Made by a program: the position numbers and the translations under genes | Shown here: in pieces, positions 1 through 64,000 of the stretch | Layout: the number at the start of each line of letters is the position of its first letter | How positions within the stretch are numbered: position 1 is the stretch's first letter | The notes under the pieces: generated by a model | Seen by the model: the letters and a program-made list of their open reading frames with translations, nothing else | Told to the model about the DNA's origin: nothing | Databases searched by the model: none | Assembly (NCBI RefSeq): GCF_033568475.1 | Contig: NW_027331831.1 | Coordinates: forward strand, 4,464,001 to 4,528,000 | Reading direction: 5' to 3' | Length of the DNA stretch: 64,000 nt | DNA from: Henckelia pumila | Taxonomy: Eukaryota; Streptophyta; Magnoliopsida; Lamiales; Gesneriaceae

Positions 1-310
1 ATGGGCTAGCTTCAGAATGCATTATCAAGGCATTCATACAACATTGAAGTGTTTACCGTTTACGAGAACAATGAATTGGGTTATGTCATAATTCAAATAG
101 GAAAAAATGAATATTTCATATACCAAGCTAGGCATGCATTATTTTCATTTAACAGAATTTTCCTTGAGACTCTGGCTATGGGGGTGAGTCATGTGAAATA
201 AGTTCTCCAATTCAGGCACTCAATACACACACGTTATGAATTACATGCAAAAAGTCTGAACAAAAGAAACCTAAGCATGATAGGTAAAAAAGAAGGGGAG
301 AAACACTCAC
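1..310 (-). other. intron 2 of ISPF (partial)
   Basis: This follows the GTGAGTG donor at 304-310. It is AT-rich, with no coding match to the missing ISPF C-terminus on the minus strand and no other gene visible. Confidence 0.7.
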
Positions 311-1726
311 AGCCTCCTTCAAGAAAACAGAAGAGGCTGCGCCTTTCCACTTAGGATCTGTGTCTGGAAAGATCTGCCCAATGTCTGGAAGTCCCAGTGC
401 GCCTAATATAGCATCAACCACACAGTGCAATAACACATCCCCTAGAAACAAAAGAACAAAGCCACCTTGATGACAAAATTTTTACCAGCTACTACTGTAT
501 GGACACTAAAATGAGCAGATTCAGACTATCGCTATCGTTGAGAAACATGTCTTAATTTTGCTCCAATTCTTTAAAGCTTGTCATTGTCCACTGGCACTGA
601 CTATTGTCGATGATTGAAGATCGAAAATTGAAAAGAGTAGAACGAGTTAACTAGCCCTTTTTGTGAAAGACTGCTGATAAGTTATAACATGATTTTGATT
701 TTAGCCAGTCATTCTGAATTGGCTATAAATTTCGCGATAGATGAGCAATATATCACCCAAGAAGCAATCCATATAAACAATTATTATTTTACAAGTGTTT
801 GTAATATCCAAGTGAAATCAAATCAATAACGAGGAAAAAAATTGAAATTTTGGGCTTCATTTATGGGATTGAAATTTTGAAGTGATTTTTTGATTTGGTT
901 ATGATTTCATTGGAGTGACTTTCGTAACATATCATTATTGTCAGTTGTCACAAACATTAATAGAATCGATTAGTGTAAATCAATGGTAAGATCATTAAGA
1001 GATTGAGCATTTTGGACATTATATGTTAATCTATTCTTCTTCTATGACCCATCAGTTTCTTCATAGTTCTTTCTAACAAATCTATTAGTTCTCAAAATTA
1101 AGAAAAAAACGAGAAGCAACGAATATAGAACCTCAATTGTTTATGGAATTTAAGCAAACAAATCAGTTGCAAAAAATACAGGCTTTCACCATTCAGCTAT
1201 CTAAACTAAACATGAAATCGTGATATAAAAAAAAATCAGTAAGCAAGCAACACATACACAAGAACGGATGCAGCAGAAGTGGGGATGATCATGAAATGAA
1301 ATAAATAAATTTAAAAAATTCCAATTTTCTTCCGAAACGAACCATCTAAAATAGCCTATCTATAGAAACAGAAACGTCAAACGCGTATTGATTGATACCG
1401 TCGGAGTGAGCTTCGCAGCCTCGATCATGAGGAATATCAATACCACCGATGATGAGAGGATAGCCAGGCTCCAGCCTATGTAGATCGAATCCGTGCCCTA
1501 CCCGAAACGGCAGATACCTAGTCGGAACAGAGGCCGTCGTCTTCGGTTCAGCTTCCACAGCGCCTGTGGTCGCGGCGACCACAGCCATCGCCGCCGACGA
1601 AGATGAAGTGCCCGCCGCCAGCTTCAGAGAGCTGCGAGCTGAACAAGGCCCCGGGAAATGGAGCGGCGGTTGTTTAGTGAGGCTTGTGTTGGTTGGATAG
1701 CTGAGTGAAGAAATCGCCATCGCCAT
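311..1726 (-). CDS. ISPF: 2-C-methyl-D-erythritol 2,4-cyclodiphosphate synthase, chloroplastic (5' part, two exons)
   Basis: The enzyme converts CDP-ME 2-phosphate to MEcPP in the plastid MEP isoprenoid pathway. Exon 1 is 1399-1726 and exon 2 is 311-441. The exon 1 donor is G|GTATC and the acceptor restores the Gly of HSDGDVLLH in phase 1. Exon 2 ends at KEA with donor GTGAGTG, phase 0. Residues 1 to about 65 are Ser/Thr/Ala-rich, like a transit peptide. The mature part starts near [19 protein letters not shown], with the metal ligands Asp81 and His83 of the D-x-H motif, followed by [12 protein letters not shown]. Exon 2 carries [19 protein letters not shown] and [11 protein letters not shown], which are nearly invariant in plants. 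The C-terminal third (after KEA) is not found in 1-310 and must lie beyond the left edge. The start is the first ATG of two in MAMAISS. Recognition is from family memory and is very secure. Confidence 0.96.
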
Positions 1727-3030
1727 TTTTGAATTTTGACTGTGTTCTCAATCTGTGGAAGACGCCTCTGCTACCAACTCAAATTTGTAGCTTTATGGAG
1801 GCATATATATGCATATACATATACATTACAATTTACACATACACATGTACATATATACCCTTCCTATGTCAAAATAGACGGGTTCGTTGAGTTGATCCAT
1901 CCCATCACGCTCATTTATGCTTGCGAAATCCACTTCATCTCACCTAGTGTAACAAAAAAAACATGATAAAAGTGGTTTAAAACACAATACCGATTTTTTG
2001 CACCGTGCATCTGAGTTCGAGATCAAAATTATATAATTTTTCCTTCTCAATTATATATGACACATTTATTTTTTTATTTTTTCTAAATATATAAACATAT
2101 ATCATATTTAGTAATATTTTTTATAATTTTTTACTAATATATTCTTATTAAATACATATCGAAACTTGTGTAATCATTTTTTTGAATACATTAAATTTAG
2201 TATAGCCACAAATAGTACAAAATACAGTTAAAAAATAAAATAAAAAATCAAGCATATAAATAAAGTTAAAATAGATAAAGTAAGATAATTTAAGTTTCAA
2301 TTTTAGTCGTGATTATAAAATGAAGAATATTTAAATATACTATCGGAAGGGTAATATTTATATAGGGAGTCGGAGTCGTGTTTGCGGGCTATTGAATTGA
2401 ATGCACACAATGAACTTTCTTTAAATATTGTTATTTATCATTTAATTACTAATAATTTATTTATTTATAAGCGCCGCCAAACACAACCTCCGTTCCAACG
2501 TAAATCAATTGACCAAACTTCTATGTTTTAATAAAAAAAAAGTATATTATTTCAAAAAAAAATGAAAAATATTAATTGATCATATAAATTCAAGATAAAT
2601 AAAAATATATAAATCAACATAATAATAATAATAATAATAATAACAATCAATTCAACATATTGTATTTAAACATAAAACCAACGTTACCCCGGTCGCCGAG
2701 TATAAAATTTTATGATTTTTAAAAGCAATTCGATCAAGGATATTTTGCGCACAGAGAAAATATATCGACATCTTAAGTTTGTTGATATGAAAAATGTTAA
2801 GACAAAAACAAAAAATACTTGTGCTTTTTTCAATTGCACTTTTTAAGTTACTTTGCAAAATGGAGGAAGACCAAAAATAGACTTTAATGTAATTTCAATA
2901 AACAAGATCAACAAAATCTAACCCATAAATTTATGCATACATATCCTAAGTTTACGAAAATACAAAACAGACAAACTTTGTTCACTAGTTTACGTCTATA
3001 TCATGATGGCATTACAAACACGAAACAACT
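1727..3030. other. intergenic region, ISPF promoter side and DDA1 3' side
   Basis: About 1.3 kb, very AT-rich, with a short (ATA)n run near 2618-2643 and alternating TA/CA stretches at 1800-1860 that would lie just upstream of the ISPF start. No gene or bounded transposon could be supported. The open frames here have no family likeness. Confidence 0.6.
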
Positions 3031-6000
3031 TCATGGTTCATATGAAAGCCTAAAATTATCTGAAACAGAAGAAGACCTCTGAAGCTTCGATGGACGCTCG
3101 GGGGCCGGATTGTCCCAAGATGCTCTCTTGGGTCTCAACTGCAAAATCATATATATTTACTAGAGAAACAATCTTCATACTAAGGCGTATGCTTTGGCGC
3201 GAAATTCACGACCATAAGAATGAACAGAGTTTCACATAAAAATGGATTGATATTAGTGAACAACCTGGTGTTGATTGATGAAAAGAATATCAGAAATCAG
3301 TGTTTGAAATGGTTTCACTTACAATATCAACTGCTGGAGACACTGATATTCAAGGGGATAGAAATCGTTGTATCAAAAAAAAAAAAAAAAACTTGAAATC
3401 AACTTGACATGAAGGCATTGATTAAGTTTTACTCGGAGATTAGGGATCATCAAGACTCGGGTTTTTAATATACCATTCGAATTACGGCTCAAAAATAAAG
3501 ATGACATTGACAAAGCCATCTCATCACAAGATATGAAAAAGGGAAATTATAAATCACACTAACCTTTTCTTCAGTATGCTTGTAGAAGTGCCTTAAAAGT
3601 ATGTTTCTTGATTCGGAAACTATCACTGCAAAATGAAATAAAAGAAAGTCGAGAATACAGCGTGAAGAAACCATATCCATCCATGATCAAAACTGCAAAT
3701 AATTTGTGCAGCCTACCCTCTAAGTTCACATCTATTAGATGGAACTTTTGATATTATTCTTCGCAAAGCTAAAGTTCTCAATTACATTGATGCATATTCA
3801 TTTGACGCAGGCTTCATAATAAGAAATCTCAAGGCTTTGCTTAATATGTTTCTCGTGGATGCAGTTCTCCACTCCAAGAATAAAAACAAAAATCCTCATG
3901 TTATTTACATTTTTTTCCTCCAAAAAATATTTTCACATTTCACACCTCCCAATTTAATAATTCATCGTTATGTTTAGTTCAAATTTTCGCTGCCTTCAAA
4001 CATATTCTAATTTTGTATTATGTTCTAATACAATATACTAAATTTTAAAATATCAGACATACTAATAAACAATTACAGCACATTCTTACATGATATGATA
4101 TCTGCAGTAAAAATATCTTTTGGAAAAAGAAATCGATATGTAGATAAAATTTTCAAAAATATTTTTTCAAAATCAAACTCCAGAAATGCCGAAATCAAAC
4201 TAAACACCACCAACTGATAAATTGGCTGCGGAAAGAACATAAGAAAGATGTAACATGCAAGTTAAAATAGAAAAGACAGGAATCTGCGTCAAATATGAAA
4301 AAAGGGGTACGTCAAGTTTTCAAATACCTTGATCAGGTGGTGGAAGAGTGCGATCATGAGTTGGGCGATAAGTAACGGGTGTCATTTTCTGGAGACACAA
4401 GCAACACAGACAAAGTATATGAGAAACAATTGTTCAAGTTTCCAATAAACATGGCACCACTAAAAGGAATTCGATCTCTGAGAACAAAAGAAGTTCATCG
4501 GACATTTCAAATTTTTGGGCAAGATTGAGAATCATAATTGCTAGGATATCACAAACTTCAAACATTAAATAATATTATTTACAATGGTAAACCCAAAAGT
4601 GAAGTAGTTGGATTCAAAGGATTGCCATCTCAAATGTAAGCCATACTGAGTGCATGGAATGGAAACATTTTATAGAAAAATATATCCAAAGATGTGCTTA
4701 GATAGAATAGCTTGTCACATCCATGACCTGGAGTCTGCTACAATGGAGGCAGACTAACCTACATTCTTGAGCAACTCAGGAAAAGAAAGGAACAAAATGA
4801 AACACGAAACATGTATAATTACGTATATTGTATAAGAGTGTGTGTTTATGCATATGTATGAAGGTAGGCAGAGAGGAAAATCCATAATTATGAACCAACA
4901 ACTATTTAAATGATATTGTTTTTAAATTGATTTTCTCTCTTTCTGATGAATTGATCTTTAAACTGAGAAATGGTAAATTGGCACTTGCTATAGAAATTTG
5001 TGCAGATTTTTTAACCTATTTCAATGAACGAGCATCAAACAGAAAAAAATTGAAGCACGTGAAGTGTTGGGCTGATTCAAAGAAACAAGTTTGAATTCAA
5101 AAGTTAGCGAGGAAAAACTTGCTAATAGTCTTGAAATTAGATCCATCTGAATCTTGCACATCTTAAACTATCAAGTTAGAGAAGCTGCCTGACATGACTT
5201 CCGCGAAATGAAGAAACCAAGCAAACCAAAAAAAAAACGTGAAAGACAATGCTTTCCTATGTCTGTGTGACCCAAATCTTCCAAGAAAGTTGAATCTTTC
5301 AAGAATCTTAAGTGGTTAACTATGTTTGCCAGTAATTACAAATGAACAAGGTGATTAGTTGGGTTATCAACAAGCACAATTTTCAGTCTTCAACTCTTGG
5401 CCAAAATTACAGTCGAAATAATATACTTCCAAGAACCAAATGAAGGCGAGAGGGCCAGAAAAGTATGATACTTGTGGATTTACTCCCGGAAAAACAGAAA
5501 GAAAACACCACTAGTACCACACAATGAACAAAATACAGAACAATGATGTTGTCTTATAGCAACCTGTCGGTATACAATTCTTTTAGGCCTACGAGCTTCT
5601 AGACATTGCACTCTTACTCGGCTCGTTAACCACCAATTATGAAACTGAGCAAAATTGGAAAACTTTCACCACTTGTGACAATCCTCACCTATAATAAAGA
5701 TAATTTACAGACACGTGCTCGACTCACCAAAAGTCTACCGTTATCTGTTGGCAGGAAAATATCAAGAATTGACATCCAACAATTGTCGCGTCCGTTATAA
5801 TAAAAAGGTCAGTATCTAAATAACAGAAGTCAATCTTTACACAACGGACAACAATTCCGTTACGCGACTGCTAGACACGTGCTCGTCTAATCCAATATAC
5901 ACGTCTCACACAAATCGACTTTCAATAGCACAGTAACGGACATAAATGAATGCAGCTCATCTAATCCAATATACGGATCTCACACAAATCAACTTTCAAT

Positions 6001-6621
6001 AGCACAATAACGGACATAAATGATGCCAATCACACTACTAGCAAACAGAGATACACAACACAGTAAACTCAAATTAAGATCATACAACTAAACACAGTCC
6101 ACTCAATAATTCTTCACCAATCAAAGCTTTAACTGTCATAGGATACAACATTCTTCCATAAAACCAAAAAAACGCCATTTCTTGAACCAACAAGCGTAGG
6201 CCACAGCATTCTTCCATAAAAAAAAACAAAAAAAAAAAACCATTTCTTGAGCCAACAATTTCATGCAGTACACAACTCAAAACAACCCAAAGCTGAGACT
6301 TGTAAAACGACATCGATAAACTAAAACGCCCTTAATTGCAAAAGGGACCAAAGATCACAACCTCACAAGTCCACGAAACAGTTAAATATTCAGTCATCTC
6401 AGAAAATCCATTTCTTAAACTCTCACGCACGAAACTTGAAGTCTTGAAACAAAAACACAACTGAATTACAGAAGACGAAAAACTAATGGGATTCTACTAA
6501 AAAACCAAATGGGGTGTAGCAAAAAGAACACCGAGTCAAATACTACCGATGGGTTGGAAGGATCATTGGGTTTGAACTGGCTGAAGTTTTGAGGATCGAT
6601 ACTAGGCCAACTACCCAGCAT
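3031..6621 (-). CDS. DDA1: DET1- and DDB1-associated protein 1 (DDA1) homologue
   Basis: DDA1 is the small subunit of the COP10-DET1-DDB1 complex that helps CUL4 ubiquitin ligases pick substrates in the nucleus. Four coding exons: 6547-6621, 4328-4388, 3564-3625 and 3031-3138, giving 101 residues, close to the usual length of about 100. Family landmarks in order: [16 protein letters not shown] with NDPSNPS (exon 1), [20 protein letters not shown] (exon 2), [21 protein letters not shown] (exon 3; first 20 residues diagnostic) and LRPKRAS opening exon 4. All junctions are GT-AG and keep frame. The tail after LRPKRA is Ser/Pro-rich and variable, as in other plants. An in-frame TAA lies upstream of the chosen ATG. 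Another ATG seven bases upstream is out of frame. The 2.2-kb first intron shows no inserted gene. Confidence 0.95.
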
Positions 6622-7488
6622 TGATTCATCCAGCGTGCAAAACCCGGAGGAGATTACTGATTAAGGTGAAGTGCAAGCGATAAAGAGAAAACTAACAGAT
6701 ATACACGGAGGAATTGAGGGTGGATTTGCAACGCAAAGGCTTCTAGGTGGCAATTGGCGTCACAAGGCAGGTGTTGTTGCCAAATTTCATTACAAGGGAG
6801 AATCTTTACATTTACTGCAGCGGAATTGCTTTTGCCACTCATCTTTCCAATCTCTGGATTTGTATTGTATCTATGTAATACCGGGTGACAAGTACGTTGT
6901 TAAAACTATTTCGGGATTTTAAAAGAAAATTATTTTTATTATCTGCCAAAAAACAAATATAACTAAATAAAATTTCAATGGAAAAATATTATTCATCATT
7001 CAGAATTATATTTTTCAATCAAATTTGACTTGCAGACATGCATGTCAAAAGTGGTGGGTATTTTATTAAGGTTACATCCAAAAGAGTATCTAAGTTGATG
7101 GAGTAGATAGACATTAGTTCAGTTATCTTGTGTTCGATTTCTCTTATACAACTAAATTATTGTACATGGCTTGAAAAAAAAAGAAAAAAGAACATAGAAC
7201 AATATATAATTTCAAAAATTATTTTGATGCGGAAAAATTGTATTTGAAAATTAATACCATGAGTAGAATATCATAACACATTAACAATTTTATACCAGAG
7301 TCCCATGTTGCACAAGTTCGTCCATCATCACGAGTTGCCCTTTCAAATATTGAAATGGTGATTTTTGGATATATGTGAGCAACAATTGCCTCAGTGGTAT
7401 AACTATTAGCTTTCACATATTTACATTACACAATTACTCAATCTAAAAAAAATGTATAATTGGGAGTATATCCATTCAAAAAGGTAAA
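6622..7488. other. intergenic region between DDA1 and SPO11-2
   Basis: DDA1 5' flank and SPO11-2 3' flank. AT-rich, with no bounded repeat. A plus-strand frame at 6671-6922 has no family likeness and overlaps the DDA1 5' leader region. Confidence 0.5.
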
Positions 7489-10400
7489 TTATATGTAACT
7501 AGCTTGCACAATTTTCTTAGCCAGATATTTTGATAAGAAATCGAAGCCATGAACATAAAGAGCTTCAATTTCTGCTTTGTGGCCACTCTGAACCATCATG
7601 GCTAGCTCTTCTTTGTATCTATCCTGTAAAACCAAGTACACCATTGATAAGCAAGGCGGCCGAAGATTTTTTTTTTTTTAAAAAAAAAGAAAAAAAAAAA
7701 GAGCATAATGGTAAGGATAGTTATAACATTTCGCATAACATCAGCACGGATAAGACTATAATGAGAGTTGTATATTGAAAGACAATTACATGAAGATGAT
7801 CTGGTTTAATGCGATAGTGTAAATTTACCAGTAAAATTTCTGAATTCGCCAAGCTTTTAGCTATTTGATGATCACGCGTCTTCAGTTGGATCAGTGATTC
7901 TTCAGGTACGAGTTGTTCGATATCATTCTTATGCAGTCCCAGCCACTTGATATTGCAAGCTAAATTACAGAGATTAAGTCGTTTTAGGCAGTGTTTGCAT
8001 GGCTTCAGGCATGAAGGGTTGTGACAGGTTAGAAGTAAGAACCATATCTGTATGCTTCTAAGCCCATTCCTATGCTTCCATGCTTGAAGGTGCATAGTAT
8101 TGCCAATCCTGCTGGATTCCTTCGTATTTAAAAATCAAAAGGTAAAGGAATTGTTAAATAACTCTGAATTATCAATAGAAATTACTCAGATTAGGACAGC
8201 AAATAAATGGAGGCACTAAATATTTTTGGGCTCAAAAAGGATTACATACATTCTAAATTTAGTTCATGGTATTGACAAATAGGATGGTTGAGTTAATGCT
8301 TTTTATTGCGACACGGTAAAACAAATTTGACTGGTTGTCAAATGATGAAGACGACAATACAGGGGATGCATCTCATTTATTTTTTAAATAATTTTAATTC
8401 TACATTAACATGTATTAAGTGATTACACACTTCTGTGGGTGCATGTGCAGTGTGTATTTGAAAAGTTATATGATAGAATTTTGGAAAACTCAAGCCCAAG
8501 GATCAGGTCTTTTTACAAGTCTGCAGAGATTGATGAAGATCATTCATACCAGTCAACCAAGCCTAGAATGGGTAGTTCTGAAAACTCTCGACTCATTCGA
8601 TGAAGCAACAACCTGCATGAAATTTTACAAATTATACATCATTAAGTGGTGTTCCCAAATCCCAACATGCAAAAAAACCTGTGCTAAACTGCCAAGTGAG
8701 TTTAATGAAGAAAGGGTCATGCCTTGTGGCAATATCTGGATATCCTTTGGCCGTAATGAGAATACATGGAATTTGATTGAATACCCGGTCCTCAGCTAGC
8801 CTCTGGAATATGGCATGCTGGACAATACTGATGTTTCATTGATTTGCCATAAAAGTAGCAGCAAGGGATTTTTTCAATAGTAAATAAGTAAAAACTAAAC
8901 GAGGAAACAAAAACCTTCTCAACCACAATGATGTATCTAGCATCACTCTTCATCATCAAATTCTCGAGAAAATTCAGGTCTCCAGAGATGGCATAACCAG
9001 AAGATCCACAGATCGAACAATCAACAATGTTTAGGTTTGGCTCCTTCTCCACAATTGAAAAAACATTCGTAAGACATAGTATGCTTCACTTGCAGACAAA
9101 AGTAGAGTGACATCAAGTTGTTTTATTCTACTTCAAGTTATACCAATTGTGGTTTTCCTTTTTCTAATAATAAAATCTAAGAGAGGGAAGCCGGTCGTAC
9201 AATTCTCACCATTATGAAATCATGGGAAATGATTGTGTGAAAAATGCACTATAAAATAAATTTATCCCGGAGTATTAAATCTTAGCAAATGATTGTTTGA
9301 AAAGAACACCATATGACAAGTTCAATCGACACAAAGTAGATTATTGAAAATTTTGGAGGCCGTAAAACTAACATAATCACGTCATTGATCCACTTCAACA
9401 ACAAAAATTCTAATCTTCTGTTGAAGGTGGCGAGTTAAAGATTAATGCCTGAAGTAATAGGCGGCCAGCAACCACTCCTCTACTGGATGCCATAATGCCA
9501 AGGCTATAGCGGCTACATCTAAGTAATGCCACCACATCTGTTTGCTTATCAAAGAAAGAACGCCACAACTTAGAAGCTCTACAGGCAGATAAAGGAAGAT
9601 AATTAAAACAAAATCAAGTTCAATCTGTCAAAGTATACTGTAAGCAAAGTAAAGCACAGGTGTTGCCATGACAGTTGCACCACATCTGTATTCTCTAACA
9701 TGTTACTGCTATCCCAGTTGATAAATGATTATAGAACCAATGCAGCTCCCAAAAAAAAACAAAAACAAATACAAAACTTGGACCTTGGATAGTCCGATTG
9801 ACCTGCAATTGAGAAGTAAAATACTCTGGTGAATCGGAGAGTAATTTATAAAATAATTCCCTTTGAGTCACTTTCTTTTCTTGGACCAGAATCTGATGGC
9901 ACATCACCATCACCTTCCACACTTCAAAAACCCAAAAGAACGTCAAATTAACATGAAAAGTGAATTCAACTACGAAACAAACCAAACCGAAAATCGCGAA
10001 CAATGGATACCTCTGATAAATGACTTAGCACTGCTTTCATTCATCAAAGACCGGGTGCAAAATGAACGCGAAAGAAAAATCGCCGAGGATTCAGTTAGCA
10101 ATCCTCGACTGGCTCTACAATTGCTCGACGATCTGTCTATCTGTCACAAACGAACCATAAAATCTTAAACATAAAAAAAAATTGCCATAACTTAGGAAAT
10201 GAACAGGCATTAATTTTACAAATCACAAACAAGAAGATCCAAAAATAAAAACCGAACCAGAGGTAAATCAGAGATCGATGGATTCGTTGAATTCAGATTC
10301 CTCAGGAAATTAAGGACGGCGACTTCAATCCTAGCTCGAACCTGAAAGCAAACCAACTAACAAATTAAGAATCACGGGAATCAAACCAAAAAATTACAAA

Positions 10401-10497
10401 AATGAAAAGATGTAGGAACCTCGAAAGGAGGAATGATATCAGCGTTGCAAAGATATTGATCCGAAACGAAAATGGAGGATTTTAGCATTTCAGCCAT
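7489..10497 (-). CDS. SPO11-2: meiotic recombination protein SPO11-2 (topoisomerase VI subunit A family)
   Basis: SPO11-2 makes meiotic DNA double-strand breaks with SPO11-1 and MTOPVIB in the nucleus. Eleven exons: 10420-10497, 10258-10341, 10011-10140, 9784-9921, 9449-9537, 8915-9043, 8723-8817, 8550-8612, 8043-8119, 7829-7959 and 7489-7623. They join in frame to 382 residues, against 383 in Arabidopsis. The catalytic Tyr is residue 122 in [11 protein letters not shown] (winged-helix domain). The Toprim metal site shows Glu215 in YIIVVEK and Asp268 in [43 protein letters not shown] and [13 protein letters not shown] are also typical. Exons 5 and 7 can only be joined with GC donors (AG|GCATTA and AG|GCATGA). 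The usual KFGS reads KHGS. The frame is open throughout, so the gene looks functional. Confidence 0.95.
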
Positions 10498-11879
10498 TTT
10501 CGTTGGCGAGAAGATGAAATTGTCTCTGAATTTTGGCGGGCTAATGGGTTAAAGTTTGATTAAATGTATTTAAAAATATTTTTTAAAAAATAATAATAAT
10601 TAGAAAACACTTCCTATATTATAAAGGTGAAAGTATTTTGGAATGTTTGTAAATATATTTGTATTTATTTCAACTTCTATAATTTTAATCAAAAGTTGGA
10701 AGCAAGGTTTTGATGTTTTAGTAGCTTCTATTTTTTTTGTTAATGTTTTTAAATTATAATATAATATAATTTTGATATTTTTATCATTAAAAAAAGTTAT
10801 CGTGTTCCATAATTGTCCTCACGTATTTTTTTTCATACTTTTTTTCTCAAATTCATGCCTTCTTTTATAAAAATTTTTGGATATTTTTAAAAATTTTAAT
10901 TTATATATATGAGTTTTCAAAGAGTTTTAAATGGAATTCATAAAATTATAATAGTATTTTATTACAATCATTTATTTTTTAAAATTTAAATTATCATTTC
11001 CATAATTTTTTTATGTGTTTTATGCATTTACACAAATTTTGTCATTTGTTTTTTTAAAAAAAATAAAATATATTAATCTAACATATATTTTCCAAGTTTT
11101 CATATTATAATAAGATAAATTAATTTTTATACAAATATTCAAAATATAATGATTATATACTTGATAGTGTGAGCACAAAAATTAGATAAGTAAAAGAGTG
11201 AGTGTTATATAGGGTAAGATATTATTGTCATTTTTTTAAAAAAAATTAAGCTTGAGATCAATTTTTTTTTTTTTCAAACACCCAAACTTTAGTTTGTATT
11301 AGCTAGGAACTTTTATTTCAAGCACTCTCTATTTTTAAGTTCGCATTCACTTTTTTATAATCTCTAAAATATTTAGTTCAAAATAAATAGAATCTCATGC
11401 AAACACTCCCTTAATAACTTACTAACAGATCATGCAAATTTATTATGTTAGTGTTATGTCTATATATCGGAAAATGATGCATATTAAATAAGATTTGAAA
11501 TTATAATTAACAAATCAATTAGCTAGAAAAATAATTTTTAATTTCTTTTTTAAAAAAAGAAAAATAAATTTTATTCTCTTGTAAAGAATCAATAAATTTT
11601 TTATGCAAGAGGTGAGATCGTGAGAAGTTGGGAAAAGATGAAGAGAGGTAAGAAACAAAAATCACATAACATTATGTTTAACCTTTTCTTTTTCTTGAAG
11701 TATTATGTTTAATCATAAAAATTAATTTATAAATTTGCCCTTCTCTTCTTTTAGTTTTTAGTGAATATTCAATAGTAGGGCTGATTTTAATTTTTTTAAA
11801 TTTTTTTTTTTTTGGAAATAGACTCGAGAAATGTTATTAAGATAATGTTTGGGAGAGCAAAAAGAAAAGATTGAGAAGT
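10498..11879. other. AT-rich intergenic region upstream of SPO11-2
   Basis: SPO11-2 promoter side followed by long T-runs and AT-rich sequence. I see no open frame with family likeness and no terminal repeats in this stretch. Confidence 0.5.
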
Positions 11880-12355
11880 TAGGGATGGCAACGGAATGGG
11901 TCTGGGGCGGGTTTAAACCCGTTGGACCTGTCACAAATTAAATATTTTTACGTTTATTAAATTAAAAAATTAAAAAATTAACAAAAATCATTAAATTAAA
12001 TTTTAAATATTATCATTAAATTAAATTTCAAATATATATTGATAATATTTAAGACAAAAAAATATTCTCACAAGTTTAAATTTAACTTGTAATTAATTAA
12101 TAATTATTAGCCCAAAAAATATTATAATTATATATTTTTATACTAAATATATAATAATAAAACAAATTCATTTCAATCCAATAGTATTACACTCAAATTA
12201 TGGATAAAATACTAATTATTTAGTATAAAAATATAAATACATATTATAAATATTACTTATATATATTTTATATTTATATAAATTTATATACATATATATT
12301 ATGGTGGGACGGGTCGGGGCGGATTTGATACGTGTCGGGTTCATTGTCATCCCTA
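11880..12355. mobile_element. non-autonomous hAT element (476 bp)
   Basis: Ends TAGGGATGGCAAC and, inverted, TAGGGATGACAAT. The 8-bp target duplication TGAGAAGT lies at 11872-11879 and 12356-12363 and is identical. Subterminal GC-rich motifs (GGGTCTGGGGCGGG at left, GGGACGGGTCGGGGCGG at right) enclose an AT-rich core with no coding frame. The terminal sequence type and 8-bp duplication are those of hAT transposons. The perfect duplication suggests a fairly recent insertion. Confidence 0.88.
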
Positions 12356-12621
12356 TGAGAAGTTTTTGCTTTCTCAAACACTACTTAAGCCATACGACAT
12401 ATCCCGGATAACTGGAAATTAAAGCAGAAGAAGGTGTGACCCTTTTTATAACACCAGACATGAAAAACATCATCTCTAACAAGAACTCGGGTAACCTGAA
12501 AATAAAACCCAAAAAAAAAAAAAAAAATCTAGAATAATTCGTTAGCAGAAAGGCCTAAAGGGGTAAAACTGGCCTCTCCTCATGCAAGCCACCCAAGACT
12601 TTGCCCCTTCGATTTTTCAAA

Positions 12622-15600
12622 TCACTTTGTCCCAGATGATATGTCTGGCAATTTGCTTGAAACCTCAGGCGGGGTGACGGAGGCTCCAGGCGAATGGCTT
12701 GGTTCTGGAGGCCGCGGCGGAGCAGTTGTATCGGCCATCAAGGATTGCAAATGTGGTGGGATATTAGGCGGGAGTGACGGTCTCGTTGCCTGAGCTTGCT
12801 GGTTAGGTCGAATAATGTACTGGTTTAAAGCATCAGAATAAGCCTGACCCGATAAGGCTCCACGCATACGGGCTGCCGGGCGCCAATTCTGCTCGGTTGA
12901 ATCACTGGCTGCAGTTGTCTGACCTTGAGAAGATGTTATTTCTGGTTTACTTACCTGGTCTCTCATTGATGGCATCTTGTGGTTATTGGGAATCGTATAT
13001 GTAGGTGGTGTTCTAGATGCCTCAACAGGCCTAGCCATCTGTCCACCTAATGACTTACCAGCTTGTTGACTAGTGACTGCTCCTGCAGGGAGATTGGTTT
13101 GGTCCCGTGAAACGCCAACTTGGCTTTGAGGCCGAGAGAAGTTCGCAGGCAACTGAGCAGATGGCATCTGTCCACCTGATGATTTACCAGCTTGTTGACT
13201 AGTGACTGGTCCTGCAGGGAGATTGGTTCGGTCCCGTGAAACGCCAACTTGGCTTTGAGGCCGAGAGAAGTTCGCAGGCGACTGAGCAGATGGCATCTTC
13301 GGACCAACGAGGTGAGGTGGAGTTGAACTACGACGTTCATTTAAAGCACTGAAAGAATTTCGTCCTTGATCTGGAACACTTTGTTGAGATGATCGAACGG
13401 AAGGAAATGAGTGATTTCGCTGACCACAATTCCAGACAAGAAATTGAGAAGGGTAAATAGATGTTAATAGATAAGTGCAATTTTGGTTGTTTGAGACTTC
13501 ATGCTGTGGTAGAAGCATAATAAACACAGATCACATTTTGAGTTGAAAAGACTCCCGTAGATTTTTTTGGGAGTTTATTGCACCAAATCCCATTTGAAAT
13601 ATTGAAAATACACACTTTTCTCCTGTCTCCCGTGAAATTTTAATAGACATTCTAGCCCTTGAGATTTTGTAATAGTTGCACGTTTAACCCTTAACATAAA
13701 GAGTTATTAAACACGCGTTGTTACGACGCCTAACCAACCACTTTTTTTTTACAATATTATGTCTATAGTACGAAAATGTCCTTATATTGTAGTATTTTTC
13801 ATATTTACTCAAATACATCACGTGTATTTGTAAAGAAAAATCATGTATTCTGATTTGGGTGATGTATTTGCGTTGCTATGAAAATTATTACAATAATAGG
13901 TCGTTTTCATATCATTATCCTAATATTATTAAAAAAAATGGTTATTTTGACGCAAAAACAACGCGTGTTTACAAAAAGGAGAAGTGTGTATTTTCGATAT
14001 TTCACATGAGTTTGGTGCAAAAAAATTCGATTTTTTAGTAATAAAAACAATCTGAACTATTAGGAAAATCTATAAGGAAATCACTTGGATGCATTGCAAA
14101 TAACCACTAAATCAGGGAAAGGGCACTAATTTACCTGCATACCCATGTACTGATGCAATGGAGATGAAGACCTCTGTGAGGCGTTAAATAGATTCGTATG
14201 AGCTGAGTTGACAATCATTTGGGCCCGTGGAGAGGCTTGAGAAGCTGCTGACGAACTATTCTTGGTAAACGTGTTCCCACTATCTCTTGGCCGTTTTTGA
14301 AGGACAGAATCTGGGTTCCGTGCAGGAAGGATCTGAACCACTGTTGGTGTTCTGGAAACATTCCTGGGTAGAGACGGGGACCTTCCATACTCGTTAGTGA
14401 CAGCTGAATTTCCAAATTGCTGCTGCTGAAATGGCAGAGCAGTTGATACAGAAATTTCACTTTGTGGCGTAGGGGCAGTAACAAGTGCATCACCATAGAC
14501 GGCCTCAAGTTCTTGATTTGGAGCATTAGGACCAACTGGATTGGTCAAAACAAAACTGTGCGCAATATTGCTTGAATTGGTGGCAGAAGCAGCATCAATC
14601 GGTGTGTCTGATAATGATGACACCTGTCCAAAGTTTGGCAGAACTAATCCAGACCAGAAGTCATCGTCAAGACAAGCATCATTTTGGTCAGCATCATTTG
14701 TTTTGGTCATCTGAGGGTCGAATGCCTCAGTTGGAGTCTTCGTTTGACACTGATGAGTTGCGGTGAGCGTCCTGTCTAGGAGTTCATCATCGGAAAAAGA
14801 ACTTATTGCATCATCAATGGCAGTTAGATCAAGAACATCTACAGGAGCTTTCGACAACGAAACAGATTCAGATCGTTGAGGCTCATCCTGTGCGTTATTG
14901 GAGATCTCATCCACTGATTTCTGTATAGAGTCATCGGTTCCCGTCACAACATTCCAAGATCCATCCGAGGCAAAAATTACCTCGGTATCATTTGCTCCAA
15001 CCTCTTCCAAGATCTGAAAAAGCTCCAAACATATCAACCTAAGAATAAAATAATACAAGAATATAATAAAAAAAATGCAGATAATATACTTGCCTTGACC
15101 ATCTTTCGATCAATGCGTAAATCAGTGAAGCAGACATACTGATTACAATGAGGGCAGCGCCAGGAAGGTACTCTAGAATTTATGTCCACGTAGTTGCCAA
15201 AATCAAAACACTGGCACAAAATGAAAATGCAAGCTTTCAAATTTACTAAGAACTTTAAAAAATGAGAAGCAAGGCTATGAAATCCAGCAGAAGTATGAGA
15301 GTGAAGTTAGCGATAATTCAGGTTTTCTAAGCTCAACAGGATTGTTGTTTCACCTCCCCATTAATCTATAGATTTATCAATGCATCAAACGACCGCAATT
15401 TGCATTCACATTTTAAAAGTTAAAAATCAATTATAACAAAAATATCAAACCACCACTAGTTGCTTACTGGTCTTACAAGTTTTTTTGATAAGAACAATAA
15501 TATATTATATCAATGAGAAGGATAATTACGAAAAGCGGACAAGTGGTCCACGCAATCTAACACCATGATCTGAACATATTAACAGCATATGAAACTCCAA

Positions 15601-18600
15601 TTCCTGTATAAATCTGAAACCGAAAATAAATTAAAGTCCTTGTGCTTTCCGATCCAACTAGGGGTCCGAAATTTTATCTAATCCCAGCACGCTTCCCGCG
15701 TGTCTTCCAAATTGTCAAAAATCCTCCGATTCCTTAACAGCCACACTGACCAACAAATACAACGAGCAACTACTGTCCAAAAAATTCTCTGCCCCTCCTA
15801 CCTTGATCATGCCCAATATCCGTTGCAAATAAGTCCTTCGTCGATCTCGGAGTCACTCAAACCAAACCCCAACTACCCCAAAGCTTTGAACCACAGATAG
15901 CTCGTAAAAGGACGATGAATAAAAAAGTGATCTTAAGTCTCCACCTCTTGCTGACATAACACGAACCAGTTCGGACATAAAGTCATGTGCAGGACCCATC
16001 AATTCAGGTTTGACCCGTCGTGCCAACCCGCCCCGCCATTAAAAAATGGCGGGTTGGGTCAAGCTTTTGCCGGCCCGTCAGGAGGCGGGCCGTTTGCTGG
16101 CCCATTTGGGCTGTGGGCCAAGCGGGGCGTGGCGGGCTGGCCCGCGGGTTGGCCCGCCAATATTTTTTTTGTTTTTTACATTTTAAAATTTATATTATAA
16201 TTAATATTTTAAATATTTTATGTATGATTGATAAGTATTAAACAATTTATATTGTTTCAAATATTTTATAAATGATTATAAGCTCTAAATGATTTATATG
16301 ATTTATGATAATTTATATTTAATTGATTATTTTTAAAATTTTATATTATTTATAAGGGTTATTTATAAGGGATAATAGCCAAAATAGTCCTGTAAATTTA
16401 CTTGTTTTGTAATTTGGTCATGTAAGTATTTAATTTTGAGTTTTGGTCCTGTAAATTTAGTTATATTTTGATTTTTAGTCCTTTTTCATTTAAGAAATAT
16501 TTTTATAATTGGACCGATGATCAAACCGATCTAACTTAAAAAAACAGTCCAATTGATTGGATTGTTTTAATCGGTCGATCGTATCGAAAAATCGTTTATA
16601 TAATATAATTAATAATATATTTTAAATTATAAAACCTAACAAATTTATATAAATAGAAAAAATATATATATTTATCGTAGTTTGAAAACTAAACTTTAAT
16701 ATTTATAAATATTAATCAATTTTAAAAAATAAAAAATATGTTAAAAAATTATAAACTCTAATATTAATAAATAATATTTCTAACGAGAAAAAAAATCAAA
16801 TAATCATGTATATATATAATAAAATATTAAATTAAGGTTTTAAATAAAAAACTAATTTTTTTTAAAAAATCGAAAAACCAATTTTTCAGTTCTTGATCAG
16901 TTCTGCCGGTTCAACCGTTAAAACGGTTTTTGGGAGTGTTTTGGATCAAATCAGTGACCGGTTCTGGGTCGAACTGGTTGAACCAGTTGGTACAGTCTGA
17001 TTTTGAAAACATAATATTTAAGGTTTTGAAAACATAACATTTAATTGTTGATATCACAATAGACACGTCATCATTTCTCAATGCTATTTAAGCATTTTTA
17101 GCTGTCACGTCAGCATTTTCTAATGTCACGTCAGTAATCTTCCTATGAAAAAAGGACTAAAATCCAATTATAACTTAACTTATAGGACCAAAACCTAAAA
17201 TTAAATACTTACAGGACCAAAACACAAAATAGGCAAACTTACAAGACCATTTTGACTATATTCCCTATTTATAATGATTTATTTATTGTTAATGAGTTTT
17301 AAATATGTATATCATTTATAATTTTTTATGTATGATTTTTAAAACTTTTTTCATATATTTTTTTAATTTTTTGAATTTTTTAAAATTTATGGCGGGTTGG
17401 TCAGCCCAACCCGCAACCCATGACGGGTTGGGTTGGGTTGGTGGATTCCCAACCCGCCATCAATTCGGACCGGCCCGCCCCGCCCGATGGCAGGCCGAGG
17501 TGGGGCGGGGCGGCCCGAATTGACAGGTCTAGTCATGTGGGCCACCTTCTTTGCAGCATCTCACAAGTTGGTAACTTCCCCATTATAAGTATCCACGAGA
17601 ACGCTTGGACTTTGTATGAGACTGGTGATTTCCAGATAACGTGATAAAGAAGAAAGTGGGAAGACCACCAACAGGGAAGAAAGACTCGTTGAAGGATTTA
17701 ACTGAAAATATCCCAAAGAGTCCAAAACCCATTTTCTAACATCTTCAGCTCCTTCAATCAAGCTTATCCTCTCTAAAGCTCCTAGCAACCACTCAAAGCG
17801 CTCACTTCCTCATCCCTCAAATCTCTTGGCAAACGTAAATTTCAAGAAATAAAGGCAGATATGGAGGAGTTATCAAAATGAACAAAATAGGAAATCAATT
17901 TATTCTGCGCTGTTGAAATCTGAAATAAAGATGGAAAAAGATCCTAGAAAGCTGGTTCCCTCCAGCACCTGTCCTGGTCTTACAAGTTACAAATCAATTA
18001 TAACAAACATCACAAAAGTCAACAAATCAGAAGTTGTAAATGGTACAGCATATCAGATAAAATTCAGCGGTCAAACTGGAACGTAGACCAATTCGGTAGT
18101 GGTCAGGTAACGTGAGATAAATTCAGTATCCATGGGGTCACAATGGGATTAGAGTAGAGAAATTTTACTTGTGCATTAAACTATCACACAACTTCAAAAA
18201 TAAAAAAGGCAGTCTTTGTAATCACATTTGTCAGTAAGTGCAACTTCTTTACTTGAAACTTACCTGAATATGTTTGCATGAATATCCTTTGACAGGAGTT
18301 TTAATTCGCTTGAAGCTGTTCAATATTAAAAGGGGTGTAAGAAATCAGCAGTTAAAAAGGTTCAGCTACTCAAACAGGGTTGGTAAAAAGGCCAGCTAAA
18401 AGACTGAAGGAAAATGTGAAAACAGAATTGAAGTCAAAATCCAAATTCTAGAACCGATATGAGCACCACAGATCAATACCGTTGAGTATATACATCTCAT
18501 AATGTTTTCAATGATTGGTGGCGTTGTGATCAGATATCACAATGATCTTTTACTTTGTCACAATGAATAAATACTAATGAAAGAATGAGGGGCCCAGTAA

Positions 18601-21600
18601 AATTGTTAAGTTCCACGCAAATGGTGCATAAATGAATGCGAAAGAACATAACATAGTCAAGCAACGAAAATCAAGGTTTACCTAATGGGACAATTTAGCG
18701 ATATCCTTGATGGCCCTTCAATTATCTCAGAATCTACAGAGGAAATTAAGCAAACTAACATAAGCAGTTAAACAACACAGGCATTCCACTAAGGAATAGA
18801 CCTTACCATATGCATGTCATTCTAAAATAAATGCTGTTCAGACTAAAAAGTAGCAAAAGAATGGCCAACTTGACAGGAATAAATAAGTTCCAGAAATTAT
18901 AATAACGGCACCTGAATCCACAGCTGTGAGAACATGCTGCTCAGAGTCTTGAAGGGCACTACTCTCAAGGTTTGGCATCTCACTCATGAAAGCAATTGCT
19001 ATAGTATAATTCCCTTCACAAATATCAACTTTGGGAGTCAACGCCTTTACCTATTATACTGCAAAGCAACATTTTCAGATATGGAACCAAACTTATACCA
19101 TTAAATTCACCCACGGCCTGAAGAAGATTCGACCCATATTTCAGCATATGTGTCACGTCTGTCGGGATTTGAGGTCCTGTATCCTGGTTGAGAGAAGGAA
19201 AACAATTATCTCACAATACAATTAGCTTACAGATAAAGGTGTGTCCAAAAATTAGTCTAGACCAACCATGGAAATAGTAATCCTCTTCTCCACTCCCTTC
19301 CCATTCACGAGAAAGCTGCAGAAGTAATATAGAAAATGTTAAATTCTTTCATCTCGTTTTGAAGAAAGAAACAAATCTATTTTTGCTCAAAATGAAAATA
19401 ATAATAATGAAGTAGCAAAAGAATAGATTACTTGACTTTGGAAGGGGTAGCGAGGCAGGAAGACGTCGTTGTATTATCTGATTGTGCAACAAATAACCTC
19501 TGTAGATGAAATGAATTATCATCAAGCAATTTAAGGTATATCTTAGCTGACCCCACCTACTGGGATAAAGGCTGACATGGTGGTGGTGTAATTTATGATA
19601 TATCTGTTACTTTTTTCATGAATTTAAAGTATAATATAATACATTAAAAGGAAGCATCTCACTTCAACGAGTTGTGCTCTACACTTATGAACTGATACTC
19701 TGTCCACAAGATGTCCTAGAACAAGCACTAAGAACAAGATCGAGAAGGACTTTAAGGCACTTATTCACCTATTATTTTATTCTTGTGCTGAGGCTTAGTA
19801 GTTGGTATATAAATGGATTATCATGAACTGCTAATAAATTGCAGTTGGTCAAATCAGTAAATCAGAGAAGCCTATTGTTGCTTCAATATTCAAGAAAATG
19901 AGATTGCCACTTCACAGCTTTAAGATGGTGACTAAAATAAGGGAAGGTTAAAGTTTAAAACAATCCCTTTTGTACTGATCCATTTCTACAACCCACTCCA
20001 AATTCATAGCATCCCCTTATCTACAACATGTTGAGGACCACCTGGTTGAGAATTCAGCTTTATTTAGCCCATGCTCGGAAGCATCTGAACCACAATATGA
20101 AGGACAAAAGGAAAGCATTTACTACAGTTACATTGGATCTTAAATTTCATTGGACAAAAAAATATTCAAATATATTCTCATGAGTCATGTACATCTTCAA
20201 GGTTAATTTACTCTGATTCATTTCTTTCCATTTTATTCAATTTTTAAAATAGCATAAACTGACTTTGTTTTTCCCTTCCACTTTCCGCCACAAAATCCTT
20301 CATTTTTTTTCCATTTTATTCAATTAAATTTAAAATAGAAAAAATTGTCTTTTCTTTTCCTTTCCACTTTCCACCACAAAATCCATGAACCAAAAGTAGC
20401 ATAACTATTAGATCTTGCATCTGTCCACCCAGAGAAGAAACACACAACAGTTACACATAATATGATGCCATATAATCAAAGGTTACAAGCTAAGCAGTAC
20501 AAGGGTTCAGGAGCAATGTGTACAAGATAATAATTATTTAGTCATTTTCTTTCTCCTTTATTCAATTGCTTTTATATATGGTGTCACACGTGAATATTAC
20601 CAATGACCCGCACAATTTCATCATAGCTGCCTCGAAAAACGCAAGGGCAACTGAAAAACTCTGTTTGAACCAGCAATAAACCATAGCAAGAGAAAAACAA
20701 TTTGCACAACTTATATTTGAAAATCAGCTCACATGTTTTAGTTATTGTTTTGCCTTCTCATGGATCATACTAAGCGATCCAGCTAATTTAAAAGAAACGT
20801 CAAGTACTGCGATGCAATAAAATTACAGAAACAATACAATGTCTAGTTATTGCACAATCACAGAATTGTTCCTGAATATAAAAAATTGCACTTGAGAGCT
20901 TTGCACGCTTACTATTTTTTGACCCGGAGAAGGCTTTAAAGTTTTTGAAATCTGGAAGCCACTCAGATAAGCATTGAACCCAGGCTAAAATGCAAACACA
21001 AAGTGCACCAAGGCTATCAGCAGTTAAAACGATATGAGATCAATGCATGCGGAAGGAAGGCAAAATAGCCACCTTGACTTCAAGGAAGACTAATTTATGA
21101 CCCATCCTCATTCTTGGATAGAACCTGCGGATGAGCATACACCCAAGATTTCTTTCAGTTGCAGGTTGAATGGCAAATAACCACTTGGCAAGACACATAA
21201 AAGGTAGTTTACAAAAATTAAAGAAAGAAACGGAAAGCCAAGTATGCAAATGGAGTAGCCACATACAAGATATAAATATCGGAAACACCAAGAATCAGAT
21301 GCTTTGGTGCATATACAATTTCGCATAAAAACTGTGGCGGTTCTATTCTCTCTTCTAACTGGACATGGTAACAAGACTTGATACAACAGTCACGTTGCTA
21401 ACTGAGTTGCAGTAATTACATTAAAAAATGTCGAGTTAAACAACAGCGATAAATTTTACCGTTGAATCAAAGGATTACTAACATGTCAGCATAGCACAAT
21501 GAAGCTACGGAGGATATAAGAAGGCGAAGAATTTGATCCATCCCACTCCACCAGCCAAAAAAAAAAAGTGCTTATGTAATCTTATCATCAATCGCTCGGT

Positions 21601-24600
21601 AAAAAAATTCATCAAATAATGCGTGTGTGGCTGTGTGCATAAACAGAGAGACCACATCTAAATTCCAGTTGAGTGTGAAATTTAACAACCGGCATGCAAT
21701 TATTTCTAGAAAATTGGAACCACAATATCACTTCTAAAAAAATTAGACATGCATATTTTACCTTGACATAATTGTGGAGGTAACAGTAAGAGAGCAGGTC
21801 GCCTTGGTATCAAAATTCGATGAGCTACAAAAATTACTCGCCATCTACACATGAAGAAAGAAATTTCAATAATTGTAATTCCAACCAACGAGGGAGAAAA
21901 ATCTGATGAGTATAAAACAATATTCAATTGTTAACCAACCTCCTTTGCCAGGTTTATTAGTTCATCAGAATCTTTATTTGAAAACCACCCACATTCACAA
22001 GCATTCTGCAGCCAAACAATGAACAGCATCAGAATTGCAAAATGAAGGAATAAGGTTGCTTTTCTAGGTAAATTTTGTCACTGAATTATGCAGCACAAAC
22101 TTCCATATTTCAGAATGCCAATGTACTTCAGGGGGGTAATTACTCCACCAAAAGGCTTCTTTAAGCATTCGGGTATGAAAAATTCATTTCCTCTGCCTTA
22201 CAAGTTATGATGGCTGGAATCGCCAACTAGCTATAAGACAAATGCCATCAAAACTCTACTTTTTTCCCACTACATTAAACTTGTCAATTAAGGGGAACCA
22301 CCATAACAAGCACGACCAAAGTTGAAAGTTTTCAACATTGTCAATCATTAAAACTAGCCACCACACAAGTAAAAGCAATCTTCTCTGTGCAGATAGCACC
22401 ATGAAGGGTGCCGTTTGGCAGTGCATGGAGTGGTCCACTTAACGCATATATACACAACTCGCAATTTTCAAACGCATGGAGTCCATAAAAACATTGCTTC
22501 AAATTTTAAAAACCAAAAAACGATGAAATGTGACGCTGTACGGTCACACCAAATATTGCTTGGTAACTAACCTTAACAGAAATCATCAAAACCATTATAG
22601 CTGATCGCAGGAGGGCATCGTTCTTACATCGGCACACCTTATTAGATGATCATCGAAGAAAAATGATAAATCCGTATAATATCATATGAAGGAAATATAA
22701 AGAATGGCATCAAAAGGCCATAACCAGGCTCATGAAAGTGAAAGAGAGAACTGGTGTTAGAGACAACATGCACTCATACATATAAATAATTTTAGTAACA
22801 AGGAGATAAAGAGTCGTTCAGCCTAATGAACCTAATCAAATAAAGCCACTACTGTCTAATTTACTCAGGATTTAGAGAAACTGCAATGCAGAAGTCAAAT
22901 TTTACACAATGCTTTGACGAAAATAATGCAAAATTAGACTGAGCACGCAAGTTTGATGGAATTGTATTGGAATAGATTTGACTATAATTTATAATTGAAA
23001 TTAACAACTAGAATCTATAACGAATTATTGGTCTTCCTACAAATTATGATGTTGATTTGAGAGACATTACATATAATTAATGATTTGTGACCAAAAAATA
23101 TATTTTATTGAGTACAAGTATTCCACCAATACAAATCAACTCCTTTGCCAGGTCCCTAAGAAACAGCACTTTTATCCAAAGTCACCTGCTTCAACAGAGA
23201 AGGGAACTCTTGCACTCTGCTTGGAACCTCGTGGTGTACAACAGCAAAATCAATACCTCTGCAGATTCCAATAAACAAAAAAAACTCAGTAAAACTAATA
23301 GTTAAATTTGGTACTTTGTTGGTGTTATCTCCTAACACTCTGCCACATATCCAATCCCAAGGCAAACGTAGTTTACACTGACATGTTGAACATAACCACT
23401 TTCATAGGCTCAAACTTTTAATATGAGTGGTTTTTACTTTTTATTATGACAGAAAGTACTCAATTCGAACCCCATGCACTTCCTCACCATATTTCAACAT
23501 ATGGGTCTTTGGAGTTGCTCATGTGTCAGGGTAACCAAGCAGAAAATCAAATTAAACTTCACTCTCTAAGACTGCTATGCGTCCCTCAGTGATTGCACAA
23601 CAAAATGTAGAGTGCTCATAAAGTTAAAGGAACTTTTCAACCCAATAGGCAATTCATATGAGGTTTGTGTTCTTCTCTTGAAATATGGCGTAACTTTGAT
23701 TCTTGGGTTGAGACTTGAGAGTCGACGATAAAAGAGATTCTTGGGAACGGATGACACTGACTCGATAGTGGTAATGTTGTCTGTGTTTACCTTATCGATT
23801 AGATTAAGATATTACATCGAATACTGTAAATGAATGAAAAGAAAGAAAAGCAAAATAACATCGTGGTGTGTATAATTTTATATTGATTTCATGTGTATCC
23901 GGCTTATGTGCGTCCGATTCTTGTGGTTATTCATCGTGTTTTTAATTGTTATTATTTAGTGTTGACCGAAGCTTGGAAAAGAGAATAAAATATGTAGAAA
24001 AGTCAATAAAAGGACGCCATATAAGCAAAGACGTCAAGAAGTGCTGAAAATCTCGAAAGGGAATTGTCAAAATTGAGTCAAAAACCAAGAAATAACCCAC
24101 GTGGTTGTGCCCTTACACGGGGATGAAGAATTGGAAGCAAGTATGCCTTGCCTAATGCATGGCCGAGCCCACATTTGCATGGGTTGTTTCGCTTGCTCGA
24201 CCATGAAGACATGGTGGAACCCCATGTTTGTGTCGGTTTGCCCGCATGGTGCTAATTAATTGCACAAGAACAGGCGCTCTCGCGTACCTTAACCCATGGG
24301 ATGTAAAAAATTGACGAACCGTTGTTGGGAAAAAGGCGAAGCACGGCCAGACGTAGCCGTGGGTTCCGAATCCTGAAATATCACACGGTACAAGGAAAAA
24401 TCAGATTTTGTTTTCCTTTTCAAACTCGATTTTCTTGATTCCAGACATGTTATGACTCTATGTTTGGAGATTTTTCAAGTCTTTCGGAAGGGAACTACAA
24501 ACAGCGAGCCCTAACGATAAAGAGAACTTTTGACTACTAAATTGGGATGCTAGGCTCTTAAGGAGGAAGAGCACCAGTTGAAAGCGGATCTACGAATTTT

Positions 24601-26721
24601 CAAGCTGAGATTCTTAATCTTTATTGAATTTTATTTTCATAGATTGAAACATTAATTTATTTCTTTCTTTAGTAGTAGTATTTAAATGGTAACATTGTCT
24701 TTTGCTTAAACCAAGATAAATCCAAAGCAAGACTATGTGATATTTGATATTAATTTCAAGGAATCTATTTCTTTCCAGCTTTTAATTATTAATTTAATTG
24801 ATATTTAGTTTATCATTGCAGGTGAATCGTCGGACAATTATTTGCATATTTGTTGTTCGATTTCAAAAAAAAAAAACATAAGTGTTTGGTTTCAATGTGA
24901 GGCCTTCGGTGAAAACTCGTATTCTACAAAGCTTAATGTGTTTTTATTCAATTAGATTCAAATAGAAATATTAGGACGTTTAAATAAAAATAGATTAATT
25001 GATTCCGGAAATATATTGATAAATATTTAAGGGGATTTCACGGGTCAGTCTACGCAACACCGGGAGAAGTACTCTCATTTTCTTTTGTATAATACGCAGC
25101 ACTGGGAGAAGTACTCTCTTTTTTTGTATAATAGATTCCCACGAACATCGCACTACAAAACAAAAAATATATTGTACTTCCATACTTTTTTGTTTTACAC
25201 TGAGATGTTCGCAGGAACATCTTGTACAAACTCACCAAGAATAGAACTACAGGTGTAGCATAAATTCTCCTGGATTTCACCATAATAAGCAAGCGAGCGA
25301 AGATAAGATTGAACTCTATGACCTCATAATATTTCAACGATTGATTGAATTATAATATGTGTCACATAGTTGAGTCAGATATCGTCATGTGCTTTGATCA
25401 TTTTAATTGTATTTGGTGTATTTCTCCAACATTCCTTGTGACTCAATTTGATTTTGAAAATTTAATTAGTTTAGTTTTATTAGTAATGATTCCACTCACT
25501 CGTTTAATTTTACTTGTTTAGATTAAGATTGATAATTAATAATCCTAGTAAATGTTTTCTGATATCTGTTGGAACAATTCGAACTCCAACTCCAGTTTCC
25601 TACGGTTGGATATATTGTGTTTGGTAGTCCCAAAGAATTTCGATGGTCAATGGATTAAAACCATTCAAAGCAGATCACAATGGGTGTCACCTTCATAAAT
25701 GTTGGATGATTTTGCATGTAACACTCTGTCATCAGTCTCGCATCAAAACATTGAGTGGTCAATGAGCTTAAATGATTTTCCCATCTCTAACATACTAGCC
25801 TTCTGGGCTTTGAGCTCTAATAATTCTTGAGTTTGTAGCCAAAGATTCATTATCTAACCTTCATTGTACGAGTAAGGGACTACGAGCAGTTTGACACGTA
25901 TCACGATTATCATAATTATAGTGAATAAATGCTTAGCAATGTTGGACAAGTTAATAGTATACATGTTGAATAATAACTAGTTTGTTGTGATATTAGAGAA
26001 TATGGCTTTATATATAATATATAAATATAAATAGTTGCAATTTGAGGAGAATGAAAATTGGCAGGCTTCTTCCTTCACCTCCTCAGCTTTTCTCTTGGTC
26101 TTATCCCCTAGCTCACCGGTTTCCTATCTTCAGAAAACACCGTTCTTCTCTCCTCAAAAAAAAAAAAAATACCCTTCTTCAGCTTCTTCCTCTTCGATTC
26201 TAGGTTAAATCTGTGGAGTTAAAATTCAATCGAGGCGCGCTATTATGGCAATTAAAGGTCAAATCAGAGTCGAACTATCCCACTAGCAAGAGACTGGCAA
26301 GATAGTTGCCCCCAAGACAACAATTTCCGTGGGTAATGATCTAAAGACTGCAACTTTGGCTCTAATAATGCTTTAATTTTACTATGTATCACCTCCTAAA
26401 CCAAAATCCCACTTCATCCCTTATTGTAACACGAGTTACTTGTCATACAGCAATAGACCCCAGAAAATATTAAAATCTAAGAGTAAAAAAAACAGTCGTT
26501 CGAGTAAGAAACGAACGTAGTGGAGTGGATGATTACCTGGACAGGGAAAGGCAGAGATTCAAGAACTCCGAGTCGTTTTTATAGGAGTCGCGGACGTGAC
26601 CTAATAAACGATCCATCACCACGGAAATGCGGTAGGCGTTCACTTTCGACGCATTCAAGACACTACTCGGAGAGACGTCAACGCCGGTCGTCGGCTCCGG
26701 TGTCACCGCCGTGCCGGTCAT
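12622..26721 (-). CDS. PIAL: PIAL-type E3/E4 SUMO-protein ligase (SP-RING)
   Basis: PIAL proteins extend SUMO chains and work with silencing factors in the plant nucleus. Sixteen exons: 26537-26721, 23186-23258, 22572-22637, 21940-22005, 21762-21844, 21073-21124, 20913-20984, 19432-19499, 19267-19315, 19099-19183, 18912-19013, 18682-18733, 18264-18315, 15094-15210, 14135-15013 and 12622-13419. They join in frame to 932 residues. The N-terminal helical domain has ICRGID-type and VCRCKNDALLRSAIMVLM segments. A PINIT-like middle follows (FYPRMRMG, VNGKGVEKR). The SP-RING spans about residues 301-374, with Cys331, His333, Cys354 and Cys357 in SCKHIQ and PSWRCPHC. VDVLDLT at about 432 looks like a SUMO-interacting motif. 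The rest is Ser/Pro/Gln-rich and disordered, with a tandem 43-residue repeat. Intron 14 uses a GC donor (AAG|GCAAGT). The start is the first ATG (MTGTAV). The large introns hold transposons. Confidence 0.94.
13039..13296 (-). repeat. tandem duplication of 129 bp inside PIAL last exon
   Basis: Two adjacent in-frame copies, 13168-13296 (residues 709-751) and 13039-13167 (residues 752-794), each beginning MPSAQ and ending GKSSGGQ or GKSLGGQ. They differ at only a few residues (SP/LP, DR/DQ, GP/GA), so the duplication looks young relative to the gene. It lengthens the disordered C-terminal tail and keeps the frame. Confidence 0.95.
13561..14035. mobile_element. MITE-like inverted-repeat element in PIAL intron 15
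   Basis: The left end from about 13576 reads TTGCACCAAATCCCATTTGA and continues GAAAATACACACTT. The right end, inverted, repeats TTGCACCAAACTCATGTGA with the same continuation. Both arms continue inward to AAACACGCGTTGTT. The core is AT-rich with no coding frame. Exact ends and the target duplication were not resolved, so the superfamily is open. Confidence 0.7.
15990..17531. mobile_element. non-autonomous hAT element in PIAL intron 14, interrupted by a second element
   Basis: The 8-bp duplication GTCATGTG lies at 15982-15989 and 17532-17539. Ends are CAGGACCCATCAATTCAG and, inverted, TAGACCTGTCAATTCGG, which pair with one gap. Subterminal regions are rich in GGCGGGTTGGG and GGCCCG motifs on both sides. 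The middle is occupied by a later insertion (16369-17265); without it the element is about 640 bp. No transposase frame. Confidence 0.82.
16369..17265. mobile_element. Mutator-like non-autonomous element (MULE-MITE) nested in the hAT element
   Basis: The 9-bp duplication TATTTATAA lies at 16360-16368 and 17266-17274, identical. Long terminal inverted repeats of roughly 120 bp begin GGGATAATAGCCAAAATAG (left) and GGGAATATAGTCAAAATGG (right, inverted) and continue with repeated TTTGGTCCTGTAA blocks. Nine-base duplications and long inverted repeats are the Mutator hallmark. The centre holds CCGGTTC-rich sequence resembling the element at 29641-30226, possibly a further degenerate insertion. Confidence 0.88.
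19545..19590 (+). repeat. possible SINE 3' tail in PIAL intron
   Basis: GCTGACCCCACCTACTGGGA followed by TAAAGGCTGACATGGTGGTGG resembles the 3' end shared by many plant tRNA-derived SINEs (CCCAC..GTGGGA..GGCT plus a short GTT/GTG repeat). I could not find the 5' promoter boxes, so this is only a suggestion. Confidence 0.3.
20225..20385. repeat. tandem duplication in PIAL intron 7
   Basis: Two copies, 20225-20298 and 20308-20385, each starting TTTCCATTTTATTCAAT and ending TTTCC(G/A)CCACAAAATCC, diverged by small indels. Local duplication with no coding content. Confidence 0.75.
23259..26536 (-). other. intron 1 of PIAL (3.3 kb) with unidentified repeat material
   Basis: The intron lies between the AG|GTAATC donor at 26537 and the TGCAG acceptor at 23259. 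The stretch 23.8-25.4 kb has a composition unlike the neighbouring introns and may be an old transposon remnant, but I found no paired ends. Two copies of a 40-bp unit lie at 25051-25131. A pyrimidine-rich stretch at 26090-26200 resembles a gene leader, but no gene follows it. Confidence 0.55.
25051..25131. repeat. short tandem duplication (about 40 bp x 2)
   Basis: Copies at 25051-25092 and 25093-25131, both built on ACGCA(A/G)CAC(C/T)GGGAG followed by AAGTACTCTC and a T-rich run. Within PIAL intron 1. Confidence 0.8.
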
Positions 26722-27218
26722 CTTCTCAACTTCTTCCGTCGTCGGAATGGGTAGCCTAAATATATTGCTAAGAAACAAGAATGGTTATAATAATGGTACA
26801 AACGAGTCCCTCTATACATTAATTAAATCTAAATTGCGTATATCTTAAAATTCTGAATTACAATTAATTAAAAAATCAACTTATTACCAAAAATATTTAT
26901 TTTCAAAAATTGATTTTTTTAAATTTATCGCAATAATTTATTCTATAAAAATAAAATATAAAATAACAAATAAAACTTTTATTCTAATCTTAAATTTTAA
27001 TTTTAATACTATTCATAGTCATATCCTAACTTTTAATATTATGTAAAATTATTGTGATTTTTCCACAAAATACATAGAAATATTGGTGTACAAAATTTTG
27101 ATTTACCAAAAGTTTAGTAATATTACGCAACAATACAATTATATGTATATTATATTGTTTAAAACCTTATTATTATGTTTTTCTTTAAAAATAATTAGTA
27201 TATCGTAAATTTTACAAT
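26722..27218. other. PIAL upstream region
   Basis: About 500 bp upstream of the PIAL start, AT-rich. No TATA box or repeat boundary could be assigned with confidence. Confidence 0.4.
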
Positions 27219-27224
27219 ATTTTA

Positions 27225-28370
27225 ATAAAGAGTGTTATTTACATTCCAAAAAATACTAATCACACTCGACTATAATTTTTTATTATACATATTGACATAG
27301 TATCCTTTCTTATTGTTTAATAAGTTTTTAAATCATTCTAAAATTTAAACGCATACCTAATATAAACTAATTTTTTTGTGTAATTAATAAACAAATAAAT
27401 AAGCAATCAATTAATTTTAGAGAAAATCTTAAAACTAATCTTCAAAATAGAAAAAAATTTACATAGTAAACCGGTTACAAATATAATTTATCATCGTATT
27501 GACAGAATTTGTATAATTTTTTAATTTTTTTACACTATAACAACAATATTGAAATTTAAATGAAATATTAAATATTGAGATAGTTATAAAAAATTTTATA
27601 CATTTTAATTACATTTTTTATATATATATGACTCGATAATTTACTTATAAAAGTAATAATATAATTTTTTAATAATAATACGGTATATTCAAAAAGTAGA
27701 AAATAATATTTATTTTTATTTTTTATAAATATGTCGTGAATTTGTAATATTAGTTTTAGTATAAATTATATAATATCGGGTAATCAATTGATTTGGAAAC
27801 CATAAAATAAAATGATTAAAATTATAATAATTAGAATAATTTATTTCTATGTAATAAAATTAAGTAAATATTTCAATAAATAAAGGAAATTGAATATTTT
27901 TTTTAACAAATAAAATAAAAAATTGCTTTCCGGAACTTCAATCTATGGTTAAATTTTCAAATATTTAATGAATTGAAATAAGATAATATATATTCTTAAA
28001 ATTAATAATGGAGATATATCTAAATCAAAATATACAATTTAGATAATAGTTAATGTTTAATTTGATTTAACCAAAATTTTATAATATTTTTTTAAAATTC
28101 AAGATAAAACATAAAATATATAAATATTTTTACACGTGAGTTGTTAAAATTTTATTGTTTGATTATATCTAGAATAAAAATATGAATGCTTTAAACATAA
28201 TAATTTTTATAATGAATGCAAAATATATGTTTGAAAGGTCAAACAAGATTTTATATGTATTTAGAAAGTCATAAATTGGGGTAATTTTGTCACCTAGTAT
28301 AATAAAAATAAAATTAGAGTGTGATTAATACTTTTTGGAGAGTAAATAACATTATCTTTTATTAAATTAT
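27225..28370. mobile_element. inverted-repeat DNA element, about 1.1 kb
   Basis: The left arm contains TGTTATTTACATTCCAAAAA followed by TACTAATCACACTC. The right arm, inverted, contains TGTTATTTACTCTCCAAAAA followed by TATTAATCACACTC. The arms pair over about 70-80 bp and continue into an AT-rich core with no coding frame. The target duplication is not clear. It could be Mutator-like or another MITE class. Confidence 0.6.
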
Positions 28371-29452
28371 GATAGTGATTAATTCATAAATTTGGTGATT
28401 ATACTAGATAAGATCAAATCAAACAAAACCAAATAATTAAACTCTGATAAGTTGATATAAATCAAGAACATAAGATCAAATCAATTATACAAGGCAAACT
28501 AGCAGTTTATCTAGATCAATCAGATCAGAACAAAACATCTCTCAGAGGAAAGAAAGAAAGTCAGGACAAATCAAATATTCTCAGAGCAAAACAGGTAGAC
28601 CAGATCAGATCGAAGCTGCGAGCTTTCTAGCCAAAGGACAAAAAAGGGTTGTTGGGAATAGTTACATTAGACTCCGTACTCGACAATGATTCAAAAATTC
28701 CACTACATTTGGAGTAGTATGAGAACACGTGTCAATTGCTGATCAAATGTCTGATAAAATAGAGATAATTATTTCACCGGATACTTTTTTGAACGTTGCG
28801 AATAAAAGCTTGTAGATACTCGGCGATGATCAGCAAACGACAACTTTTGGCAAGCGAAGAACTCTTATCATTTCGATTCAAAGCCAAACAATTCTCATTT
28901 GTGAATCGTACTCAGCTAAAACAGATATCAGATCGAAAAGCATATAGAGATTTTTTTTATAAAAAAAAAAAGCTTATTGTTGATATCATATCGATCAAGT
29001 TCAAGCACTATGTGATATCTCAGAGTGATTTGTTGTAGAACAACTCTTGTGATTTTTATTTATAACTCAAATAGACGTTGATCTGTATTGAGAAGTTGTT
29101 ATCAGGAGTTCCTTTCAAAGATTGATTGGATCGGATTTGTACAAACTATTTTGTAAATCAAATTCTTCTAGTGAAATCCTTCTGGAAACACAAGAAGGGG
29201 AGACATAGATGCTTTGACTTCGAACTTCCATATAAATCCCTCTCTTATCTTTACTTACTGCATTTACTCATTCAGTTTTCCTTAAGCTTTTTTTTAGTTC
29301 AGTTTTGCGAGAAAGATTTTTCTGTCTAAGTTCTTTCAAGCAAAATATTAGTTTAAACAAAAATACTTTTAACAAGCTGTTAAATCAGCTCAAAGTATCA
29401 TAAAATTTTAAAGAGTATATTCACCCCTCTACAGTAATTTTCGATCCCAACA
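28370..29452 (+). mobile_element. fossil LTR-retrotransposon 3' remnant (Ty1/copia-like)
   Basis: A probable LTR at 28650-29452 has inverted ends TGTTGGGA and TCCCAACA, preceded by a purine tract AAAAAAGGG at 28640-28648. So 28.37-28.65 kb is likely the tail of an internal region. The LTR style suggests Ty1/copia. No left LTR or coding part is seen in the window. The element is broken and appears old. Confidence 0.55.
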
Positions 29453-29640
29453 AATTATATTATCGTTTTATTAATTAATATATTTAAATATACAAGAAGT
29501 CAGTCGTTTGCTATCTAAAAAAAAATCGATCAAATTTATAACAACTTTGAATAATTAATCGGTTAATGTACATAAACTCCAAATTATTTAAAAAAAAAAA
29601 AAGAAATCTAGATGATTATCAAAAAAATAATAGTAAATAC

Positions 29641-30226
29641 CAGTGTTATTAAAATCGGACCGGACCGACCGGTTCGATCGGTTCGACCGGGAACCGGTCG
29701 TCGGTCCGGTCCGGAACTTCATTAGGAACCGGAAAACCGGTCCAACCGGTCAGAACCGGTCAAAATCGGTCAATAACCGGAAAAACGGTTCAACCGATTG
29801 AACCGGTTTTTCGAATTTTATTTATTTTTTTTTGAAAATTTGAATTTTTTATTTTAAAAACTTTAAATTTAATATATTTTTATATATATACATGATTATT
29901 TGGAATTTGTACTTCATTAAAAAATTATTTTAATAATTATTTATTTTTTAAAAATTAAATAATTAATTATTTAAATAATTTAAAACTATAATTGACATTT
30001 TGAATATATTTACATATTTATTTAGCTTTCAAACTATGACAAATATATATATTTTTTGTCTATTTATATATATTTTTGAGTTTTTAAAATTCAAAATATA
30101 TTATTTATTAGATTATATTATATAAACGGTTTTCCGGTTCGACCGTCCGGTTAAAACGGTCCGACCGGTTGGACCATTTTTTTTAGATAGACCGGTTCGA
30201 TCACCGGTCCGGTTATAAAAACACTG
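29641..30226. mobile_element. non-autonomous hAT element (586 bp) with CCGGTT subterminal arrays
   Basis: Ends CAGTGTTATTAAAA and, inverted, CAGTGTTTTTATAA. Flanked by GTAAATAC and GTAAATAA (8 bp, 7 matching). Both ends carry many copies of ACCGGT/CCGGTTCGACCGG, likely transposase-binding repeats by analogy with other hAT elements. The AT-rich centre has no coding frame. Confidence 0.82.
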
Positions 30227-32492
30227 GTAAATAATTTTCAAAAAAATTTAATATATTTAGCATGTTCAAATTCTAGAAAAGTATAAAGTGTCGAAATAAC
30301 ATAAAATTAATTATTAAATCATGATAAAATCTCATGCATAAAAATATCATGACTAAATAATATTCTCATGTCAATCCATGCATACTTAAAATATCTCATA
30401 CTCATGCAAACCATAAAATATTATTCATGTACGGAAATTAAAACTCTTTAACTCAAAAACTAAAACTATTTAAAAATCACATAATAACAATAACTCAAAT
30501 TAAGCTATGGTCATGGGTACTAGCTGCTGCCATGGATGCTCGTACGCCTTCGCCGCCAGTTGGGACCACATCATCATGGACTGACTCATGCTCACCTGCA
30601 TCATTTAAATCTAGTGAGCCTAGAAGCTCAACACGTTCTATCCTTATATAACAACATGAAACCATATACAAGCACTCATCTTATAAAATATCATACATAT
30701 AACTTATACATGCATGTTCTTAAAAACGTTACATAATGCTGCATCTTAAACATCATCATCATATCTCATCATAAACATTAACATCATAACTTTATACTTA
30801 TTACTTATCATAATATGACATGTCTTAAATTCTTAAAACTCAACAGGTTGCATCAATGTCAGTGCCCTCATACTTAACGATTGATCAATCATAAAAACCA
30901 ATGTACATGGCGGTGGGGTTTACATCTCTATGCTGTCACTTCACCAACACTCAATGCTGGATCCATAAGCTCATCTTATTCTTAAACAGAAAGGTCACCG
31001 GGCCCAGGTATCCCGGCCTCCAACCACATCACTTTTCACCTTCACCTCAACTTCCTTAAAACTTTATTTTTCTTAACATGTCCTTAAATTTCTCATTAAA
31101 ATTCTTTCATGATGCATGAACTTAAAAATCATCATTATTCCTTTATTTCATAAAAATTCGTCCGTAAATATATATTTAATTTATTTTTATAAAAATCATA
31201 CTTATATACTAAAATAATATAAGCAACAATTAAATATACATTTACGGACTATGTATTTTTGTAAGGACTTGTTCGAACTGCTGACCCTTAACTAAAACCC
31301 ATAAATTTTTAGACTGACTCATTATTATCTTAGCACATCTTAATAGTCTAATATCTACTTGGTATGTCTCAATAACTTACAGTTAGCCCACTTATTTACT
31401 CAAGCTCATTTTTAGGGATGTAAATGAACCGAACGGTTCACGAGCTATTCGAAGCTCGGCTCGGTAGAAAGCTCGTTTGATAAGTGGTAAGGCTTAGTCT
31501 TATCGCGCCCAAATTAACTCACTCAATTCAAACAAATAAATATGTAGTAGCGAGAGTAGGGATCATTCCCACGAGAAAGGTGCAATTTATTTTGTTCTTA
31601 AAAATACTGAAAATAAATAAAAGGGAATTTTGGGTTTTTGAAATTAACTATCGGAAATTAAAAGCAAATTAAAATAAATTTTACCAACTAGCATGCAATA
31701 ATTAAAATTATAACAAATTAATCAATTAAAACAAGTCTTGGTATCGATCGACTACACCCTTGAAATTATTCATTCGATCATTGATCATCTAAAAATAATT
31801 AATTACCATTGAATATTCATCATTGAAAACTTATTTCATATTTCACCTTAATCCTAGTTAACTAGACACAAGCGTTCTAAATTAACCCTCACCAATGAAT
31901 TAACCCAATATAAGCGATTAGATTTAAATCCAAGGTAGCATGCAAACTAGTAAACTGATGAATCTAAACAACACATACACAAGCGGATATATTTAATCTT
32001 GTCAATCATTGTTCCTACAATTTAATAAACTCACAAGCGGAAGATTATTAATTGCAGTTGCTTTACAAATTAGATGATTTAAAAAATTACGGATTTGAGT
32101 TCTAATTTAGCAGTAGATTGTATGAAAAATCATCAGGTGATCAATCCAATAATCAAATACACAAGCATGACAATCAATTCCAAACAACTCTTGATACTCA
32201 ATTGAAATTAAACAATGAAAAACTGAATCTCACAAATAAATAAACTCAAGTGTTCTTCTTCATCAACCACGTTCTAAAGCCTAGCCACAAATATTCATGA
32301 AAATTCCAAGAAAAATCAAAGAAGAGAAGAAAACTAAGAAAAGTTAGAATAAAATCTAGCTGCCAAAGAATACTTGATGTTCTCCCACGTCTAATCCGTC
32401 TCTAAAATCGGAATAAAACGTATTAAATATATCCTAGAGTCCTCAAAAGACAAGTTTCTTAATTTAAAATATTTTCCCAAACTGCGCAGCTC

Positions 32493-32672
32493 GCTCGATC
32501 GGTTGAACTTGACAGATCGAGCAAGCAAAACTCTGTTTTGATTCTTCCGTCTTTCTTCTTCTGGCCGCTTGATCGGTGGAATATGGCAGATCGAGCGGAA
32601 AAATCTATGCCTCAAAATATTTTCTACTTCCATGACGCCCGCTCGATCAGTTGAATGATGCAGATCGAGCGG
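32493..32672. repeat. three successive GATCGAGC hairpins in the gypsy 3' LTR
   Basis: Imperfect to perfect stems of 8-10 bp (CCGCTCGATC pairing with GATCGAGCGG) around loops of about 14 bases, at 32493-32522, 32565-32598 and 32639-32672. The other LTR has the same three at 40652-40682, 40724-40757 and 40797-40831. The loop regions share a GGTxGAA-like core and a CA before the right arm. Confidence 0.85.
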
Positions 32673-32790
32673 CCAAAACTCTGACTCGATTTTTCAGCCA
32701 AAATGCTACATCCTACACAATAACTCGAAGCATGTAATGTAGACACGATGCATGAAATATGAACAAAATACTTAATTACAACATATAAAT

Positions 32791-35659
32791 TGTAACTCCC
32801 AGAAATTCGTCACGTAAATTCACATGCATAACTAGGAGATTTAATGATTTTAAAATAAAGTGAAAATGTGTTAAATTAGTTTTATGACTTATTATGTTAA
32901 TTATGTGATTTATGTGCATGTTTTAAATGTTATTACAGCATTTAACCCGCTATTATGGAATTTACGAATTTATTTGATAAAAGTTATTTTGCGATAGCAT
33001 AGACGTGACCGTGGACGAACGAGATAAAAGTTTTCATCCAAAAATTTATGACTAGAATTTTTAGGAATTATAAATTAGTATTTTAAGATTTTATTTTAAA
33101 AAATAATAGTTTTAATATATATATATATATGTATAAAATCTCATTTTTCACTAAAATGAGCCATTTTATGGGCTTTTAAAATGCTTTTAAATTCCCTTAA
33201 TTTATTATTACGAAAATTAAAAGATTTATATCATATATTTTTGTGGGCTTAGAAGTGTCTAATTTATTTTAATTATTTAATTAACCCAACCCATTATACA
33301 CACAAATATATACCTAGAAATCTCCCTCATTCCTTCCCCTACATCACGTCTAAACAATCAGCCGCCTCCATTAAAAAAACCAGCAGACCCTCTCCCTTCA
33401 CACCACACACAACACGATTACTTTGAAGAAAAATCACGAGTTCGATTTGCCGTTCGTCCCGGAGATCAATCTACGCGTCGGTAACGTATATTCGAGTGAA
33501 TAAATCACAAAGGCACGTTTCGATTCCCTTCTTGAACACCATTTGAGTCATATTGCACTGATTTATGCATAAAAGGATTCATTTTGCGTGTGTAAGTGGT
33601 TTTGATTGAAGATCATGCATGAATTTTTGAGCAGTTCACGTTTATGGCTTGAATATCATATTTTCTCATGTTTTTCTGCTATGACACGTTCCAGCATGCT
33701 GATCCATGGTTAGGGGTCTGATTTAGAGTCCCTAGGATCGACTTGTATTGGTTCATGAACCAGGAATAGGCTGAAAATGAAATAAGAACAGAAACATGCA
33801 CCAGGCGCGCAGATTGAGCAGTTCTGAGAGAATTGATCGTGTAGGCTGTATGGTGCGAGTTCGAGGCTGGTTCCAGTTGTGTTAGAATCCCTCCAGGTGG
33901 GTTTCTGGCCGGTAATGGCCGAATATGGGCGGCTGAACGGCCTGAAGTCTGAGTTGGTGTTCTGCGCGCGAGCAGATTTTAGGCAGAGGAAGAAGGGACT
34001 GGTTTCGGGTCTATGGGATGAGTTATGGGCTGGGGTTTGTCTTGTTGGAACCCTCTGGATGTGGGCTAGGTAGGTTGGGTGGTGCTTTGGCCGGTTGTGG
34101 CCGGATTCAGGCGGTCGAAGCCCATATAGGGCTGTTGGTCGTTGGTCATAGACTCATGGGACAGCCTAGCTTAAGTTCTGAATTTTGGTGTTTTGGGGGC
34201 CGGGCTCGGGTTTTTGAGTCCGGGTTGGGTCTAAAATATTGTGAGTTAAGTTAGATGAGTCCGGGTTCGGGTCCGGGTTATATTGGTTGGACTTGGGTAT
34301 TTTAATTTATTTTTATTAATAGTTTAAGTTATGATTTAATGAGCAGATTAAGTGGTTAATGGGCTTAAGAAATTTATTGGATAAGGTTAAGTATTAATTG
34401 GGATTGAATAATACATTTGAGCTAAAATATAAGTTAATAGGCCTAAGGTCAGTTATTGAGTCAGTCTAGAATTTTTATGAGCTTAAGTTTAAGGGAGGGG
34501 TCAGCAGCTCGAACAAGTCCTTGGAAAAATAAATGAACCGTAAATATATATTTAATATATGCATGTATTTTATTTGTTATATAAGTATGATTTTTAAGAA
34601 AATAAATTAAATATATATTTACGGGCAAATTTTCATGAAAATAAAGAAATAAGTGAGAATTTTCAAGTTCATGCATCATGTAAGAATTTTTATAATAAGT
34701 TTAAATGCATGTTAAGAAAAATATATTTTTTTATGGAAGTTGAAGTGAAGGTGGAAAGTGATGTGGTTGGAGGCTGGAATACCTGGGCCCGGTGACCTTC
34801 CTAATGATGTATAAGTATGATGAGCTTATGGATCCAGCTGAGAGGGCTGGTGAAGTGGCAGCACAGAGGTGGAAACCCCACCGCCGCGTACGTTGGTTTA
34901 TAGATTGATCAATCACTTAGTATGATGCCACCGACATGGATACGACCTGTTGAGAACTAAAAAATCATGATAAGTTATTTTATGAGATTTATTAAGTATG
35001 ATGATATATGTTTAGCATTATGATAAATCAGTATAATTATTTTATTTCATGTTTATATGCATATAATTTTAAGATCATACACGTATAATTATTATTCACG
35101 TATTTTATATGATGTGTGCTTGTGTGTGGTTTCATTTTGTTACGTAAGGATAGAACGTGCTGAGCCTCTAGGCTCACTAGATTTAAATGGTGCACGTGAG
35201 CAAAATGTCAATAAGGATAATGTGTTCTCGACTGGCGGCGAGAGCATATGAGTTTTCAGGCGGCTAGAACCCGTGACCATTGCTCTAAGATGAATTTTAT
35301 GTTGAGACTAGAACATTTATTTCCGCATATGTTTTATTATTATAGATTTTTAGTATATGCATGGATTTTACGTTTAAGTATTTATTTTCTAAGTTTTCAT
35401 GAATTTTTGTGAAAAAAATATTATTTAGGAATTTTATTATGGCATTCTTATAAATTATTATTTAGTAATTAATTTGAAGTGTTTAATTGCATGTGTGTAC
35501 TTTTATTGTATCTTTTGTGTATTTTTTATTTTAAATTAAGTAAAGTTATTTTTAAGTATGATATATATATGTATGAGCATATATATATTTATATTCATTA
35601 TTTTATTATCAGAGAGTTTTTTTTTAAAAAAAAATCAGTAGAAGTCATAGGTCGTTTCA
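32791..35659 (+). mobile_element. solo LTR A (same family as copies B and C), inserted in the gypsy 3' LTR
   Basis: Starts TGTAACTCCCAGAAATTCG and ends GTCGTTTCA. The target duplication TAAAT lies at 32786-32790 and 35660-35664, identical, and the intact 5' LTR copy at 40.95 kb shows the empty site. It is 2.87 kb with no internal region, so it is a solo LTR. It is the youngest layer of the nest. Confidence 0.9.
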
Positions 35660-38600
35660 TAAATACATGCAAAACAACAAAATAATATTAAAATATGCAA
35701 CACAAACACGACTATCAATTCCCCCACACTTAATCCTTGCTCGCCCTCGAGCAAGTCATGCAAAAACAAAATGGAAACATAACAAAAACATAAGGAATGA
35801 CGAATCATGCATAACATAGCCTCAATGAAGTTTCTCCCACAAAAACAAGCTTACGAATACTCTCGATTTTTCATGATACACCTCCAGTCGAATATGAACG
35901 TGTGTGTATCATGTTACCCCAGCTACATGCAACTTAAAAAGACATAGTTTCAAGACTGTTCGCTGACCTATGTCACATCAATGTGAGTATTACCATCAAG
36001 ATCCCCTCATCCCAACAATCTTTAAACACAACACAACTCTCTTGAGATATAATTACGCACCTCCGAATTTTGCATCCGATTTTCTTAAACCCCAATAATT
36101 ACCCGCAAACTTAGCTATAACTAAGATAGGATTCGAATTTCAATCCCCTCGTTTATAGCCCGGATGGAGCTACAATCCCATTGGATCCGCAAACTTAGCC
36201 ATGGAACAGTTAATAGAATTTCAATCACTATCCAAGCCCTGATGAAATTGTTAATTCAAAATTTTTCAAAATTTTAACCCTATTTGATCCGTATACTTAG
36301 TCAAGAACAAGATAATTAGGATTTCAATCTCTTGCTCATAACCCAGATGGAGTTAATTTTATTTTCCCAAAATTTTCATAAAAAAATATTTTAGCAGGTG
36401 CGCCCAAGATCGTATATGTCATATCAAAAAGATCATCAAGATTCAAGAAACTATCAATTTCACATACACATATTGTCGTGCAATGGTCCAACAAACATCA
36501 ACATCATCTAATACATCGCTACAATTCACTGGTTAAACATGCGTGCTTAAGATTATTCACAATTCAACCTACGGTTTCTCATATCCAATCAAGAGTAAAA
36601 AAATTTCAAAAATTTCATTTTTTTCCAATTTCATCATCATAGGCTAACAATCTTCATCCTCTACTTATGCAAACGAACAAACAAGAAACACAAACAAGAC
36701 AACGCACGAACTATATGCAGAAATGCAATAAAACAAATGCAAAACAAAATGCCAAACAATAAATGCACCCCCCACTTATCTAAAGCATTGCCCTCAATTC
36801 TTCAGAACACAAAAACACAAACATAACAACACAAATAACAAAAAGACAATGATATGCAAATGTAAAACAGAACTCCCCTGGTTCAAGTGTTGGCGTTGTC
36901 ATCCTCTTCCATGTCTAGCAGAATAACGGAAGAATCATATTGAAACTTGGACTGCGGAGGTGGAGGCACTCGATTCTGAAAACAAGGAAACAAAATGAAA
37001 AAAAAACTAAATGAAAAGAAAGAACACTGGGTTTCCTCCAGCCAGCGCCTCTATTTACATTCTTCGGCCCGATTATATGCTTCTGATGTTCATGGTGGTT
37101 CATATCTAGTTGTCTTGTCCACATTCACCCATTTGAACACTTTCACAGTTAATTTTGATATTTTCTTTGAATTCCTATAAATCCTAAGCTCTTCAGCTTT
37201 TGGTACATGCAGATCAGAAAGAGAAATTTTAACAGGTCTTGCCATTACTTCCTTCAACTTACCCTCGTTCACAACTTTCTTATGTTTTTGTGACAAGTAA
37301 TCAATGATATCAATATTATTAACAGCACTTTCACAACTAGGAAAATTCAGGTTCTCAAAAATATTAAACTTGAAAATCTCCCCATCAAATTCCATAGTGA
37401 GAGTACCATTATTAACATCTATAACAGACTTTGAAGTTTTAATAAATGATCATACTAGCAAAATTGAGCTCTTCAAATCATTGTTTTTCATGTCAAGAAC
37501 ATAAAAATCAGCAGGAAAAACCAAATTACCAACTTGCACAAGAACATCCTCTATCACACCCCTAGGATAAATAGTAGATATATCAGTCATCTGGATAACA
37601 GTTGCAGTTTCATTCAAAGGCCTTAGTTTTAAGGAAGCATAAACCGAGTACGGCATGACATTAATCGATGCTCCTAAGTTTAACATGGCCGTATCAAGCT
37701 GAACATCTTTTATTTTACAATGAATCGAAAACATACATGGATCCTTGTATTTTATGGGTATTTTTCTTTGAATCACAGCAAAAAATTTTCTCCTAATTCA
37801 ACTTTCTAGCATCCCTACAGTTTGTGTTTTATTTTCGCAATACACAATTCTTTTAAAAATTTAGCATAACGAGTTACTTGCTTGATAACATCTAACAATG
37901 AAATATTTACCTCACATTTACGAAAAGTTTCATACAACCCCTTAATACCTTCATCCTTCTTAGACTCTTTCAATGCAAGGGAAAAAGAAGCTACAGGTTT
38001 ATACTCAGAAAGAGGAGGACACTTACCTCTTGGTGCTTTCTTTTGAATAGGTTCACTCTCCTCTACCTTGGATTCATTCACATCTTCATTCTGTACTGTT
38101 TCTTTCACCATTTTTTCATGAACCTTCAACTCTCTTCCACTTCTCAAGGTGATTGCACTTAATTTTCTTTTGGATTCATGACAGTCTGAGATGGTAAACC
38201 GTTAGAATGTTGTGCTTCCAACCTGTTAACTACGGTTGCCAACTGTCGCACCTGAGTGTTAAAGTGTTGGATATTTGCTCTCGTTTCCTGTTGAAAATTT
38301 AAAGTATTAGTTGCAAGATCCTTAACAATGTTTTCTAGAAACTCACCAGGCGCTGGAATTTGAGGACGTTGTGGTGGAAGATGATACGGTAGCCTATATG
38401 TTTGATTATTCGGTTGCACATGAGGTGCAAGCTGATTCACTTGAGGGTTTTCGTATCTAAGATTGGGATGATCCTTCCAACCTGGATTGTATGTGTTGGA
38501 ATAAGGATCATACTTTTGTTGCGGTGGCCCGGGAAATCCTCCAGTGGCATTCACTTGTTCGACCGATTCCTCTTGAATAGTGAGACACATGTCAGTAGCA

Positions 38601-40651
38601 TGTCCCACTGCAGCACAAATTCCACACTTTTTCACATTCTGTCCATTCCCTACAGTCATTTGACGCACAAGAGACGTTAAATCAATCAGTTGTTGTTCAA
38701 GGAAAGAAACATTTACCTCGTTACTTCTTATGGGTGCAGAATAACTTCTGTTGGTGCCAAATTGTTGAGAATTGGCAGTCATATTCTCTATTAGGTTCCT
38801 TGCAGCTTGCGGTGTTTTATCAACAAACACTCCTCCATTGACCGCGTTTATCATACTCCTGTCATGAGGCAACAAACCTTCATAGCAGTATTGGATTAAA
38901 ATATTTTCACTTATCTGGTGTTGCGGAACACAAATCTTCTTGAACCGCTCCCAGTATTCGTGCTGTGATTCTCCCGTAATTTGCTTGATTGCATATATCT
39001 CCTTTCGGATATTCGCTGCTCTAGAAGCTGGGAAGTATTTCTCCAGAAAAATCATCTTCATTTCAGTTCAGGTCATGATGGATCCAGAGGGTAAATAGTA
39101 TAGCCAATCCTTTGCAGCACTCTTCAAAAAGAAAGGGAAGGCTCTATGTTGGATTTGCTCATTTGTTACTCCATGGGGTTTCATACTCGTGCATACCACA
39201 TGGAATTCCATTAAGTGCTTGAGGGGTCCTCACCTGCAAGACCATGAAACAAAGGTAATAAATGAATTAATCCGGATTTTAACTCAAATGTAACATTAGC
39301 TTCCATAGTGGGAAAAGTGATGCATAACGGCGACTGGTTTAAATCAAGAGTGCCCAGTTGTCTCAAGCTCAAATTTGCAGCCATCTCCTCTCTAGGCTCT
39401 TCAAGTAGAACTTCGTCTTCTTCATCTAATTTCCTTCGAGCCTTTTTCTTTCTTCTATGAAGTATTCTCTCTATCTCCGAATCGTAGGGGAATTCTTCTT
39501 CAGAAGACTCTCCTGTAAGCATTAACAAACCCGAGAAGCACTGGGAAGAAGAAAATAAAAAAAAATAATGAAAAGAAAAAATAAAAGAACACAATCAAAT
39601 TAAACGCCCTACCCGAAAACGGCGTCAAAATTTGGTACGCTTAGTCGTATTGCGCCCAAATTAACCAAACTCAACTCAAACAAATAAATATGTAGTAGCG
39701 ATAGTAAGAATCATTCCCATGAGAAAGGTGCAATTTATTGTGTTCTTAAAAATACTGAAAATAAATAAAAGGGGATTTTGGGTTTTTGAAATTAACTACC
39801 GAAAATTAAAAGCAAATTAAAATAAATTATACCATCTAGCATGCAATAATTAAAATTATAACGAATTAATCAATTAAAACAATCTTTGGTATCGGTCGAC
39901 TACACCCTTGAAATTATTCATTCGATCATCGATCATCAAAAAACATTAATTATCTTTGAATATTCATCATTGAAAACTTAATTACTATTTCACCTTAATC
40001 TTAGTTAACTAAACACAAGCGTTCTAAATTAACTTCCACCAATGAATTAACCTAATACAAGCGATTAGATTTAAATCCAAGGCAGCATGCAAACTAGTGA
40101 AACTGATGAATCTAAACAAAACACACACAAGCGGATGTATTTAATCTAGTCAATCGTTGTTCCTACAATTTAATAAACTCACAAGCGGACGATAATTAAT
40201 TGTAGTTGCTTCACAAATTAGATGATTCAAACAATTGCGGAATTGGATTCTAATTTAGCAGTAGATTGTATGAAAAATCATCAGGTGATCAATCCAATAA
40301 TCAAACACACAAGCATGACAATCAATTTCAAACAACTCTTGATACTCAATTGAAATTAAACAATGAAAAACTGAATCTCACAAATAAATAAACTCAAGTG
40401 TTCGTCTTCCTCAGCCATGTTCTAAAGCCTAGCCACACATATTCATGAAAATTCGCAAGAAAAATCAAAAGAAGAGAAGAAAACTAAGAAAAGTTAGAAT
40501 AAAACCTAGCCGCCAAAGAATACTTGGTGTTCTCCCACGTCTAAGTCTGATAATCCGTCCCTAAAATCGGAATAAAACGTATTAAATATATCCTAGAGTC
40601 CTCAAAAGACAAGTTTGCTAATTTAAAATATTTTTCCAAACTGTGCAGCTC

Positions 40652-40831
40652 GCTCAATCGGTAGAACTTGACAGATCGAGCGAGCAAAACTCTGTTTCGA
40701 TTATTCCGTCTTTCTTCTTCTGGCCGCTCGATCGGTGGAATATGGCAGATCGAACGGAAAAATCTCTGGCTCAAAATCTTTTCTACTCCCATGATGCCCA
40801 CTCGATCGGTTGAATGATGCAGATCGAGCGG
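40652..40831. repeat. three successive GATCGAGC hairpins in the gypsy 5' LTR
   Basis: Second copy of the triple hairpin block, at 40652-40682, 40724-40757 and 40797-40831, matching the block at 32493-32672 in order and spacing. Confidence 0.85.
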
Positions 40832-42849
40832 CCAAAACTCTAACTCGATTTTCCAGCCAAAAAACTACATCCTACACAATGAACCCGGGAGCATGTAATG
40901 TAGACATGATGCATGAAATATGAACAAAATACTTAATTACAACATATAAATACATGCAAAACAACAACAGAATAATATTAAAACATGCAACACAAACACG
41001 ACTATCAGTAAGCTTATCGAGCTGAGCCCGTGCTTGATTTTGAGCTCGACAATTTTCACAAGCCGAGCTTGAGCTTAAGGATGTTTAGCTCGTGAGCTCG
41101 CGAACATGTTTTTTAATAGGCTCGGGAGCCCGAGCTTGGGCTCGGCTTGTTTAGGAGGCTCGCTAGTATAGGCTCGAGCTCGGCTCGGCTCATTTAGGAG
41201 GCTTGCGAGCTCCAGCTTGGTTTGCCTCGTTTCGAAGGCTCACGAATATGTTCATTTAATTTATGTAATTTTATATAGTTTGAGTTTGAGTGAAAAAATA
41301 AAAAAATATTAATATTAATGCAAATGACATGATTAGAACATAATACTTTGTTGAAATAAAGATGAATTTACAATATATAAGATGTAGTCACAATTTGTAT
41401 TTTTTATTTTATCTTTAAAGTCATTGTATTAAAATTCACTTAACGAGCACGAGCTTCCTTAACGAGTCTGCTAATGAGCCTTGCCTAACGAGCCCGAAAA
41501 CGAGCTCACTAACGAGCCCGAAAATGAGCCGAACTTGATCCAAACTCGTTTAATATGATAAACGAGCCGATCTCGAGCTGAGATCGAGCCAAGCCCGAGC
41601 TTTTATATATACTAAATGAACTGAGACCGAGCCTTATGATAAAAGCTCAGATCGGGCTCGAGCTCGATACTGTTCGGTTCGGCTCAACTCATTTACATCC
41701 CTACTCATTCTCATGGACCACTAGACCCATGAAACTAATGGACTCATTTAAATTATTAATTAAGCCCAAGTTATCAAATTTATAGCACAATTAATTAATT
41801 AATCAACCCAATTAAGCCCATAAATTCCTAACTTAAACTCTTATTCACTTAAATTAAAAATACCCAAGCTCAAATAATATAATCCGGACCCGGACTTAAC
41901 TAACCTGACCCACTATATTTCAGTCCTGGCCCGGACCCAAAAACCTGAGCCCGACCCCCCAAAACCCAAAATCAAACCCTAGCCCCTCACCCTATCTTTA
42001 CGTGACAGCCCCCCACCTTCAGCCTTCTCCTGCCCAGCTCCGGCCACCCCTAGCCGGAGCGCTGCCGGTAGGACCTCCCCAGAGTCCTGTCGGTCCTAGC
42101 TAACCCAACCCTAGCCCAGCCATAGCCTCATATATTCGAACCGAACCCACTTCTTCCCCTAAAGCCTGCGCGCGATCTGCACCCCATGCACAGCCACGCC
42201 CAGTCCTGGTTCCAGCCCACTCCATGGTCGAACCCTCACACCAAACCAACCCTAAGGACCCTAGCTAGGACCCCGAACCACTAGGAAGTAGTCTTAAATA
42301 GCCATGAATGAAAAAACCATGACAAATTTGGGACATCATACTAAAAAACGTAAAACATGCATAATACTTTGATGAATCTCATACAAATTGAAACCACAAG
42401 CATAAATCAGATCATTCATCTTAAAAGCAGTGTAATATGATCTAAATGGTGAGCAAAAATGGATTCGAGACGTGCCTTTGCGTTAAAGCTTGAAACTACG
42501 TTACCGTCGCGTAGATCGCCTTCCGGAACGAACGGGGCGTCGAACCTTCGAGATTTCTCAAAATTTAGGTGAAAGTGTGTGTAAGTGTGTGTATGGAGGC
42601 TGTGAAATTTTATGGAGGCGTCTGAGAAGGTATTCATGTGATGATGGAGAAGAATGAGGCTTAATATTTGATATATATTTGCATGTTTAATGGGTTGGGC
42701 TTAACTAATAAATTAAACTAAGTTAAAAACATTTAAGCCCACTAATTATCAGATTAAGAACTAATAATTTTCGTAATATATAAGTATAAGTTTTTGAAAG
42801 TACCTTAAAAGTCCATAGAATGACCTATTTTGGTTAAAAATAGGTTTCT

Positions 42850-42886
<37 letters not shown>
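42850..42886. repeat. (TA)n microsatellite
   Basis: A pure alternating TA run of about 37 bp inside the right part of LTR copy B. Confidence 0.95.
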
Positions 42887-42890
<4 letters not shown>

Positions 42891-43209
42891 CTCTTATTTT
42901 CTAAAAATAAAATCTTAAAATAATAATTTATCACTCTTACAAATCCTAGTCATGAATTTTGGATGAAAACATTTATCTCGTTCGTCCACGGTTCCGTCTA
43001 CGCGATCGCAAAATAACATTTGTCAAAAAAATTTATAAATTTCATAATAGCGGGTTAAATGCTAAAATAACATTAAATCATGCAAATAAATCACATAATT
43101 CACATAATAGCATATAAAAATCATTTAACCCATTTTTATTTATTTTTTTAAATCATTAAATTTCTTAGTTATGCATGCGGGTTTACGTAACGAATTTTTG
43201 GGCGTTACA

Positions 43210-44978
43210 ATATATCTATTATATTATATTGAGTGTGAGATCACATCAAATTGGTACGTTGATGTGATATCTTTCTTTTTTATGTTTTTTTTTAATTTTT
43301 TTAAAATTATTTAATTTTTTTTATTTTTTACATTTATTTAATAAAAAACAGATTGTATGAGCACACAACGTATAAGCAAAATTCAATTGTATAAGCACGC
43401 AATGTATGTACGCAAAAATACACTGTATACGTTGCGTGCAATTCAGTACTAGATCAAATCAAATAACCCATATAAAATGTGTGTACATTATATTTCTCTT
43501 CTTTTTTTATTGCTGTGATTGCGTACTATAAAAAATAACACAAAAACTCTTATGATTCGATCTCAAGGTTAATTTTGTGAGACATATATATTATTCGAAT
43601 CGATTCAGAAAAATATTATTTTTTATGTCAAAAACATTATTTTCATTGTAAACATGAATCAGATCAATATATCGTATCATACAAGACTTACTTAAAAAAT
43701 AAATAGTATCACAATAAAGCGATGCATTTAGTCGAACACTTTTGTCTCATACTATAATTACAAAGCCATTATAACAAAAAGACCTTTTTTTTTCTTGTTA
43801 TTTCAACATCTGCCTAACATACAACGTCTTTTATTGAAAATTTAAGTCTATTTATTTCCCATCAATCTTATAAACACTTACAAGGAATCTAATTTAAGGT
43901 ATCACTTTTTTAATCATACTATTATTCTTATGTGCTGTTCAAATTAGAGGGGAAGATAGTAAATTAGTAAATGACTCGTATTCGGACACTGTGAAATTCA
44001 TCGGCTAAATGGAATATTAATTAATCGATAAGAGTGATTTTATTTTTTTGACAAGTTTAAGAGTGATTTTATGAATCAATGAAATATTTTAAAAATCGAT
44101 ATTGTATTTATAGTTGGGACGAAAAGAAAATGTGGAAATTCCATTTGAGACGGTAGAGTACCTTGTGATTTTAAACAAAACTTTATCCACTTTCATGGCC
44201 ACTTTTTCACTCACATATAATTAATTTGAGGTTTTCATATATATATATATATATATATATCATTAAAATATAAGAAAAATAATTTATATTACGTTTTTTT
44301 TTAAAAAAACATTCCAAACTTTGAGATTAAAATAAATCCCCAATTATAGTGAATAAATCACTATTTTCCAACAAAAAAGTGAAAAATTATTTATTATTAT
44401 TATTATAATAATGATTATTAGTATTAATAATTACTATTTAATAAAATAAGATGATGTTATAGTAACTACCTTTTGGTATTTTTATGTGAACTTTCAAAAA
44501 TAACCCTATTTAATAAATAAATAAAAAAACTGTTTTGCAATTTTAATTTCTTCAATACAACTTTCCCACAATTTCATACATCATGTTTGACATATTTTAA
44601 TTTCAAAATTCAAAACTAACTCTTAGATATATTAATTCAAAAAATAAGAACTTTTATCATAAATTATTTTTTAATACGATAATTTAATAAACACACGCAT
44701 TGCAGACGCAAGTTATTATAAAAGATGACGTTGCTGCTCGCAACCGCTACCCTAGGTGTACATTAGGTAAACTATCGGGTTAACGTAATAACTTACAAAT
44801 CACGTTAATTAGATAAATCACACAGAGCTTATCCGATAATTTGTTGATAAGATAATCAAACTATTGATCATTAACAAAACGATCGTCTACTATATCAACT
44901 CAGACACCTGTTTAAAGACGATTTCATTCTTATATTTTTGTTTGTGACGATCTTGTAACAATATATCCCTATCCCGAT
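43210..44978. other. AT-rich repeat debris, no gene
   Basis: No gene seen. About 43550-43720 resembles a decayed member of the GAGACGGTCTC fold-back family found better preserved at 53.6-54.0 kb. A short (TA)n run lies near 44238-44261. Confidence 0.5.
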
Positions 44979-45198
44979 TAGGGCTGAGATACCGAACCAA
45001 AATACCGAATTTTCGGGATATCGTACCGAAAGTTTTTCAATATATACATTTTTTTTGTATATCGAATTTTTTTCGGTATCTATACGGTATTAGTATGAGT
45101 TTTTTCCATACCAAAATTTAGGAATTTCGATATCGGTATCGATATGAATTTTTTTCATACCAATATTTTTGATACGGCATACCGAAAACCCATCCCTA
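44979..45198. mobile_element. short non-autonomous hAT element (220 bp)
   Basis: Ends TAGGGCTGAGATACCGAA and, inverted, TAGGGATGGGTTTTCGG. The perfect 8-bp duplication ATCCCGAT lies at 44971-44978 and 45199-45206. Repeated TACCGAA/GGTATCG motifs fill the element. Confidence 0.88.
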
Positions 45199-45573
45199 AT
45201 CCCGATCAATCTATTTTTGGTTGAAAGCGGTTTTCAAATTTCTAACCATGTAATGACGACATAGGCCATGTGAGAGCTCCTTAATTGGATGCATTGTCGA
45301 GGCTCTTTTTTCTAAGTGGATTAACAAACCTACGTGCCCAAAATAGATTCACATGGCCATATATTATTTAATTTTCCCTAAACGGGTGCAAAATATTTTA
45401 TTGCAACCTTCATGTCACTCGATTCACTCGAAGGCAATCAATTATTTATAATTCTCTACGATATGAAGTCAAAATATTAAAACTTGCCAGTTTGGCAAAT
45501 TCGACTTCGAATCGAACGTGTTATTGTATTTAATTATTTTACAAAATAGTTGATCAATATCCATTAATGAATG

Positions 45574-45738
45574 CTAAGTCTTGCTTTTGGACAACGTATT
45601 CAGAAGCCTCCTTCAATTGTTTATGCTGAACTTGAAGCAATTCTCAGTGGATTACAAGTAGCTAATGAAAATAATCTATTGATTCACTTTATTTTTTCGG
45701 ATTCTCTTTTGACAGTGCAAGTCATCATTAGGCCATAA
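45574..45738 (+). pseudogene. fragment of a plant RNase H-like (LINE-type) domain
   Basis: The frame reads LSLAFGQRIQKPPSIVYAEL followed by EAILSGLQVANENNL and FSDSLLTVQV, then a stop. This has the AELEA and SDS acidic motifs of the RNase H-like domain found in plant LINE-derived proteins. No reverse transcriptase is nearby, so it is a short remnant. The downstream sequence is cut by solo LTR C at 45874. Confidence 0.65.
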
Positions 45739-45873
45739 GAGGATTGGAGTTATGCCGGTGCTCTAGCTGCAGAAGTTCCAGTGCGTCAAGCTGCTGACGT
45801 TGTACTGCTTGATTTGGTTGGTTAGGTGGGCCGTAAAAGAGATATATCAGATCTTAAGGGGTAATATTGTCTC

Positions 45874-48800
45874 TGAAACGTCCTAAAATTTCTACTGCAT
45901 TTTTTTTTGAAAACTATCTCTAACAATAAAATAATGAATATAAATATATATATGCCCATACATATATATATCGTACTAAAAAAAATAACTTTACTTAATT
46001 TAAAATATAAATGCACAATAAATACAATAAAAGTACACACATGTAACTAAATACCTAACATTAATTACTAAATAATCATTTATAAAAATTTCCATAATAA
46101 AATTCCTAAACAATAATTCTACACCAAAATCCATGCAAACTTTAAAATAAAATAATTAAATCTAACAATCATGCATATCTAAAAATCTAAAGCAATTAAT
46201 CGTGTGCGAAAATACATATTTTAAATCTCAACATAAATATCGTAATAGAGCTATGATCACGGGTACTAGCCGCCTGAAAACTCATACGCCCTCGCCGCCA
46301 ATCGGGAACACATTGTCCTCATTGACATTTTGCTCACCCGCACCATTTAAATCTAGTGAGCTTAGAGGCTCAGCACGTTCTATCCTTATATAACAAAATG
46401 AAACCACATACAAGCACACATTATATAAAATACGTGAATAATAATTATACGTGCATGATCTTAAAATTATATGCATATAAACATGAAATAACTAATTATA
46501 CAGCTTAATCATCATGCAATAACATAAATTATCATACTTCATAATTCTCATAAAAATGACTTATCAAAATTTCTTAGTTCTCAACAGGTCATATCCATGT
46601 CGGTGGCCTCATACTAAGCGATTGATCAATCTAAAAACCAACGTACGCGGCGGTGGGATTTTCATCTCTGTGCTGCCACTTCACCAGCCCTCTCATCTGG
46701 ATCCATAAGCTCATCATACTTATACATCATTAGGAAGGTCACCGGGCCCAGGTATCCCGGCCTCCAACCACATCACTTCCCACCTTCACTTCAACTTCCA
46801 TAAAAATATTTTTCATAACATGCCCTTAAACTTATCATGAAAATTCTTAATGATGCATGAACTTAAAATTCTCATTTATTTCTTTATTTCATGAAAATTT
46901 GCCCGTAAATATATACTTAATTTGTTTTCTTAAAAATCATACTTATATAACTAATAAATTACATGCATGAATTAAATATATATTTATGGTTCATTTATTT
47001 TTCCAAGGACTTGTTCGAGCTGCTGATCACTAGACTTAAACTCAAAAATTTCTAGACTGGCCCAAAAACCCAAAAATTTATAGACTGGCCCAAAAACCCA
47101 AAATCCCAACCTAACCTGGCCCATTAAGCTTCATGGGCCCCCAAGCCCATGAAAAACTAATGGACTCACTTAAAAACATAATTTAAGCCAATTAACTAAT
47201 TAACTTAAAATTAAATTAATAAAATTATTAACTAACCATTAATTTATAAATTAGACCGATAAAATTTCTAAACCCGATACAACTTGGCCCATTAATTCTC
47301 ATGGATCACACGGCCCATGACAAATTAGTGGGCTCACTTCAATAATTATTAAAGCCCATAAAATTAATTCAATTAATTAATTAGTCAAGCTCAACCCATT
47401 AATTAACTACTTAAACTCTTATTTAATTTAAAATAAAAATACCCGAGCCCAACTAATATAACTCGGACCCTGACCAAAATAACTTGACCCATTATATTTT
47501 AGACCAGACCCGGACCCAAAAAAACCAAGTCCGTTCCGCCAAAACACAAGACACAACCCTAGCTTACCTCTCCCTAAACCCAACTCTAGGCAGCCCTGAG
47601 CGGCTTCAGAAAATCTTATTGTGCTGCTTGCTCAGGCCACCTTTGACCGTGAAACCACCTCTCATACTTAGCCACCATCCAGGAGGTTCTAACCCAACAA
47701 ATTTGACCTTAAACGGAGCTCTGTAGAAGGAGAACAAACCAAAACAATCACACTCTAGTTTCTGCTCGCGTGCAGAACGCGACCACCGCATTCCGGACGT
47801 TCTGCCGCCCAGCTCCTGTCATTAACGGTCGGGGAACTACATGGAAAAGCTTTCCTAAGGTCTTGGGGTTCTAACCCAACTGGAATCACCCTAAAACACG
47901 TGCCCTGTGGACCGCGAACGATCCAATCTCTCAACCTCGCTCAACCTGCGCAATCTGCTGCGCATTAGGAGATATGCCTCGATTCCAGCCCTTTCCAGCC
48001 TGAACCACCCATCCAAAACAGACCCTAAGGACCCTATCTCAACCCTTGAACCATTGGTTAGCCCCTCGAACAGCCCTTGAATCAGAAACTTTCAAAAACA
48101 AGCCATCATGTCATAAAAACGTGAATAACTATGCATGTTCATGAAGGATTTTCATTCTAAAATTAAATACACATGCAACATCAAATCTTTTATGCATAAA
48201 TCAGTGTACTATGATTTAAATGGTGAGCAAGAAGGGATTCGAACGTGCCTTGATAATTATTAGCAAGAAATAATGCTTATGTCGCGCGCAAGGCCCTCCG
48301 GGACGAACAGATCTCCAAACTAAAATAAAAAACCTTGAAAGCTAGGCTATGGTGGATGAGTTCTCTGCTAAAGAACATGAGAAATGGGCAAGAAGGATGA
48401 GGGAGGCGGCTAGAAGGTTTTTACGTAGGTTAAGGGGTATGGTTTAGGTTAATTCTTTAATAAAAACAAGTTTAGGATAATAGCTAATTATTAAACTAAT
48501 TAAATAACTTAAAACTCTTAAACACAATCATAAATTTGATATTTAACCTTAAATCCCGAAATACAAAATAAAAGGATTTTTAAAGGTTAATAAAAGTCAT
48601 TAAAATAACTTATTTTAGGTAAAAGCGGGCACATACATATATACATATATAAATACCATAATTTTCTTAAAATTTTACCATAAAATAATATTTTAAGGCT
48701 CCTAAAAATCTCATAAAATATTTTGGGTGAAAACTAACATCTCGTCCGTCCACGGTCCCGCCTACGCGATAATAAAATAATTTTTTCAATTAAACTCATA

Positions 48801-48972
48801 AATTAAAATCTAACGGTTTAAATGCTGAAATAATATTTAAAACATGCAATTAAATCACATAATTCACATAATATCCCATAAAAGCAATTTAACACATTTT
48901 CACATTATTTTAAAATTATTAAATCTCCTAGTTATGCATGCGGATTTACGTGACGAATTTCTAGGCGTTACA
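45874..48972 (-). mobile_element. solo LTR C (Ty3/gypsy, probably Tekay-type), 3.1 kb
   Basis: On the minus strand it starts TGTAACGCCTAGAAATTCG and ends GACGTTTCA. The identical 5-bp duplication GTCTC lies at 45869-45873 and 48973-48977. There is no internal region, so it is a solo LTR. The TGTAACGCCC-type start and 3-kb length resemble Tekay/Del chromovirus LTRs (family knowledge). It serves as the reference copy for A and B. Confidence 0.88.
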
Positions 48973-48977
48973 GTCTC

Positions 48978-51552
48978 TGATGGAAAAAGGATCGGCTATA
49001 GGGAAATAATAAGACTGATTTTGAAGAAGTACGATTCAGCATCAGCAGTAAGACACACCCCTTTCTAGACTGATCATGAGCTTAACAACTCGACCAATCT
49101 ATACTATCATAAATATAAGAAAATAAAATTGTGTCTTGACTAACATTGCTTTGGTTTGGTGATAATCATTTGATCCTAACAAAAAAAAACTCAATTAAAA
49201 CCAAATATCGAAAAAAGAAAAAGACAAACGGAACGAAAACGAGCAAGCTTATTAATGGTGAGAAGACAAACTGCGAGGCGAAGAAAGGAAAAGTGAGTCA
49301 CTTTGTGAAACATCTCTTTTGAGGCATAACATGTCCACCGAGAAAGACAAATTTGACCTCTACCACCAATTTTAACACGAATCCCCATGTTGAAAATTTT
49401 CTTTAAAAAAAAAAAGAAAGACAGACAAAAAGTAGGTTAGATTTTAAAAAATCCCCTTTTAAGATATTTTTTTATTATCGTTTTAAATCTTGTTTTGAAA
49501 TGACACATATAAGATATATCCTATCATATCTTCATGTAATTCACAAAAACATTGGAAAAGTATACTTCCAACTCGGAGCAGAAGTGAATCAAACTACCGA
49601 TCAACCCAAAACTTGGATGGTGTCTCATTTGATCAGAGTCGTGTTCCGTCTGAGTTTTAGTTATTTGTCAATACACACCTAAAATTAAAACCCGATAATT
49701 TTTTTTTCATCAATTGGCTAAGAACTAAGAAGACTTGCGAATAGAGGTGTCAAATAGGACCGGCTCACAACTTATCGTAATCTACTAATATACCAAGTGG
49801 AGCGGGACGGCTCATCTTTTAGACGGGTTGAAAAAATGTCAGCTCAATCCAACTCACCTATTTTAGGTGACGAGATAAGCTATAATTTGACGGTTTTGGC
49901 TATTCAACCCACAACTTACCATTAGAGGACGAGCCGGGGAGGCCGACCCGCAATTTGATAGGTTTAAAAATTGTCAAACCCAATATGACAAGTGTAATTC
50001 ATTTTGAGATTTCTATTTGTCATGAACACAAAATAGAGTAACTTGATATATATGTATATATATATATATTATATATATATATATATATATATTATAAACG
50101 ATAGAGATGGGAAAGGTCTTGTAGAAGCACTGGATTCGTGATGATTGTGAAAGGAAGAAGTTTCCCTACACATTAAAGTCATGGAAAAATCGCAAGAGAT
50201 GATACAAATATGGTTGTGTAATTGAGTAATCCACGTCGCCACCTTGAAAATAGATATCAAGCACAAAATAATTTATTAATTGCTAAGTGCCCTACATAAT
50301 TAAATGGACGTCATATTTTGAATCAGGGAATTAAGTAACTGGCGAGTCGAAATTTCCAAGAGATATATATAGCAATATCTCATGGATAAGACAGATTTCA
50401 TATTTAATTTAATTTATAAAAAATTATTTTGTGTAATAAATATAAATCGGATTGACTTATCTCAAATATTCAAATTCGTGAGAATGTCTTACTGAAAACA
50501 TGCTCTTCTTTTATTTGTTCGATTGTTTTAACATATAGTCTAGTTCTTATATACATATTTTAATTACTTAATTAATATTCGCATATCAGTTAAGTTTTAG
50601 AAAACATATTTTCTTTATAATACTTTAAAAAATGATAAAAATAACTTGCAAATTTTAGTTTTTCAAATATTTTCTTGATCTCTGAGAAAAAATAATTAAA
50701 CAAGTTCATATATTTTGCATATATAGAGAATATTAAATAAAAATCAAAAGAGATCACTTGACAACCGTGGGTATTTGATCGATCGTCGAGGATTACATTA
50801 GCAGTCCAAAATCTAATCGAGAGTGTTTATGAAAGAAATCGACTTTGCTAACATTTTCAACGTCACAATAGATGGGAAATGAACGATTCAATGTATTGTG
50901 ATTATTTTATAGTAAACGAAATATGATATGGACAAATAAGAAATGGGAAATCCATAACTTTTAATTAATCACTAACTTCAAAGCATTCAAAGTCGAAAAG
51001 ACCACACAGTTATAACCTAAGTGCTTTTAACCCTAATTTAAGCACTTTGACCATCTCCACTATTTACTTTATTCATTTAATATAATTTACAATAATAATA
51101 ATAACTAGGTACTAATTACCCCAAGTCTGAACTGATCTTCCCAGAAAATAATAATATAATGGTAATAGTCCAAGTTGGATCAGTACTCGACAAATGGGAC
51201 CTGTAAATATCAATCAGAAAAAACAAATCATTTATAAAATTATAACATTAAGAAATTTAATATAATATTCAATAGAAATTGCTTCTTTTTTTTTACTACT
51301 ACCTTGTAAAATTTTCTCGTCATTTGCCAATCAAGATCTCTGATACAACGTTATGGTAGTGTTTGAGATAGATTTTAAGAGGCACTCTTCAATTTTCACT
51401 ACACAAAAATAAATTTAAAACAAAAAAAAACAACTGAAAAATTATCTCCAAAACATTACCTAAGTATTTCAACATAACAAAAATACTGAATTAATGTCAC
51501 ATTAACATGCCATAAAAAAACGAAAATAACATGTTAACACTGAAATTTACCT
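48978..51552. other. intergenic region with degenerate repeats
   Basis: No supported gene. The stretch 49743-49970 (starting TAGAGGTGTCAAATAGGACC) looks like another decayed hAT-type element without a clear duplication. A (TA)n run lies at 50046-50094. About 50380-50500 may be a worn copy of the GAGACGGTCTC family. The rest is AT-rich flank, including the 3' side of MAKR2. Confidence 0.5.
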
Positions 51553-52626
51553 CTAGAGGCGTTGAAAGGATCTCTTACAATGCAGAATGGCGTCTTGGAT
51601 CCCATCCTGCACCTGCAACAGCGAGTCATCGCGGCGGTCCGGCGGCGACGCTGCGACGGCTGCCGACGACGCTGACCGGCTTTTACCCAACTGCTTATGC
51701 ACTACTTTCGGCCCCGGAGCTTGCACTGGTAGTCCTCCATTCACTTGAGGCGCTATACGACTCTTCACTCCTTCTTCCTCCACCGCCACACGCGGCGGAG
51801 AAGAAGCCGCGCCACCACCCTTCGAACCAGAGAAGCTCTGCTGCCCGCCGGAAAACTTCAGTTTCTCGACGTAGCGCTTTGAAACACGTATGTACAAAGG
51901 CTTCACCATTTTCAAATACTTTTGGATCAACTTTTTGTCATCCGAAACAGAAACGCCACTCAAATCTAAATTCTCCTCATTGTTCTTCATCCCTTTCCCC
52001 TGTTTTTCCTTAGAATGGTTGTCTCTGTTAAACAGAGAGACGAGCGGGGCTTTCACCTCCTCCACCTTAAATTTCACCGCAAAAAACTTGCCACTCGTTT
52101 TAGTACACTGGTTTTCTTGAAATTTCGGGGTCTCCGCATCATTCTCAGATTTTTCAGACCTCGATCTCTTGAACTTGAGCAAAAGCACACGAATTTTGGT
52201 CGCCGACTTCAGTAAAGAAACTGGGAAGGCGCTGTACGAGGTTTCTTCGGAGACATTCAGCAAAATGCTTGAAGATTCGACCGTGAATTTCGGGTCTCCT
52301 TCATTTTCATGCTCCGAGCCTTCTTCCGCACGGGACCCATCCTCAGTTTTATCTCCATCTTCTGTTCTCCGAGTTCTTGGGTCATCATTTTCGCTGCGTT
52401 TTGGGGTGGACTCGTCTTCTTCGGCGTCGGTTTCATCTTCGGGGAGTGTGAACTCGAGGTCGAAGTATGGCCCATCTTCTTCTCCGTCGGAGGAGCAAGG
52501 ACTGACGGCGGCGGTGACGATGGTCGGGGTAGAGGAGGAGTCTTGTTCCACGGCACTTGTTGGGCATCCTCCTCCGCCACCGTCACCGCCGCTTCGCCAG
52601 TAGTTGAGTAAAGAGAAAGCTTCCAT
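51553..52626 (-). CDS. MAKR2: probable membrane-associated kinase regulator 2 (MAKR2-like)
   Basis: MAKR proteins, relatives of BKI1, are plasma-membrane-associated regulators of receptor kinases; MAKR2 is linked to TMK1 and auxin signalling in Arabidopsis. This is a single-exon gene of 357 residues. Landmarks: MEAFSLLNYWRSGG at the N-terminus, the PYFDLEFTLPEDE motif near 55, a long acidic Glu/Asp stretch, KFKVEEVKAPLVSLFNRD, then the conserved KKLIQKYLKMVKPLYIRVSK (basic membrane-binding type). A GKSRSASSAA Ser-rich block precedes the C-terminal signature DDSLLQVQDGIQDAILHCKR. The stop follows SFQRL. A TATA box lies about 100 bp upstream, with a fold-back array directly beyond it. Assignment to MAKR2 rather than another MAKR is from the overall order of motifs. 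Confidence 0.92.
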   Translation of the reverse strand: MEAFSLLNYWRSGGDGGGGGCPTSAVEQDSSSTPTIVTAAVSPCSSDGEEDGPYFDLEFTLPEDETDAEEDESTPKRSENDDPRTRRTEDGDKTEDGSRAEEGSEHENEGDPKFTVESSSILLNVSEETSYSAFPVSLLKSATKIRVLLLKFKRSRSEKSENDAETPKFQENQCTKTSGKFFAVKFKVEEVKAPLVSLFNRDNHSKEKQGKGMKNNEENLDLSGVSVSDDKKLIQKYLKMVKPLYIRVSKRYVEKLKFSGGQQSFSGSKGGGAASSPPRVAVEEEGVKSRIAPQVNGGLPVQAPGPKVVHKQLGKSRSASSAAVAASPPDRRDDSLLQVQDGIQDAILHCKRSFQRL

Positions 52627-52726
52627 AATTGGGTAGGAGAAACAGAACCAGTATATATATTGACTAAATTAAGCTGGGAATGCGTGGAGTTTTTACTTCG
52701 CGGAGATTTACGGAGAAAGAAAGATG

Positions 52727-52734
52727 CTTTTATA
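52727..52734 (-). promoter_or_regulatory. TATA box of the MAKR2-like gene
   Basis: TATAAAAG on the minus strand, about 100 bp upstream of the ATG at 52626, in a normal plant core-promoter position. Confidence 0.6.
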
Positions 52735-52768
52735 GCAAATTTATGTACGTATTTTATTTTATTTTATT

Positions 52769-53257
52769 ATATATATATATATAGAGAGTTCTTTTATGAT
52801 GCCCAACTCCATGTCCACCATGTACAATATGTGAGTTGACCAACACAATTGATGAGTTGACTTATCACATATTGTACATGGTGGGCATGGAGTTGGGCAT
52901 ATAGAGTTGGGCACCATAAAAAAACTCTATATATATATATATAGAGTTTTTTTATGGTGCCCAACTCTATATGCCCAACTCCATGCCCACCATGTACAAT
53001 AGATGAGTTGACCGGTATAATAGATGAGTTGACTTGTACATGGTGGGCATGAAGTGAGCATATAGTGTTGGGCACCATAAAAGAACTCTATATATATATA
53101 TATATATATATATAGAATTTCTTTCAAGTGCCGACCTACCATGCCCACCACCATGTGGCACTATTCTATTGGACCTACAATTTATCACATCTTTATCACA
53201 TCCAATAGAATAGTGCCACATCATTGGTGGGCATGGTAGGTGGGCACTTGAAAAAAA

Positions 53258-53307
<50 letters not shown>

Positions 53308-53603
53308 TTTTGTCATGCTGCCCACTTTCATGCCCACCTATGAGGTGTCAATCATCCAATGGATGAGATGAATCATATACAAATGATTCATCCAATGAAT
53401 GAGTGCCACATCATAGGTGGGCATGGAGGTGGGCAGCATATCAAAACTCTATATATATATATATATATGAGAAAAGGAAGTTGATATTTACACTCAATTT
53501 TTTGTTATTTGCACTCCACTTGTGAGTAAATTGGACACATATTTTACACATGAAGTGGAGTGTAGATAACACAAAATGGAGTGTAAATATCAACTCTCAT
53601 ATG
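52769..53603. repeat. array of five (TA)n-separated fold-back units (Micron-like)
   Basis: Five palindromic units of about 135-150 bp: roughly 52783-52929, 52942-53090, 53113-53262, 53302-53451 and 53467-53603, separated by (TA)n tracts. Units 1-4 begin TATAGAG(A)TT or TATAGAATT and end with the inverse. All four carry ATG(C/T)CCACC near each arm, but have different centres: GTGAGTTGACC (1, 2), CTATTCTATTGG (3) and CATCCAATGGATGAG (4). Unit 5 has unrelated arms (GTTGATATTTACACTC). Flanking TA tracts recall rice Micron elements. Each unit is close to fully self-complementary, with no coding frame. Confidence 0.88.
52870..53001. repeat. perfect 132-bp palindrome
   Basis: The right arm of unit 1, the (TA)n tract and the left arm of unit 2 form an uninterrupted perfect inverted repeat centred at 52935/52936. 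I checked this base by base: 66 bp per arm, outer ends TATTGTACATGG and CCATGTACAATA. The pairing breaks at 52869/53002. Confidence 0.95.
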
Positions 53604-54089
53604 AAAAATGGTAAGACTGCATCTCTCGTGAGACGATCTAACAGACCGTGACAAGTCAGTCCTAATCATATTTATAATAAAAAAAGTGATATTTTTGGTA
53701 AAAATTCATGTGAAACGGTCTCAAGGGTTATTTTTTTGAGGCGTGTCTCATATATGAGTTATCCTTTAAAAAATATTACATTTTATGCCAAAAATATTAC
53801 TTATTATTATAAATACGAGTATGGTTGATCCGTCTCACGGATGAGACCGTCTCGCATGAGTGTTATTTGATATTTTTATGGGTAATCCAAAAAAGAGATC
53901 AGTTTCACAAAATTAACACATGAGACCATCTCACAAGAGTTTTTGCTAAAAACGTATAAGTCAATTTCATGAGACCGATCTATTCTTATTTTTATGGTGA
54001 AAGTATCACATCTTATTATAAAATATGAGGAGAGTTGACACTTTTCATGAATAAAGATACATGAAATTGTATCAGGGATTTACTATATA
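53604..54089. repeat. fold-back repeat rich in GAGACGGTCTC-like motifs
   Basis: Contains CTCGTGAGACGATCT, GTGAAACGGTCTCAAGG, CGTCTCACGGATGAGACCGTC and further GAGACC(A/G) copies in both orientations, alternating with TTTTTGGTAAAA-like AT stretches. This is a common asterid-type dispersed repeat. Probably two or three overlapping copies; ends were not resolved. Confidence 0.6.
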
Positions 54090-54461
54090 TATACTAGTAT
54101 CCGTTGCACGCGATCTGTGCATATACATAAGTTTTTTTTATGTTAATTAATTTTCATATTATTTTAGAATTCACATAATAAATTAGATATTCAAAAGTTT
54201 AAGAGTGATGATTATTTAATCTAAATCATTAAAAAATATATATATAATCTAAAAATTCATAAATACAAACAAAGATAGAGAGTATCATTTTGGTAAATAA
54301 TATTATTTTTAGTGGCTAAAAAAAAGATTATATAAAATGACTATTGTTTAATAATTTTGATTTTGCTGAAAATTAAGTTAGGATATAATCGTAATTTTAT
54401 CTAAAGTTTTATCAATCAATTAAAAGTAAATTAATTATAGAGTCTCTACTATAATAATATA
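54090..54461 (+). repeat. dispersed repeat, direct copy 1
   Basis: Starts ATACTAGTATCCGTTGCACG and ends AGTCTCTACTATAATAATAT. Shares an ordered series of blocks with 56029-56357 (TTCACATAATAAATTAGATA-like, ATAATCGTAATTT, CTCTACTATAATAA). CTAG near one end and TCTCTACTATAATA at the other recall plant Helitron termini, but this is not shown. Confidence 0.7.
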
Positions 54462-54901
54462 AGGAACGTGTGCGCACGTACGATACAAAAAACTGTTTTT
54501 ATGATATAATATGAATTAAATATATGTAATTCTATGTTATACATGAAGTTTTACTCTCGGTGCATTTTTTACATGAGATTTTCGATTAACGACTTTAAAA
54601 CAAATACATGAAATTCGTAAGTCTTTTTATTATCATTATTTTCAAATGAACACATCCACGGATATCTTGAACGAATACATCAAAAATATTTCTCCCAAAA
54701 ATCACAGAGCCGGGGACAAAGTGGTGAAAATTGAAACAACAATTCATGGGAGTGTGGGTAAAGATAACCACACTTGTGATAATTTTATCCTACTTTTTAC
54801 ATGCATTATCTCAATTTTTTTTGTATTTAAATATGAGATTTATCATCACATACTTGACATAGTTTGACATTTTTTCACCAATATTTATATTTATGATTTG
54901 A

Positions 54902-54935
<34 letters not shown>

Positions 54936-56028
54936 TGTATTTTTAATGATTTAATTTGTATGTATAAATACAATATATATTAAGGTGTTTTTTCATTTCA
55001 ATTGAAAGTGAGATTTATTTATTAACGTGGATTTGAACCAGTTTTTCTATCCTATTGAGATGTTTTTCCACTGTACCGCAAGAATGCTGTCATAAAACTT
55101 TAGGTTTTGAAGCATATTGAAACGAATTTTTTTTTTTTTTCAAAAAAAGTATATTTCACTATTTTTTCCAATTTTTTTTTTTTGAAAAATCATGAAATTA
55201 TAGTATCTCAAAATATTAGAAATCCACTAAAATTTTAATTGGAATCCTACAAAAATATATGTTGAAATTTATGGTGATATTTATACATTTATTATATTGT
55301 CGTGTGCATGCAACATTATTGGGCACCACTACATACGAATGAAGAAGTGCATTGGTCAACGTTTAAGAAGAGCTACAATTATAATTCAAACCTCAGGGAA
55401 TTATTTGACTCGTGGGATCTGGTGATTTAGGATGTACGATACATATATAAATGATAAATCAATACACAGATAACATATTAATTTATAATTTTAATCATAT
55501 GTAGAATTCAAATCAAATATTAAATGAAATACATATGTATGACCAATTAATACCACATCAAACAATGACTGATATATAGATACAAACAAAATGAATTTCT
55601 TGTTAATTCCTTAGATCTAATATGAAGATCTCACTCTATCTGTACATGCACGACATTAATAGTGCATCTAATAGTGAAAATTTATTAATATTAGTGACCG
55701 CAACAGACGCTTTGCGTGTGCAATATAATATATATTAGCGATCATGACACATGATTTTTATATGCTTGATGATTTGATATATAAATTAGAGAGAAGTTGT
55801 AAAAAAAAAAATTGTAAATAATTTAATAAAAATTGATAAATGATTAAATTTTAAAAAAGAGATAAAGATAATATGAGATAAGATTGTTAGAGAAAAACGA
55901 GGATAAATTATTTATTTAAAATCTAACATAAAAGATATGTGTGTTAAATTTAGGGGTAAAATAAGAAAATTTTTTGGTGTAATTTGATACACCAAAATCG
56001 GTTAGTCTAAGGGGTTGAACTATTATAA
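54462..56028. other. AT-rich segment between two direct repeats
   Basis: 1.57 kb enclosed by the direct copies. It contains an (ATT)n microsatellite at 54902-54937 and no supported gene. It could be the body of one element whose ends are the repeats, or plain spacer between two insertions. Confidence 0.45.
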
Positions 56029-56357
56029 TATACTAGCGTTCTTTGCATGCTATATATAAATTTTTTATGCTAATTGATTTTCATGTTATTTATAGAAGTC
56101 ACATGATGAATTAAATATTCAAAATTTTAAGAGTGATAACAATCTAATCTAGAAATTTAAAAATACAAACAAAAATAGAGCATGTCATTTTGGTAAATAA
56201 GATAAAATCTAATGTCAAAAGAAATAAGAGATCATATAAAATGACTAATTTGTCTAATAATTTTGGTTTTTGTTTGGAATTAAATTAGGATATAATCGTA
56301 ATTTCATCATCAATTAATCTAAAGTTAGTTAATTAAAGGCTCTCTACTATAATAACA
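56029..56357 (+). repeat. dispersed repeat, direct copy 2
   Basis: Starts TATACTAGCGTTCTTTGCAT and ends TCTCTACTATAATAACA. Same block order as copy 1, with point differences and indels. It is followed directly by a (TA)n tract at 56362-56406. Confidence 0.7.
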
Positions 56358-56359
56358 TT

Positions 56360-56408
<49 letters not shown>

Positions 56409-58054
56409 GTATAGTATAGATATGTAGGGTTTATTGAAAAAATAGTGAATCTCATATGTATTAATAATTCTTAAATTTTAGATATTTCTTGAAGCAATGT
56501 ATGATAAGATCGTATTTACCATGATTAATCTCGAAGCCAAACTAAACTCCGATTCATCCGTAGTATGTCTTATCTCATAAGAGAAAATTCTTGTGACCTC
56601 GAGGGGTACAAAAAAATTGTAATGGGGAACATGAAATATAAGACAAATGGTAGTCTTGTGATTATATATTTTGATTGGAAAGTTGAAATCCGAATAAATA
56701 ATATATTTTCCAGAAGAATAATTTTTTTTTCAAATATATATAGATATATATATATAAAACTTGGTTGGATAGAATGTATTTAAATTATTGATAATTAAAA
56801 TAAGGATGTGGTGTGTGGGTATGACAGAGGAGTCATGTGATTTAGCAGTCAGTTTGTCAGCCATAGTAACCTATCAATCAACTGCTGCATCAATACTTTC
56901 CCACGAATGTGCTGAAAGAGAGACACACAACTCAACTATTGTTTTCTTGTGGGATGTGATACTTTTTATAGTCTCTCGATATGTTCACTTCAAGCATAAG
57001 TTAAAAAGATTTAGTTTTCATATCTGAAAATTTTGTTTCAACGTTTTGGTTTCATATTTCTTTCCATGGATGAAAATTGATATAACGAGTTAAATTTATT
57101 ATATTAATATATGATATTTGAGTAATAAAAGTCTCAAATTGATATAAAAATTAAGATTTTGAGTATAACATTAAAACAAATTTTTTAATATCAAAAGCTA
57201 ACTGTACATACATGTTTATGTACAAAATATTTATATGAAAGCACTTGTCCATTATTAATTAGTACATACATTATTATTTTGAAAATCACAAAAATTAATA
57301 ATTTGTGTGCACTAATTTAATAAATTTGAGCACACAATTTATGTATTGATTTATATATTTATGACATTAATTGTCTTAAATTGAGTATAAAATCATGATT
57401 TATATTTTCGGTTTTAAAGAGATGAAATATAACACAAAAAACTTTATACCAAAAAAACTTGTTTTTATACGAAATTTGAAATAATTGGTACTGAAATTTC
57501 ATATATTTATACCTGATTTTTAATTTTTTATACATATTTGTCATTTCGAAAATGATTTGTGGATCCAAGGAGTATGAACAAAATCATGAAAATATATTTT
57601 TATGGTATTTATAATAATAATTATCGTTGATATTATAACCCGAGCGAACTTTATATAACCCATCTTTTTCAGGATGACACACCAAATATCAATTCTTGAA
57701 ATATAACCTGTTAGGATGACAGTTCCCCATTCCAAGTTCCCTCATAAATCATGCTATCACTGGCCAACATTATAGATTTGATCGGAAGTCCAGATTTAGG
57801 GAGGCGAATAATTTCTGAGTTCAAATATCCTAGTATAAGTACAAGGTTCAGAGGGTGAGTGTAATATCCTTCCCAACTTCCAAAAGATTATAAATCATAC
57901 TACAGTATGCATTCAATCACAGGTTTCTTTATCAAGTGACAGATGAAAGAAAATCATGATCAAAACGAAGGCATCACTTTTTTTTTCCCCAATGGCCTTG
58001 CAAAATATTATGACAATGTTACAACCAACCAAAATTTGGAAGAAAAATAGGCGA
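56358..58054. other. intergenic region upstream of no plus gene, downstream of bL25
   Basis: Begins with a (TA)n microsatellite, then AT-rich sequence. The open frames at 56565-57027 and 57359-57735 have no family likeness. I see no supported feature. Confidence 0.5.
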
Positions 58055-59769
58055 TCATTTGGATTTCTTTTGATCGGAAACTCTGGAAGGCGTTATTTTG
58101 CAAACGGCCTCATCCTTCGATCTTAGAAGCTTCAGAGCTGGATGAACTTTAAGATTTCCTGCGACTATCTTCTGCCCAACATCGAGCTCACTCACATCCA
58201 CATCAATGTATGGTGGAACAATATCCGCAGGACAAAGATATTCGACGGTTCTTTTGATGATGTTTAGAGGTGAACCTGCAAAACAGTGACAAAACAAAAG
58301 AAAAAGGCTCAGAAACAAAAGAAAAGGGAGCTTCATACAGCAGAAGAATATCCCAACACAAGAACAGTGATCTACAGAGCACGTAAATGGATATTATGCC
58401 ACGCAATATGACAGGGTTAAGGGATATGTCTTTGGAAATAGCAAATTACAGGAAAAATGAAACATTTTTCTCAATGCACCTTTTTTGAGTCCAGGGGAGA
58501 CATCATCTCCTCTTAACACAATAGGAATGTTGACCTTTAACCAAGCACTTGATGGAGCTCTTATGAATGTAACATTTAGCACGGCATCTGTCGCCGGATG
58601 CAGATGAAGCTGACATACATAACGAAGAATTGAATCAGTGCATATCCAGAACAAATTAGTTTTACATACAGATTATATAACATGTTAGAAGCAACAAAAC
58701 AATCAAGATCTTCATAAAAAATCTAAATTTGTATCTTCTGCTTCCATATTGTCCATCTGAACGGCAATGGCTTAAAGAAAAACACATGTACATTTGTCCA
58801 CTCTATTATTTATTGGCAGAAATAAAAAATAGTTTATTCACATACAAGGAGTACCACTATACTCCCAAACATGAAAAAAATTCCCTGAGCATCCAAAAAT
58901 AAACTTTCCACGACCTCGGCGCCTGACGAAGTCATCCGGCTTTCCGGATACCATACCTCGGCGCCTGACGAACTCATCTTTCCGGATACCATGATTACCT
59001 TATCCACTCGAGAAGTAACACATACAACATGCCAGATCAGAGTAAACAAGAAACTGTACTTACTCGTTGTGAACAAAGGGAAATCGAAGGCACTCTAGTA
59101 GCCATTTTCAAAAAAAGACCAAAAAATTCACAAGCTTTTACCAAATCACCACACATAAATTATAGACAAGCACATGAAAATTGCAAAGGATCAGTTTATA
59201 CTGAAATGTAAGTTCTATGCAGTCAACCCAGCGCAGAAAAATCTGATAGAAGAATCGTTCGTGCTATAAATTCCAAATGCCTAGCTCACTAAAAATTCTT
59301 ATACTCAGACGAAATAATAAAGCTAACCCAACACAGAACATACATTTCTGGGCAAAACCCGGACTTTTTCTACAATCTCATCGGAGCCGAATTCGGACAC
59401 AACTTCGAGATCAAAAATCCTAGAAAGGAAGAAAGATCGACCCAAATGGTTCACGAGTTTCTTAATCTGATTCGACTGAACCGAAATCAGGCGCTTATTG
59501 CCGCCGTGCTGCCCATCTTCTTGCTCGAACACAATGCTTGGCACGCGGCCAGCTTTCCTCTCCTTGGCGGCAATATTCTTGCCGGAGGTGGCGCGTTGAA
59601 TCGCGTGGATGGTTTCAGCGTATTTAGGGTCTGGTCTTGGGAATCCCTCCAGGTAGGTGAACTGTGGAAGGTCAACGTCAATCTCTTGGAGGAGTGCGGC
59701 GGTGGCATAACGGCGGAGGTGGCTGGCGAGAGTGGCTGTGGTCAAAGCTGCGGCCCGTCGGATCAGCAT
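58055..59769 (-). CDS. bL25-type ribosomal protein, probably mitochondrial
   Basis: Member of the bacterial L25/general-stress Ctc family; the bacterial protein binds 5S rRNA in the large ribosomal subunit. Three exons: 59344-59769, 58480-58609 and 58055-58275, joining in frame to 258 residues. The first 30 residues (MLIRRAAALTTATLASHLRR) are Arg/Ala/Thr-rich with almost no acidic residues, like a mitochondrial presequence. Exon 1 has RPDPKYAETIHAIQR, the N-terminal L25 segment KAGRVPSIVFEQEDGQ and KRLISVQSNQIKKLVNHLGR. Exon 2 has HLHPATDAVLNVTFIRAP, and exon 3 has TVEYLCPADIVPPYIDVDVS, the C-terminal beta domain. Junctions are GT-AG. It lies head-to-head with the reticulon gene 1.3 kb away. 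Plastid targeting cannot be excluded. Confidence 0.92.
58913..58992. repeat. tandem duplication in bL25 intron 1
   Basis: Copies at 58913-58954 and 58955-58992, both ACCTCGGCGCCTGACGAA(G/C)TCATC ending CTTTCCGGATACCAT, differing by a 4-bp gap and a substitution. Confidence 0.9.
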
Positions 59770-61111
59770 TTGGGGTTTGAAGGGTTTTGGAACATGAAGA
59801 AATGGCGGAGTGTCAGTAGCCGAAAATAGAAATTGGATTGGGAATAGCAAAAACTTGGGCCTTCCGTAAATTAGCAATAATAAATGGCCCAATATGTTTT
59901 TCTTTATTGAGATATCAATTGTGCCTCTAATGGGCCTTCACAAGTTTCTGGAAATTTGTTTCTTTTTTTAAATACTAAAATTAAAATCTAAATCCAACAA
60001 GTTTGATTAATTAAATTTGCATATTAGTATTCTCACGATAATTATTTAAATATATTTTAAATGTTAACTTAACTCGAGTTGGTTTTGAAATGTTTTATTT
60101 GGATATTTAGTTAAATATCATGTTTCAATAAATATAAAATATATAGTCATCACGATTTCACATTATGCACTTATAACATAAATCTTTTAATCGCGTCAGT
60201 GATAAAACTCATACACGAATAACATAAGGATTTATAACTATGATTCTCCATAAATAATTAGTCAAATATACAAAAAAAATCTTAACTTTCTTGTTGGCTA
60301 TTATTCTTTTAATACAAACAAATTGTTTCATGCCAATTAATTAAAAATTATATGATAACTTTATGAGATAATCTCAAATGTCAGTTTTATGTATAGATAT
60401 TCGATCAACCCGTCCATTTGACTATGAAAAAATATATATCATTTTTTATGTAAAAAAAAATATTTTTTTACTAAATATAGACCGGATCAACCCGTCTAAC
60501 GATCACACGATCGTTATACTCTTATACAATATTGGTTAAATAAAAGTTGTTTCATACCAACTAAAATTTCCCGGGATGCCTTCCATTAATGTTTTAGATT
60601 AGATTGAGATTACATATTTAAAATACCAATATTTCTAATAAACAGCGTGACAAAATAATTTTCTCATACCATTTCTATTTTATTTTATTTTATTTTATTT
60701 TATTTATTTTATTTTATTTTATTTTATTTTATTTTATTTTATTTTATAGGACCATATTCCTTTTTTAAAAAAGACATTAGATGAATTGTGCTTAAAGTTA
60801 CTAAGAAAGTAGTCCAACAGTCCAACTTATTACTTATCAATGAAAATTTATATTTTCTCAAAAGTAAGAAAAGTTTTTTAATGAAAAAAACGTGTTTATA
60901 TTTTCAAAAAATGTGAAAATGGTTTTTATTTATTTATTTACTTTTTCAACTTAAATACCGTAATTAATTATTATTAAAGAATAAATTCCAAAGAAGATTT
61001 TCAGTGAGCTGACAGTTACTGAATCGTCCGCACGCGCAAATTCGCAATCAATCCGTGTTCACCAATTTTCTGCTTATATGGCGGAACAAGGCAGATTCTT
61101 TCTTGGAAAAA
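59770..61111. promoter_or_regulatory. shared upstream region of divergent bL25 and reticulon-like genes
   Basis: 1.34 kb between the two start codons. It contains a worn copy of the GACC..ATCAACCCGTC repeat family (about 60360-60520) and a pentanucleotide microsatellite. The outer 80-150 bp on each side are the leaders. No TATA box was assigned. Confidence 0.45.
60676..60747. repeat. (TTTTA)n microsatellite
   Basis: About 14 units of TTTTA with one unit shortened by a base in the middle, between the bL25 and reticulon-like genes. Confidence 0.95.
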
Positions 61112-61170
61112 ATGGCGGACCAAATCCACGCCGCCCGCGATTCCGACGGCCGGACGACGCCTCTCCATAA
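61078..61170 (+). promoter_or_regulatory. upstream ORF overlapping the reticulon start codon
   Basis: An ATG at 61078 opens a 30-codon frame ending TAA at 61170. It overlaps the main ATG at 61112 in another frame. If the transcript includes it, ribosomes must leak past or reinitiate to make the reticulon. The frame itself is Arg/Pro-rich and not a known peptide. Confidence 0.5.
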
Positions 61171-63070
61171 AGTATTTGGCGGTGGCAAACGTGAGAAATT
61201 TCCCCCTTTTTTTAACTTTGATTTTGGTAGAATGAACTAGCGATTCTTTTTACAAACATCTTTATTAGTTTATGATTTGTTTTCGGAATGCATAACTTTC
61301 GTGTCGAAGTATAGATTCTTGAAGTGGGAAATTCTTAATTTTGGTCGCTCGAACTTTGCTGCGTGCTCAACTTCAATCAGTTTACAAAAGAAAAATGAAC
61401 CACTTGACACAATGCCTCTTTGGATTGCCTTTCATGTAACTTGAGCAAGAATTGAAGTATAAAACAAAGAGTTTTTGTTTACAAGTTATCATATTTTAAA
61501 CTATTTTAATTTTATTATAGTTGTTTGCTAACGATTTTGATTTATCATCAAAACGTTTTGTTTTGTTTCTCCATTAGTTAAGTGCCTCGATTTATCTTAT
61601 ATTTTAATCAACTCAGAATAAATAAACGTTCTTAGCATCCAAAAAGTTTTGAATCGATACAACATATTATGCATGCATCTTGCGTAAGCACCTTATGGTA
61701 GTGTATGTGTGCTTGTGTTAATTGTGTTTAATTATCAGCTGCGGACTTGTTCCTATGGAGGAACAAGATGGTCTCAGCGGGAGTGCTCGGTGGGGTGACT
61801 GCAATATGGGTTTTGTTTGATGTTCTTGAATACCATTTGCTCACATTGGTCTCTCATGGTTTGATTCTTGTATTGGCTGTATCGTTCTTGTGGTCAAATG
61901 CGACAACCTTCATCAATAAGTAAGATATTGTATTGTTTTTTTAACATGGAGAATGCTGATGAGGGGTGACATACTATTTGTGGCGAAAAAACTTAGAAAT
62001 CTTTTCAGTCACAGAGTGGGTTGCCCTGATTCATTCCTGTTGGTTTTGCTTTTTCTCCAACACTTTCTTCGTCATTATCCTTACTGCTTTGCATAAATTA
62101 TATCAATGATTTGTATGTTCTATGTGTGTTTGATTTCATTCTAGATCTCCTCCGCGCATCCCAAAAGTAGATATTCCAGAAGATCCTGTACTAAAATTGG
62201 CGTCAGCTTTGAGGATCGAGATCAATCAAGCCAGTGCATTTCTGAGGGATATTGCATTGGGAAAGGATTTGAAGATGTTTCTCTGCGTATTTAATTTTTT
62301 TTCGATTTTGTTTTAAATAAATGCAATCCCTAAATGCTTGATGCTGTTGGTTACAAGAGATGAAAATGGTGTTGACATGTAGCTATATTTTACTGAATTC
62401 GCCCATCTAATCCCCTAATATTTTTTAAACACAAGGTTATGTTTAACCTTGTTCAACCTGCGAATATAGTAAGCAACTTTTAGATTTTTTCTTTACTCAG
62501 ATGTAAATGTCCTTAAAATTATCATATATTTACTTGCTTTCTATTATTAGGAAGGACTGTCTCTGAGATTTTTTGTGTGCAATTTCTTTTTGCAAATTTA
62601 AAAATGAGGGTGAATACATAATTTACAGCAAATATTTTACTTCTTGCTTGTGTTTTGAACTAATAAATTTCCCTACAATGCCATAATGAGCAGGTGATTG
62701 CCGGCTTGTGGGTGTTGTCGCTTGTTGGAAGTTGTTGTGATTTTTTGACTCTGCTGTATATAGGTAATGTCCATCAGGCAGAACTACATCAGTTTTTCTT
62801 TCCTCATTTTCCCCAAGAACCACGAACATGATATGTCACCTACATGGCAAAGCCTGGGATGCCCCCAATTCTTACTCAATATTCACTGTCATTTAAACAG
62901 GTGTTGTGCTGCTATTCACGGTGCCTGTTTTGTATGAGAAGTATGAACATCAGGTTGCCTCTTTTGCCGAGAAGGGGACGGCCGAGTTCAAGAAACACTA
63001 TGATGTATTTGACGCTACAGTACTGTCTAAGATTCCGAGAGGACCATTGAAGGATAATAAGAGGGCTTGA
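61112..63070 (+). CDS. reticulon-like protein B (RTNLB) family
   Basis: Reticulons are ER membrane proteins that bend tubules with two hydrophobic hairpins. Five exons: 61112-61190, 61739-61919, 62145-62286, 62694-62763 and 62901-63070, joining in frame to 213 residues, the usual size of short plant RTNLBs. The reticulon domain begins at [10 protein letters not shown] (residue 27). The first long hydrophobic hairpin is about 37-82 ([20 protein letters not shown], then [11 protein letters not shown]). A cytosolic loop has [10 protein letters not shown] and a helix ([20 protein letters not shown]). The second hairpin is about 135-170 ([20 protein letters not shown]), followed by [11 protein letters not shown] and a short tail ending DNKRA. 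All junctions are GT-AG. The start is the ATG of [11 protein letters not shown]. Closest family member not assigned. Confidence 0.93.
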
Positions 63071-64000
63071 CCCCGTTATTGTATATGTGTTGTTTTCTGT
63101 TGTTTCAATGTCTTTGCCGCACTTGTTTCATGAAAATGTGGATAAACTTATAGTTGGCTAAGGATAGTATGGTGCCTGTGAGTTTCCTCTAGGATCATAA
63201 ATTCAGCTCCAGGATTAATATTTGAATGTACATGGAATGTGTAAGCAATGCTTGTTTAAATTTCTACAGTTAATTGATGTGATTATGTGTGATTCTATAT
63301 TTCTATGAACATTGAAAGTTTATTTACAATAGAATATAATGTAGATTAGAGATCCACTGTAATTGATTCAAGTTGTTCTTTCTATACTATGCTTATAAAT
63401 TTCAAACTCTCAATTGCTAGTGTGTTTTAATGTGGAATTTGAGGAAAATGTCACAGTACAAAATTTAATCAAATTAACTTTAACCTAATAATGAATGTTA
63501 ATTTATACATGATCAAATGTCATAGGTACAATGACCTTACATTTTACTTACACTCTAAAGTTCCAATCTTAGTGCAAGGTATCCCTCGCACCAACCAATC
63601 CTTTGCAGGAATGAAATCATTCTATTTCTACACATTACTTTACTTACTATGTACATGGAGACGTTCATCGTTCCCCATCGACTATTGTTCAGGTCACTAA
63701 CCTTTTATTGCGGCGAAAAAGTAAGAACACAAGCACGGACACGATTGATGAATTATTACACTGCTAACAATATACACTTCAATCTAACTTATCTGGATCT
63801 GATGACAAGGCTTGAGGCTTTTGATGCTTCTGCAGTACCTCATAACGATTCACTATTATGAATGTTTGCAAACAGATCATTATTTGATCAACAGGAATAT
63901 ATGTGTATAGTTCAAGAGATCATCTGAATTCTGACCTGCATCTTACAAGAAGTAAGATAATTGCTCCTTCTTCCTCGAACCACCTTCCCCAAATAACTGG
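63071..64000. other. 3' flank of the reticulon-like gene to the window edge
   Basis: Reticulon 3' untranslated region followed by AT-rich sequence. Minus-strand stretches near 63790-63865 and 63950-64000 look faintly exon-like and could be the end of a gene beyond the right edge, but I do not recognise it. Confidence 0.4.

Follow-up and report, generated by a model that had tools for sequence, protein, structure and literature searches.

Four hairpins threaded on TA tracts and followed by a fifth hairpin occupy positions 52768-53607 of the window, the whole stretch of 64,000 nucleotides analysed here, close to the candidate promoter of a minus-strand open reading frame. The locus raises the question of how such an array was assembled, and whether its units belong to a wider family with a preference for TA repeats. 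The array was therefore analysed by measurement of its units and their folding, by searches of the window's own plant genome (885 Mb), and by comparison with systems described in other plants. In the reading preferred here, to which a probability of about 0.9 is assigned, units 1-4 are foldback MULE MITEs that prefer (TA)n and have built up the array stepwise, and unit 5 is an independent MITE of Mutator type.

Layout of the array and folding of its units

The positions of the hairpins, of the tracts between them and of the neighbouring gene are collected in Table 1.

Table 1. Features of the hairpin array and of the neighbouring gene, in window coordinates.
Feature	Position	Strand	Remark
ORF, 357 aa	51553-52626	-	called MAKR2 in the earlier note
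TATAAAAG, candidate TATA box of the 357-aa ORF	52727-52734	-	from sequence only
(TA)8 tract	52768-52783		leftmost tract of the array; TATAAAAG of the minus-strand gene lies 33 bp away
Unit 1, hairpin MITE, 144 nt	52784-52927		left arm lacks 14 nt found in the right arm
(TA)8 tract, spacer of units 1 and 2	52928-52943
Unit 2, hairpin MITE, 145 nt	52944-53088		subfamily common to unit 1
(TA)13 tract, spacer of units 2 and 3	53089-53114
Unit 3, hairpin MITE, 146 nt	53115-53260		second core type
(TA)22 tract, spacer of units 3 and 4	53261-53304
Unit 4, hairpin MITE, 145 nt	53305-53449		third core type
(TA)9 tract, adjoining unit 4 on the right	53450-53467
Unit 5, hairpin MITE, 123 nt, different family	53476-53598		many other copies end in GGGAGTTGATATTTACACTCC
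ATATGAAAA, probable target-site duplication on the right of unit 5	53599-53607		judged by eye

The earlier note had described five palindromes of nearly equal length, each bounded by TA tracts, with four different cores among the first four. Regarding length and boundaries, the description holds for units 1-4, which measure 144-146 nt and stand between TA tracts, and fails for unit 5, which measures 123 nt, represents another repeat family and is bounded by TA on the left only, with ATATGAAAA and then ordinary sequence to its right. The count of cores has to be lowered from four to three, since units 1 and 2, which agree at 88% over 65 nt when aligned in register, form one subfamily. Units 3 and 4 differ in their cores and have related ends. 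Moreover, the motif assigned to all of units 1-4 is not found as such in the left arm of unit 1, which reads ATGTCCACC rather than ATGCCCACC. The left flank of unit 5 (53465-53475) reads ATATGAGAAAA, one GA step longer than the right-flank ATATGAAAA, and the two flanks would be consistent with a duplication of 9 bp to which one GA was added.

Terminal inverted repeats are present in all five units, with an arm identity of 85-92% over aligned positions, and all of the units fold as hairpins. Folding energies of -82.6 to -93.7 kcal/mol were obtained for units 1-4, compared with means of -30.5 to -38.7 for 100 dinucleotide-preserving shuffles per unit, and the corresponding z values were -14.8 to -17.1 for units 1-4 and -12.0 for unit 5. 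It should be noted that strong folds are not specific to the array. Within the whole window, 37 of the 2554 segments of 150 nt that were scanned reached -60 or lower, and the strongest such fold outside the array (-98.4) is located in G+C-rich repeats. The stretches at 15976-16160, 17384-17523 and 29650-29810 were weighed as possible additional members and discarded, being G+C-rich and having edges without a TA tract; the TA tract nearest to these G+C-rich strong folds is a (TA)5 at 29881.

A further palindrome can be observed at 52865-53006, where the right arm of unit 1, the TA tract and the left arm of unit 2 together form arms of 72 nt that are 97% identical. Both of these arms carry the less common GAGTTTTTTTATGG, found at 2 sampled ends compared with 11 for GAGTTCTTTTATGG.

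Regarding the neighbouring gene, a distance of about 35 bp between the array and the TATA box had been estimated, in good agreement with the 33 bp measured from TATAAAAG upstream to the start of the first TA tract. The name MAKR2 was not confirmed, as a Pfam search of the 357-aa ORF returned no family. A paralogue on C4, near 19.296 Mb, matches in its coding parts, while its promoter does not align and gives no empty site for the array; the stretch fetched around it, upstream side included, lacks any TA tract of at least 4.

Genome-wide copies and their target sites

The terminal sequences of units 1-4 belong to a family that is present throughout the genome. The terminal pattern TATAGAGTTN{4,10}TGCCCA was matched 1089 times genome-wide (537 + 552), compared with 3 matches for the reversed control, and the end pattern GAGTTYTKYYAWSSTGCCCA, for which no TA is demanded, gave 982 exact matches compared with 0 for its reversed control. 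These ends prefer TA. The end directly follows TATATATA in 514 of the 982 matches and TATATAT, the other phase, in a further 169, so that a strict TA run directly precedes 683 of 982 ends, a raw share that is not scaled to the genome-wide base rate of TA tracts. A G or C occupies the seventh base before the end in 30 of the 982. The exact string TATAGAGATGCCCACC had no match genome-wide, because in the copies that were read its two motifs stand apart from each other.

A sample of 39 loci was assembled for closer reading, consisting of the 26 independent loci among the first 30 matches of TATAGAGTTN{4,10}TGCCCA (the other 4 were dropped as the opposite end of a unit already counted) and the 13 next in list order. 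Five loci picked for their clustered appearance (L033-L037) and two stretches around L014 were left out; L033 falls within the list order, and omission of the seven slightly lowers the grouped share. Hairpins between TA tracts were called at 34 of the 39 sampled matches, where the pattern itself demands TATA before the end and only the opposite TA tract therefore serves as an independent test. The script had counted 35 of 39. At L014, however, the hairpin called by the script belongs to a neighbour, while the match itself is half a unit, so that this locus was not counted; no such hairpin was called at L024, L046, L047 and L049. Copies also stand in groups, which contain 9 of the 39 sampled matches (8 pairs and 1 triple). 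The run of four units plus unit 5 in the window is longer than any of these groups.

Close copies of each unit were found among the fetched loci. The best match of unit 1 is 98.5% identical over 133 nt (L033) and that of unit 2 is 95.3% over 149 nt (L041), while unit 3 is matched at 94.8% over 153 nt by both L008 and L030, and unit 4 at 94.7% over 113 nt (L019) and 93.3% over 135 nt (L010). The earlier note had proposed related mobile units that target TA microsatellites, and had looked to the recurrence of their cores on (TA)n elsewhere in the genome for a decision. The proposal is borne out: the unit types recur, the units 1-4 group stands mostly on TA as counted above, and the copies outside TA carry duplications, as described below.

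Units 1-4 of the window sit in TA, where a target-site duplication cannot be read, and duplications were scored on other copies. The set outside TA comprised 20 fetched regions, which cover 22 of the 30 GAGTTYTKYYAWSSTGCCCA ends with G or C seven bases before, and the opposite end was located for 17 copies. A duplication of 9-10 bp with at most one mismatch was found in 10 of these 17 copies of the units 1-4 group, compared with 1 of 272 cross-locus pairings, including one copy (L115) that adjoins another unit and could reflect tandem duplication. With a stricter duplication score of 8 or more, the counts were 7 of 17 and 0 of 272. Examples of the duplicated sequences are TTGGTTTATG, TTGCTTAAAT, CTTGTATAAA and TTGGAAACA. 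At the ten duplications, the element ends read GAGTT on one side and AACTC or AATTG on the other, with L111 one base off. Regarding the 7 of 17 copies without a clear duplication, four (L109, L112, L114 and L117) abut TA or another unit.

Stowaway and Tourist MITEs have a target-site duplication of TA or TWA, and the duplications of 9-10 bp in the copies outside TA speak against such an identity here. Duplications within the range of about 8-11 bp that characterizes Mutator-like elements were found in both the units 1-4 group and the unit 5 family, and duplications of the 9-10 bp type are described as a mark of the Mutator superfamily (PMC4486113, PMC5907723).

The unit 5 family was scored at 40 places with at least 93% identity, the window copy included, out of 348 candidates. 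Exact 9-bp duplications were recognized by eye in at least 5 of 20 fetched copies (L081, L082, L084, L085 and L098). Several copies lie in ordinary AT-rich DNA with 9-bp duplications, and the family is not a strict TA-tract element; other fetched copies occupy TA tracts, including four with shared flanks. Unit 5 is read as a Mutator-type MITE of its own, which has a less strict, AT-rich target and inserted at the right edge of the array.

FAR1-type MULE relatives

At L014/L031, a transposase fragment is fused to half of a unit-3-type copy. The Pfam families PF03101 (FAR1, E 4.5e-19) and PF10551 (MULE, E 1.3e-22) were detected in this genomic fragment. The locus was rejected as an autonomous source of unit 3, since the transposase piece is joined to only half of a unit-3-type copy. 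The join apparently arose from a deletion that fused two neighbours in a TA array. In L031 (C1:45821000-45830900), the FAR1-MULE fragment and the right hairpin half of unit-3 type to which it is joined lie at about 7548-9521.

A genome search with this transposase fragment gave 119 scored matches of 578 candidates. A TA tract of at least 5 is present within 1.5 kb before the match at 18 of the 27 FAR1-MULE loci examined and absent at the other 9, and some of the 18 have their tract elsewhere than at an element end. Some FAR1-MULEs do end at TA: GAG follows directly after the tract in L053, L054, L056 and L068. L054 contains an uninterrupted frame of 747 aa and is flanked by (TA)21 and (TA)9. 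Its terminal repeats are alike over the 150 bp compared, and its ends read GAGATTTGATATTG, unlike those of units 1-4; the similarity of its ends to those of units 1-5 was not significant. The 3' ends of L054 and L068 were located in the stretches fetched, while those of L056 and L072 were not found there. As a side observation, L053 (C1:78648942) and L054 (C3:65247052), on two large contigs, have an identical terminal sequence over the 200 nt read and differ in their flanks, which suggests fairly recent movement of these copies.

The closest resemblance to the array was observed at L072, where a FAR1-MULE fragment with an in-frame stop adjoins a unit-1-type hairpin across (TA)13. In alignment with the ends of units 1 and 2, its terminal sequence reached a score of 51, compared with shuffle maxima of 32 and 31 (200 shuffles each), and it was the only one of the 12 FAR1-MULE ends compared with unit ends to stand clearly above its own shuffles. 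A second copy of this type, L130, located elsewhere, shows 97.5% identity over 399 nt, counted inward from a (TA)12 of its own. Three further relatives, L131-L133, showed no long TA tract in the fetched sequence. An intact transposase together with the exact ends of units 1-4 in one element was not found among the FAR1-MULE copies examined. A FAR1-MULE with a 5' end similar, not identical, to that of units 1 and 2 and with the same TA target is present in this genome.

Origin of the array and its relation to described systems

Units 1-4 are very probably non-autonomous, foldback-type Mutator-like elements whose preferred insertion site is the (TA)n microsatellite, mobilized most likely by FAR1-type MULE transposases of their own genome. 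Each insertion would leave a copy between two TA tracts, both of which are still targets. It is plausible that each insertion supplied the TA tracts for the next in this way, with later copies landing beside earlier ones so that a non-nested array grew.

Several other origins were weighed. In the first, the units are of Mutator type, but homologous recombination of circular intermediates with microsatellite filler, rather than direct insertion by transposase, brings their copies into TA tracts. Such recombination has been proposed for SaTars, in which many guayule flanks misfit a 10-bp duplication and consist of diverse microsatellites (PMC5907723). Here, both TA phases adjoin the ends (514 and 169), and TA flanks cannot by their nature reveal a duplication, both of which are compatible with this route. 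The ordinary 9-10 bp duplications in copies outside TA nevertheless speak against it, since they indicate that transposase insertion occurs in the units 1-4 family; a mixture of 9- and 10-bp duplications could, moreover, yield both TA phases on its own. Recombination as the origin of the TA-borne copies is held to be unlikely.

Growth of the array by local tandem or inverted duplication of a single ancestral unit draws on the palindrome that joins units 1 and 2 across their spacer. Elsewhere, three same-strand unit ends at C1:125219509, 125219666 and 125219823 are exactly 157 bp apart, which suggests that a unit was duplicated in tandem together with its TA tract at that locus. Within the window, however, every end of units 1-4 finds its best match outside the array among the fetched loci compared, and separate insertion is supported for this reason. 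The right arm of unit 1, for example, is 98.6% identical to the ends of L033 and L039 and only 94.4% identical to the left arm of unit 2. Local duplication of one unit is therefore a poor candidate for the array as a whole.

The strong hairpins adjoin a candidate TATA box, and they might instead constitute a regulatory or miRNA-like feature of the promoter for which a transposon origin is secondary. Like ends are nevertheless present hundreds of times across the genome, and an Rfam scan of the window returned no family at the gathering score. Furthermore, the transcript of the gene need not contain the array, which is positioned upstream of the promoter. This functional interpretation is considered very improbable, slightly more so than local duplication. 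Long TA tracts are prone to error in assemblies, and chance or an assembly artefact of TA-rich DNA might be suspected on that ground, yet z values of -12 to -17 per unit and close copies at many unlinked places reduce its likelihood to almost nothing.

The units match elements described in other plants. MuTAnT of Medicago truncatula is described as a foldback MULE on TA repeats, with 9-bp duplications in copies outside TA and a related putative autonomous partner, AutoMuTAnT, that resembles Jittery (PMC4486113), and the elements studied here likewise have a foldback form, stand on TA repeats and carry duplications of 9-10 bp outside TA, with FAR1-MULEs as candidate relatives. They differ by description in that the first MuTAnT element measures 292 bp and has GGGG/CCCC end stretches, compared with 144-146 bp and GAGTT-type ends here (PMC4486113). 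SaTars, reported from guayule, rice, sorghum and citrus, are (TA)n-flanked non-autonomous MULEs that form mixed, non-nested arrays on microsatellites, mostly TA, by which they are joined; several families have members outside TA with 9-10 bp duplications, autonomous TA-flanked MULEs are known in guayule and rice, and a cluster of eight elements has been published for sorghum (PMC5907723). The guayule families, of 380-1120 bp in Table 2 of that source, are set apart by description from the units of 123-146 bp found here (PMC5907723). The Ac-mMITEs of pineapple are likewise Mutator MITEs that prefer TA, with two families sharing ends and duplications of 9 or 10 bp outside TA (PMC8449440). No autonomous partner is reported for these elements in pineapple, whereas candidate FAR1-MULE relatives are present in this genome (PMC8449440). 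Insertion into (TA)n is further described for Micron of rice and TAFT of maize, to which the present units can be likened by description. Fifteen families resident in TA stretches are reported for carrot (PMC8227079), and in a survey covering 207 plant genomes Micron is given the rank of a superfamily, with most of its occurrences in Poaceae and Rosaceae (PMC12550479).

The present family shares with SaTars, MuTAnT and Ac-mMITEs the flanking of most copies by (TA)n, as is the case for 683 of 982 ends, and with SaTars and Ac-mMITEs the mixed, non-nested arrays joined by microsatellites, of which the window array is an example. The self-complementary cores and the mixed array, which the earlier note had regarded as unusual, have thus both been published (PMC4486113, PMC5907723, PMC8449440). 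In view of the published MuTAnT, SaTar and Ac-mMITE arrays, the window array belongs to a type already described and is ordinary in kind, reflecting a known habit of Mutator-type plant transposons. That the system is still mobile, with a TA-targeting transposase from the FAR1-type MULEs found here and an ongoing growth of arrays at TA tracts beside promoters that alters the expression of genes like the neighbouring one, is rather doubtful, marginally more so than recombination.

The interest of this genome lies elsewhere. The route by which MULE MITEs reach TA microsatellites, through a site-preferring transposase or through recombination, is left open in the published accounts (PMC5907723, PMC8227079). 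Here, many foldback copies inside and outside TA occur together with TA-flanked FAR1-MULEs, one of which has an open frame, so that both models of insertion could be compared directly in a single genome, even though the array alone is of a described kind. Regarding the extent of grouping, 9 of the 39 sampled matches stand in groups here, while 46.1% of 21,994 full-length copies of the TA-preferring MITEs of pineapple lie in adjacent, non-nested clusters, a figure obtained by a different method (PMC8449440).
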